This document shows, piece by piece, positions 1-45,024 of a DNA stretch of 45,024 nt. Positions within the stretch are counted from its first letter, which is position 1. Each line of letters opens with the position of its first letter. The DNA lies in the NCBI GenBank assembly GCA_945907245.1, contig CAMDTB010000026.1, forward strand, positions 1-45,024. The letters run 5' to 3'. Below the pieces are notes generated by a model that saw only the letters and a program-made list of their open reading frames with translations, was not told the DNA's origin and did no database searches. Both the position numbers and the translations under genes were made by a program. The DNA comes from Rhizobium sp. Q54. Lineage in GTDB: Bacteria > Pseudomonadota > Alphaproteobacteria > SMXS01.

Positions 1-1
1 A

Positions 2-235
2 TTATACCAACCTGCGACAGCGCAAGTCGATACACCTTTTGGGGCATTTGGACGCTACGACGTCCCCGCCCTTACGGCTATGGCTGAAGCTGGGAGCGCC
101 AGCGCGCAGCAGAACCTCGGCGCAACGTCAGGAGATGCGTCTGCCGTGAAGAACCGCGACATAGTCGCCTCCAAGATGACACCAGCGCAGATCGCTGAAG
201 CGCAGCGGCTGGCTAGCGCATGGCGGAAGAAGTGA
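2..235 (+). CDS. Sel1-repeat (TPR-like) protein, C-terminal fragment
   Basis: An open frame runs in from the left edge and ends at TGA 233-235, giving 77 residues with no start in the window. The text AGSASAQQNLGA and GDASAVKNRDIVASKMTPAQ resembles the last Sel1/TPR-like repeat and the usual tail of Sel1 proteins, in which a 'MTPAQIAEAQRLA' helix ends the chain a few residues before the stop. Such proteins are usually exported or periplasmic scaffolds, but the signal region lies outside the window, so location and partner are unknown. The family call rests on this tail motif alone. Confidence 0.6.
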   Translation, partial: LYQPATAQVDTPFGAFGRYDVPALTAMAEAGSASAQQNLGATSGDASAVKNRDIVASKMTPAQIAEAQRLASAWRKK

Positions 236-640
236 CCCAACGAGCGAAACAGTATGTAGAAGGAAGCGTGGGTCCCATCTGAGCAAAACGGGGGGTGCCG
301 GGTTGATACCCCGGCCAGAACCCGCGCCGTGAAACCTTGATTACCCCAAGTGCTCGATCTGAGCAGGTAATCCTAATTTTAAAATTTTGGCTCAGCAAAA
401 ATTTCTCACGGCACCAGCCTGTGACTGGTGGCCAGTGCACTGGCCCATACCCCCCGGGGGGGCAGGCGCGCTGTTGAATCTGGACAGCTGCTGCTTGGGG
501 AAGCCGGCCGGGCCCTTTCTTCGCGATCTCGCCAGAGGATGCTCTAATTCTCGTCCACGGCCACGAAGTATGCTCGCCTGATGCCTATCTGATGCCTAGC
601 TACTAATCTGGTCCAAGCCCATCGTCGCCGCCAGAAACAG
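236..640. other. Gene-poor intergenic stretch
   Basis: No convincing gene is seen. The short frames here lack ribosome sites and recognisable protein text. A GC hairpin (GCCGGG / CCCGGC, 297-315) lies about 60 bases after the Sel1 stop but has no T-tract. A local AT-rich patch (about 370-405, including TTTTAAAATTTT) is unlike the rest of the window. A ten-base direct repeat CTGATGCCTA occurs at about 579-588 and 590-599. This is the 3' side of tRNA-Arg(ACG), a common integration position, but no integrase or att duplication could be found. Confidence 0.5.
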
Positions 641-677
641 AAACCCCCGCCAAGTCATTGAGACTTAACAGGGGTTT
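641..677 (-). terminator. Intrinsic terminator of tRNA-Arg(ACG)
   Basis: Read on the minus strand just after the CCA end of the tRNA, the sequence forms AAACCCC / GGGGTTT outer arms (671-677 with 641-647). An inner AAGTC / GACTT stem (662-666 with 652-656) closes a five-base loop. A moderately T-rich run (TTTCTGTTTCT) follows. Position and shape fit a rho-independent terminator for the single tRNA transcript. Confidence 0.7.
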
Positions 678-678
678 G

Positions 679-755
679 TGGCGCGCCCGGACGGATTCGA
701 ACCGCCGACCCCCAGATTCGTAGTCTGGTGCTCTATCCAGCTGAGCTACGGGCGC
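679..755 (-). tRNA. tRNA-Arg, anticodon ACG
   Basis: On the minus strand a 77-base tRNA folds with acceptor stem GCGCCCG/CGGGCGC, D-arm text TAGCTCAGCTGGATAGAG, anticodon stem CCAGA/TCTGG with loop CTACGAA (anticodon ACG) and T-loop GGTTCGAATCC. The discriminator base is G and CCA is encoded at 681-679. A34 would normally be converted to inosine by TadA so that CGU, CGC and CGA are read. It stands alone, with its terminator directly downstream. Confidence 0.97.
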
Positions 756-938
756 CTGTGGTAGGCGGCGGAACCTACTCAAATCGTCCGGCCATTGCAA
801 GCCCGCTGGGAGACCCTTCGTTCGATCGCCCTTGAACCATGCACGCCGCGGCCGACGTCTTGCCAAAGAACGACGTCGGCTGACGAATGGCAGGGCAGGA
901 CGATGGCGCAGGTTGAATGCTTGTAGGGTCCGGAACGA

Positions 939-2006
939 ATGCCTAAGATCGCCGGATCCGTGAAATCTTTCCCCAGCCGTATCATGCCCGTTCCGATGAG
1001 CCGCTGCCTGGTGGGCCTGGCCACCCTCGTTCTCGCCGGCTGCGAAAGCAGCGGGTCGTGGCCGAATCTTGCCGATGTGCCGCCCGAGGTGAAGCCCGGC
1101 TTCCAGCAGGCCTCGACCCTGGCACCGCCGCCGGCGCCCGCGCCGCCGGCCACGCCCACCGAGGCGCAGGCAGCGATGGCGAAGGCGTCGACCGCGGTCG
1201 CCGGCCTGGGCGCGAAGCTCGACCAGCACCGCAACCGGTTCGCCCAACTGCGGCAGGACCTTGACGGCCGGTCCGCCCTGCTCGACCGCGACGTCGCCGC
1301 CGGCAAAGGCATGTCATCGGACGGCTGGAGCAAGGCGCAGGCCGACCTGTCGCGGCTCAACGCCGACGTGGACACCCTGCGCGACCTGCGCGAGGACGTG
1401 GGCGCGGACGCCGCCGCCGCCGCCGGCCTTGTCGCCGACCTGGAGCCCGTCGGCCGCGCGACCCTGGACGAGGCGCCGAAGCGCCGGCTCGACACCCTGC
1501 GCGGCGCCGTCGACACGGTGCTGGCGGGGCTGGGATCGCTCGACCGCGACATCGGCGACGCCATGGCGCACTGGCAGGACAGGACCTCGGCTCAGGCCGG
1601 AAACCTCGACCGCGCGCCGCCGCCGCTCGCCGGAAGCCCGTCCGCCGTCGATTCCGCTGCCGAGCCGGCGCGGCCGGAGGTGCGCAAGCCCCGGCCGAAG
1701 CCGCCGGTCGCGGCGCTGGCCAGCGGCCCGCGCGACAGCGGCGACCGCTTCAAGGGCCGCCAGCCGCTGGTCACGCTGAGCTTCGAGGACCCGAACCTGG
1801 AGTTCGAGACCAGGCTGCGCGGCCTGGTCGACAAGGTGCGCGCGCAATATCCGGACATCGCGTTCGACATCGAGACCATCGGCGCGCCGCCCGCCCAGCT
1901 CGGCAAGGTGCGCGGGATGCTGAAGGAACTCGCGATTCCCAACGACGTGTACGTCACGCCGGTGAAGCCCGGCGCGGCGCCGGCGATCAGACTCTATCCC
2001 AGGTAG
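939..2006 (+). CDS. Putative outer-membrane lipoprotein with coiled-coil region
   Basis: The 355-codon frame encodes a lipoprotein signal: hydrophobic CLVGLATLVLAGC with a cysteine suited to lipidation after LAG. Start choice is open: ATG 939 gives a long leader, while ATG 984 or 996 (MSRCLVG...) gives a normal-length signal peptide; none has a strong ribosome site. The middle is Ala/Asp/Arg/Leu-rich and likely helical or coiled-coil, followed by a Pro-rich linker. The last ~90 residues (LVTLSFEDPNLEFET..., FDIETIG) resemble an OmpA-like alpha/beta fold, but this is tentative. It converges tail-to-tail with the peptidase gene with only three bases between stops. Function not recognised. Confidence 0.75.
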   Translation: MPKIAGSVKSFPSRIMPVPMSRCLVGLATLVLAGCESSGSWPNLADVPPEVKPGFQQASTLAPPPAPAPPATPTEAQAAMAKASTAVAGLGAKLDQHRNRFAQLRQDLDGRSALLDRDVAAGKGMSSDGWSKAQADLSRLNADVDTLRDLREDVGADAAAAAGLVADLEPVGRATLDEAPKRRLDTLRGAVDTVLAGLGSLDRDIGDAMAHWQDRTSAQAGNLDRAPPPLAGSPSAVDSAAEPARPEVRKPRPKPPVAALASGPRDSGDRFKGRQPLVTLSFEDPNLEFETRLRGLVDKVRAQYPDIAFDIETIGAPPAQLGKVRGMLKELAIPNDVYVTPVKPGAAPAIRLYPR

Positions 2007-2009
2007 CGT

Positions 2010-3008
2010 TCAGGAGGCCGCGGCGTCGCGGTAACCCGGCTTGTCCCCCAGCGTGCGCGCCTCGTAGACGGCGCGGGCGATGGCGCGGGCCAGGCAATCG
2101 GCGGCCAGCGCGCCGACCTGCGCCAGCAGCAGCGGGTCGACGGTCCGCTGCAAGGCGCCGGTCGACAGCGCGAAGACCGTGTCGCCGTCGAACGGCGTAT
2201 GGGCCGGGCGCACGGCGCGGGCGATGCCGTCCTGCGCCATCATGGCGACGCGCTTCGCCTGCGACGGCGTGAGCGCCAGGTTGGTCGCCACCACCGCGAT
2301 GGTGGTGTTGGCCAGCGCGGGCCGGTAGTCGGGAAACCCGGACGGCAGCGGGTCCGGCGTCATGCCGGGCGCGCCCCGGCCGCCCAGCTCGCCCGCCATT
2401 TCCAGCGGCCAGCACCAGAACGCGCTGGTGCCGGGAATCACCACCTCGCCGAACGGATTCGCGCCGACCAGCGCGCCGACCTGGAGGCCGTCATCGGTGA
2501 AGACGGACGCGCTGCCCAGCCCGCCCTTGAGCGCGCCGGCCTTGGCGCCAAGCCCGGCGCCCACATTGCCGAGCTGGAAATCGCGCGACGCGGCCTCACA
2601 GGCGGCGCGGCCCAGCGCCGGATAGGGATTGGCCTCGCCCCAGCCCTTGTCGCCGCCATTGGCCAGGTCGAACAGGATCGCCGCCGGCACCACCGGCACC
2701 GGACGCGGCCCCAACGGCAGGCCGACACCGCGCGCCGACAACCAGCCGGTCACGCCGTCGGCCGCCGCCAGCCCGAACACGGAGCCGCCGCTGAGCACCA
2801 CCGCGTGGAACTTCTCGACCAGCGTGTCGGGCGCGAGCGCTTCCGTATCGCGGGTACCGGGTCCGCCGCCGCGCACGTCGACCGCCATCACGGCCGGCGC
2901 GTCCGGCAGCACCACGGTGGTGCCGGTGCGAATCCCGTGATCCTCGGCGTTGCCGACCAGCAGGCCGTCCAGATCGGTGATGAGATTGCGCGGTCCAGGC
3001 CTTATCAT
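2010..3008 (-). CDS. P1 family (DmpA/NylC-like) peptidase
   Basis: This 332-residue enzyme belongs to the N-terminal-nucleophile-like S58/P1 family, which includes DmpA aminopeptidase and the nylon-oligomer hydrolase NylC. Supporting text includes VGNAEDHGIRTGTTVVL near the start, RGGGPGTRDTE (46-56), LSGGSVFGLAAADGV (72-86) and GAGLGAKAGALKGGLGSA (150-167). NylC-type enzymes self-cleave before a threonine in an Asn-Thr-Thr motif; here that is N234/T235 in ALANTTIAVVATN. Cleavage there would give chains of about 234 and 98 residues. There is no signal peptide, so it is probably cytoplasmic. Its start is divergent from gamma-glutamyltransferase. The substrate cannot be read from sequence. Confidence 0.9.
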   Translation of the reverse strand: MIRPGPRNLITDLDGLLVGNAEDHGIRTGTTVVLPDAPAVMAVDVRGGGPGTRDTEALAPDTLVEKFHAVVLSGGSVFGLAAADGVTGWLSARGVGLPLGPRPVPVVPAAILFDLANGGDKGWGEANPYPALGRAACEAASRDFQLGNVGAGLGAKAGALKGGLGSASVFTDDGLQVGALVGANPFGEVVIPGTSAFWCWPLEMAGELGGRGAPGMTPDPLPSGFPDYRPALANTTIAVVATNLALTPSQAKRVAMMAQDGIARAVRPAHTPFDGDTVFALSTGALQRTVDPLLLAQVGALAADCLARAIARAVYEARTLGDKPGYRDAAAS

Positions 3009-3067
3009 GCCGCCACCGTACCGCCTGCCCCCGAGGCACTCAAAGGACTATCAACCGAAGGATGACC

Positions 3068-4831
3068 ATGACCGCCCGCTTCGTGCTGCCACGCCTTCCG
3101 CTGATCGGCGTCCTGCTGCTGCTGCCGTTCGCTGCCTTCGCCGAGGCGCCCAGGCCGATCGCCGAACCCTCGGAGGCGATCGTCGCGAAGCCGCCGGTCC
3201 TGGCGAAGACCCAGATGGTGGCCTCGGCCAATCCATACGCTACGGACGCCGGCCTCGACATCCTGCGGCGCGGCGGCAGCGCGGTCGACGCGGCGGTCAC
3301 CGTGCAGCTGGTGCTGACCCTGGTCGAGCCGCAATCTTCGGGCATCGGCGGCGGCGCGTTCCTGCTGTACTGGGACGACCAGGCGAAGCAGCTGCTGGCC
3401 TATGACGGCCGCGAGACCGCGCCGTCGGCCGTCGACCAGACGCTCTTCCTCGATGCCGAGGGCAAGCCGCGCCCCAAGGGCGAGGCGATCCCCGGCGGCC
3501 AGTCGGCCGGCGTGCCCGGGGTGATCCGCATGCTGGCCATGGCTCACAAGACGCACGGCAAGCTGCCCTGGGCCGAGCTGTTCAAGCCGGCCATCAAGCT
3601 GGCGCGGGACGGGTTCGTGGTGTCGCCGCGCTTCACCTACCTGGTCAGCACCGACAAGCACCTGAAGAAATTTCCCGCGTCGGCAGCCTATTTCTTCGAC
3701 GCCAGGGGCGAGCCGGTGCAGCCGGGCACGCTGCTGAAGAACCCGGCGCTGGCCGACACGCTGGAGGCCGTCGCGGCCGATCCCGAGGCGTTCTACACCG
3801 GCCCCATTGCCGCCGACATCGCCGCGGCCGTACAGAACGCGCCGGTCAATCCGGGCAAGCTGACCGAGGCGGACATCGCCGCCTATGAGCCCAAGCTGCG
3901 CGAGCCGGTCTGCCTGCCCTACCGGGTGTGGAAGATCTGCGGCATGGGCCCGCCGTCGTCGGGCGGCATCGCCGTCGGCCAGACGCTTGGCATCCTGGAG
4001 GGCCTCGACATCGGCGCCACGAAGCCGGCGAGCGCCGAAGCGGTCAATCTGTTCGCCGAGGCGGCGCGGCTGGCCTATGCGGACCGGGCGACCTGGCTGG
4101 GCGACACCGATTTCGTCGATGTGCCGGTGGCCGGGCTGATCGATCCGGGCTACATCGCCAGCCGCCGCGCGCTGATCACGCCCGGTTCGGTGATGCAGGA
4201 CGCGCCCGCCGGCATGCCGCCCGGCGCGACACAGGCCTACCGCACCGTCGAGCCGTCGGAGGTTCCGGCGACCACGCACTTCTCCATCGTCGACCGCTGG
4301 GGCGGCACCGTGGCCATGACGGCGAGCATCGAGGACGCGTTCGGCGACCGGATGATGGTGCGCGGCTTCCTGCTGAACAACGAGCTGACGGACTTCAGCT
4401 TCGCGCCCGAGGACGACGGCAGGCCAGTCGCCAACCGGGTGCAGGGCGGCAAGCGGCCGCTGAGCTCCATGTCGCCCACTATCGTGTTCGACGCGCAGGG
4501 CCGCCCGGTCGCCACCGTCGGTTCGCCCGGCGGGCCGCTGATCATCGGCTTCGTCGCCAAGACGCTGGTCGGCGTTCTGGAGTGGAAGCTGAACATCCAG
4601 GACGCCATCGCCCTGCCCAACCTGGTCTATTTCGGCGGCAAGCTGATCATGGAGCGGGGCAGCATCCTGTGGCGGCAGAAGGATGCGCTGGTGGCCATGG
4701 GCTACACGTTGCAGGAAGGGTCGCTGGCGAGCGGCCTGCACGGCATCCTCATCCACTACGACGACAAGGGCGGCCGGACGCTGGAGGGCGGCGCGGACCC
4801 GCGGCGCGAGGGCATCGCGGCTGGCGACTGA
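3068..4831 (+). CDS. ggt: Gamma-glutamyltransferase (periplasmic)
   Basis: Gamma-glutamyltranspeptidase hydrolyses or transfers the gamma-glutamyl group of glutathione in the periplasm. A signal peptide of about 25 residues ends at PFAAFA. The autocatalytic nucleophile is the first Thr of TTHFSIVD (about residue 402), where the precursor is cut into large and small chains. The small chain carries the family motifs PLSSMSPTIV and GSPGGPLII. The total of 587 residues is normal for the family. ATG 3068 is preferred over ATG 3062 because the AAGG ribosome site then has proper spacing; the difference is two residues. It is divergent from the P1 peptidase and convergent with the ParA gene. Confidence 0.95.
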   Translation: MTARFVLPRLPLIGVLLLLPFAAFAEAPRPIAEPSEAIVAKPPVLAKTQMVASANPYATDAGLDILRRGGSAVDAAVTVQLVLTLVEPQSSGIGGGAFLLYWDDQAKQLLAYDGRETAPSAVDQTLFLDAEGKPRPKGEAIPGGQSAGVPGVIRMLAMAHKTHGKLPWAELFKPAIKLARDGFVVSPRFTYLVSTDKHLKKFPASAAYFFDARGEPVQPGTLLKNPALADTLEAVAADPEAFYTGPIAADIAAAVQNAPVNPGKLTEADIAAYEPKLREPVCLPYRVWKICGMGPPSSGGIAVGQTLGILEGLDIGATKPASAEAVNLFAEAARLAYADRATWLGDTDFVDVPVAGLIDPGYIASRRALITPGSVMQDAPAGMPPGATQAYRTVEPSEVPATTHFSIVDRWGGTVAMTASIEDAFGDRMMVRGFLLNNELTDFSFAPEDDGRPVANRVQGGKRPLSSMSPTIVFDAQGRPVATVGSPGGPLIIGFVAKTLVGVLEWKLNIQDAIALPNLVYFGGKLIMERGSILWRQKDALVAMGYTLQEGSLASGLHGILIHYDDKGGRTLEGGADPRREGIAAGD

Positions 4832-4836
4832 GCGGC

Positions 4837-5469
4837 CTAAAGCGCGTTCAGAATCTCGGCGGCGAGCGCCCTGATCTCGAGGGCGGCGACGCTGGACGGC
4901 TGGGATTCGGTGACGCCCTGGCCGTCGAGCAGGCTGGCGGCGAAGGCCATGCGGTTGCCCAGGCAGGCTTCGGCCAGCGGCAGCTTGTCCTTGTGCAGCC
5001 GGGCGCGCATCTCGTCGGCCATCTTGCCGCGCGGCGGCACCCGGTTGAGCACCAGCAGGACCTTGGCTTTCTCGCGCTCAGCCATCTGCAGCGTGGCGCG
5101 CATGGCCCAGACATCCATGGGACTGAGCTGCACCGGCACCACGACCAGATCGGCCTCGCGGATGGCGAGGCGCGCGGCGGTTTCGGCATGGGGCGGGCTG
5201 TCGATCAGGATGATGTCCGCCGATCCCCTGGCGCGGGAAATCTCGCTGGCCGACTTCCAGCCCTCGAAGCTGGAGAACGCCAGCGACTCCTGCCTGCCGT
5301 GCAGCTGCTCGCGCATCTCGAACCAGGCGGTGAGACTTTTCTGCGGATCGACATCGAACAAGGCCACCTTCTTGCCCATGCCGGCGAGCGCCACGCCCAG
5401 ATGGGCGGCCAGCGTGGTCTTGCCGGCGCCACCCTTCTGCTGGGCAACGGCGATGGTTTTGGCGGCCAT
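4837..5469 (-). CDS. ParA family ATPase (orphan, no ParB nearby)
   Basis: This 210-residue protein has the deviant Walker A motif KGGAGKTT (12-19) preceded by IAVAQQ, then LFDVDPQKS (switch I) and ILIDSPPH (Walker B-like), all typical of ParA/MinD-type ATPases. Such ATPases dimerise on ATP and position DNA or protein cargo on the nucleoid. No parB, parS-like cluster or chemotaxis gene is adjacent, so the cargo is unknown. It lies 88 bases downstream of the sensor kinase on the same strand, but has its own promoter-like sequence. It could be a cargo-positioning ParA rather than the chromosomal segregation protein, which normally sits with parB. Confidence 0.88.
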
Positions 5470-5501
5470 GGATGTTCCTTGTCGACGGTGTTACGCCGGC
5501 G

Positions 5502-5533
5502 ACTCTAGTCAAACCTATGCTGCATTGCAACAT
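5502..5533 (-). promoter_or_regulatory. Promoter and palindromic operator of the parA-like gene
   Basis: On the minus strand TTGCAA (5530-5525) and TAGAGT (5507-5502) are 17 bases apart, close to a sigma-70 promoter, 32 bases upstream of the ATG. The -35 box sits inside a 17-base near-palindrome at 5517-5533 (ATGTTGCA / TGCAGCAT, seven of eight arm positions matching), which looks like a repressor site. ParA-type proteins or a partner might autoregulate here; this is inference. Confidence 0.5.
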
Positions 5534-5557
5534 AAGTGCGGCGCCCGGCATTCCGCC

Positions 5558-6955
5558 TCAGCCGACGGCCGAGCGCAGTTGCACCTCCCGGCCCAGCGGC
5601 AGGTGCAGCCGGAAGATGGTGCCGCCCGCGTCGGACTTGACCAGCCTGATCTCGCCGCCATGGGCGTGGGCGATCTCCTGGACGTTGACCAGGCCAAGCC
5701 CGGCGCCATGGGCATGGGTGGTGGCCTTGAACGGCTTGAACAGGTTCTCGCGGGCGTGGTCGGGCATGCCCGGCCCGGTATCGGCGATCTCGATGACCGA
5801 CTGGGCGCCCGTGTCGTCGCAGCGGACGGCGATCTCGCCGAAGCCGTCGCCGATCGCCTCCACCGAATTACGCATCAGGTTCTGCAGCGCCCGGAACAGG
5901 TGCTCCGGGTCGCCCTCGATCTCCATGTGCGGGCTGACATGGTTGAGGAACATGGGATTCGACTCCTCCATGAGACCAACCGACCGGCCCACCTCGTCCA
6001 CCAGCGGCCGCAGGGCGAAACGGACCAACCGCGGGCGCAACTCCTGCGGCCGGCCGAACTTCAGCGTGTCCGTGCAGATCTCGATGGCCCGGTCGATGGA
6101 CCGCATCAGGGTCACCGAAATGGTGCGGACCGCCGGGTCGTTGTTCTGGGTCAGACGGTTGGATACCAGCCGCGCGGTCGACAGGATGTTGCGCAGATCG
6201 TGGTTCACCTTGGCCACGGCCTCGCCCAGGGTGGCCAGGCCATGCTTTTGCGCCAGCGCGTGACGAATCTGCTCCTCCATGGCGCGCAGGCTCCGCTGGA
6301 GCGTGCCGATCTCGTCGCGGCGGGTCGATTGCGGGATCACGCGCAGCACGTCTTCGGGCGCCGCGCTGAACTCCGCCACATGCGAGGCCAGTCCCTGCAG
6401 CGGCCGGATGAGCACCCGCAGCAGGGTGAAGTACACCAACGCCGCGACGCAAAGCGACAGCAGCAGCGAGACCAGCAGCAGGTGCTGGGCATGGCCGACG
6501 AGCGCGGCCCGCAGCGGCGCCTCGTCGACCACGACGGAGACATGGCCGGGACCATTCCTCGCCGCGCCGGTGACGCGGACCATGCCCTTGCTGCCATTGA
6601 ACAGGATGTCGAGGCTGTCGCGGACCAGTTCCGCCCGGGACGATGAGCCCAGGTCGTATTGGGCGCCGAGCGGGCCTTCGTGCCGGATTCCAAGTTCGAG
6701 CAGCCGCCCGTCGACGCGCCGGAAGCTGACGCTCTCGACCATGGCTGCGGCCAGCGCCTCGTCGCCCACGGCCGGATCGACACGGCCACTGTCAGGAGTC
6801 GCGGCCACCAGGCTGGCGATCTGCGCGCCCCCCAGGCGCTCGGTCAGCCAGTCGCGGCGAAAGGCTGCTACGGATGACACGACGATCACCACGTCCACCA
6901 GTGCCACGAACACAATGGTCAGCACCAACAGCCGTGCCGACAGGCTACCGAGCAT
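5558..6955 (-). CDS. Membrane sensor histidine kinase
   Basis: The 465-residue protein has a first membrane helix at about 8-31, an extracytoplasmic sensor region of about 120 residues, a second helix at about 158-180 and a HAMP-like linker. The kinase core shows the H-box VNHDLRN (phospho-acceptor His252), N-box LQNLMRNSVEAIGD (Asn363), G1 DTGPGM (392-397) and G2 GAGLGL (417-422). The start is placed at 6955 because GGGAGGA lies seven bases upstream; a longer frame has no such site. No response regulator gene is adjacent, so the partner is elsewhere. The sensor domain is not recognised and the signal is unknown. Confidence 0.93.
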   Translation of the reverse strand: MLGSLSARLLVLTIVFVALVDVVIVVSSVAAFRRDWLTERLGGAQIASLVAATPDSGRVDPAVGDEALAAAMVESVSFRRVDGRLLELGIRHEGPLGAQYDLGSSSRAELVRDSLDILFNGSKGMVRVTGAARNGPGHVSVVVDEAPLRAALVGHAQHLLLVSLLLSLCVAALVYFTLLRVLIRPLQGLASHVAEFSAAPEDVLRVIPQSTRRDEIGTLQRSLRAMEEQIRHALAQKHGLATLGEAVAKVNHDLRNILSTARLVSNRLTQNNDPAVRTISVTLMRSIDRAIEICTDTLKFGRPQELRPRLVRFALRPLVDEVGRSVGLMEESNPMFLNHVSPHMEIEGDPEHLFRALQNLMRNSVEAIGDGFGEIAVRCDDTGAQSVIEIADTGPGMPDHARENLFKPFKATTHAHGAGLGLVNVQEIAHAHGGEIRLVKSDAGGTIFRLHLPLGREVQLRSAVG

Positions 6956-7145
6956 CCGTCCTCCCGGGTCGCACCCGTTAAATCCCTCATATGATAACAG
7001 AATTCCGTGCGTTCGGATCAATTACAGCGCCGTATCGACATTTCGTTGCCAAACCGTGACACATGCCGGCATGTACGGCCCGGCCGCGCCCCGTGGCGCC
7101 GGCTGGGGCAAGTTTCGGCGCCATGATCCGGCGGGCGCGGGGCAA

Positions 7146-7174
7146 TTGACTTGACCGGGAGCAACCCTTATACA
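7146..7174 (+). promoter_or_regulatory. Sigma-70-type promoter of the rpmH operon
   Basis: TTGACT (7146-7151) and TATACA (7169-7174) are separated by exactly 17 bases and lie 55 bases upstream of rpmH. A second overlapping TTGACC begins at 7151 but would give too short a spacer. The rest of 6956-7229 contains the divergent leader of the kinase gene and no other gene. Confidence 0.75.
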
Positions 7175-7229
7175 GCGGCCCCTTGTAGAGCGACCTTCGA
7201 ATCCGGCAGCGGACGAACACGGAGTTGAC

Positions 7230-7364
7230 ATGAAACGCACTTACCAACCCTCGAAGCTGGTCCGCGCCCGGCGGCATGGCTTCCGCGCCCGCATGGCCAC
7301 CGTTGGCGGCCGCCTGGTCCTGAAGGCGCGCCGCGCCCGGGGACGCAAGCGCCTCAGCGCCTGA
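7230..7364 (+). CDS. rpmH: 50S ribosomal protein L34
   Basis: The 44-residue product begins [18 protein letters not shown] and ends GRKRLSA, the full canonical L34 sequence. It is a small, highly basic protein of the large ribosomal subunit that binds 23S rRNA. A GGAG ribosome site lies five bases before the ATG. It is the first gene of the conserved rpmH-rnpA-yidD-yidC block and is preceded by a good promoter. Confidence 0.98.
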
Positions 7365-7414
7365 TCGGCCGTTCCGGCGATATTTCAGGCCGGCGGCCTC
7401 GCCGGCCCTTCCCA

Positions 7415-7801
7415 ATGGCTGACACCGATACGGATATCGTCCCGCTCGACCGCTTGAAGCGGCGGGGCGATTTCCTGCGCGTGGCGCGCGGCGCCAAATG
7501 GGCCACGCCCGGACTGATCCTGCAGGCCGCTCCGCGGCCAACCGCCAAGGACGAAACCGCCTCTCCCGCCGCGCGCGTCGGCTTTACCGTCAGCCGCAAG
7601 GTTGGCGGCTCGGTGGAACGCAACCGCGCTCGCCGCCGCCTGCGCGAGGCCGCAAGGCTGGTCATGCCCGCCGGGGCGCGCCCGGCTATTGATTATGTGC
7701 TGATTGGCAGGCATACAACGCTCTCCCGTCCGTGGGCCCAGTTGGTCCACGACCTCGAAACCGCCCTGAGCCGCATCCGGATCGACGAGACCGCACGATG
7801 A
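7415..7801 (+). CDS. rnpA: Ribonuclease P protein component
   Basis: This 128-residue basic protein supports the RNase P RNA in trimming the 5' leader of tRNA precursors. The family signature runs [13 protein letters not shown] (69-81), preceded by [13 protein letters not shown], and [10 protein letters not shown] (14-23) is the usual N-terminal helix. It starts 50 bases after rpmH and its stop overlaps the yidD start as ATGA, implying translational coupling. No strong ribosome site is seen before ATG 7415, so a start slightly downstream cannot be excluded. Confidence 0.97.
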
Positions 7802-8094
7802 GAACGGCCTTAAGCTCCCTGTTGGCCCTGCCGGTGAAGTTCTACCGTTACTTCATCTCGCCCCTGCTGCCGCCGAGCTGCCGCTATGCGCCGACCTGCT
7901 CGGAATACGCGCTCGAGGCGCTGAAGCTGCACGGACCGCTGCGCGGTTCCTGGCTCACGCTCCGCCGCCTGGGCCGCTGCCATCCCTGGGGCGGTCACGG
8001 CTACGACCCCGTTCCCGCCGCCCGTCATGCCCATTCGCACGCGGGGGTCGATTGTCCCCACCATAACCCGCCAACCGGGAGCCAGCCGAGCTGA
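7798..8094 (+). CDS. yidD: Membrane protein insertion efficiency factor YidD
   Basis: The 98-residue product contains [20 protein letters not shown], then [12 protein letters not shown] and [18 protein letters not shown], which is the complete YidD family core with its conserved cysteines. YidD is a small inner-face membrane protein that helps YidC-dependent insertion. The start ATG overlaps the rnpA stop and the stop overlaps yidC as TGATG. After the core there is an extra tail of about 24 residues with six histidines and one cysteine, longer than in many homologues. Confidence 0.96.
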
Positions 8095-9854
8095 TGCAGT
8101 CCGAAGACACCAGGAACCTCGTGCTGGCCGTCGTCATCGTCCTGGCGATGATGATCGGTTATGAACTGCTGATCGCGCCGCGCGTCGCGCCTCGGCCGGA
8201 TACGCGTACCGAGCAGAGCGTGACCACCGGCGCCGACTCGAAAACCGCGCCCGCCGTCGAAAGCCCCGACATGGGCGCCGCGCCGCCGGCCGCCCCCGAG
8301 GACCGGGCTGCGGTGCTGAGCCGGGGTGGACGCGTGGCCATCAAGTCGCCGCGCCTGAACGGCTCGCTTCGGCTGGAAGGCGGGCGGCTGGACGACCTGA
8401 CCCTGGTCGGTTACCGCCAGACGCTCGATAAGGGTTCGCCCGACGTGGTGCTGCTGTCGCCGTCAAGCACGGCGGCGCCCTATTATGCCGATTTCGGCTG
8501 GCAGAACGTGAAGGGCGGCAGCGTGCCGGTGCCCGGCGCGACCACCGTCTGGCAGGCCGACGGCGAGGTTCTGTCGCCCGGCAAGCCGGTGACGCTGACC
8601 TGGGACAACGGCCAGGGCCTGGTGTTCAGCCGCACCTACACCGTCGACGACAACTACATGATTTCCGTTTCCGACAAGGTCGAGAACGGCACGGGGGCGC
8701 CGGTGTCGCTGCAGCCCTACGGCGCGGTCAACCGGGTCGGCATCCCGGAGACCGTAAAGTCGGCGATCGTTCACGAAGGTTTCGTGGGCGTGTTCAGCGA
8801 GAAGCTCGAGCACGAAGGCTACGAGAACCACAAGGATGATACCCTGGACGGCTCCATCAAGCCGGACCGGCAGGCGCTCATGACCGCGAGCACCGGCGGC
8901 TGGCTGGGCATCACCGACAAATACTGGCTGGTCGCGTTCGTTCCCGACCAGAAGCGGCCGTTCAATGGCTGGTTCGAATATCGCAACGCCGGCGGCCGCG
9001 ACGTCTTCCGTTCGGTGTATACCGGTTCCCAGGCCGTGGTTCCGGCTGGCGGCGCGACCTCGACCACGGGCCACCTGTTCGCCGGCGCCAAGGAAACCAA
9101 GCTGATCGATGCCTACGAAAAGGAATTCGGCATCGTCATGTTCGACCGGGCCATCGACTGGGGCTGGTTCTATTTCCTCGCCCGGCCGGTGTTCTGGCTG
9201 CTCGAGATCCTGAAGGGCTGGGTCGGCAATTTCGGCCTCGCGATCCTGGCGATCACCGTGATCATCAAGCTGGCGTTCTTCCAGCTCGCCAACAAGTCCT
9301 ACATCGCCATGGGCAAGATGCGAAAGCTGGCGCCCAAGATGGCCGCCATCCGCGAGCGCTTCAAGGAGGACCCCGTAAAGCAGCGCGAAGAGGTGATGAA
9401 GCTGTACCAGACCGAGAAGGTCAACCCGGTCGCCGGCTGCCTGCCGATCCTGGTGCAGATTCCCGTGTTCATCGCCCTCTACCAGGTGCTGATGGTGTCA
9501 ATCGAGATGCGCCACGCGCCGTTCTACGGCTGGGTGCACGACCTGTCGGGCCACGATCCGCTGCTGATCACCAACCTGTTCGGCCTGATCCCGTGGCAGC
9601 CGCCGGCGTTCCTCGCCATTGGCCTGTGGACCGCGATCATGGGCGTGACCATGTATGTTCAGCAGATGCTGAATCCGCCGCCGCCGGACCCGATCCAGGC
9701 CAAGGTGTTCCAGTTCCTGCCGCTGATCTTCATCTTCCTGTTCGCCAGTTTCCCGGTGGGCCTGGTGATCTACTGGACGTGGAACAACCTGCTGACCATC
9801 GCCCAGCAATGGCTGATCATGAAGCGGCACGGCGCGTTCGACGAGAGCACGTGA
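8094..9854 (+). CDS. yidC: Membrane protein insertase YidC
   Basis: YidC inserts and folds inner-membrane proteins, alone or with SecYEG. The 586-residue length and layout are typical of Gram-negative YidC: an N-terminal helix (about 8-24), a large periplasmic beta domain (about 60-340), then the conserved insertase core with WFYFLARPVFWLL, GNFGLAILAITVIIK, the cytoplasmic helical hairpin (KMRKLAPKMAAIRERF) and GCLPILVQIPVFIALYQVL. The C-terminal helix contains FPVGLVIYWTWNN. The gene overlaps yidD upstream and engB downstream, so the three are probably translated in a coupled way. Confidence 0.98.
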   Translation: MQSEDTRNLVLAVVIVLAMMIGYELLIAPRVAPRPDTRTEQSVTTGADSKTAPAVESPDMGAAPPAAPEDRAAVLSRGGRVAIKSPRLNGSLRLEGGRLDDLTLVGYRQTLDKGSPDVVLLSPSSTAAPYYADFGWQNVKGGSVPVPGATTVWQADGEVLSPGKPVTLTWDNGQGLVFSRTYTVDDNYMISVSDKVENGTGAPVSLQPYGAVNRVGIPETVKSAIVHEGFVGVFSEKLEHEGYENHKDDTLDGSIKPDRQALMTASTGGWLGITDKYWLVAFVPDQKRPFNGWFEYRNAGGRDVFRSVYTGSQAVVPAGGATSTTGHLFAGAKETKLIDAYEKEFGIVMFDRAIDWGWFYFLARPVFWLLEILKGWVGNFGLAILAITVIIKLAFFQLANKSYIAMGKMRKLAPKMAAIRERFKEDPVKQREEVMKLYQTEKVNPVAGCLPILVQIPVFIALYQVLMVSIEMRHAPFYGWVHDLSGHDPLLITNLFGLIPWQPPAFLAIGLWTAIMGVTMYVQQMLNPPPPDPIQAKVFQFLPLIFIFLFASFPVGLVIYWTWNNLLTIAQQWLIMKRHGAFDEST

Positions 9855-10519
9855 GCGAGGAACCCGACAGCGATCTGGCAGGTGGGGACGACGACGCCCT
9901 TGAGCGCGGCCGCCTTTTCTTCGCCAGCGAGTGTCGGTTCATGCTGGGCGTGGCCGGGCTGGCGCAGCTTCCCGATCCCAGCCCCATCGAGATCGCCTTC
10001 GCCGGCCGTTCGAACGTGGGCAAGTCCAGCCTGCTGAACGCCCTGACCGGCCGCAAGGACCTGGCCCGCACATCCAACACGCCGGGCCGCACCCAGCAGC
10101 TCAACTACTTCTCCATCGGCACGCCGAAGCTGGGCTCGCTCTACCTGGTCGACCTGCCCGGATACGGCTATGCCAAGGTGCCCAAGCCGCAGGTCGACGC
10201 CTGGATCCGGCTGCTGAAATCCTACCTGCGCGGCCGGCCGACCCTGCGCCGCGCCATGCTGCTGATCGACGCCCGCCATGGCATCATGGGCCCGGACCGC
10301 GAGATCATGTCCATGCTCGACGAGGCGGCGGTGTCCTACCAGGTGGTGCTGACCAAGATCGACAAGGTGAAGCCCGGCGGCCGCGACGCGCTGGTCGCCC
10401 GCACCGAGACCGAGACCCGCAGGCACGTGGCCGCGTTCCCCGAACTGGTGGTGACCAGCAGCGAAACCGGCGAGGGCATCCCCGAGCTCCGCGCGGTGCT
10501 GGCCGGGCTGGCTGAATAG
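9851..10519 (+). CDS. engB: Ribosome biogenesis GTPase EngB/YihA
   Basis: A 222-residue TrmE-Era-type GTPase needed for late 50S subunit assembly. Motifs: G1 GRSNVGKS (52-59), switch text RTSNTPGRTQ, G3 DLPG (101-104) followed by YGYAKVPK, G4 TKID (168-171) and G5 TSSETG near 200. The start is GTG 9851, which overlaps the yidC stop as GTGA; longer readings into yidC are out of character. An acidic N-terminal stretch (SEEPDSDLAGGDDD) precedes the GTPase fold. Confidence 0.96.
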   Translation: MSEEPDSDLAGGDDDALERGRLFFASECRFMLGVAGLAQLPDPSPIEIAFAGRSNVGKSSLLNALTGRKDLARTSNTPGRTQQLNYFSIGTPKLGSLYLVDLPGYGYAKVPKPQVDAWIRLLKSYLRGRPTLRRAMLLIDARHGIMGPDREIMSMLDEAAVSYQVVLTKIDKVKPGGRDALVARTETETRRHVAAFPELVVTSSETGEGIPELRAVLAGLAE

Positions 10520-10546
10520 CTCGGGCCCGCATCACTAGCCGGCAGA

Positions 10547-10576
10547 CTGGCACCCGTCACATCCATCCGCTATAAA
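10547..10576 (+). promoter_or_regulatory. Possible argB promoter
   Basis: CTGGCA (10547-10552) and TATAAA (10571-10576) are 18 bases apart, 28 bases upstream of the argB ATG and inside the 84-base gap after engB. The -10 is good and the -35 is weak. It would let argB be expressed apart from the upstream operon. Confidence 0.4.
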
Positions 10577-10603
10577 CCGCGCCGGAATCGGGAGAAAGAA
10601 CCC

Positions 10604-11506
10604 ATGGCCGAGATGCCCGCCGGATACAGCGAACTGCTGACCGCCACCACCCTGTCGGAAGCGCTGCCGTTCATGCGCAAATACGCCGGGGCGACCATCG
10701 TGATCAAATATGGCGGCCACGCCATGGGCGACCGGACCCTGGCCGACGAGTTCGCCCGCGACATCGTGCTGATGAAGCAGGTCGGAATCAATCCCGTGGT
10801 GGTGCACGGCGGCGGCCCGCAGATCAAGCAGATGATGGACCGCCTGCGCATCCAGAGCGAGTTCGTCAACGGCCTGCGGGTCACCGACGAGGCCACCATG
10901 GAAGTGGTCGAGATGGTCCTCTCCGGCCGCATCAACAAGGAGATCGTCGCGGCGATCAACCGGGCCGGCGGCCGCGCCGTGGGCCTGTCGGGCCGCGACT
11001 GCGACATGGTGCGCGGCCGCAAGGTGAAGATGAAGGCGCGCGACCCGGACAGCAACATCGAGCGGGAGCTCGACATGGGCTATGTCGGCGAGCCGGAGTC
11101 GGTCAATCCGCACGTGCTCGACGTGCTGGCGCGCTCGGACCTGATCCCAGTGATCGCGCCGATCGGCTATGGCGACGAGGGCGAGACCTACAACATCAAC
11201 GCCGACACTTTCGCCGGCGCCGTCGCCGCCGCCGTGGGCGCGCGCCGCCTGCTGATGCTGACCGACGTGAAGGGCGTGCTGGGCAAGTCCGGCGAGCTGA
11301 TGACCAACCTGTCGCCCGAGGACGTGGAGTCGCTGATCGAGGACGGCACGGTCTCGGGCGGCATGATCCCCAAGGTCGAAACCTGCATGAACGCGGTGAA
11401 GGGCGGCGTCGACGCCGCCGTCATCCTCGACGGACGGGTGTCGCACGCGGTGCTGCTTGAGCTGTTCACCTCGGGCGGCGCGGGCACGCTGATCGGGAAG
11501 AGTTAG
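10604..11506 (+). CDS. argB: Acetylglutamate kinase
   Basis: ArgB phosphorylates N-acetylglutamate, the second step of arginine synthesis, in the cytoplasm. The 300-residue protein shows the amino-acid kinase fold: [10 protein letters not shown] (32-41), VVHGGGPQI (66-74), VNGLRVTD, then [14 protein letters not shown] and [10 protein letters not shown]. The N-terminal helix before the core (about 28 residues) is of the kind found in arginine-feedback-inhibited hexameric enzymes, so regulation by arginine is likely but inferred. A GGGAGAAAG ribosome site precedes the ATG. argB after engB is the usual order in many alphaproteobacteria. Confidence 0.97.
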
Positions 11507-11530
11507 GCGAGTTGCTGACCAAAGCCGATG

Positions 11531-11559
11531 TTTACACGGCAGACAGCTTTCCCTATTCT
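11531..11559 (+). promoter_or_regulatory. Promoter of tRNA-Arg(CCG)
   Basis: TTTACA (11531-11536) and TATTCT (11554-11559) are spaced by 17 bases and end 14 bases before the mature tRNA 5' end. This fits a dedicated promoter for the tRNA, placed just after argB. Confidence 0.6.
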
Positions 11560-11573
11560 CCGCCGCGATCGAG

Positions 11574-11650
11574 GCACCCGTAGCTCAGCTGGATAGAGTG
11601 CTGCCCTCCGAAGGCAGAGGTCACAGGTTCGAATCCTGTCGGGTGCGCCA
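11574..11650 (+). tRNA. tRNA-Arg, anticodon CCG
   Basis: A 77-base tRNA with acceptor stem GCACCCG/CGGGTGC, D-arm TAGCTCAGCTGGATAGAG, anticodon stem CTGCC/GGCAG with loop CTCCGAA (anticodon CCG) and T-loop GGTTCGAATCC. The discriminator is G and CCA is encoded. It reads CGG, a frequent codon in this GC-rich genome. It sits between argB and the convergent CapA-like gene. The 48 bases between it and that gene's stop hold no recognised feature. Confidence 0.97.
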
Positions 11651-11698
11651 ATCCATCCAATCCACCGTCGTCCTGAGACAACCGCTTCAGAGCGTGGC

Positions 11699-12865
11699 TC
11701 ATGGGCTCACCTCCGATGAAGCAGGCCGAAACGGCGCAAGCCACGTCTCGAACGCAGGACGCGTCGCCGGATCGGCCGGCACCTGCAGGAACTGCCCCGG
11801 ATAGCGTGGATGGGCGCCCGCCCAATTCACGAGGTGTGCGCCAAACTCCCTGTCGTCGGGGCGAGGAATCCTGTTCCGGTCGAATGCCACCGGAAGGAAC
11901 TCGATGCCCTGCAGCTGCCCCTGTTCGCCGAGTTGTACGCCCGCGATGGCCGTGACGGCGGCCAGACCGCCGGTCGACAGCCCGCCGACGCCGACGAAGT
12001 TGCCCAGCGAATAGAAGATCGGCCTGCCCCTGTAGCACTCGATGGACCGCAGCACGTGCGGCCCGTGGCCCACCACCATGTCGGCACCGCTGTCGATGGC
12101 GGCGCGGGCGAAGGCCACCGCGTTGCCGCGGTTTTCGCCCCGGAGCCGCTCATCGGCGTCGGGATGAAGCAGGGCGTCAGCGCCCTTGGCCCCCGAGTGA
12201 AAGCTCACCACCACCACCTGCGCTCGCTCGCGGGCGCTGCTGACGAGACGGCGCGCGTTGTCCAGGTCCTGGACCGTGTCCTGGCCGGGATCGAAGCCGA
12301 AGCCCAGCACGGCCACCTTCAGGCCCTTGACGTCTAGCATGGCGGCCTGCCCCTTCACACCGGCGGCCAGCACACCGGCCTCCCGCAGCGCCTGCAGCGT
12401 GTCGGCATAGCCGGCGGGTCCGAAATCGTTGCTGTGGTTGTTGGCCAGGTTCAGCACCCTGAACCCCGCACCGCGCAGCAGCGCGGCGTAGCGCGGCGGC
12501 GAACGGAAAGCGTAGGACCCCGCTGCCTTGGTGGCGACCGCATGGTCGGTCAGCGTGCCTTCCAGGTTGCCGATGCTGGCATCGGCGCCGCGCAGGTAGC
12601 CGGCGACCGCGGCGAAGTACAGCGAGTCCCATTCACTCGGGATGGTCTTCATCACATGGGCGTTGGCCAGCACGATGTCGCCGACAAAGCGCAGCGTGAC
12701 CGGGGCGGCGGCCTGCGCGCTCATCCGGATCGGCGCCGGGCACGCCGCCGGCGCGGCCTCCCGCGACTGGGCAGGCTGCGCCCATAGGCACGACAGCGCC
12801 GCCGCGCACAGCACACCATTCCCGAATGTCCGCATCCAGTGTCTCATGCGGGGAAGACCGCTCAT
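11699..12865 (-). CDS. CapA family (PGA_cap) metallophosphoesterase-like protein
   Basis: The 388-residue product has an N-terminal signal region ([17 protein letters not shown]) and a PGA_cap/CapA fold: [54 protein letters not shown] and [12 protein letters not shown]. These motifs match the metal-binding calcineurin-like core of the family linked to poly-gamma-glutamate capsule export, although many members act on other cell-surface polymers. The start ATG 12865 overlaps the stop of the upstream acyltransferase (ATGA), so the two are an operon. ATG 12847 would give a more compact signal peptide and is possible. No capB/capC synthetase genes are near. Confidence 0.88.
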
Positions 12866-14166
12866 CGCATCCGCTTCCGCAGCTTGTAGACCGGCCCGAA
12901 CCGCACCAGCGCGGCGCCGAGGAACGGCATGGCCACGATCCACAGCCGCACGCCGGTGACGCCCTCCGGGCTGGCGATACTGAACACGGCGCTGGCGGCG
13001 AGGCCGGCGGAGATCAGCAGCAGGCCGGCCACCAGCCGCCAGTAGGGTATGGGCGGCGCATCGGGCAGACCGGCGATGCTGCCGGGCCGCTCGAAACGGG
13101 CGAAGATCGCGATCAGCGGCAGCAGCGCCACGATGTAGAGGACGAACCAGACGGGGCGCGCCAACCACCATGCGCCGCTTCCCGGCATCACGTGCAACCC
13201 CGCGCCGCTCAGCAGCCAGGCCGCGACCATGACGGCGACGAAGGCGGTGAGGTGCCAGAGATAGACGGTCATGATCATGCCGTTGACCAGAACCACGCCG
13301 GTCCACAGCCGCATGTTGTCCAGCATGCGGCGCGCCGCGGGCTGGAGCGCGAGGGCCAGGCCGGTCTGGGCGATGCCGAGCGCCAGCAGCGCGAGGGTCG
13401 GCGGCATGGAGTTGCTGAGCGGCTCGCCCGGCACGCCGATCATGGCGACCGGATAGGGGCCGAAGCCGACCAGCAGCCCCAGCGCGGCGAGGCCGCCCAT
13501 GCCCCAGAGCAGCGCGGCGGCGGGCCGCGCGAACCTGCCCTCGCTCCAGGCGTAACCGAGCTGGTGGACGGCCAGCCAGACAAAGCCGAAATTGAGGAAA
13601 TTCACATAGGGCACATGGAATGCCAGGGTCGCCACGTCGATGGCGACCGCGCCGGCCACCAGTCCCCAGAACGAGCCGAGGCCGAAGCGCTGCCACGCGG
13701 CGTGGGTGAGCGGCACCGCGGCGGCGACCATCAGATAGACCGCCAGAAACCACACCGGGATCAGCGCCAGCTGCGCCGCCAGCCGGACGATCTCGCGGTC
13801 GACGCCCATGGCGGTGCCGAACAGCGCGAACAGCGTCCAGATCAGGAACAGCGGCAGGACCGGATTGACCAGCCGCTGGAGCCGCCCGGTGAACCATTCC
13901 GCATAGGTGCCGCCGTCGCGCCGGTTGGCCGACCAGGACGCGTGGTTGGCGAAGCCGCCGACCAGGAAAAAGATCGGCATGACCTGGAAGCCCCAGGTCA
14001 GCCACTGCGTCCATGGCACGATGCCCAGCAGATGCCCGCCGGTGACGGCGCCCTCGTCCATATAGGGCGCGGCCACCAGCCAGTGGCCGACGACCACCGC
14101 GAGGATGGAGAAGGCGCGCAGGAAATCCACGTAGCGGTTCCGCTCGGGCGGCGCCTTGCGCGCCAT
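12862..14166 (-). CDS. Membrane acyltransferase, acyltransferase-3 family
   Basis: A polytopic membrane protein with about ten hydrophobic segments. It begins with RNRYVDFLRAFSILAVVVGHW, the first helix and catalytic His region of acyltransferase-3 enzymes, followed by FFLVGGFANHASW and GRLQRLVNPVLPLF with conserved Arg residues. Such enzymes move acyl groups to sugars or lipids on the outer face of the membrane. The start is uncertain: ATG 14166 matches the usual position just before the first helix, while the frame stays open to ATG 14292. It is translationally coupled to the CapA-like gene, suggesting joint work on a surface polymer. Confidence 0.85.
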   Translation of the reverse strand: MARKAPPERNRYVDFLRAFSILAVVVGHWLVAAPYMDEGAVTGGHLLGIVPWTQWLTWGFQVMPIFFLVGGFANHASWSANRRDGGTYAEWFTGRLQRLVNPVLPLFLIWTLFALFGTAMGVDREIVRLAAQLALIPVWFLAVYLMVAAAVPLTHAAWQRFGLGSFWGLVAGAVAIDVATLAFHVPYVNFLNFGFVWLAVHQLGYAWSEGRFARPAAALLWGMGGLAALGLLVGFGPYPVAMIGVPGEPLSNSMPPTLALLALGIAQTGLALALQPAARRMLDNMRLWTGVVLVNGMIMTVYLWHLTAFVAVMVAAWLLSGAGLHVMPGSGAWWLARPVWFVLYIVALLPLIAIFARFERPGSIAGLPDAPPIPYWRLVAGLLLISAGLAASAVFSIASPEGVTGVRLWIVAMPFLGAALVRFGPVYKLRKRMR

Positions 14167-14363
14167 CGACCCGGCCCGGGACCAGAGGGTGGGTTTGTCG
14201 ATTTTGATGGTCAATCTGGCCTCACCGGCATGCTGCTCCCGAGTAACGTAACGCCTGCCACGGCGAGATGCACGGCCGCCCATCAGCGCCACCGTATCAC
14301 CACGAACCTGAGACGGTGCCGTAACCCGGCGGCGCTATGGTCCGCCCCCGAAAGGAGGCGACC

Positions 14364-14588
14364 ATGTCATTCAAGACGTATGTCAACAACCGGCGGCGCG
14401 GTCCGAACCCGCAGGGCGACTTCATCGAGCACGCGCAGCGCACACCGGATCTGCCCGACGTGTCGACCTGGGAAGAGCTGCGCGGCTACCTGCTGATGCG
14501 CGACGCGTACCCGGGCGCCATCGATTCGGCGCGCTCGGTGTGGAAATCCTACCGAGCCCGAAGACGGCGGACGGAACGGCGGCACTGA
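14364..14588 (+). CDS. YozE SAM-like domain protein
   Basis: The 74-residue protein begins MSFKTYVNNRRRGPNPQGDF and continues STWEELRGYLLMRDAYPGAIDSAR, matching the short helical YozE_SAM_like fold (GDF..., a WEEL segment and a closing helix). The molecular role of that fold is unknown. An AAAGGAGG ribosome site six bases before ATG 14364 decides the start over a longer frame. The C-terminus is a basic Arg-rich tail, which might bind nucleic acid. It stands alone between genes of opposite orientation. Confidence 0.75.
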   Translation: MSFKTYVNNRRRGPNPQGDFIEHAQRTPDLPDVSTWEELRGYLLMRDAYPGAIDSARSVWKSYRARRRRTERRH

Positions 14589-14633
14589 CCCGGCTCGCGG
14601 GCTAACCGGGCCTTCCCAGCTGGCCCTTGCGCA

Positions 14634-14738
14634 TCAGCCAGGCGATGGCTGCCAGAGGATGGACAGCGCCGACAGCGCAATGCCGGCGACGCAGACGCCG
14701 GCATTCAGCGTCGGACGGCTCGCACCCCTGTTGCGCAT
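14634..14738 (-). CDS. Possible small membrane peptide (34 aa)
   Basis: A 34-codon frame on the minus strand has a GAGGGG ribosome site seven bases before its ATG. It encodes a basic start (MRNRGASRPTLN) followed by one hydrophobic segment (AGVCVAGIALSALSILW). This layout suits a single-pass small membrane protein, but no homologue is recognised and the frame is short enough to occur by chance. The rest of 14589-14885 shows nothing else. Confidence 0.3.
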   Translation of the reverse strand: MRNRGASRPTLNAGVCVAGIALSALSILWQPSPG

Positions 14739-14885
14739 GGCGACCCCTCATGCAGCCAGACTCCAGTCTGCGCCCGGAACCGAGGACGAAACAAGGCGTG
14801 CATGGCCGGTGAAAGCGCGCGGCCGTTGCGCTAGGATGCGCATCGCTCGCGGGAACGGGCGGTTTCTGGAACAGGGAGAATCTCA

Positions 14886-15839
14886 ATGGCATTCGGCGCG
14901 GACACGACGACGGACGAGGTGCTCGCGGGCATCGACCTCAAGGGCAAGCAGGCGCTGGTGACCGGCGGCTCGACCGGCCTGGGCAAGGAGACGGCGCGGG
15001 CGCTGGCCTCGAAGGGCGCGGCGGTCACCATCGCCGCGCGCGATCCGGCCAAGGGCGAGGCCGCCGCCGCGGAGATCCGCGCCTCGACCGGCAACCAGAA
15101 CATCGACGTAGCCCAGGTGGAGCTGTCGGTGCCCGACAGCGTGCGGGCATTCGCGAAGAAGTGGCTGGCGGAACATGGCCCGCTCAACCTGCTGATCAAC
15201 AATGCCGGCGTCATGGCCTGCCCGCTCACGCGCACGGCGGAAGGCTGGGAGATGCAGTTCGCCACCAACCATCTCGGTCATTTCCTGCTGACCAATCTGC
15301 TGGCCCCCGCGCTGAAGGCCGGCGCGCCGGGCCGCATCGTCAATCTCAGCTCGGCCGGCCACCGGTTCTCCGACGTGCATTTCGACGATATCCACTTCAA
15401 CAGCCGGGACTACGAGAAGTGGTCGTCCTACGGCCAGTCGAAAACCGCCAACGTACTGTTCTCGGTGGAGCTGACGAGGCGGCTGGCGCCTTACGGCATC
15501 ACCGCCAACGCGGTGCATCCGGGCGGCATCCAGACCGAGCTTGGCCGGCACCTGACCCAGGCGGACATCGACGCATTGCTGGCGCGGGTGGGCGCGGGCA
15601 GCGGCGGCATCAAGTTCAAGACCATCCCGGCGGGCGCCGCGACCAGCGTCTGGGCCGCGACTTCGCCCGAACTGGAGGGCCGTGGCGGGCTCTATCTCGA
15701 GGATTGCCATGTGGGCGACCTGAAGACCGATCCGGCGGCGGCGTCGGGCTATTTCGGCTACGCCACCGATCCCGCGAACGCCGCGCGGTTGTGGGCGGTG
15801 TCCGAGGAAACACTGGGCCAAAAGTTCGACCTGGGTTAG
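14886..15839 (+). CDS. SDR family oxidoreductase (retinol-dehydrogenase-like)
   Basis: A 317-residue short-chain dehydrogenase, longer than classical SDRs. The Rossmann motif is TGGSTGLG (about 27-34), with NNAG, the serine in NLSSAGH and the catalytic YGQSK. The HLGHFLLTNLL helix and the long C-terminal part (HPGGIQTELGRHL, YLEDCHVGD) match the WW-domain-oxidoreductase/retinol-dehydrogenase-like branch that uses NADP(H) on hydrophobic alcohols or ketones. GGGAGAATCTCA gives a ribosome site before the ATG. It faces away from the small ORF at 14634 and precedes the Rieske gene on the same strand with a 271-base gap. Substrate unknown. Confidence 0.9.
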   Translation: MAFGADTTTDEVLAGIDLKGKQALVTGGSTGLGKETARALASKGAAVTIAARDPAKGEAAAAEIRASTGNQNIDVAQVELSVPDSVRAFAKKWLAEHGPLNLLINNAGVMACPLTRTAEGWEMQFATNHLGHFLLTNLLAPALKAGAPGRIVNLSSAGHRFSDVHFDDIHFNSRDYEKWSSYGQSKTANVLFSVELTRRLAPYGITANAVHPGGIQTELGRHLTQADIDALLARVGAGSGGIKFKTIPAGAATSVWAATSPELEGRGGLYLEDCHVGDLKTDPAAASGYFGYATDPANAARLWAVSEETLGQKFDLG

Positions 15840-15880
15840 GCCTGACAGAATGTTACCGAGCATCTTCAATGGGTTGTGTT

Positions 15881-15903
15881 CATGCCGGGTTCACCCCGGC
15901 ATG
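15881..15903. repeat. Perfect hairpin in intergenic DNA
   Basis: CATGCCGGG (15881-15889) and CCCGGCATG (15895-15903) form a nine-base perfect stem around a TTCAC loop, 42 bases after the SDR stop. There is no T-tract, so it is either a rho-independent-like end without a tail or a copy of a dispersed palindromic repeat. The rest of the 15840-16110 gap holds no gene. Confidence 0.6.
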
Positions 15904-16110
15904 GCATGACGCTGCCTGCCAACGAGTCACATCGTACGGGAGGATGGGATGGCAAGGCAGCGCATGCGAACCCTACCCCGCAATGTCCCCGGAGCCCATG
16001 TAATCCGCCGCAAAGCCGGCCGGTCCAAGCGAACCTCTATCAATAGGCGGGCTCCCGCGCTAGGGTTGGCCTGATTGGTCCTTGGACCGCCCCTTTCGGA
16101 GAAGATCGGC

Positions 16111-17217
16111 TTGGCCCAGGATCGTCATTCCCTTGCCTCCCATGACACTGTCGATCTTCGCAAGGTCGATTCCCATCCGGATCACTGGTATCCGCTGGCG
16201 TGGTCCGACGAGCTGAAGCCGGGCAAGACGCTGGGCCGCCGCCTGATGGGCGAGCCCGTGGTGCTCTATCGCGGCGCGTCAGGCAGCGTGTTCGCACTGG
16301 AAGACCGTTGCGCCCATCGGCAGGTGCCGCTGAGCGTCGGCGTGGTCGATGGCGACGTACTGAAATGCGGCTATCACGGCTGGGCCTACGACTGTTCGGG
16401 CAAGTGCGTCGACGTGCCCTATTTCGGCATGGAGAAGCTGCCCAACGGTGTGCGCTCCTATCCGGCCCGCGAGATCGATGGCCTGATCTTCGTGTTCCCG
16501 GGCGATCCGGCGCTGGCCGACGCGGCCGCGCCCGCCTTTCTCGGCTCCGCCATGAACCGGGACTACAAGACCCGCAAGCTCAACCGCGAGGTCGACTGCC
16601 ACTATACGTTCATGCACGAGAACCTGTTCGACATGAACCACCAGTTCCTCCACCGGAAGAACATGGGCACCATCAAGGCCAAGTGCCTCGGCAAGCGCAG
16701 CGGCGACACCTGGTGCGAGGTGGACTACACGTTCAACCGCACCGAAGGCCGCGCCAGCATGGGCGAGACGGTGATCGTCGACCTGGTGCGCAGCCGCGGC
16801 GGCAAGCAGAAGAACTTCAGCGACCTGATGACCATTCGCACCGAATATCCCTACCAGCACCTGAAGGTGTGGGTGGGCAAGGAGGTGGGCGGCGATCTGG
16901 CGCCGGTGCTCGACGTCTGGCTGGCCTACACGCCGCTCGACAAGGAGCAGCGCACCAACCGCACCTTCGGCTACCTGTCGGTGAAGAAGCCGCCGGTGCC
17001 CGGCCTGATCCATGTGGTGTGGCCGTTCGTGACCTGGTTCACCGAGCGGATCTTCACCGAGGACAAGGACATCGTGCAGCTCGAGCAGGCCGCCCACGAC
17101 GCCCAGGGCACCGACTGGAACAACGAGGTGTTCCCGCCGATCCGCGACCTGCGCGCGTTGCTGGCCCGTCAGGGCAGGCCGCTCGACGATAACGCCCGGT
17201 CGGTCGCCGCCGAGTAA
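16111..17217 (+). CDS. Rieske aromatic ring-hydroxylating oxygenase, alpha subunit
   Basis: The 368-residue oxygenase has a Rieske [2Fe-2S] motif with ligands C67, H69, C86 and H89 (CAHR..., CGYHGWAYD). The mononuclear iron site is in ENLFDMNHQFLH, with Asp174 as bridge and His177/His181 as ligands. This layout matches single-component VanA-like oxygenases acting on aromatic, ether or sterol-like substrates. No reductase or ferredoxin gene is adjacent, so electrons must come from elsewhere. TTG 16111 is chosen because GGAG lies nine bases upstream; an earlier TTG at 16075 lacks such a site. The 17218-17373 gap after it holds nothing recognisable. Confidence 0.9.
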   Translation: MAQDRHSLASHDTVDLRKVDSHPDHWYPLAWSDELKPGKTLGRRLMGEPVVLYRGASGSVFALEDRCAHRQVPLSVGVVDGDVLKCGYHGWAYDCSGKCVDVPYFGMEKLPNGVRSYPAREIDGLIFVFPGDPALADAAAPAFLGSAMNRDYKTRKLNREVDCHYTFMHENLFDMNHQFLHRKNMGTIKAKCLGKRSGDTWCEVDYTFNRTEGRASMGETVIVDLVRSRGGKQKNFSDLMTIRTEYPYQHLKVWVGKEVGGDLAPVLDVWLAYTPLDKEQRTNRTFGYLSVKKPPVPGLIHVVWPFVTWFTERIFTEDKDIVQLEQAAHDAQGTDWNNEVFPPIRDLRALLARQGRPLDDNARSVAAE

Positions 17218-17373
17218 CCCGGAAAAATCCACCGCGTCACTGGTCCGCGTTCGCACGCGCGCCACATAATCCGCTCACACTGCATGCGTTCAACAGTTGA
17301 CCGAGTTCGGCATGCGCACGGATGGATCGGCCAGGTGTCAGGCCGACATCACGCTCGACGTGACGCTGGAAGC

Positions 17374-18123
17374 CTAGGCCGTATAACCACCGTCGACCGA
17401 CAACACAGAGCCGGTCACGAACGACGCGGCCGGGCTGGCAAGGAACACGATGGCGGCGGCGACCTCCTCCGGTCGGCCGTAGCGTCCGAGGGCGTTGGCG
17501 GCGCGTTGCACATCGGCGAAGTCGCCCACCGCCGGATTCATGTCGGTCTCTACCGCGCCCGGCTGCACCACGTTGACCGTGATGCCGCGCGGTCCCAGGT
17601 CGCGGGCAGCGCCCTTGCTGTAACCGACGATTGCGGCCTTCGAGGCGGCATAGTCGGCAACGCCCGGAAAACCTGCGCGTGTGGCCGCGCCCGACCCCAC
17701 GGTGATGATCCGTCCACCCTCGCCCATCGCCCGCGAGGCGGCGCGAATCCCGGCGATGACTCCCGTCACGTTGATGGCGTAGAGCCTGTCGAGTGCGGCG
17801 ATGTCGGCATCGGGCGCATCGATCGGGCCGCCGCCGAATCCGGCCGCGTTGTTGACCAGGATGTCGAGCCGGCCGAAGCGCGCGACGACCGCGGCGATCA
17901 GGCCTTCGACTTCAGCCACGATGCCGGAATCCGCGCGGAACGCCAGCGCGCGCACGCCGCGCTGTTCCGCTTCGCGGGCGACGGCCTCGGCCTTGTCCGC
18001 CGAGGCGCTGTAGCTGACGATCACGTCGGCGCCCGCGTCGGCGAGCGCCAGCGCTGTCGCGGCGCCGATGCCGCGCGCGCCGCCGGTCACCAGCGCCACC
18101 TTGCCGGAAAGCGTGCGGCCCAT
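17374..18123 (-). CDS. SDR family oxidoreductase (FabG-like)
   Basis: A classical 249-residue [11 protein letters not shown] (14-21), NNAAG, the serine in TVGSGAA, catalytic YAASK and the C-terminal [13 protein letters not shown]. The intact Ser-Tyr-Lys set predicts an active NAD(P)-dependent alcohol/ketone reductase. It lies 28 bases downstream of a PQQ-type sugar dehydrogenase on the same strand, so the two are probably co-transcribed. A sugar or lactone-related substrate is therefore conceivable but not shown. Confidence 0.9.
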
Positions 18124-18151
18124 ACTTCGTTCTCCCAGTCTATCAGGCGCT

Positions 18152-19273
18152 TCAGGACGCCGGCTTGATCCGCAGCAGCCTGGCGCCTTCGCCGTCGGTC
18201 AGGACATAGAGCAGCCCGTCGGGGCCGGTCCGAACGTCGCGGATGCGCTCTTTCATGTCCTTCAGCATGGTCTCCTCGCCGACGACCTTGCCGTCCTGCA
18301 TGTCGACCCGGTGGAGACTGCGCTCGGCAAGGGCGCCAACAAACAGGTCGCCGTCCCATTGCGGGAACGCCGTACCGCGGTAGATCGCCAAGCCGCAGGG
18401 CGCGATCGACGGCGTCCAGCCGGTGATGGCGTTCTCGGTGCCCTTGTATTCCTTGAAGGGAGTGATGTAGGCGCCGGAATAGTCCAAGCCCTTCGTCGCC
18501 AGCGGCCAGCCATAGTTGCGGCCCTTCTCGATGACGTTCAGTTCGTCACCGCCGCGTGGGCCGTGCTCGTGGGCATAGACCACGCCGCTGGCCGGATCGA
18601 ACACGATGCCCTGGGCGTTGCGGTGGCCATAGCTCCAGATTTCGGGCCTGGCATCCTTGCGGCCAGCGAACGGGTTGTCGGCCGGAATGGTGCCGTCGTC
18701 GTTGAGGCGAACGATCTTGCCGAAGTCGCTGGCCAGGTCCTGCGCCTTTTCGCGGTAGTTGAAGCCGTCGCCGCCGGTGACCAGCAGGGTGCCGTCGGGC
18801 AGCCAGGCCATGCGCCCGCCATAGTGGACCGCCGTGGCGCGGGCCGGCTTGCTCTCGAAGATCACCTTCAGGTCCTTCAGCGCGCCGCCGTCAAGCCGCG
18901 CCCGCGCCACGCGCAGGGCGTTGCCGCCTTCGCCCTTGTGGGCATAGGACAGGTAGACCAGACGATTCTCGGCGAATCCGGGATGCGGCAGCGCCTCGAA
19001 CAGGCCACCCTGGCCGGCAAACTCCACGACGGGAACGCCGGAAACCGGCGCCGAAAGCTTGCCGTCCCTGACGATCCACAGCGAGCCCTTGTGCCCAGTC
19101 AGCAGCATGGCGCCGTCTGGCAGGAACGACAGGCTCCACGGCCGGTCGAGCCCGCTCAGCAGCGGTTCGACCACGTAATCTTTCGCGGCGCAGGCCGGGG
19201 CGGCACCCCAGAGCAGCAGGCAGCAGGCAATGGCGGCCACCAGCGAACGCCGCTTTCCGATTGTCATGGACAT
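18152..19273 (-). CDS. PQQ-dependent sugar dehydrogenase (copy 1)
   Basis: A 373-residue exported protein of the soluble aldose-sugar-dehydrogenase/YliI family, six-bladed beta-propellers that oxidise sugars with PQQ in the periplasm. A signal peptide ([20 protein letters not shown]...) is followed by [68 protein letters not shown] and [14 protein letters not shown], the blade motifs of the family. ATG 19273 is chosen for its GAGGG ribosome site. It is divergent from a small membrane protein and precedes an SDR gene. A second related copy lies at 19762-20919. No PQQ synthesis genes are in the window. Confidence 0.92.
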
Positions 19274-19343
19274 CTTTCCCTCAACCGCCAAAGATCGGCC
19301 CACATTACCGCATGGTACGCAAAAGGGAACCGGGGAGAGAGAT

Positions 19344-19793
19344 GTGAGAATAGTCAGGCTGCTCCTGGCCTTCGTGGCCGTCGTGGCGGTTACCTCGGCG
19401 GTGTCCGTGGCGATCCACAGCCAGTTCGTGATGGCCGGTCTGCGCGGCCTGGGCGCGGAAATCGGTGGTGGCATGGCGCTCGACATGACGCTCCACGACG
19501 TCGCCGGCATGGCGCCGCTCTACGCCATGTTCATCGGCGTCGCGCTGTTGCTCGGCTTCCTGCTCACCGGCTGGCTGTGGCCGAAGGTGAAGCTCGCCCG
19601 TACGGTCAGCTTCGCCATCGGCGGCGGCGCGGCCGTGGCGCTGATGCTGACGATCATGAGCACGGCGCTGGGCATCATCATGGTGGCCGGAGCGCGGACG
19701 CCGGCGGGCTTCGCGGCCCAGTGCGCGGTCGGCGCGCTGGGAGGCCTGGTATTCGCGCTGCTCACCCGCCAGTCCAGCCGCGCGCCGGCCTGA
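19344..19793 (+). CDS. Four-helix membrane protein paired with PQQ dehydrogenase (copy 1)
   Basis: A 149-residue hydrophobic protein with about four membrane segments (7-24, 57-76, 87-107, 124-141). It starts at GTG 19344 after GGGGAGAGA. After the first helix comes HSQFVMAGLRGLGAEIG, which is nearly repeated (QSQFVLAGLRGLGAPIG) in the protein at 20972. Both end with ALGGLVFALLTR-like text. Each member of the pair is divergent from a PQQ-type dehydrogenase, hinting at a functional link such as electron transfer or anchoring; this is inference. No named family is recognised. Its 3' end overlaps dehydrogenase copy 2 by 32 bases. Confidence 0.75.
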   Translation: MRIVRLLLAFVAVVAVTSAVSVAIHSQFVMAGLRGLGAEIGGGMALDMTLHDVAGMAPLYAMFIGVALLLGFLLTGWLWPKVKLARTVSFAIGGGAAVALMLTIMSTALGIIMVAGARTPAGFAAQCAVGALGGLVFALLTRQSSRAPA

Positions 19794-20919
19794 TCCTGAG
19801 AATCCTGCCGTTGCTGTCGTCGAGCACGTAGAGAAGTCCGTCGGGACCGGTGCGCACGTCACGCATGCGGGCATCAAGGTCGCCCAGCATTGCCTGCTGA
19901 CCCATGATCCGGCCGCCTTCCATATCGACGCGGCGGATCTGCCTGCCCTTCAGCGCGGCGACGAAGATGTCGCCGTTCCAATCGGGAAACGCCGCGCCCC
20001 GATAGACGGTGACCCCCGACGGTGCGATCGACGGCGTCCAGACCGCGATGGCGTCCACGGTGCCGGGATAGTGCGAGAACGGGCTGATTCGCCCACCCGA
20101 ATAGTCCCTGCCGAAGGTAGCGAGCGGCCAGCCGTAATTGACGCCCTTGTTGATGAGATTGAGTTCGTCGCCGCCCGCGGCGCCGTTTTCCGTCGCATAG
20201 ACCCGGCCGGTTTCAGGATCGCGGCAGATGCCCTGGGGATGGCGATGGCCATAGCTCCAGATTTCCGGCCGGGCACCTCGCACACCGGCGAACGGGTTGT
20301 CGGGCGGCACCGAGCCGTCGTCGCGCACGCGGATGATCTTGCCCAGCGGATTGTCGAGCCGCTGGGCCGCTTCCCGGCTGTCGAAGGCGTCGCCCAGCGT
20401 GATCAGCAGCGTTCCGTCCGGCAGGAACAGCATCCGCCCGCCATACTGTGTCCGGGCCATGCGCTTGGGCGCCACCTCATAGATGACCGCCAGATCGCGC
20501 AGGGCAAAGCCATCGAGCCGCGCCCGCGCCACGCGCAGCGTGTTGGAGAGTCCGTGGCCCTGGACATAGGAGAGGTAGACCAGGCGGTTGTCCGCGAAAC
20601 GCGGATGCAGCACCACCTCGAAAAGTCCCGCCTGGTTGTTCTCGTAGACCGGCGGAACCCCGGAAACCGGTGTTCGTGACGCAGGCGATCCGGCAGCGGG
20701 CGCCCGGATCACGCTGATACGTCCCGGCCGCTCGGTCACGAGCATCCCGCCATCCGGCAGGAAGGCGAGGCTCCACGGATGCTTGAACCCGTCGGCGATG
20801 GTATCGACCGTGTAGCCGGGCTCGGCCTCCGGCCGGGCCAACGCCGCGAATGGCGCCGCCAGGGCGCAAACAGCCAGCACCAGTCGAAAACCGACAATCT
20901 TTGCAACGGCCCCTCCCAT
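19762..20919 (-). CDS. PQQ-dependent sugar dehydrogenase (copy 2)
   Basis: A 385-residue paralogue of the dehydrogenase at 18152-19273, with the same blade motifs: [73 protein letters not shown] and [14 protein letters not shown]. The signal peptide is GFRLVLAVCALAAPFAALA. Where copy 1 has [10 protein letters not shown], this copy has TENGAAGGDE, so substrate or cofactor contacts may differ. The start ATG 20919 has no clear ribosome site and is provisional. It is divergent from a four-helix membrane protein, exactly as copy 1 is. Confidence 0.9.
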   Translation of the reverse strand: MGGAVAKIVGFRLVLAVCALAAPFAALARPEAEPGYTVDTIADGFKHPWSLAFLPDGGMLVTERPGRISVIRAPAAGSPASRTPVSGVPPVYENNQAGLFEVVLHPRFADNRLVYLSYVQGHGLSNTLRVARARLDGFALRDLAVIYEVAPKRMARTQYGGRMLFLPDGTLLITLGDAFDSREAAQRLDNPLGKIIRVRDDGSVPPDNPFAGVRGARPEIWSYGHRHPQGICRDPETGRVYATENGAAGGDELNLINKGVNYGWPLATFGRDYSGGRISPFSHYPGTVDAIAVWTPSIAPSGVTVYRGAAFPDWNGDIFVAALKGRQIRRVDMEGGRIMGQQAMLGDLDARMRDVRTGPDGLLYVLDDSNGRILRIRPARGWTGG

Positions 20920-20971
20920 TCGTGCGCGCGGCGGGTATCATACGGCCGGAAGCGCGAATTTCGAGGGGGCG

Positions 20972-21448
20972 ATGTCCATCGCTGCACGCATGACGAGGAC
21001 AATCGCGGCAATCGCCATGGCGGTGCTGGCCGCCAGCGTGCTGGCGATCGTGCTGCAGAGCCAGTTCGTGCTGGCCGGCCTTCGCGGATTGGGCGCCCCG
21101 ATCGGCGTTACCGCCAGCCTGCGCTTCATCCTCGGCGACATCGCCGGCATGATCTCCACCTATGGCATCGCGCTCGGCCCGACTTTCCTGATCGCCTTCG
21201 CCGTCGCGGGATGGCTGCGGCCCCGCACGCCGGTTCCCCGCGCCATGGCTTTCGCTATAGCCGGCGGCGCGGGCATCGTCGTGCTGCTGACCGGCGACCT
21301 GCTCTACGAGGGGCACCACTGGATCGCCGGGTCCAGGGGCTGGGCCGGGATGGGCTGCCAGTTTCTCGCCGGCGCGGCGGGCGGCCTCGTCTTCGCCGGA
21401 CTGACCCGCCCGAAGACCCGTCAGGCCGGCCGCGCCACGCCCATGTAG
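20972..21448 (+). CDS. Four-helix membrane protein paired with PQQ dehydrogenase (copy 2)
   Basis: A 158-residue paralogue of the protein at 19344, sharing SQFV-AGLRGLGA after the first helix, a D-(I/V)-AGM segment before the second, FAIAGGAG versus FAIGGGAA in the third, and GGLVFA-LTR at the end. Four membrane segments are expected. ATG 20972 follows GAGGGGGC closely; ATG 20990 (MTRTIAA) is an alternative that aligns with the start of the other copy. Its 3' end overlaps the convergent methyltransferase by 28 bases. Function unknown; the repeated pairing with the dehydrogenase is its best clue. Confidence 0.75.
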   Translation: MSIAARMTRTIAAIAMAVLAASVLAIVLQSQFVLAGLRGLGAPIGVTASLRFILGDIAGMISTYGIALGPTFLIAFAVAGWLRPRTPVPRAMAFAIAGGAGIVVLLTGDLLYEGHHWIAGSRGWAGMGCQFLAGAAGGLVFAGLTRPKTRQAGRATPM

Positions 21449-22035
21449 AAATAGGTCATGGGCTTCAGGCCGGGACGGTAGCTGGTCTCCAGTTCCTCGA
21501 TGCGGAAGCCCGCGCCGGCGATGATGGCATCCATCTTGCGGTTCAGGTTGCAGCCGCCGGCGATGCTGGGCCAGACCTTGTTCAGCCGGTCCTGCCACTT
21601 CACCACGCCCGGATCGGGTGCCTTGCCGTGCTCGACGAAGAACAGCTCGGCGCCAGGCTTGAGCACGCGCCGCACCTCGCGCAGCGCGGCGGACGGATCC
21701 GGGATGGTGCACAGCGTCCAGGTGATGACCGCGCAGTCGAAGCTGGCGTCCGCGAGCGGCAGACTTTCGCCCGACACCTGGCGGAAGTCGACAGGGAAGC
21801 GAACCGCGGCGGCCTGCTTCTTCGCCATCTCGCCCAGCTCGATGCCCGGATCCACGCCGGTGACGCTTTCCACCGCCGGGCCGTAGAACGGCAGGTTCAG
21901 GCCCGAGCCGATGCCGATCTCCAGCACCTTGCCATGGGCGCGCGGCACCAGCCGGGCACGCTCCTCGGCGATCACGCCCATGGACATGCAGCAGTTCAGC
22001 AGCTTCGGCAGGATGCGTGAGTCGTAGAAGCCCAT
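21421..22035 (-). CDS. Class I SAM-dependent methyltransferase (METTL7-like)
   Basis: A 204-residue methyltransferase with the SAM-binding loop VLEIGIGSGLNLPFY (motif I), GVDPG at the end of strand 2, and SFDCAVITWTLCTIPDP with LREVRRVLKPGAELFFVEHG (motifs II-III). The C-terminal CNLNRKMDAIIAGAGF and YFYMGVA are typical of the METTL7/UbiE-like group acting on lipids, thiols or small molecules. It is the last gene of an apparent operon with the MDR dehydrogenase (19-base gap) and amidohydrolase. Substrate unknown. Confidence 0.88.
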   Translation of the reverse strand: MGFYDSRILPKLLNCCMSMGVIAEERARLVPRAHGKVLEIGIGSGLNLPFYGPAVESVTGVDPGIELGEMAKKQAAAVRFPVDFRQVSGESLPLADASFDCAVITWTLCTIPDPSAALREVRRVLKPGAELFFVEHGKAPDPGVVKWQDRLNKVWPSIAGGCNLNRKMDAIIAGAGFRIEELETSYRPGLKPMTYFYMGVARPA

Positions 22036-22054
22036 GGCGGTGCTCCGCTGGCCG

Positions 22055-23080
22055 TTACCTGTTGATATCGATGACGATCTTGCCGACCACGGTCTGCGAG
22101 GTCATGGCCGCGAAGGCGTCCCTGGCCTTGTCGAAGCCAAAGCTGGCGCCAATCACCGGCTGGAGCTTCGCCGCGTCGATCGCCTCGCACATGTCCTCGA
22201 ACCAGTCGCGGCTGCCGACCGAGATGCCGTTGACATGCGCGCTCTTGCCCATGATGTAGGCCGTCGGCATCTCGCCGCCCGTGCCGCCGGTCAGCACGCC
22301 GATGACGCCAATGAAGCCGCCGATGCGAATCGCCTTCAGCGATTCCAGCATGGTGCCGACTCCGCCCACCTCGACGACGATGTCGGCGCCGCCGCCATTG
22401 GTGAACTTCTGGACCTCGGCGCCCCATTTCGGCGTGGTCTTGTAATTGATCAGGAACTGGGCGCCGAGCTGCCTGGCCTTCTGCAGCTTCTCGTCCGACG
22501 ACGACGTGGCCGCCACCCTCGCGCCCGCCATCCGGGCGAACTGCAGCGCGAACATGGAGACGCCGCCGGTGCCCTGGACCACGACCACATCGCCCGCCTT
22601 CAGCGTGCCGGTGCAGAACAACGCGTTCCAGGCGGTGAGGCCCGCGCAGGGAAGCGTCGCCACCTCGGCGTCGGTCAGGTGCGCCGGCACCTTCGATACG
22701 CCGCGCTCCTCGAGGCACATATACTCCTGCAGGCAGCCGTCGAGCCCGGCGCCCAGCGCGGTGTTGACGTATTCACCCTTGCGCGGGCCGGTGAGCCAGT
22801 CCTGGAAGAACAACGGCGCGACCCGGTCGCCTACCTTCACGCGGCTGACGCCCGCGCCGGTCTCGACCACCTCGCCGCAGCCGTCCGAGCACGGGACAAC
22901 GGCCGGAAGGCGCGGCGCCGCATAGGCCGCCTTCACCACGGCCGTGTCGCGGTAATTGAGGCTGGCCGCCTTCATCTTCAGCAGCACCTGGCCTGGGCCG
23001 GGCTTTGGAATCTCCCGCTCCACCAGCTTCAGATTCTCGTAGCCGGGTTCCTCGGACACCCACGCGCGCATCGTCGCCAT
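22055..23080 (-). CDS. MDR family NAD(P)-dependent alcohol dehydrogenase/quinone-reductase-like
   Basis: A 341-residue medium-chain dehydrogenase. The N-terminal GroES-like domain contains SLNYRDTAVV and VPCSDGCGEVVETGAGV, followed by the Rossmann segment VVVQGTGGVSMFALQFAR and VEVGGVGTMLESL. SLNYRD is typical of the quinone oxidoreductase-like branch, where catalytic zinc is usually absent, so a zinc-independent enzyme is likely. The start is ATG 23080, six bases after AGGGAGA; the GTG two codons earlier would leave no spacing. It lies 27 bases after the amidohydrolase gene. Confidence 0.9.
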   Translation of the reverse strand: MATMRAWVSEEPGYENLKLVEREIPKPGPGQVLLKMKAASLNYRDTAVVKAAYAAPRLPAVVPCSDGCGEVVETGAGVSRVKVGDRVAPLFFQDWLTGPRKGEYVNTALGAGLDGCLQEYMCLEERGVSKVPAHLTDAEVATLPCAGLTAWNALFCTGTLKAGDVVVVQGTGGVSMFALQFARMAGARVAATSSSDEKLQKARQLGAQFLINYKTTPKWGAEVQKFTNGGGADIVVEVGGVGTMLESLKAIRIGGFIGVIGVLTGGTGGEMPTAYIMGKSAHVNGISVGSRDWFEDMCEAIDAAKLQPVIGASFGFDKARDAFAAMTSQTVVGKIVIDINR

Positions 23081-23107
23081 GATCACTCTCCCTTGGATTT
23101 CTTCGCT

Positions 23108-23992
23108 TCAGTCGGGGGCGCCGATCATATCGGCCAGGCCGTAAACCGCCACCGCATTGTCGCGCAGGAACGGCGCCCAGAGATTCTCGCGCAGCGGCAG
23201 GTCATCCATCTCGGCGAACACCCGGTCCCAGCCCAGCAGCGGGTAATAGCCGGCGAACAGCAGCTTGTCCGGCGCGCGCTTGTTGCAGAAGTCGATGACG
23301 TCGCGCGGGTAGTATTTCGGCGCGAAGGCCGAGGTGGAATAAAACAGGTTCGGCCATTTCAGCAGCAGCTTGCACACCAGCCCGGTCCATGGCTCGCCGC
23401 CGTGCCGCATCACCACCTTCAGCTCGGGGAAGAACCAGGCGATCTCGTCGAGCAGGCCGGGATGCTGGTACTTGTAGGGCACGCGCGGGCCGGGTACGCC
23501 GACGAACACGTTGACCGGCAGGCCCAGCTCGATGCACTTGGCATAGACCGGGTACCACTTCTTGTCGTCGATGGCGGCGGGCGGGTTGATGAAGCCGGGC
23601 GCGACGGTGACCGACTTCACGTTGCGGTGGAGCTTCACGGCGCGCTCGATCGCGCGCACCGCGTCCATGCCCCGGTTGCAGTCGATCCACACCTCGCCGA
23701 TGAACCGGTCCGGCCAGCGCTCGAGGAGCGCCAGCGCCGGCTCGGGATCGTCCGGATCGACCCGGATCTGCGAGATCGCGACATTTTGCGCGTCCATGCC
23801 GGCGACGACCCGCGCCGGATCCCTGGCCTCGTCCTTGCGGCCGCTGCCGTCGCCGAACAGATACTCGACCGGGCTGCCCTTGGCCGGCGCGCCCTTGACC
23901 GGCGAGGCGAGCCGGTTGCTCCAGGGCTCGCTCTCGCCCAAAGGCAGCGACACCATCAGGTCGATGGCCGGAATCGACGTCGGACGCGGCAT
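23108..23992 (-). CDS. Amidohydrolase family protein (TIM-barrel metal hydrolase)
   Basis: A 294-residue amidohydrolase-2-like protein (ACMSD/2-pyrone-dicarboxylate group). Visible segments include MDAQNVAISQIRVDPDD, RFIGEVWIDCNRGMDAVR, YPVYAKCIELGLPVNVFVG, ELKVVMRHGGEPW, YYSTSAF-like text near KYYPRDVIDFCN, and KLLFAGYYPLLGWDRVF. The usual late Asp ('FGSDYP') is replaced by FAGYYPLLGW, and the early HxH is not obvious, so the metal site may be reduced. RBS GGGGAG precedes ATG 23992. It is the first gene of an operon with an MDR dehydrogenase and a methyltransferase. Hydrolysis or decarboxylation of a ring-cleavage product is possible but unproven. Confidence 0.82.
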   Translation of the reverse strand: MPRPTSIPAIDLMVSLPLGESEPWSNRLASPVKGAPAKGSPVEYLFGDGSGRKDEARDPARVVAGMDAQNVAISQIRVDPDDPEPALALLERWPDRFIGEVWIDCNRGMDAVRAIERAVKLHRNVKSVTVAPGFINPPAAIDDKKWYPVYAKCIELGLPVNVFVGVPGPRVPYKYQHPGLLDEIAWFFPELKVVMRHGGEPWTGLVCKLLLKWPNLFYSTSAFAPKYYPRDVIDFCNKRAPDKLLFAGYYPLLGWDRVFAEMDDLPLRENLWAPFLRDNAVAVYGLADMIGAPD

Positions 23993-24130
23993 GGCAAACT
24001 CCCCTGTTTCGGAAGACAGCCTACCTGCCGGTCTAGGCGGCGCGAAAGCTGTTTCGCATGGCGCCGGGCGCACTTGTGCACCGCTCGCGACAGACCAATA
24101 GTAGTCCGATAACAATCAACGAGGACGCGC

Positions 24131-25588
24131 TTGGGGCACGCCACCAAGGACTCCCACCCGGCAGCCGTGCCGACCCTGCTGTTCGTCATCGCCGGACTCG
24201 CCATCGTCTGGCTGGCCATCGAACCGCTGGTGCTGCTGCCGCTGCACATCCAGCGCAACTACAACGAGGGCTGAGGTGCGCTGTTCACCGACATCGCGAT
24301 GTCCGGAGGCGACCTGTATCCACCGCCGGGCGCCTTGATTTCCAACAACTACCCGCCGCTGTCGTTCTACATCGTCGGTGCTCTGGGACCGCTGATCGGC
24401 GACCATGTGATCGCCCTGCGGCTGATAGCGCTGGTGTCGTACCTGGCCGTCACCGCCTGCGTCTGGCGCGCCGTGCTGGTCATGTCCGGCTCCAGGCGAT
24501 GGGCGCTGGCATCGGGAACGCTGTTTCTGCTGTACGGGGTCAGCGTGTTCCGGGACTATTTCGCCATGGGCGATCCTCAGTGGCTGGCCCACGCCGTGGC
24601 CACGCCCGCGCTGGTGCTGCTGCTGCGCCGGCCCGTCTCGGAGCTGCCTGCCCGCGACATCGTCGTGGCCTGCCTGCTGATGCTGGTGTCCGGGCTGATC
24701 AAGCACAATCTGCTGGCGCTGCCTGTCGCGACGACGGTCTGGCTCGCCTGGCATGACCGGCGGCGCCTGACGATCTGGCTGGCGGCGGGCGCGGCCGGCG
24801 CTGGCGTCGCGCTGGCGGCGCTCTACGGGCTCTACGGATCGGACGTGTTCACCAGCGTGGCGGGGCATCACCGCTTGCTGCAGTTCGGCAACCTGGTCTA
24901 CCTGCCCTGGGAGCAGCGCGCGCTGCTGCCGCTCGGCGTCGGCGCGCTGTTGCTGCTGCGACGCTGGCGCGATCCGCGCGCGCGACTGGTGTTGATCTTC
25001 GCACTGGTGGCGGGAGCGTGGGGCGTGTTCCAGCGCGTCGGCGTCGGCGTGGCCTATAATGCGCAGTTCGAGATGTTCATCGCCCTGACCATCGCCGCCG
25101 GAGCGGGCATGGCGGCGGTTGACGCCGATGGCGTCCGATGGCCGCTGTCCGCCTGGCTACGGCCGGCCACTGTCCTGGTACTGTTCCTGCCGCTCGCCTT
25201 GAAGAGCGGGATGATGATGCTGGACGCGCCTGCCCGTCTGGCGAGAATGCCCGACGATCTGGCGCGCTGGCAGGCGCTCAACGCGGCGGTGGCCGCAAGC
25301 CCGGGGCCGGTCGCCTGCTTCCGCCTCGCGGTCTGCTACTGGACCGGCAAGGGCTTCGAGCTGGACTTCTTCAACTACGGGCAGCAGCTCTATGCCGGCG
25401 TCTCCAGCCCCGCCGAGTTCGAATCGCTGCTGCGCAGCCACCGCCTGCGCCTGATCGTGGTGGCCAGGAAGATGCTTGGCCCCAACGAGCTGCCGGTGTT
25501 CCCAAGGCCATCCGTCGACGCCATGCTGCGCTATTACCGGCCGGAGCCGACGCCGGTGGCGGACTACATGATCATGCGGCCGCGTTAG
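24131..25588 (+). pseudogene. Membrane glycosyltransferase (GT-C/RgtA-like), broken by in-frame TGA
   Basis: The frame from TTG 24131 (GAGGA upstream) encodes a first helix and then LHIQRNYNEG, stops at TGA 24272-24274, and continues in the same frame without gap as GALFTDIAMSGGDLYPPPGA, then NNYPPLSFYIVGALGPL and about nine more membrane segments to 25588. In GT-C type lipid-linked sugar transferases this region normally reads NEGW, so the TGA replaces a TGG Trp codon. All other codons are intact, which suggests a recent nonsense mutation or a base-call error. A partial product from ATG 24299 would lack the first helix and the conserved NYNEGW loop. The enzyme would have moved a sugar from a polyprenyl carrier to an envelope glycan. 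Confidence 0.8.
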
Positions 25589-25613
25589 GCAGAGCCAACG
25601 GCAAGCGGACTCT

Positions 25614-25820
25614 CTAGTCCTTCAGCATGTTCATGGCGGCCTGGCGCTCGCCAGGCTTCAGCTTCAGGAACAGGGTGCGCGCCTTCTTGATGTCGCCGGC
25701 CTCGCCGGTCTCCGAGGCGGTCCGCAGCGCCACCACCGTCGGGTGGCTGGCATTGAGGATGAAGGTCAGCGCCTTGGCGAGGCGGCCCATGGCGGTGCGG
25801 TCGATGGCGACGTCGTTCAT
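25614..25820 (-). CDS. Small conserved-looking hypothetical protein
   Basis: A 68-residue mostly helical protein starting MNDVAIDRTAMGRLAKAL and ending LKPGERQAAMNMLKD. A longer start at ATG 25850 is possible; neither has a convincing ribosome site. There is no signal peptide, membrane helix or recognised domain. The balanced charge pattern and high third-position GC look like real coding DNA. It lies tail-to-tail with the broken glycosyltransferase, 25 bases away. Function not recognised. Confidence 0.55.
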   Translation of the reverse strand: MNDVAIDRTAMGRLAKALTFILNASHPTVVALRTASETGEAGDIKKARTLFLKLKPGERQAAMNMLKD

Positions 25821-25932
25821 GATGGCGGTCCCGATGCGGTTTCCGGGCATACCCTATGTCCGCCGTGTCGTCGGAGGAACCCTTTTCCGGCGATCGGCGT
25901 AAACTGGTCGCGGCGACTCAGGGGAGATGAGC

Positions 25933-26106
25933 ATGAACGATAACACCCAGGCCCATGAGCCGCTGATGGTGGGCGTGGGCAGCGCGAACCGTGACAGGGT
26001 CGGCGCCAGCCTGAGCGGACTGGGCGACACCAAGGCCGCGCAGTATGCCAGGCGGGTCTGCGACCTGTTCCTCGGCACCGCGCGGGACCGTTTCCGCAAA
26101 CCCTGA
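25933..26106 (+). CDS. Small hypothetical protein (57 aa)
   Basis: A short frame begins at ATG 25933 with GGGGAG six bases upstream, the best-placed start of two nearby ATGs. The product (MNDNTQAHEPLMVGVGSANR..., ending TARDRFRKP) is polar with a basic tail and has no membrane segment. Its stop overlaps the start of the following membrane protein as TGATG, so the two are translated together. No family recognised. Confidence 0.5.
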   Translation: MNDNTQAHEPLMVGVGSANRDRVGASLSGLGDTKAAQYARRVCDLFLGTARDRFRKP

Positions 26107-26459
26107 TGATTTCGGACCGCGACGCGCGCGCCCTCTGGCGCATCCGCATGGCCCATACGGTCGCCTGGGCGATATTCGCCGGGGCCATCGTCGCCATCCC
26201 GGCCGCCACCCTGGCGGGGAACCTTCGCCTCGCGGCGGGGCTGAGCGTGCTGGTATGGATCGAGGTGGCGATCCTCGCCGCCAACCGCATGCGCTGCCCG
26301 CTGACCGGGATCGCGGCGCGCTACACCGACGACCGGTCGGACAATTTCGACATCTTCCTGCCGGCGTGGCTCGCCCGGCACAACAAGCTGCTGTTCGGTG
26401 TACTGTTCGCCGCGGGCGAACTTTTCCTGGCCGCTTCCTGGGCGCGGTCGCCGGCGTAG
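26106..26459 (+). CDS. Small membrane protein with CPLT motif
   Basis: A 117-residue protein with two or three membrane helices (about 17-35, 40-60 and 94-112). The loop RMRCPLTGIAARYTDD followed by SDNFDIFLPAWLARHNKLLFG is the kind of conserved text seen in small uncharacterised membrane proteins (the CPLT motif recalls the DUF2784 group, not certain). It is coupled to the 57-residue gene upstream. Function unknown. Confidence 0.65.
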   Translation: MISDRDARALWRIRMAHTVAWAIFAGAIVAIPAATLAGNLRLAAGLSVLVWIEVAILAANRMRCPLTGIAARYTDDRSDNFDIFLPAWLARHNKLLFGVLFAAGELFLAASWARSPA

Positions 26460-26517
26460 GGTGGCAAAAGAACACGGAACCGCCTAGGGTTGCGGCATCG
26501 AAACGAGGGAGAGCGCG

Positions 26518-26805
26518 ATGTTCGGGCAGCTGATCAGGCTGAAGGTTCAGAAGGACAAGGTGGCGGAATTCGAGAAGCTGGTGTCGACTTTGGTCGCCAA
26601 TATCCGCGCCAGCGAGCCCGAGCCCAAGACCTACGAGGTGCGCCGCGCCGCAGAGCCTCTCACCTATGTCTACTTCATCTCGTTCACGGACGCCGACGCC
26701 TACCAGCGCTATGCCGACGCGCCCTATCACCGGAATGCGGCGCCCGCGATCATGGCGTGCCTCGACGGCGATCCGGTCTACGAAGCCCTTGACACGTTCT
26801 ACTAA
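26518..26805 (+). CDS. Antibiotic biosynthesis monooxygenase (ABM) domain protein
   Basis: A 95-residue ferredoxin-like fold protein: FGQLIRLKVQKDKVAEFEKLV, YEVRRAAEPLTYVYFISFTD and ADAYQRYADAPYHRNAA match the dimeric ABM family. Members include quinol or anthrone monooxygenases and haem-degrading relatives, but many are uncharacterised, so activity is not assigned. GGGAGAGCG precedes the ATG. A 36-base gap separates it from the downstream ATPase gene. Confidence 0.8.
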   Translation: MFGQLIRLKVQKDKVAEFEKLVSTLVANIRASEPEPKTYEVRRAAEPLTYVYFISFTDADAYQRYADAPYHRNAAPAIMACLDGDPVYEALDTFY

Positions 26806-26841
26806 TGTTCTCATTCTCGCTGCCGTATTTCAGCGGGAATC

Positions 26842-28005
26842 ATGGCCTTGCAGGTGTGGTCGGTCGGTATTGAAGGCTATCGCAGCGTCAGGCGGCTGCA
26901 TTTTCCCCTCAAGCGCCTGAATGTCTTCATCGGCGAGAACGGCGTCGGCAAGACCAACCTGTACCGCGGCCTGCAGCTGGTCCAGGCCGCCGCCGCCGGG
27001 AGCCTAAGCCGCGAACTGGCGGCGGAGGGCGGCATGGAGAGCGCCATATGGGCCGGCCCGCACAAGAAGAACGAGCGGGCGCGCATCAAGCTGCGCGCCG
27101 AACTGGGCACCATGGGCTCGGACTACGCCTACAGCGCGGAAGCCGGGCTGGTTCAGCAATATGAGGTCGGAGTGGGGCTTCGCATCCCCACCGGGGCGGG
27201 CTTCCTGCTTGAGCCGCAGATCAAGGACGAGGCGCTGACCTTCCTCAGCGGCCGCCGGCCGGTGACCATGATGGAGCGGCACGGACCCCACGGCTTCGCC
27301 CGCGACGAGGAAGGCAAGCGCCACGATCTGAACGACGACCTGTTGCCCAGCGAGACCGCGCTCGGCAGCCTCAACCATCCAGGCCAGTTCCCCGACCTGC
27401 ATATCGTCCGGGCAGCCATGCTGGGCTGGCGCTTCTACCACGCCTTCCGCACCGATCCGGCCTCGCCCCTGCGGAATCCGTGCCTTGCCGTCACGACGCC
27501 GACCCTGTCGTCGGACGGTGCGGACCTTGCGGCGGTGTTCGCCACGCTCACCCACATCCGCGAGGACACGGTGGACCTTGATGAGACCGTGGCCGACGCC
27601 TTCCCCGGAGCGCAGCTGGTCGTCCCGGAGCCGGGCCGGACGGCATCGTTCGGCATGACCTACGCTGAATTCCCCAAGCGCGTTTTCGAGGCGTCTGAAC
27701 TGTCCGATGGAACGCTGCGCTTTCTGGCGCTGGCGGGCGCGCTGCTGGGCTACAGGCTGCCGCCGCTGGTAGCGCTCAACGAGCCGGAGACCAGCCTGCA
27801 TCCGGACCTGCTGCCCGCCCTGGGACGGCTGATCGCCAGGGCGGCCGAGCGCACGCAGGTCTGGGTGGTGACCCATTCCCAGATACTGGCCGATGCACTG
27901 GAAGACGCGTCCGGCGTCAGGCCACGCCGGGTCTACAAGCAGGATGGCGAGACGCTGATCAAGGGCATCTCCAGGCTGGGCGTGATGGACGACGACGAGG
28001 GCTGA
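26842..28005 (+). CDS. AAA family (SMC/RecF-like) ATPase
   Basis: A 387-residue ATPase. It opens VGIEGYRSVRRLHFPLKRLN and Walker A GENGVGKT (31-38), a layout shared with RecF- and OLD-type ATPases. Near residues 260-350 are ELSDGTLRFLALAGAL (signature-like), VALNEPETSLHPDLLP (Walker B with D-loop) and VWVVTHSQILADALED. There is no TOPRIM or nuclease domain and the central coiled coil is short. Stand-alone members of this AAA_21-like group are found both in DNA repair and in defence systems. Here no nuclease gene is next to it, so its role is open. Confidence 0.85.
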   Translation: MALQVWSVGIEGYRSVRRLHFPLKRLNVFIGENGVGKTNLYRGLQLVQAAAAGSLSRELAAEGGMESAIWAGPHKKNERARIKLRAELGTMGSDYAYSAEAGLVQQYEVGVGLRIPTGAGFLLEPQIKDEALTFLSGRRPVTMMERHGPHGFARDEEGKRHDLNDDLLPSETALGSLNHPGQFPDLHIVRAAMLGWRFYHAFRTDPASPLRNPCLAVTTPTLSSDGADLAAVFATLTHIREDTVDLDETVADAFPGAQLVVPEPGRTASFGMTYAEFPKRVFEASELSDGTLRFLALAGALLGYRLPPLVALNEPETSLHPDLLPALGRLIARAAERTQVWVVTHSQILADALEDASGVRPRRVYKQDGETLIKGISRLGVMDDDEG

Positions 28006-28039
28006 ACGCCAAAATGACGCCGGAGCCGCCACATGGCGG

Positions 28040-28810
28040 TCAGCTGCGGCCGCCCGAGACCTCGACCCACTGTCCGGTGGTCCATTCGGCGGCGGGCGAG
28101 GCGAAGAATACGGCGACCGCCGCAACGTCCTCGGGATAGCCGATCCGGCCCAGCGGGATCGCCGCGTCGGCGTACTCCTGCGCCGCCTTCTGATCCCAGC
28201 CCAGCGATTCGGTCAGCAGGTCGGTATAGATCTCGCCGGGCGCGATGCAGTTCACGGTGATCTTGCGCGGCGCCAGCTCGACCGCGAGCGTCCGGCTCAT
28301 GGCGATGATGCCGGCATTGCCCGAGCCGTAGGCGCCGAAGCCCAGATAGGGACGGAGCGCGGCGATCGACACCACGTTGATGATCCGGCCGCCGTCGCGC
28401 ATCCGTTTCGCCGCCTCCTGCGAGCCCTGGAACTTGTGGCGCATGTTGAGCGCGATCTGCTCGTCCCATTTCTCCATGGTGATCTCGTCGAGCGAATAGC
28501 CGCGCCGGTCGGTGTTGCCGCCGGCGTTGTTCACCATGATGTCGATGTGGCCGAAATGGGCGACGACCGCGTCGAGCGCCGCCGGAAGGGTTTCGGTCTT
28601 CATGATGTCGCCGGTCAGCGCCAGGCCGCGCCGGCCGCGCTCGCCGATCTCCTTCGCCACAGCGTCCACGTCCGCCTGCCGGCGCGCCAGCACGGCCACG
28701 TCGGCGCCGCACTCGGCCAGCGCCAGCGCGATGCCGCGGCCGATGCCGCGCCCGCCGCCGGTCACCAGCGCCACCTTGCCGTCGAGGCGGAATCGGTCTT
28801 GCATTGTCAC
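28040..28810 (-). CDS. SDR family oxidoreductase with altered active site
   Basis: A 256-residue classical SDR: TGGGRGIGRG, NNAGGNTD, the serine in NVVSIAAL and the C-terminal WTTGQWVEVSGG. The catalytic segment reads YGSGN instead of YxxxK: the Lys position is an Asn codon (AAT, complement of 28316-28318), so normal NAD(P)-dependent catalysis may be lost or changed. GTG 28810 is chosen because GGAGAG lies seven bases upstream; ATG 28804 is an alternative two codons in. It converges with the ATPase gene. Confidence 0.88.
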   Translation of the reverse strand: MTMQDRFRLDGKVALVTGGGRGIGRGIALALAECGADVAVLARRQADVDAVAKEIGERGRRGLALTGDIMKTETLPAALDAVVAHFGHIDIMVNNAGGNTDRRGYSLDEITMEKWDEQIALNMRHKFQGSQEAAKRMRDGGRIINVVSIAALRPYLGFGAYGSGNAGIIAMSRTLAVELAPRKITVNCIAPGEIYTDLLTESLGWDQKAAQEYADAAIPLGRIGYPEDVAAVAVFFASPAAEWTTGQWVEVSGGRS

Positions 28811-28932
28811 GAACAGGCTCTCCGTTTCGTCATGATCGGGACGGCATCTAACCACCCCGCATCCGCCATTGAAAGGTGGTTTGACGGCGCGCGCGCACAT
28901 CCTATCTTCTCCCGCGCGAAGGGAGTTTCGAC

Positions 28933-29151
28933 ATGACCGCATTCGATGCTGAGGCCCACCTGAAGCGCATCGCCCTGTCCGCGCCGCCCGCGCCCACCAT
29001 CCAAGGCCTGCATGCATTGCTGCAGGCGCGGGTGCTGGCCATTCCGTTCGAGAATTTCGACATCCTGCTGGACCGCGGCGCGTTCCGGGTTGCCGCCACT
29101 ACCCGGCACGCAATGACGACAAAGCAAGAGGCGGCAATTACCGTCTTGTGA
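28933..29151 (+). pseudogene. Arylamine N-acetyltransferase, N-terminal remnant
   Basis: The first ~50 residues read as the start of an arylamine N-acetyltransferase: AEAHLKRIALSAPPAPT, LHALLQARVLAIPFENFDILL. After DRG the text changes to an unrelated tail (AFRVAATTRHAM...) and stops at 72 codons. The family is about 270 residues and needs a later Cys-His-Asp triad, all missing. A CCGGGT / ACCCGG inverted repeat (29085-29090 with 29101-29106) lies exactly at the break, suggesting deletion or repeat insertion. Its end overlaps the convergent NTF2-like gene by 14 bases. No product of normal function is expected. Confidence 0.7.
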
Positions 29152-29692
29152 ACTGCCAATACAGCGGGTGATCCGGGCCGAGCCTGCCGCGGTCGTTGAG
29201 CGCCGCGGCAAAGCCCTCGACATGCTCGGTGCGGGTCAGGTCCGAGAACCGGAAGTCGCAGATCAGCACCCGCTTCGCCACCCGCCATTCGCCGCCGCGC
29301 TTCTCGAAATCGTCCAGGTAGCGGCCGCCGATGAACTGGATCTCGGTGTCGCCGGCGATGTTGAGGGTGGTGCTGCCGCCGAGGAAATAGCATTCCGCCC
29401 GGGCCGCGTTCGCGCCGGTCAGGCTGACGCTCTGGCCCGAGATGGCGTGCCAGGGCCGGCAGCCAGACTCCCGGCTGATGGTGATCAGCACCTTCACGAA
29501 CTCGTCGCCCCGGCCCACGAAGAAGCCGTAGTCGATGTCGGCGTCGGGCCAGAACACCTGGGCGAGCAGGGTCTCGTCGTCCCAGTCCAGCGCCCTGCCG
29601 TAGCGCACCTGCTGATCGCGGATCGCCTGCAGGTCGTCCAGCTCGGTCAGGCGCCGCGCCATGGACTCGATGTCGTAGGTCGTCGTGCTCAT
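29138..29692 (-). CDS. NTF2-like (SnoaL/SnoaL_4) domain protein
   Basis: A 184-residue cone-shaped alpha+beta protein. LTELDDLQAIRDQQVRYGRALDW, then VFWPDADIDYGFFVG, is the standard opening of SnoaL_4/NTF2-like proteins related to dehydratases, isomerases and small subunits of ring hydroxylases. HAISGQSVSL and YLDDFEKRGGEWRVAKRVLICDF follow the usual strand pattern. It sits near Rieske, SDR and P450 genes, so a role in ring-compound metabolism is reasonable but inferred. ATG 29692 lies just after GGGAGGACGC. Confidence 0.85.
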   Translation of the reverse strand: MSTTTYDIESMARRLTELDDLQAIRDQQVRYGRALDWDDETLLAQVFWPDADIDYGFFVGRGDEFVKVLITISRESGCRPWHAISGQSVSLTGANAARAECYFLGGSTTLNIAGDTEIQFIGGRYLDDFEKRGGEWRVAKRVLICDFRFSDLTRTEHVEGFAAALNDRGRLGPDHPLYWQFTRR

Positions 29693-29798
29693 GCGTCCTC
29701 CCCAGAACTTGAGCTGAACGCCGTCTTCCCCAGCGGCGTTCCATCGTCTTCCCCAGTTGGCTAGGATGATCCCGTTGGGGACCGGGGAGAAGCATTAA

Positions 29799-30719
29799 AT
29801 GAGCGATTTGACGCTGAGCGTGATCATCACCAGCCAGGACTGGGCGACGCCGCACCTGGCCGAGATCGACGCGACCGCGCTCCACGGGCTCTACATCGCC
29901 GACCATCCCTCGTTCCCGGTCACCGAATCCTGGACCTGGCTGGCCTATGCGGCGGCGAAGACCAGCCGCATCAAGCTCGGCACCCACGTCACCGGCGCGC
30001 CGTTCTATCACCCGACCCGGCTCGCCAAGCAGGTGGCGAGCGTCGACGCACTATCCAACGGCAGGGCGATCCTCGGCATCGGCACCGCCTACGAGGTGGC
30101 CGACTTCATGCCCTACGGCTTTCCCATGGCGGGCTTCAGGGACCGGGTCGACATTCTCGAGGAAACCCTCGTCATCCTGAAGCAGCTGTTCACCGGCAGG
30201 ATCGACGGGTTCAAAGGAAAATTTCACACCTATGAGGGCGAGGCCGAGTTCGCGCCGGTGCCGGTGAACGGCTCCGTGCCGATCTGGATCGGCCTCAACA
30301 AGGCGGGCCTCGCCCTGCAGGTGGCGGCGCGCCATGCCGACGCGGTCAACACCTGGCAGCTGTCGCCCGCCCAGGTGCGGGAGATCGCCGGGCGGCTGAG
30401 GGAGGCGGTCGAAAAGGCCGGCCGCAAGCCGGACGACGTGGCGATCACCTGCGACGTGGTGATGGCCCGCGGCGCCGACGAACGCGGCGCCGAGCAACTC
30501 GCCCACCGCATCCGCGACATGGCCCGCGGCTGGGGCCGCAAGGACTCGGTCACCGACTGGGGCGTCGGCGGCGTCCTCCACGGCGACGGCGACGCCATGC
30601 TGGAACAACTGGACCGTTTTAAAGAGGTGGGGTGTACCGAGGTCACCGTGTCCTGCTCGAACATCGATGACCTGCGCTGGGTCAACGAGAACGTGGCGAA
30701 GCGGCTGAACAAGGGCTGA
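29799..30719 (+). CDS. LLM class flavin/F420-dependent oxidoreductase
   Basis: A 306-residue luciferase-like TIM-barrel oxidoreductase. GLYIADHPSFPV, SRIKLGTHVTGAPFYHPTRLAKQVASVD and GRAILGIGTAYEVADF are the signature strands for FMN or F420 binding, and GSVPIWIGLNKAGLALQVAARHADAVNTW is the second family block. The length suits the TIGR03619-like group. Whether FMN or F420 is used cannot be decided here; no F420 synthesis genes are in the window. It is followed after two bases by a low-GC secreted protein gene. Confidence 0.88.
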   Translation: MSDLTLSVIITSQDWATPHLAEIDATALHGLYIADHPSFPVTESWTWLAYAAAKTSRIKLGTHVTGAPFYHPTRLAKQVASVDALSNGRAILGIGTAYEVADFMPYGFPMAGFRDRVDILEETLVILKQLFTGRIDGFKGKFHTYEGEAEFAPVPVNGSVPIWIGLNKAGLALQVAARHADAVNTWQLSPAQVREIAGRLREAVEKAGRKPDDVAITCDVVMARGADERGAEQLAHRIRDMARGWGRKDSVTDWGVGGVLHGDGDAMLEQLDRFKEVGCTEVTVSCSNIDDLRWVNENVAKRLNKG

Positions 30720-30721
30720 TC

Positions 30722-31198
30722 ATGAACCTGTTTGCGTACTGTGTAATTCTGATCGCAGCTGGTTTTCTCACATCGTTTAGGCCGGCCTTTGCCTGCGTCT
30801 GTCTTCCCGAGCAAAGTGTTGCTGAGGCATTGCAAGGAGCCGACGCCGTCTTTCTCGCGAGAGTTGTCTCCATAACGAATAAGCCAGAGATACTGTATTC
30901 GACCGGAAATGCAGGTGCTGGATGGACCATGGAAGAAGCGGAACTTGTGGTCGAGAAGGCATGGAAGAATGCGCGCGTCGGTGAACGCATCATCTTCATA
31001 TCTCACGACACGTCGTGTTCACGCTCATTCACTGAAGCACCCGGCGATCCTGCCAAAAAACTCAGCGGCAAATGGATAGTCTACGCTTATGGCCCACAAC
31101 CTTACGGCCTATCCATTTGCGAAAGATCTCATCAGGTGACAATTCCAGCGTCCCCAAGTGACGAACCCGCTCTGGACAAACTCGTCCGTCGTCGATGA
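30722..31198 (+). CDS. Secreted Cys-containing protein, TIMP/NTR-like fold
   Basis: A 158-residue exported protein. A signal peptide (MNLFAYCVILIAAGFLTSFRP...) ends at AFA, followed at once by CVCLPEQSV and EALQGADAVFLARVVSI, the CxC-plus-helix opening of bacterial netrin/TIMP-like proteins. Further cysteines in SCSRSF and ICERS could form disulfides. Base composition is clearly lower in GC than its neighbours, with AT-ending codons, suggesting recent acquisition. It is two bases after the LLM gene and overlaps the GGCT-like gene as ATGA. Function of bacterial members is unknown. Confidence 0.75.
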   Translation: MNLFAYCVILIAAGFLTSFRPAFACVCLPEQSVAEALQGADAVFLARVVSITNKPEILYSTGNAGAGWTMEEAELVVEKAWKNARVGERIIFISHDTSCSRSFTEAPGDPAKKLSGKWIVYAYGPQPYGLSICERSHQVTIPASPSDEPALDKLVRRR

Positions 31199-31638
31199 GT
31201 AACTCAAGCCTCTACTTCGCCTATGGCCGCAACATGCATCCGGAGATCATGGCCCGGCGATGTCCGGCCGCCGCGTTCGTCGGAGCGGCAATGCTGCCGG
31301 ATCACCGGCTGCTGATCAATGTGCGCGGGGTCAGCACGGTGGTGCCGGAAGCGGGTAGCACGGTGCACGGCGTGCTGTGGCGGCTGACGTCCATCTGCGA
31401 GGCGGCGCTCGACGAGATCGAGGGCGTGGCGCGCGGCAGCTATCGCCGCGATACGGTGCTGCCAATGATGATCTTCGAGGTCATGGAACCGGCGCTGATC
31501 TACATCGCCAGCAACGCCGATCCTGGCCTGCCGCGCGAGGGCTACCTGGAATCGCTGGAGGAAGCCGCGCTGCATCACGGCTTCCCGGAGGCCTACCGGC
31601 TTTTCCTCGCAAGGCTGCGCAACCTTCCATCGTTGTGA
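31195..31638 (+). CDS. Gamma-glutamylcyclotransferase family protein
   Basis: A 147-residue GGCT/AIG2-like protein with the substrate loop FAYGRNM (8-14), a MLPDHRLLIN strand, VHGVLWRLT and the catalytic glutamate in LDEIEGV (Glu76). These enzymes release 5-oxoproline from gamma-glutamyl amino acids or glutathione. The gene overlaps the secreted-protein gene upstream, but its GC content is back to the genome level, so the overlap may not reflect shared history. A gamma-glutamyltransferase occurs elsewhere in the window. Confidence 0.88.
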   Translation: MSNSSLYFAYGRNMHPEIMARRCPAAAFVGAAMLPDHRLLINVRGVSTVVPEAGSTVHGVLWRLTSICEAALDEIEGVARGSYRRDTVLPMMIFEVMEPALIYIASNADPGLPREGYLESLEEAALHHGFPEAYRLFLARLRNLPSL

Positions 31639-31660
31639 GCGGATGGGCCGCTCAGCGTTG

Positions 31661-31867
31661 TTAAGCCACGCCGGGAATTCTGGTGAACCCGCAATAGCCG
31701 TGATCATAGTCGTGCTCGATCCAGAGCATGCAGCCGGTGCCGAGGCACATGGACCTGTCGAGCGGCGCGCCGTTGAGCGCCCGGTTGACACCGCTCGAAC
31801 GGCCGGCCTCATCGGCTCTTGCCATGGGGCACCATTTGGTCCTGGCGGCAGCGACACTCACGAGCAT
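31661..31867 (-). CDS. Small Cys-rich protein (CxxxxCM...GYCG motif)
   Basis: A 68-residue protein from ATG 31867, with AAGGGAAG five to six bases upstream. It has two cysteine pairs: KWCPMARAD near the start and MCLGTGCMLWIEHDYDHGYCG near the end. The C-x4-C-M-x-W...GYCG pattern recalls short putative metal-binding proteins found in phages and bacteria. The spacing suggests a zinc or iron-sulfur knuckle. It lies between GGCT and the radical SAM gene on the latter's strand. Name unknown. Confidence 0.6.
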   Translation of the reverse strand: MLVSVAAARTKWCPMARADEAGRSSGVNRALNGAPLDRSMCLGTGCMLWIEHDYDHGYCGFTRIPGVA

Positions 31868-31966
31868 ATAGGCTTCCCTTGCTTGTCCGGGGCATGCTCG
31901 CTGCATAAGGCAAAAGTCCGCGGCCGTGATTGACCGCGATCAATCACTAACCTACGGCAAAAAATT

Positions 31967-33565
31967 CTAGACCGAGGGCGCGGCCGCCGCTTCTTCCAGC
32001 ACAAGGCCGCCACCGCCGCCGGCGAAGGCCTTGATCTTGGACGGCACGGCCGGCGGACTGTTGAAATAGGCATTCTGGTCATGCGCCATGGCGCCTCCCG
32101 GCAACGCCGGCCACCAGGCGCCCAGGTCGCGCTGGATCTGGGCCCGGTAGAATTCCGGCAGCACGGTGGAATCTCCCGCGAAGTAATCCTTCACCGTCTG
32201 GTCACTGTCCAGCGCGCGGCGGACCTTCGTCTGATGGGCGACCCGGCTCGACGAGGCAGCGCGCACCAGGTTGAGCGACCTGGCGGCGAAGCCGGTGTTG
32301 GCGTGCCAGCGGCGCGCCATCGCCTTTACCGAAAAGGAATACGCCGTGATGTCGATGGCCAGGTCGTAGAACCGCTCCCAACTGTAGTTCACCGGCACCA
32401 CGTTCATGGCCCGCGTGCTGTTGAGGAAGTGGAACGGGAACGGCAGCACCCTGCCGTCGCCCTGCAGCTGGCGGTTCATCGGCGCGGCGCGGCCATAGGA
32501 CGTCCACAGCGAGTAGGCCGGATAGGCGCCGGGCGAGGCGTCGAGGAACTTCTTGGTCAGCTCGAACGGCTCGTCGCCCTCGTCCTGGTCGAGGCCGAGC
32601 ACGAAATTGGTCTGCACATAGGGGATGTAGCGCAGGATCATGTTCACGTGGTCCGACACCTGCCGGACCTTGTCGGCACCGCTGGCGCGGGTGGCGCGCG
32701 ATTTGTTGCCGTAGTCGTACCAGGACTCGACGCCGGGCAGCATGCCGACGAAGCCGTTGCGGCCCATGCGCTTGACGTTGTCCTCGGACAGCAGCGACAG
32801 GCTGCTTTCGGCGGCGAACCGGACCGAGCCGGGCCTGACCGCGCCCTCGATGGCGGTCATGTAGTCGTCGAAGCGCACGCCGAAATTGGGATCGTGCCAG
32901 GCGACGTAGGGATTCTTCTGGTTGGCCTGGACGAAGCGCAGATCCTCGGTGATCTGGTCGAATTCCATGGGCTGGTAGTCGACAGTGGAATCGATGCAGA
33001 AGCTGCAGGTGTAGGGGCAGCCCATCGAACCGATCATCGGGATCAGCTTCAGCGTGGGCGCCTTGGCGAGGGTCGGCGCGATGAACTTCCAGCGCTCGCG
33101 CACGCCCGGCAGGTGATCGGGCTGGCGGGCGGCCGACATCTCGCGGCCAAGCGGCCGGTGCCGCGTGCGCTCGTGCAGCAGGTCGGCGAGCACGGTCTTG
33201 TCGGTGAAGCCGAGCACGTAGTCGAAATACTTCACCGCGTCTTCCGGGTAGCACCGCGCATGCGGCCCGCCGAGGACGGTGACGACGCCCTTCGCCCGGT
33301 AGAGGGCGCTGACCGCGTAGGCGGCGAGCGCCGAGCGGGTGAACGCGCCGAGGATCAGCACGTCGGTGTCCTCGACCAGCGAGCCGGTGATGTCCTCGCT
33401 GCCGGTGTAGCAGATGTAGCGGACCTTGTGGCCCAGCTCCTCGCACCACACGCCCATGACCTGCGGCATGATGCTCGCATAGTTGGCGTTCATGATGCGG
33501 GCATAGAGCCGCTTCTGTGGTCCGCGCGTGGCGAAATCGACTATGGTGATGCGCAAGGGCGTCAT
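31967..33565 (-). CDS. B12-binding domain radical SAM protein
   Basis: A 532-residue enzyme with an N-terminal cobalamin-binding-like domain (about 1-140; ITIVDF..., TDVLILGAF, VVTVLGGPH) and a radical SAM domain whose cluster cysteines are C183, C187 and C190 in GCPYTCSFC. AWHDPNFGVRF, LPGVESW and FVLGLDQDEG fit the SAM barrel. The canonical DxHxxG for base-off cobalamin is not obvious, so cobalamin use is inferred from layout. Such enzymes methylate or rearrange unactivated carbons. GGGGAG precedes the ATG. It is divergent from osmC across a region with a 13-base direct repeat. No substrate-specific partner gene is seen. Confidence 0.9.
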   Translation of the reverse strand: MTPLRITIVDFATRGPQKRLYARIMNANYASIMPQVMGVWCEELGHKVRYICYTGSEDITGSLVEDTDVLILGAFTRSALAAYAVSALYRAKGVVTVLGGPHARCYPEDAVKYFDYVLGFTDKTVLADLLHERTRHRPLGREMSAARQPDHLPGVRERWKFIAPTLAKAPTLKLIPMIGSMGCPYTCSFCIDSTVDYQPMEFDQITEDLRFVQANQKNPYVAWHDPNFGVRFDDYMTAIEGAVRPGSVRFAAESSLSLLSEDNVKRMGRNGFVGMLPGVESWYDYGNKSRATRASGADKVRQVSDHVNMILRYIPYVQTNFVLGLDQDEGDEPFELTKKFLDASPGAYPAYSLWTSYGRAAPMNRQLQGDGRVLPFPFHFLNSTRAMNVVPVNYSWERFYDLAIDITAYSFSVKAMARRWHANTGFAARSLNLVRAASSSRVAHQTKVRRALDSDQTVKDYFAGDSTVLPEFYRAQIQRDLGAWWPALPGGAMAHDQNAYFNSPPAVPSKIKAFAGGGGGLVLEEAAAAPSV

Positions 33566-33621
33566 CCGGTGCTCCCCGGGTAAAGGCGTCGACGAATCGA
33601 CTCATACCGACCGCACCGAGA

Positions 33622-33710
33622 TCCCATCGGACATACAATCGTCGAAAACCGGCGGAGTCCGGCCCTCGTTGCAATCGGCTTATCGTCTGCGGGGGTTTCC
33701 CATCGGACAT
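33622..33710. promoter_or_regulatory. Divergent intergenic region with 13-base direct repeat
   Basis: TCCCATCGGACAT occurs exactly twice, at 33622-33634 and 33698-33710, 76 bases apart between the divergent radical SAM and OsmC genes. Direct repeats in a divergent promoter often mark a regulator site or a looped operator. The osmC-proximal copy is 39 bases before the osmC ATG. No known regulator motif is recognised. Confidence 0.45.
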
Positions 33711-33749
33711 GGCGCCGCTAGATTGCGGCTCCCTTATACGAGGTTTGGT

Positions 33750-34169
33750 ATGAAAGCGTACGTAAAATGGATCGAGGACCGGAATTTCCTCGGCGAGTCC
33801 GACAGCGGGCATGCCGTGGTGATGGGCAGCAAGGGCGGCAAGACCGGCGTCGCCATCGCGCCGACGCCGATGGAACTGATCCTGATGGGGCTCGGCGGCT
33901 GCACCTCGTATGACGTGGTGCACATCCTGGAACGGGGCCGCGAGGCGGTGACCGACTGCGCCCTCGAGATCGACGCGGAACGGGCCGAAGAGGATCCCAA
34001 GGTGTTCACGAAGATCCACCTGCACTTCGTGGTGACCGGACGCAAGCTGAACGCCGACAAGGTGGAGCGCGCCATCGCCCTGTCGGCGGAAAAATACTGC
34101 TCGGCGTCGGCCATGCTGTCCAGATCGGTGGCGATCACCCACGATTTCGAAGTGGCCGAGGCGCCGTGA
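33750..34169 (+). CDS. OsmC family protein (YhfA-like)
   Basis: A 139-residue OsmC/Ohr-fold protein. PTPMELILMGLGGCTSYDVVHIL holds the first redox cysteine and YCSASAML the second, the pattern of the YhfA/OsmC subgroup. These dimeric proteins can reduce organic hydroperoxides with a Cys pair, but the physiological role of the YhfA branch is unclear. GAGG lies six bases before the ATG. It is followed by the P450 gene on the same strand after 58 bases. Confidence 0.9.
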   Translation: MKAYVKWIEDRNFLGESDSGHAVVMGSKGGKTGVAIAPTPMELILMGLGGCTSYDVVHILERGREAVTDCALEIDAERAEEDPKVFTKIHLHFVVTGRKLNADKVERAIALSAEKYCSASAMLSRSVAITHDFEVAEAP

Positions 34170-34227
34170 CCATCTGCCGGTAGCGGTCTACCGCGGCGCC
34201 GCGCATAGTGGTTGTGGGGAGGAACCT

Positions 34228-35466
34228 ATGAGCACCATCACCGACTATGCAGCGGTCGCGGATCCGCGCACCTGGGGCGACGAGCGCCAGCTGCTCGCGC
34301 TGCTCGACGACATGCGCCGCAACGCACCCGTCGCCTGGGTGGAGCCGCCCGGTTTCCGCCCGTTCTGGGCGATCACCAGGCACGCCGACATCATGGAGCT
34401 GGAGCGCCAGAACGACCGCTTCCTGAACGGCCCGCGCGCCGTGCTGCAGAGCATCGAGCAGGAAGAGGCGGTGCGCGCCTTCACCGGCGGCAACCACCTG
34501 CTGCTGCGCACCCTGATCCACATGGACAACCCGGACCACCGTGTGTTCCGCGCCATGACCCAGGAATGGTTCCAGCCGCGCAGCCTCAACAAGCTGCAGG
34601 ACCGCATCGCCGACCTGGCGAGGCGTACGGTCGACCGCATGGCGGGCCAGGGCGGCCGCTGCGACTTCGTCAAGGAAGTGGCCGTCTGGTATCCGCTGCA
34701 CGTCATCATGATGATCCTGGGCGCGCCCGAATCCGACGAGCCGAAGCTGCTGAAGCTGACCCAGGAACTGTTCGGGGCGCAGGATCCCGACATGCAGCGG
34801 ACGTCCGCGCCGGACATGGGCACGGTGCAGGACTTCTTCGCCTATTTCACCGCCATGACCGAGGCGCGCCGCGCCCATCCGCAGGACGATGTGGCGACGG
34901 TGATCGCCAACGCCACCATCGACGGCAGGCCCATCGGCCACCTGGAGGCCATGTCCTACTACATCATCATCGCCACCGCGGGCCACGACACCACCAGTTC
35001 GGCGACGGCGGGTGGCCTGCTCGCGCTGGTCCGCAGCCCGTGGGAACTGGAGAAGCTGAAGGCCGACCCGTCGCTGATCCCGTCGGCGGTGGACGAGATG
35101 ATCCGCTGGACGACGCCGGTGAAGCACTTCATGCGCACGGCGACCGAGGATTACGTCCTGCGCGGCCAGACCATCCGCAAGGGCGACGGGGTAATGCTGC
35201 TCTACCATGCGGCCAACCGGGACGAGGACGCGTTCAAGGCGCCCAACGAGTTCCGCGTCGACCGCGCGCCCAACCGGCACATCGCCTTCGGCTACGGGCC
35301 GCATCTGTGCCTGGGCCAGTTCCTCGCCAAGATGGAGATGCGCGCGCTGTTCGCGGAGCTGATCCCGCGGCTGGACGATGTGGCGATCGACGGCTTCCCC
35401 GCATGGGTCGAGTCCAGTTTCGTCAGCGGCCTGAAGCGCCTGCCGATCAGGTACAGCCTCAAATAG
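34228..35466 (+). CDS. Cytochrome P450
   Basis: A soluble 412-residue bacterial P450. I-helix AGHDTT (251-256), the ExxR motif as EMIR (290-293), the PERF-like region EFRVDRAPNRHIAFGYGPH, and haem-ligand Cys361 in GPHLCLGQFLA are all present, so the enzyme should be active. The overall text (HMDNPDHRVFRAMTQEWF, AYFTAMTEARR) resembles actinobacterial/alphaproteobacterial P450s acting on steroids, terpenes or alkyl chains; substrate is inference. GGGGAGGAACCT gives a strong ribosome site. No ferredoxin gene is adjacent. Its stop lies nine bases before an iron-control element of the next operon. Confidence 0.94.
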   Translation: MSTITDYAAVADPRTWGDERQLLALLDDMRRNAPVAWVEPPGFRPFWAITRHADIMELERQNDRFLNGPRAVLQSIEQEEAVRAFTGGNHLLLRTLIHMDNPDHRVFRAMTQEWFQPRSLNKLQDRIADLARRTVDRMAGQGGRCDFVKEVAVWYPLHVIMMILGAPESDEPKLLKLTQELFGAQDPDMQRTSAPDMGTVQDFFAYFTAMTEARRAHPQDDVATVIANATIDGRPIGHLEAMSYYIIIATAGHDTTSSATAGGLLALVRSPWELEKLKADPSLIPSAVDEMIRWTTPVKHFMRTATEDYVLRGQTIRKGDGVMLLYHAANRDEDAFKAPNEFRVDRAPNRHIAFGYGPHLCLGQFLAKMEMRALFAELIPRLDDVAIDGFPAWVESSFVSGLKRLPIRYSLK

Positions 35467-35474
35467 GCCGTCAC

Positions 35475-35491
35475 CTTAGAATTATTCTAAA
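35475..35491. promoter_or_regulatory. Irr-type iron control element (ICE)
   Basis: The palindrome TTAGAAT-T-ATTCTAA (35476-35490), flanked by C and A, matches the alphaproteobacterial ICE consensus TTTAGAA-N3-TTCTAAA bound by Irr at all but one position. It lies six bases upstream of the -35 box of the DUF2061 promoter, a position that allows either activation or repression. Irr control is inferred from the motif. Confidence 0.65.
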
Positions 35492-35497
35492 TATTTC

Positions 35498-35526
35498 TTG
35501 ACCCGCGCTCCAGGCCGGCCTATGTT
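35498..35526 (+). promoter_or_regulatory. Sigma-70-type promoter of DUF2061-globin operon
   Basis: TTGACC (35498-35503) and TATGTT (35521-35526) are separated by exactly 17 bases, 29 bases before the DUF2061 ATG. The promoter is framed by the ICE palindrome upstream and a Fur-like palindrome across its -10. Confidence 0.65.
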
Positions 35527-35543
35527 GCGAATTACTCGCAACA
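35523..35543. promoter_or_regulatory. Fur-like palindromic operator
   Basis: TGTTGCGA (35523-35530) and TCGCAACA (35536-35543) form perfect eight-base arms around ATTAC. The core TTGCGAATTACTCGCAA differs at one base from the TTGCGAAT-N-ATTCGCAA form common for Fur-family boxes. It covers the -10 and start site, a repressing position. Which Fur-family protein binds is unknown. Confidence 0.55.
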
Positions 35544-35555
35544 GAGTATGCCGCC

Positions 35556-35792
35556 ATGACACGGGACCTGACCAAGACCGCCACCTTCGCCGCCCTGCAC
35601 TTCACCGTGGGCTTCGCGGTGACCTATGCCTTCACCGGCTCGGTCGCGATCGCGACCGGCGTGGCGCTGGTCGAGCCGGCGGTGAACACGGTGGTGTTCT
35701 TCTTCCACGAGCGCGCCTGGCGCACCGCCGACCGGAAGGCGCAACGCGGCGCCGACACGGTCACGCTGGGCGGCCACGCCCACGGCTTCTGA
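35556..35792 (+). CDS. DUF2061 family small membrane protein
   Basis: A 78-residue protein with two membrane helices (about 12-28 and 32-50). The text KTATFAALHFTVGFAVTYAFTG, VALVEPAVNTVVFFFHERAW is typical of DUF2061 (a helix pair followed by a histidine in HERAW). Function is unknown. The ATG is decided by position after the promoter; the ribosome site is weak. It is the first gene of a probable operon with the globin-like gene 74 bases downstream, under putative iron control. Confidence 0.82.
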   Translation: MTRDLTKTATFAALHFTVGFAVTYAFTGSVAIATGVALVEPAVNTVVFFFHERAWRTADRKAQRGADTVTLGGHAHGF

Positions 35793-35866
35793 AGCCGTTT
35801 GATCGCCGTCAATGCAGCGGCGCCCTGGCCGGCGTTCAATGCCCCGTCAACCAAGGGGAACCTGTC

Positions 35867-36238
35867 ATGTCCATGCTTGCGGATATCGGCGGCACCGAGG
35901 GCCTGCACCAGGCATCGGACGCCTTTTTCACCCACGCCCGGGCGCACCCGGCGGTCAGGGCCTATTTCGAGGCCGTCGACGGCCCGAGCATGCGAGCCGG
36001 CATCGAGGAGGCGCTGCGCGCCCACCTGGATTTCGAACCGGACGAGGTTCCCCAGGCCATGGCGCGCGCCCACGAGGCGCTCGTCGGCAAAGGCTTGAGC
36101 AATGCCGAGTTCGACGCCTTGTACGACATCTATCACGAGACTCTGAGCGAGGCCGGCGTGCCGGGCGGGATGCTGTACGGCTTCCTCGAGGCGTTCGAGG
36201 ATCTGCGCGGCGCGCTGGTGGCGAAGCAACCGGCCTGA
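35867..36238 (+). CDS. Truncated-globin-like protein (group 1)
   Basis: A 123-residue all-helical protein with the layout of group 1 truncated haemoglobins: IGGTEGLHQASDAFF (A/B helices), HPAVRAYFEAVD (C-E), a candidate proximal His69 in ARAHEAL, and EFDALYDIYHETLSEAGVP with a closing helix. Sequence match is moderate, so haem binding needs testing. It would bind O2 or NO in the cytoplasm. An AAGGGGAA ribosome site lies seven bases before ATG 35867. It follows DUF2061 in the iron-box operon. Confidence 0.75.
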   Translation: MSMLADIGGTEGLHQASDAFFTHARAHPAVRAYFEAVDGPSMRAGIEEALRAHLDFEPDEVPQAMARAHEALVGKGLSNAEFDALYDIYHETLSEAGVPGGMLYGFLEAFEDLRGALVAKQPA

Positions 36239-36258
36239 CGCCCGGAAATCCGGGTGGA

Positions 36259-37254
36259 CTACGCTCCCGGATCGAGAGCGCCCGAACCGGCGCCGGGGAT
36301 CAGTCCGGGCATCCAGGTATCGAAGTAAGACGACAGCTTGCCATAATTGTTGTCCTCCATGGTTACCTCCTTGCCGAGCAGGCAGGCCAGGATGACCGCG
36401 TGAAGGCGGTCGGCGCGTATACGCGCCTTGGTCCTGAAGTGGGCCGCGGCTCGAGCGATCAGGCGGTCCCGGTGTCCTCGCCACATCCCCATCAGCAGCG
36501 CCTGCAGCGCCGCGCTGGGATTGAGCCTGAAGGCATGTCTCTGCATGCGGAAGAGCGACCGGTCCCTCGGCGTTAGAATGTCCTGCCAGTCCACTCCCCC
36601 AGGCGCCAATTCAAGCCGAGCGGCCTCCTGATCCGTGCGGCGAAAGACCAGCTCCCCATGGCCGGCCGCATCCGCTCCGAAGGTGGGTCCCGACCGCCAG
36701 AGATAATGCGCGGCGTCCGGCGCGGTCCGGCATGGCACGCCCATATGCCGCTCCGCCAGCTTCCGCGACGTCTCGTCCCGCACGAACAGGGTGCAATCCG
36801 GATGATCCCGATATGCAGCACCGCATGCAGCGGCGTTTTGCATATTCCGGAAATGGACTGTCTGCGGAAAGATCACGACCCGGTTATGCGGGAATCGCCG
36901 CAGGACATCCTGTCTGACCGACTCGTGCTCCGGCCATAGATCGCCGAGATTGCCGCCGCCATGCAGCAACAGAACGTGACGGTCCGTGACCGCGTCGAGA
37001 AAGCGCGCATAGTCCTTGGAACTGAAGCAGTGGGTCACCCGCCGCCCATGCCGGGCGAGAAGACTTTCGGTCCCGGCGAAAATCAGCAGATCGCCGACGT
37101 TCAGATGCATGGGAATGTCCAGATAGATGACCGGAGACTCCGCAGGGATCGTCTCGGTCAGCGCATCCAACCGCCGTTTAAGGGCGTCCATCGCCGCGGT
37201 CCGGTCACGGATGCGCGATCCGCCCGTCTGATGGAATGTTTCCGGACCAGTCAC
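36259..37254 (-). CDS. Polysaccharide pyruvyl transferase family protein
   Basis: The protein (about 331 residues from GTG 37254) contains PMHLNVGDLLIFAGTE, LLLHGGGNLGDLWPEHESVRQDV, VVIFPQTVHF and CTLFVRDETSRKLAER, the conserved blocks of the WcaK/ExoV/PssM-type pyruvyl transferases, which add pyruvate ketals to exopolysaccharide sugars. The start is uncertain: TTG 37320 adjoins the upstream stop, GTG 37254 has GGAGGG about ten bases upstream, and ATG 37191 matches where homology begins. It follows pdeM on the same strand. No other exopolysaccharide gene is adjacent. Confidence 0.85.
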   Translation of the reverse strand: MTGPETFHQTGGSRIRDRTAAMDALKRRLDALTETIPAESPVIYLDIPMHLNVGDLLIFAGTESLLARHGRRVTHCFSSKDYARFLDAVTDRHVLLLHGGGNLGDLWPEHESVRQDVLRRFPHNRVVIFPQTVHFRNMQNAAACGAAYRDHPDCTLFVRDETSRKLAERHMGVPCRTAPDAAHYLWRSGPTFGADAAGHGELVFRRTDQEAARLELAPGGVDWQDILTPRDRSLFRMQRHAFRLNPSAALQALLMGMWRGHRDRLIARAAAHFRTKARIRADRLHAVILACLLGKEVTMEDNNYGKLSSYFDTWMPGLIPGAGSGALDPGA

Positions 37255-37323
37255 TCGGTCGCTGCCCTCCGACACGATGAACCCGCGACGATTAAGCGCG
37301 AAAGGGACGCGCGCATGCAACCG

Positions 37324-38022
37324 TTACGATAGCTTCCCGCTCGCCACCGGATAAACCCGGTCCCGCCCGATCATCCATGCGTGGAAGCGCGGGGCGAGCA
37401 GGCCGGCGAAGGCGGGGTCACGGACGTCGAGGCCGCCGGTATAAGCGCCGAATGACGGCAGGATCAGCCGGCTGCCGTCCGTGACGAAGCAGCGGCGGCG
37501 CAGGCCGCGCCCGCGCACCGTCACCCGTGCCGCCGGATGCAGATGGCCGGCGACCTCGCCCGGCTGGTCGCCCTGTTGCGGCAGATGGCGGAAGGTGAGC
37601 GGTCCGCAAGCCAGCATGGCGACGCACCATCCGCCCAGGTTCTCGGGCGGCTTGGGGTCGTGATTGCCCTCGATCCAGTACCAGTCGCGGCCTCCGGTCA
37701 GCGCCCGGATGGAGGCCAGTTCGTCGATTCCCAGCCGTCCGGCGGCGCCCAGGTCGTGGAAGCTGTCGCCGAGCGCGATCACGGTTTTCGGCCGGTAGAC
37801 CGCGCAGGCAGCCTCGAGCCGCGCCAGGGTTTCGCGGGTGTCGTAGGGCGGCAGCAGCACGCCGCGCCGCGCGGCGAATGACGATCCCTTCTCGAAATGC
37901 AGGTCGGCGACGACGAGCAGCCGTTCCTCCGGCCACCACGCCGCGCCCGACCGGTCGAACACCAGCCCGGCGCCGTTGACCAAGGCCGTCGCCAGCTCGC
38001 CCGCCGCCGCTGCTTCAGCCAT
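37324..38022 (-). CDS. pdeM: Ligase-associated DNA damage response endonuclease PdeM
   Basis: A 232-residue calcineurin-like metallophosphoesterase. Metal ligands are visible in ADLHFEKG (Asp40, His42), GDSFHD (Asp86), GNHDPK (119-124) and GHLHP (159-163). In many proteobacteria this gene is fixed next to the Lhr-like helicase, exonuclease and ATP-ligase, as here, and is named PdeM. Its start overlaps the helicase stop by eight bases, so the two are translationally coupled. The substrate is presumed to be DNA or an RNA/DNA end. Confidence 0.94.
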   Translation of the reverse strand: MAEAAAAGELATALVNGAGLVFDRSGAAWWPEERLLVVADLHFEKGSSFAARRGVLLPPYDTRETLARLEAACAVYRPKTVIALGDSFHDLGAAGRLGIDELASIRALTGGRDWYWIEGNHDPKPPENLGGWCVAMLACGPLTFRHLPQQGDQPGEVAGHLHPAARVTVRGRGLRRRCFVTDGSRLILPSFGAYTGGLDVRDPAFAGLLAPRFHAWMIGRDRVYPVASGKLS

Positions 38023-40555
38023 TCAGGATCTCCATGAACTCGTCCGCCACTTCCGCCAGCAAATCCTCGTTCGCCTCGCCACCGATCGATTCCCGGCCGA
38101 TTTCCATCATCAACGGCACCGCCAGCGGCGAGATCTGCGCCAGCGTGCGATGCAGGATGCGCCCGGCCGGCCGAATCCGCTCCAGCAGCTGGCGCATGCG
38201 CGCCAGGTCGAGCAGGCCCGCCGACACGTCCTCGCGGGTCGCCTGCAACAGGATATGGTCGGGCTCGTGCCGTCCCAACACCTCATAGATGAGATCCGAG
38301 TTCACCATCATCTGCCGGCCGGTCTTCTCGTGGCCCGGATGCCGCCGATCGATCAGGCCGGCGATGGTGGCACAGGTGCGGAAGGTGCGCTTCAGCAGGT
38401 TGGAATCCGCCATCCACGCGTCGAGCCCGTCGCCGACGCCCTCGTCGGAGAACAGAAGGTGCATGTCCAACCGGGACATGTCGCCCAGCGCCCAGACGGT
38501 GAGCGCGTAGTCGTTGGCCATGAAGCCCATGGGCCGCATCCGCATCTTCTCGAGCCGCTGGGTCAGCAGCATGCCGAGGGTCTGGTGCGCGAGGCGTCCC
38601 TCGAACGGATAGCACGCGAGATAGTGGCGCGATCCGCGCGGAAACGTCTCGACCAGCATCTGCTCGGCCTTGGGGATCGACGACTTGGCGCGCTGGAGAT
38701 CCAGCCACCAGCTCACCTGGCCCGGCAGGAAGCGCCACTGTTCCGGATCGGCCAGCAGGGCGCGGACGCGGGAGGCGAGGAACGTCGATAGCGGGAACTT
38801 GCCGCCCATGTAGGACGGCACCATGGGCTCCTTCTCCTCGGTCTTCGAGGCATAGGCCTCGTTCTCGGCCATGCCCTCGAAGCGCCAGACCTGCCCGGCG
38901 AACAGGAAGGTGTCGCCGGGGCGGAGCTGCTCGATGAACCATTCCTCGACCTCGCCGATGTGGAACCCGGCGCGGCCGACCGGCTTGCCCGCCACATGGG
39001 TGACCTGGGGCGCGGCGCCGGTCCCGCGCGCCTTGCCGCCGCGCCGGATGGAGCGGAGCTTGATCATCGGCGCCTCGACGATGGTGCCCACGTTCAGCCG
39101 GTATTGCTGCGCCGCCTTGCGCGAGGCGATGGTGTAGCGGCCGTCGGCCAGCCGTTCCAGCTTGTGGTACTGCTCGTAGCGGCGCAGCGCATAGCCGCCG
39201 GTCGCCGCGAAGTCGACGACCCGCTCGACGGTCTGGCGATCGAGATGAGCGTAGGGCGCGGCCGCGGTGATCTCCTCGTAGAGCGTGTCCATGTCGAACG
39301 GCTCGGCGCAGCCGCGGCCGACCACATGCTGGGCCAGCACGTCGAGGCCGCCGGGGCGCGGCAGGTCGCCGTCCTGGATACCCTCCTCGACGGCCTGCTT
39401 GGCGGCGACGCATTCCAGCACCTCGAACCGGTTGGTGGGCACGAACAGCGCCTGCGACGGCTCGTCCAGCCGGTGGTTGGAGCGGCCGATCCGCTGCATC
39501 ATGCGCGACGAGCCCTTGGGTGCGCCGAGCTGGATGACCAGGTCGATGGCGCCCCAGTCGACGCCCAGCTCCAGCGTCGAGGTACAGACGACGGCCCGCA
39601 GCTTCCCCAGGGTCATGGCCTGCTCGACCTTGCGCCGCTGCTCCACCGACAGCGAGCCGTGATGCAGCGCGATGGGCAGGTTCTCGTCGTTCATCTGCCA
39701 CAGCGCCTGGAAGCTGGCCTCGGCCTGCGAGCGGGTGTTGACGAACAGCAACGCCGAGCGCACCGCCTTGATCGCGGCCATGATGTCGGGCATGGCGTAG
39801 GCGCCGCGGTGGCCGGCCCACGGAATCCGCTCGCGGGTCCGCAGGATGGCGACCTCGGGCGCCGCGCCCGTATCGGCCACCACCAGATCGGCCATGCGTT
39901 CGTGGCCGACGAACTGTGGCACCAGGTACCGCCGCAGCCGGTCCGGATCGGCGACCGTGGCGGACAGGCCGACGCGCCTTGCCCGCGGGGCGATGCTCGC
40001 CAGGCGGCCGAGGCCCAACGCCAGCAGGTCGCCGCGCTTGGTGTTCTCGATGGCGTGCAGCTCGTCGAGCACGATGGTGCGCAGCCCGCCGAACAGGTCG
40101 CCCGCGTCCTTGTGCGACAGCAGCAGGGCGAGCTGTTCGGGCGTGGTGAGCAATATGTCAGGCGGATCGCGGCGCTGGCGCGCACGCTTCTCGATGGGCG
40201 TGTCGCCGGTGCGGGTCTCGATCCGCACGCCCAGCCTCATCTCCTTCGACGGCGCCTCCAGATTGCGGGCGATGTCGACGGCGAGCGCCTTGAGCGGCGA
40301 GATGTAGAGCGTGTTCAGCCCGCGCCGGCGCTCGGCGGGCGGACCCTGCAGCTCGTGGTACAGCTCGATCAGCGGCGGCAGGAAACCGGCCAGCGTCTTG
40401 CCCGCGCCCGTCGGCGCGACCAGCAGCGCCGAGCGGCCCGTCTCCGCCAGGTCGAGCAATTCCTGCTGATGCCGCCTGATCGCCCAGCCGCGCGCGGCGA
40501 ACCAGTCCCGGAAGACGGGCGGCAGCGACACGGGCAGCGGGTACGACGAATCCAT
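38015..40555 (-). CDS. Ligase-associated Lhr-type DEXH helicase
   Basis: An 846-residue superfamily 2 helicase of the Lhr type. Motif I APTGAGKT (47-54), motif II DELH (164-167), motif III SATV, then NTRSQAEASFQALW, STLELGVDWG and QRIGRSNH (motifs V-VI). After these come the winged-helix and Lhr-core domains (GDTFLFAGQVWRFEG, MGGKFPLS). Length matches the 'ligase-associated DNA damage response DEXH box helicase'. The ATG is immediately preceded by a region with a LexA-type box at 40576-40590, suggesting SOS induction. It is divergent from the HTH-exonuclease-ligase arm. Confidence 0.96.
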   Translation of the reverse strand: MDSSYPLPVSLPPVFRDWFAARGWAIRRHQQELLDLAETGRSALLVAPTGAGKTLAGFLPPLIELYHELQGPPAERRRGLNTLYISPLKALAVDIARNLEAPSKEMRLGVRIETRTGDTPIEKRARQRRDPPDILLTTPEQLALLLSHKDAGDLFGGLRTIVLDELHAIENTKRGDLLALGLGRLASIAPRARRVGLSATVADPDRLRRYLVPQFVGHERMADLVVADTGAAPEVAILRTRERIPWAGHRGAYAMPDIMAAIKAVRSALLFVNTRSQAEASFQALWQMNDENLPIALHHGSLSVEQRRKVEQAMTLGKLRAVVCTSTLELGVDWGAIDLVIQLGAPKGSSRMMQRIGRSNHRLDEPSQALFVPTNRFEVLECVAAKQAVEEGIQDGDLPRPGGLDVLAQHVVGRGCAEPFDMDTLYEEITAAAPYAHLDRQTVERVVDFAATGGYALRRYEQYHKLERLADGRYTIASRKAAQQYRLNVGTIVEAPMIKLRSIRRGGKARGTGAAPQVTHVAGKPVGRAGFHIGEVEEWFIEQLRPGDTFLFAGQVWRFEGMAENEAYASKTEEKEPMVPSYMGGKFPLSTFLASRVRALLADPEQWRFLPGQVSWWLDLQRAKSSIPKAEQMLVETFPRGSRHYLACYPFEGRLAHQTLGMLLTQRLEKMRMRPMGFMANDYALTVWALGDMSRLDMHLLFSDEGVGDGLDAWMADSNLLKRTFRTCATIAGLIDRRHPGHEKTGRQMMVNSDLIYEVLGRHEPDHILLQATREDVSAGLLDLARMRQLLERIRPAGRILHRTLAQISPLAVPLMMEIGRESIGGEANEDLLAEVADEFMEILNG

Positions 40556-40575
40556 GTTGCGAATCTAACCGAACG

Positions 40576-40590
40576 GAACAGAATAAGAAC
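40576..40590. promoter_or_regulatory. LexA-type SOS box (GTTC-N7-GTTC)
   Basis: On the minus strand GTTC-TTATTCT-GTTC matches exactly the alphaproteobacterial LexA consensus GTTC-N7-GTTC. It lies 20 bases before the helicase ATG and 64 bases before the divergent HTH gene, so it could control both arms. Flanking arms GCGAATCT (40559-40566) and AGATTCGC (40595-40602) add an outer inverted repeat around it. Confidence 0.75.
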
Positions 40591-40654
40591 AATAAGATTC
40601 GCTGTCGGGCCTCGATGATCTATATCGCTGCGTATTGGGAGCGAGGAGCAAAAG

Positions 40655-40990
40655 ATGCGGGAAGGGACGTCACCCGGAGAGGTCTTGCTGGAGGAGTTCA
40701 TGCTGCCTCTCGGGCTTTCTGTAGACGTCGTCGCGGAGCATTTGCGTGTCAAACCGAGCCAGGTCGCGGCGATCATCGACGGAACTTCTCCGATGACACC
40801 GGAAATGGCACACCGACTGGGTTGCGGGTTCCTGACGCTGCCTCTTTTCTGGCTGAGCCTGGATTACTGGCGGGATCCTGGGGAGGGTAGGACGGCAGAC
40901 GTTCCAATGGACACACTGCCCGAGGAGGCCGCGATTGAAATAGCGCGATCCGTCCGTCCCTTCCAAACCAGGATACTTAGGTCCCGCTAG
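40655..40990 (+). CDS. HigA-like/XRE family HTH protein without a toxin partner
   Basis: A 111-residue DNA-binding protein. SPGEVLLEEFMLPLGLSVDVVAEHLRVKPSQVAAIIDG is the helix-turn-helix opening of HigA-type antitoxins, followed by MTPEMAHRLGCGF and FWLSLDYWRD. The last ~40 residues are a charged tail. A GGAG site precedes the ATG by seven bases. No higB-sized frame lies upstream (only 99 bases to the helicase) or downstream, where the exonuclease begins after 14 bases. It probably acts as a regulator of the repair operon, perhaps of itself; inference from position. Confidence 0.82.
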   Translation: MREGTSPGEVLLEEFMLPLGLSVDVVAEHLRVKPSQVAAIIDGTSPMTPEMAHRLGCGFLTLPLFWLSLDYWRDPGEGRTADVPMDTLPEEAAIEIARSVRPFQTRILRSR

Positions 40991-41004
40991 GCGTTCCCAC
41001 CTTC

Positions 41005-42069
41005 ATGAAAGCCTTCACCGACATCGTCTGCCCGACGCCGAAGGGCCTCTATTGCCCGCCGGGCGATTTCTATATCGACCCGACGCGCGCAACGGAGCGG
41101 GCGGTGGTGACCCACGGCCATTCGGACCATGCCCGCGCAGGGCACGGCTCGGTGCTGGCGACGAAGGAGACGCTGGCTATCATGGGCGCGCGCTACGGCG
41201 CGGATTTCACGCCGTCGCAGCAGGCTGCCCGTTACGGAGAAAAACACCGGATCGGTGACGCCACGGTCTGGCTGTCGCCTGCCGGGCATGTGCTGGGCAG
41301 CGCGCAGGCGGTGATCGAGGCGCACGGGCGGCGCATCGTCGTCTCCGGCGACTATAAGCGGCGGCCCGATCCGACATGCGCGCCGTTCGAGCCGGTGTCC
41401 TGCGACGTGTTCATCACCGAGGCGACCTTCGGCCTGCCTGTGTTCCGCCATCCCGACGACGGCAAGGAAGTGGCCAAGGCGCTGCACATGCTGGAGGTGT
41501 TTCCGGAACGCTGCGTGCTGATCGGCGCCTATGCGCTGGGCAAGGCGCAGCGGATCATCACGCTGCTGCGCCAGGGCGGCTACGACGCGCCCGTCTATAT
41601 CCACGGCGCCATGGAGAAGCTCTGCGCGCTCTATGAAAGCCTGGGCGTGGAACTGGGCGAGCTGCGGCTGACCAAGGACGCAGTCAAGGGCGAGATGATG
41701 GGCAAGGTGATCGTCGCGCCGCCCTCGGCGCTGGGCGACCGCTGGAGCCGGCGGCTGCCCGAGCCGGTGAACGCCTTCGCCAGCGGCTGGATGCGGGTGC
41801 GCGCCCGGGCGCGGCAGGGCGGCATCGAACTGCCGCTGGTCATCTCCGACCACGCCGACTGGGACGAGCTGACCGCCACCCTGCTGGAGCTGTCGCCGCA
41901 GGAAGTGTGGGTGACCCATGGCCGCGAGGAGCCGCTGGTGCACTGGGCCGGGCTGAACGGCCTGAAGGTCCGGCCGCTGCATCTGGCGGGTTACGACGAG
42001 GAGGACGGTGAGGGACCGCAGGGCGACAACCTGAAATCCGCCGAAGACGCCGCCGGAGAGCCCGCGTGA
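41005..42069 (+). CDS. Ligase-associated DNA exonuclease (metallo-beta-lactamase/beta-CASP-like)
   Basis: A 354-residue metallo-hydrolase. The zinc motif HGHSDHA (37-43) follows the first strands, with later ligands in PAGHVLGSAQ, VVSGDYKR and ISDHADWDEL, and VWVTHGREEPL at the end, giving the MBL plus beta-CASP layout of SNM1/LigExo-type DNA exonucleases. It is part of the conserved ligase-associated cassette and overlaps the ligase start as GTGA. It starts 14 bases after the HTH gene, so the three form one operon. It presumably trims DNA ends before sealing. Confidence 0.95.
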   Translation: MKAFTDIVCPTPKGLYCPPGDFYIDPTRATERAVVTHGHSDHARAGHGSVLATKETLAIMGARYGADFTPSQQAARYGEKHRIGDATVWLSPAGHVLGSAQAVIEAHGRRIVVSGDYKRRPDPTCAPFEPVSCDVFITEATFGLPVFRHPDDGKEVAKALHMLEVFPERCVLIGAYALGKAQRIITLLRQGGYDAPVYIHGAMEKLCALYESLGVELGELRLTKDAVKGEMMGKVIVAPPSALGDRWSRRLPEPVNAFASGWMRVRARARQGGIELPLVISDHADWDELTATLLELSPQEVWVTHGREEPLVHWAGLNGLKVRPLHLAGYDEEDGEGPQGDNLKSAEDAAGEPA

Positions 42070-43643
42070 ACCGTTTCGCCGAGCTGCTCGACCGGCTGTC
42101 CTACACGCCGGGGCGCAACGACAAGCTGGCGCTGATCGTCGACTATTTCCGCCACGTGCCCGATCCGGACCGGGGCTATGCGCTCGCCGCCATGACCGGC
42201 ACGCTGGATTTCAAGCACGCCAAACCGGCGATGATTCGCGGCCTGATCGAGGAACGCACCGATCCGGCGCTGTTCCGGTGGTCGCGCGACTATGTGGGCG
42301 ACACGGCGGAGACCATCGCGTTGATGTGGCCGGTGCGCCGCGGCGTCAACCGCGTCCCCGACCTGTCGGAGATCGTCGAGGAGCTGGACCGGACCTCGAA
42401 GCTCGACATGCCCGGACGCATCGCCGGCTGGCTCGACGCGCTGGACGAAAACGGCCGCTGGGCGCTGCTGAAGCTGATCACCGGCGCCATGCGCATCGGT
42501 GTGTCGGCCCGCCTCGCCAAGCAGGCGCTGGCCCAGTACGGCAGCCTGGACATCGCCGAGGTGGAGGAGGTGTGGCACGGGCTGGAGCCGCCCTACCTGG
42601 ACCTGTTCGCCTGGGCGGACGGGCTGGCCGGGCGCCCCGAGCACGGCGCCCTCGCGCCGTTCCGGCCGGTGATGCTGTCCCATCCGGTCGAGGAGGCGGA
42701 TTTCGCCAGGATGGACCCGGCCGACTACCGGGCGGAATGGAAATGGGACGGCATCCGGGTGCAGGCGGTCTCCGAAGGCGGCGTCAAGCGGCTCTACAGC
42801 CGCACCGGCGAGGACATCTCAGGCTCGTTCCCCGACCTGATCGAGGCCATGCGGTTCGAGGCCGCCATCGACGGCGAGCTGCTGGTGGTGCGCGGCGGCG
42901 CGGTGGCGCCCTTCTCCGACCTGCAGCAGCGGCTGAACCGCAAGACGGTGGGCAAGAAGCAGCTGTCGGGATTTCCCGCCGGCCTGCGGGTCTACGACCT
43001 GCTGGTCGAGGATGGCGAGGATCTGCGCCCGCTGCCCTTCGACGAGCGCAGAGAACGACTCGAAGCCTGGGTCGCGGCGCGGGCCGAGCCACGCATCGGC
43101 CTGTCGCCGCTGATCCCGTTCGCGAGCTTCGACGACCTCACCGAGCTGCGCGGCCATGCCGAGGCCGAGAGCGTCGAGGGCGTCATGCTGAAGCGCGGCG
43201 ACAGCCCGTATCTCGCCGGCCGGCCGAAAGGATACTGGTGGAAATGGAAGCGCGACCCGTTCCTGGTCGACGCCGTGCTGCTCTATGCCCAGCGCGGCAG
43301 CGGACGGCGGTCGTCGTTCTATTCCGACTATACGTTCGGCGTCTGGAAGGACGGCGCGCTGGTGCCGGTGGGCAAGGCCTATTTCGGCTTCACCGACGAC
43401 GAGCTCAAGCTGCTCGACAGGTTCGTGCGCGACAACACCATCAACAGCTTCGGCCCGGTCCGCGAGGTGACCCACGAGCCTGAGAAAGGCCTGGTGCTGG
43501 AGGTGGCGTTCGAGGGCCTGCAGCGATCCACACGCCACAAGTCCGGCGTCGCCATGCGGTTTCCCCGGATCAACCGGATCCGCTGGGACAAGCCGCCGCG
43601 GGAGGCGGACGAGCTGCAGCTGCTGGAAAAGATGCTGGAATAG
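42066..43643 (+). CDS. ATP-dependent DNA ligase (cisplatin damage response type)
   Basis: A 525-residue ATP-dependent ligase. The N-terminal domain (about 1-200) resembles the DNA-binding domain of LigB/ligase I type enzymes. The nucleotidyltransferase core has adenylation motif EWKWDGIRV with Lys226, then LYSRTGEDIS (motif Ia/III region), IDGELLV, EGVMLKR (motif IV) and YWWKWKRD (motif V), followed by an OB-fold (ENTINSFG-like, THEPEKGLVLEVAFEG). Length and neighbours match the 'cisplatin damage response' ligase. GTG 42066 is coupled to the exonuclease stop. It likely repairs crosslinks or strand breaks after induction. Confidence 0.95.
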   Translation: MNRFAELLDRLSYTPGRNDKLALIVDYFRHVPDPDRGYALAAMTGTLDFKHAKPAMIRGLIEERTDPALFRWSRDYVGDTAETIALMWPVRRGVNRVPDLSEIVEELDRTSKLDMPGRIAGWLDALDENGRWALLKLITGAMRIGVSARLAKQALAQYGSLDIAEVEEVWHGLEPPYLDLFAWADGLAGRPEHGALAPFRPVMLSHPVEEADFARMDPADYRAEWKWDGIRVQAVSEGGVKRLYSRTGEDISGSFPDLIEAMRFEAAIDGELLVVRGGAVAPFSDLQQRLNRKTVGKKQLSGFPAGLRVYDLLVEDGEDLRPLPFDERRERLEAWVAARAEPRIGLSPLIPFASFDDLTELRGHAEAESVEGVMLKRGDSPYLAGRPKGYWWKWKRDPFLVDAVLLYAQRGSGRRSSFYSDYTFGVWKDGALVPVGKAYFGFTDDELKLLDRFVRDNTINSFGPVREVTHEPEKGLVLEVAFEGLQRSTRHKSGVAMRFPRINRIRWDKPPREADELQLLEKMLE

Positions 43644-43665
43644 TGCGAGCCGCTTTCCCCTCTCT

Positions 43666-43828
43666 GTCATCCCCGACGTTAGTCGAGCCCGCGAACCGGC
43701 AGGTTCGCGGCTGCGAGACTTGCGATCGGGGACCAATCTTTCCGCGTGTCAGTTGTCGAACATTTTGGCCAACGGTGCATCCTTCATCGCCATGGGTCCC
43801 CGCTCGCGCTTCGCTCGGCGGGGATGAC
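43666..43828. repeat. Palindromic repeat element with terminal inverted repeats
   Basis: GTCATCCCCG (43666-43675) and CGGGGATGAC (43819-43828) form ten-base terminal inverted repeats around 163 bases without a gene. Inside, CCGCGAACC / GGTTCGCGG (43689-43697 with 43702-43710) forms a perfect hairpin with a four-base loop that may also end ligase transcription. A second CCCCGC...GCGGGG fold lies at the right end. The GTCATCCCCG ends are of the kind seen in dispersed palindromic repeats of alphaproteobacteria. Only this copy is visible in the window. Confidence 0.5.
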
Positions 43829-43848
43829 AATTTGGGGTGGGTCGAGCG

Positions 43849-44274
43849 CTATTTGGCCGGCTCGGCACCCTCCGCCGGCTTGCACTCGCCCTCGTAGTCG
43901 ATGTTCTTGCCCTCGGCCGCGGCGCCGCAAGCGTTGCCGTAGGTCTTGCCGTCGCAGCCGCACTGGGGCCGGTAGTCGCGGGTGCACATCTGCGGCTTGG
44001 CGACGCAGACGCCGGTGCGCTTCTCGATGCCGCAGCTGCCGCCGTCGAACTTGCAGTACTGGCCGTCGGGGCAGGAAAATCCGGCCACCGTGTCGCAGAT
44101 CACCGCGTTTCCGTCGCCCTGGCCCATGCCGGACGGGGTCGATGACGCCGCCGGAATGGTGACCGCCGACGGCTTGCCCAGCGCGTCCTCGGGATCGGGT
44201 CCGCCCGGCTTGTCCGAGGCGCAGGCGGCCAGCGTCAGCGCGGCCAGGACGAACAGCAGGGAAATGGGCTTCAT
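43849..44274 (-). CDS. Kazal-domain lipoprotein
   Basis: A 141-residue lipoprotein. The signal MKPISLLFVLAALTLAAC ends at lipidated Cys18. A Pro/Ser/Gly-rich linker is followed by two Cys-rich units: GFSCPDGQYCKFDGGSCG...GVCVAKP and then QMCTRDYRPQCGCDGKTYGNAC...GEC, the latter a Kazal motif with the C-x-Y-x-P-V/Q-CGxDGxTYxNxC pattern. Kazal domains block serine proteases; in bacteria they are often surface proteins of unknown target. ATG 44274 is chosen because GGAG lies seven bases upstream. Confidence 0.85.
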   Translation of the reverse strand: MKPISLLFVLAALTLAACASDKPGGPDPEDALGKPSAVTIPAASSTPSGMGQGDGNAVICDTVAGFSCPDGQYCKFDGGSCGIEKRTGVCVAKPQMCTRDYRPQCGCDGKTYGNACGAAAEGKNIDYEGECKPAEGAEPAK

Positions 44275-44373
44275 CGACGGTCTCCGTTGGTCTGCGTCAC
44301 CATACCGTCGTTCCGCGCCGCTGGCCAAGGGCGGTTGACGCGCGTGCGTCCAGGGCGCATACGGCAATCATAG

Positions 44374-44817
44374 ATGAAGGTGGGCCGGCGATCCGTGACT
44401 GACAGCGACGACGACGACTATCCGTCCCTCGAGGATTTCGAGGTGATCGCGCGGGAGGTATTCGACAGGCTGCCCGCCCATTTCCGCGCCCGTTGCGAGG
44501 GCGTCGCCATCCGCATCGAGGACTTCCCCGACGACGAGGTCTGCGACGACATGGAGCTGGAAAGCCCGTGGGACCTGCTGGGCCTGTATGAGGGCGTGAA
44601 CATCCTCGACAAGGTCTCCGGCGTGGTCGACGGCGTGCCCGACGTGATCTTCCTCTACCGCGAGCCGATCCTCGACTACTGGGACGAAGGCGAGCGCGAG
44701 GAAAGCGTCCGCCACATCATCGCGCATGTCCTGATTCACGAGATCGGCCATCATTTCGGGTTCTCCGATGAAGACATGGAGCGCATCGAGGAATCCGCCA
44801 TCGCCGCCGAGGATTGA
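44374..44817 (+). CDS. Small zincin-like metallopeptidase family protein
   Basis: A 147-residue acidic protein with the zincin motif HEIGHHFGFSDEDMERIE near the C-terminus (HExxHxxG, followed by Asp) and FEVIAREVFDRLPAHF near the start, matching the PF06262-type minimal zincins. WDLLGLYEGV and PDVIFLYREPIL are conserved in the family. Targets are unknown. The start may be GTG 44395 (VTDSDDDD), which has AAGGTGGG upstream, rather than ATG 44374. It is divergent from the Kazal lipoprotein. Confidence 0.85.
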   Translation: MKVGRRSVTDSDDDDYPSLEDFEVIAREVFDRLPAHFRARCEGVAIRIEDFPDDEVCDDMELESPWDLLGLYEGVNILDKVSGVVDGVPDVIFLYREPILDYWDEGEREESVRHIIAHVLIHEIGHHFGFSDEDMERIEESAIAAED

Positions 44818-44880
44818 TGCACGGCGAATGTCGAAATAAGCCTCTCGACGTTATGGACGCGAAATGGCACTGATGCAGCC

Positions 44881-45024
44881 ATGAACAGGCGAATGATCAT
44901 CATGCTTGCGGCCGTTTTCGTCGTCCTGGGCGGCGTGTTCGGCTGGAAGGCCTTTGTCGGCATGAAGACGAAGGAATACATGGCGACGATGAAGCCGCCG
45001 CCGGCCATCATTTCGACCGCCGCG
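44881..45024 (+). CDS. RND efflux periplasmic adaptor (MFP), N-terminal fragment
   Basis: The first 48 codons of a gene cut by the window edge. MNRRMIIMLAAVFVVLGGVFGWKAF is an N-terminal anchor or signal helix, and MKTKEYMATMKPPPAIIST is the Pro-rich start of HlyD/MexA-type adaptors, where the next strand reads V-x-T(A). The call rests on this opening only. It is preceded by 63 bases with no clear promoter motif, except a GTCGA/TCGAC inverted repeat that could be a repressor site. Confidence 0.6.
   Translation, partial: MNRRMIIMLAAVFVVLGGVFGWKAFVGMKTKEYMATMKPPPAIISTAA

Follow-up and report, generated by a model that had tools for sequence, protein, structure and literature searches.

A candidate promoter with Irr- and Fur-type boxes before a DUF2061 membrane-protein gene, and its apparently separate globin neighbour, in an alphaproteobacterial genus

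In the alphaproteobacterium Rhizobium sp. Q54, a promoter combining two Fur-family inputs probably serves a single gene, that of a small membrane protein of the DUF2061 family, with iron-loaded Fur as the putative repressor and Irr, placed upstream of the -35 hexamer, as the putative activator; this reading, drawn from sequence comparison, concerns a stretch of 45,024 nucleotides (contig CAMDTB010000026.1), which at its full length is called the window below. The novel element is the additional box of Irr type at a DUF2061 gene, together with its kinship with a promoter type found at peroxide-defence genes. The truncated-haemoglobin-like gene that follows appears to be a separate gene, whose control site is unrelated to the DUF2061 promoter (Table 1).

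Table 1. Features of the DUF2061 promoter region and its flanks (positions in the window)
Feature	Position	Strand	Remarks
Cytochrome P450 gene	34228-35466	+	PF00067; landmark, outside the unit
ICE / Irr box (candidate)	35475-35491	+	17-mer CTTAGAATTATTCTAAA; 6 nt 5' of the -35; activator-type position
-35 hexamer TTGACC	35498-35503	+	
-10 hexamer TATGTT	35521-35526	+	17 nt past the -35
Fur-like palindrome	35523-35543	+	TGTTGCGA-ATTAC-TCGCAACA, whole TGTTGCGAATTACTCGCAACA; repressor position
Fur-box core within the Fur-like palindrome	35525-35541	+	
DUF2061 small membrane protein, 78 aa	35556-35792	+	PF09834, E 5.6e-21
FNR/Dnr-like box	35799-35812	+	TTGATCGCCGTCAA; between the genes, 54 nt before the globin ATG
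Group 1 truncated-haemoglobin-like protein, 123 aa	35867-36238	+	Proximal His69 kept; B10 Tyr replaced by Phe

Read directly from the DNA, the order of the elements is CTTAGAATTATTCTAAA, TATTTC, TTGACC, 17 nt, TATGTTGCGAATTACTCGCAACA and then the ATG, the stop codon of the P450 gene lying 8 nt ahead of the ICE; TTGACC-17-TATGTT is the sole promoter-like pair detected in 35440-36400. The ICE palindrome has its core, TTAGAAT-T-ATTCTAA, at 35476-35490, and the 17-mer agrees at 13/14 positions with TTTAGAA-N3-TTCTAAA, which we take to be the ICE consensus. An earlier, sequence-only reading of this DNA had placed a near-consensus ICE just upstream of the -35, and both the box and its coordinates proved right; its second claim, of a Fur-like palindrome covering the -10, holds in that the palindrome is exact, but the overlap is confined to the last four bases of the hexamer, together with the expected start site. 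The Fur-box core, which overlaps -10/+1, departs at 1/16 positions from the Fur consensus drawn up for this study.

Each palindrome occurs once in the window, as an exact copy; window shuffles lead one to expect 0.06 ICE cores at 2 mismatches and 0.17 Fur-like palindromes at 3 mismatches. In the 3.34-Mb genome the pattern TTAGAANNNTTCTAA is found exactly once, as the ICE core, a tolerance of 1 mismatch adding two more places (the reversed-pattern control gave 0), while the ICE 17-mer at 2 mismatches has 1 genomic site, that of the DUF2061 promoter, its reversed control likewise giving 1. It is hardly credible that the palindromes are products of chance or decay without function: 6/100 and 17/100 shuffles do hold such sites, but at loose thresholds, to which the two expectations refer, whereas both sites are exact and both boxes are kept in four genomes.

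Candidate regulators for both boxes, which the sequence-only reading had called iron-regulator palindromes, are encoded. The genome has three Fur-family genes: one irr, whose product scores above the cut-off of two models (NF045678, 214.9 bits, cut-off 150; NF045677, 195.2 bits, cut-off 170) and which lies immediately upstream of a rubrerythrin gene; one for a Fur-like protein, below the cut-off of its best model (NF006999, 101.8 bits, cut-off 146); and one for a Zur-like protein, closest to a Zur model and also under the NCBIfam cut-off. A Fur-like site is present at a gene with a TonB-receptor plug domain, too. By eye, the Fur-like gene (L004, G000:C57) adjoins a gene resembling a MucR/Ros-type regulator.

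Seven genomes of the genus, the studied one (G000) included, were compared. A close DUF2061 gene is present in four of them (G000, G002, G004 and G005), in each case behind an ICE and a Fur-like box in the same order, the G005 promoter having been read by eye, and a 131-base DNA search having matched G000, G002 and G004 only. The ICE of G002 is perfect (TTTAGAATTATTCTAAA, 14/14 positions) and its Fur-like box is altered to TTGATAATCGTTCGCAA, another Fur-like form; G005 carries TTGCGAGTCATTCGCAA; TTAGAA/TTCTAA is retained in all four copies of the ICE. Lack of conservation upstream of orthologues had been set as the refutation of the two palindromes; they recur in G002, G004 and G005, and the Fur-like box extends to 69/82 loci of a wider sample.

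This sample started from 92 DUF2061 loci (61 in named genomes, a further 5, and 26 drawn from the best 30 matches, four of which were duplicates), the named genomes being those that matched one of two peptide patterns; the loci are best matches, thus a close subfamily and not all of PF09834, with many Aeromonas. Removal of ten duplicate upstreams left 82 loci (54 alphaproteobacterial, 28 others), among which L103, with a broken frame, was kept; start codons were assigned automatically and may be a few residues off (for example in L013 and L120). Four weak matches (L015-L018) stand outside the 92, their best Fur-like sites having 3, 4, 4 and 7 mismatches, and they have no ICE at 3 mismatches or fewer. 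A Fur-like site with at most 3/16 mismatches lies within 150 bp of the start in 47/54 alphaproteobacterial and 22/28 other loci, as against 40/1640 shuffles (2.4%) and about 0.6% of the 2001 windows taken elsewhere in these loci. Since this first Fur consensus had been shaped after the loci were viewed, the count was redone on textbook patterns: a limit of 3 mismatches to the 7-1-7 form gave 48/82 (shuffles 28/1640, other windows 14/2001), and a strict 19-mer at 6 or fewer gave 26/82 (40/1640 and 16/2001). The 13/82 upstreams with no Fur-like site at 3 mismatches include the gammaproteobacterial L085-L088, the Rubrivivax-titled L089 and the alphaproteobacterial L062, L064, L071, L134 and L136-L138.

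The iron context of DUF2061 is thus broad, and it is partly known already, Fur control being in print for Caulobacter: expression of the DUF2061 gene CC_0155 goes up 13.07-fold under low iron, and a fur mutant shows a 5.99-fold increase (PMC3751524). In Shewanella the DUF2061 gene SO_4740 is listed in a Fur-regulon table, its predicted Fur motif having a weight of 10.8; its log2 change of 3.51 belongs to an ssoR mutant and not to a fur test of the gene (PMC12442407). Both genes resemble the present one in coding for a DUF2061 membrane protein linked to iron or Fur; the excerpts mention no Irr box for either, unlike the present promoter. A literature search on PA3237, a Pseudomonas DUF2061 gene, with iron, or on SO4740, gave nothing further. 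The iron or haem context which the sequence-only reading had offered for DUF2061 accordingly stands as regards an ICE and a Fur-like box on one promoter, but not as a novelty in its iron part.

The ICE is much rarer at DUF2061 genes, being present at 2 mismatches or fewer in 9/82 upstreams (shuffles 4/1640, other windows 0/2001): the four genus loci, the Pelagibius-titled L061, L069 and L073, L059, where one site is the best match to both patterns, ICE and Fur, and L129. By eye, the ICE of the Pelagibius loci follows the -10, lies on it or directly abuts the -35; its logic there may differ, and activator logic may not be general for DUF2061. Within the seven genus genomes 14 ICE sites were found, as against 6 with the reversed pattern, so that the weak sites are partly noise; they precede rubrerythrin (4), DUF2061 (4), katG (2), dps (1) and a peroxiredoxin gene (1), and the 2 remaining ones, two-mismatch sites with no evident target, look like chance. 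Rubrerythrin, katG and DUF2061 promoters of the genus share one geometry, the 17-mer ending 5-6 nt before the -35 with its centre 37-39 nt before the -10; the dps site, by eye, falls after the expected -10 and ahead of the start codon, where a repressor would sit. At the rubrerythrin promoter of the studied genome the geometry is kept and the left half-site is degraded (3 mismatches to the ICE).

The same arrangement, an ICE core followed after 4 to 9 nt by TTGAC, occurs in 43/385 genomes of the class (45 matches; reversed control 0), and its 41 matches outside the genus lie before 31 rubrerythrin genes, 2 katG, 1 catalase, 1 AhpC, 4 SufB-like and 1 inverse-autotransporter-like gene, the last match being an overlapping reverse one. 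Measured at 47 sites, of which the genus contributes six, the spacer is 4 nt in 24, 5 nt in 5, 6 nt in 12 and 7 nt in 6, and an Irr-family frame was found in 23/30 of the loci checked. Promoters with an ICE upstream of the -35 thus form a genuine type, linked to irr by gene neighbourhood, and in the present genus DUF2061 has one as well. Mere chance as the origin of the ICE was rejected on the lone exact core, the shuffles and these class-wide counts. In four small genomes (G338, G260, G163 and G032; L177-L180) a SufB-type gene replaces rubrerythrin behind the ICE-TTGAC promoter, the assignment resting on Pfam for L177 and on N-terminus likeness only for L178-L180.

These counts bear on whether the ICE-like palindrome might be a second Fur site, Fur alone controlling DUF2061. 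We consider this unlikely: TTAGAATTATTCTAA is only two positions away from Fur 7-1-7 forms such as TGAGAATTATTCTCA, by what we take to be the consensus, and at L059 the best ICE and Fur matches coincide, but TTAGAA/TTCTAA has been kept in the four genus copies, and motif and geometry together recur at rubrerythrin, which accounts for 31 of the 41 extra-genus matches, irr being a neighbour in 23/30 of the loci checked. For Irr, ICE motif and regulator family are common to the present promoter and to the systems of Bradyrhizobium and Rhodobacter (blr7895/mbfA, bfr, ccpA); in Rhodobacter mbfA, a rubrerythrin-like gene, transcription starts inside the ICE, agreeing with repression, whereas the DUF2061, rubrerythrin and katG promoters of the present genus have the ICE upstream of the -35. 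Rudolph 2006, to judge from its title as cited, reportedly dealt with positive as well as negative control by Irr.

The mechanism favoured here, in which two Fur-family inputs act on a lone DUF2061 gene, would work as follows. Iron-loaded Fur would repress DUF2061 from the box at -10/+1; Irr at the ICE upstream of the -35 would activate it, as its position suggests and as is consistent with a review, a passage of which states that apo-Irr represses or activates depending on the location of the ICE (PMC7762939). Iron shortage with lagging haem would then increase DUF2061 through both inputs, as perhaps would peroxide stress, and the globin next door would be a separate gene with an FNR/Dnr-type input of its own. 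Against this explanation stand the 13/82 loci with no Fur-like site, the Fur protein scoring under its cut-off and the degraded ICE of the organism's own rubrerythrin promoter; moreover, katG codes for a haem enzyme, and its activation by Irr agrees badly with a signal of haem shortage alone.

The signal itself could be another, the anatomy being unchanged: the Irr-type regulator may report peroxide, or haem plus peroxide, which would make DUF2061 an oxidative-stress gene with an iron gate. The partners of the ICE (rubrerythrin, katG, catalase, AhpC/peroxiredoxin and dps) speak for this possibility, as does the described induction of PA3237 by UV plus H2O2 (PMC12632274). The regulator is, however, recognised by iron-response models, the SufB partners suit iron equally, and target lists are not decisive, peroxide stress being coupled to low iron; the list leans to peroxide in the present clade, yet as a full explanation the peroxide signal remains doubtful. 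In the open-licence literature, as far as its accessible parts go, no description of a regulon joining Irr, peroxide and rubrerythrin was found, and the claim to its novelty is a soft one.

The genes which the sequence-only reading had put behind the promoter are correctly named, DUF2061 by its Pfam domain and the truncated globin by PDB matches and fold. Pfam and NCBIfam profiles gave no globin match on the latter; its sequence matches PDB truncated haemoglobins down to E 4.3e-5, and its model (pLDDT 79) has group 1 truncated haemoglobins as best folds (prob 1.00), the ten best fold matches having TM 0.62-0.68 and an identity of about 19-27%, with none at E 0.001 or better. In an alignment made without L044, L047 and others, proximal His69 is invariant (24/24 globins), and position B10 (column 21) is Phe in all 4 aligned genus globins and Tyr in 19/20 others; both the B10 numbering and the oxygen/NO-handling role of a Tyr at B10 are taken here as presumed. 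Fold and proximal His are thus as in the group 1 truncated haemoglobins of Chlamydomonas and Mycobacterium (HbN), from which the present globin differs by its B10 Phe and by the missing Pfam globin match. Because the B10 Tyr has been replaced by Phe, a role as NO dioxygenase is less likely.

Between the two genes lies TTGATCGCCGTCAA, resembling FNR/Dnr boxes, whose consensus we assume to be TTGAT-N4-ATCAA; the window holds 2 such boxes, as against 0.08 expected. A box of this kind precedes the globin gene in 5/5 close genus orthologues, those lacking DUF2061 included, and the genome encodes CRP/FNR-type regulators, five of its six HTH_Crp_2 matches exceeding the cut-off; it is probable, from these sequence data, that the box is a separate promoter input of the globin. 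The second box, TTGATCGCGGTCAA (31930-31943, minus strand), lies past the 3' end of a radical-SAM-like gene and, by eye, about 60 nt before a small minus-strand ORF.

The distribution of the two genes bears on the DUF2061-globin operon proposed by the sequence-only reading. A close globin gene is present in G000, G002, G003, G004 and G006, and both genes are kept in G000, G002 and G004; in G005 promoter and DUF2061 are present but a globin match is not; G003 and G006 lack a close DUF2061 and keep the globin; G001 has neither in close form. DUF2061 and globin have therefore been gained or lost separately. In the 200 bp 5' of the globin in G003 and G006 neither an ICE nor a Fur-like box was found, the best matches having 6-7 mismatches. 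The G003 globin (L021, G003:C8, about 81533-81607) is split near a T run, its two parts matching in different frames: a broken gene or an assembly error.

Beyond the genus, the scan for conserved DUF2061-globin pairs which that reading had proposed found a globin near DUF2061 in just 5/82 loci, three from the present genus and two from one other (L131, G232; L132, G129), in which DUF2061 and a different globin, of about 20% identity, are divergently transcribed; these divergent pairs leave a small chance of a functional link between DUF2061 and globins. In L131/L132 the distant DUF2061 gene has a Fur-like box at 3 mismatches, CTAATAGTAATTCGCAA.

One iron- or haem-controlled operon forming a membrane unit for haem sensing or NO handling is, on this evidence, quite unlikely. 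The two genes are co-directional, 74 nt apart and with no terminator-like site found between them, so that read-through is possible, and besides the three genomes keeping the pair there are the two divergent loci; but the genes stand apart in G003, G005 and G006, the globin has its own FNR/Dnr-like box in all five close genus orthologues, 77/82 DUF2061 loci lack a globin (within flanks of limited length), and the haem-sensing or NO-handling function found no support, the B10 Tyr being lost. Control of the globin by iron as part of one operon was rejected on its separate occurrence and its 5/5 FNR/Dnr-like boxes.

As to the DUF2061 protein itself, it reaches 75.2 bits against PF09834 (cut-off 23.1), NCBIfam profiles giving nothing useful, and it is modelled by AlphaFold as a two-helix hairpin (helices 2-27 and 30-69, mean pLDDT 86.9). 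Among 55 aligned members K7, T8, H15, P41, T45, E52 and W55 are invariant, and V18, V22, Y24, G28, L38, E40, H51 are nearly so; at a guess, the two His and two Glu of the hairpin (H15, E40, H51, E52) would suit metal or proton handling, and the protein may, equally as a guess, handle iron or give protection at the membrane. The genome also encodes another protein, with a pair of DUF2061 domains in a single 175-aa frame (G000:C80:5173-5592; L002, L003), and longer, apparently tandem DUF2061 proteins occur at Aeromonas and Vibrio loci too. No constant neighbour of DUF2061 was seen in 22/82 loci surveyed by longest-ORF choice.

Taken over the whole class, the comparison allows a wider proposal, which we put forward tentatively: the ICE-TTGAC arrangement may be a distinct kind of activator-type promoter, spread across the class and serving an Irr-linked peroxide-defence regulon (rubrerythrin, katG, catalase, AhpC, SufB) which in the present genus has captured the Fur-repressed DUF2061 gene, whose hairpin would act where iron shortage meets peroxide stress. 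DUF2061, a family of unknown role, is tied to Fur-like boxes in two classes, the alpha- and gammaproteobacteria, and in one genus to an Irr-type promoter which otherwise marks peroxide defence; low iron plus peroxide is thus the condition under which its function may be probed, and the ICE-TTGAC geometry offers a simple search rule for possible Irr-activated promoters beyond the rhizobia.
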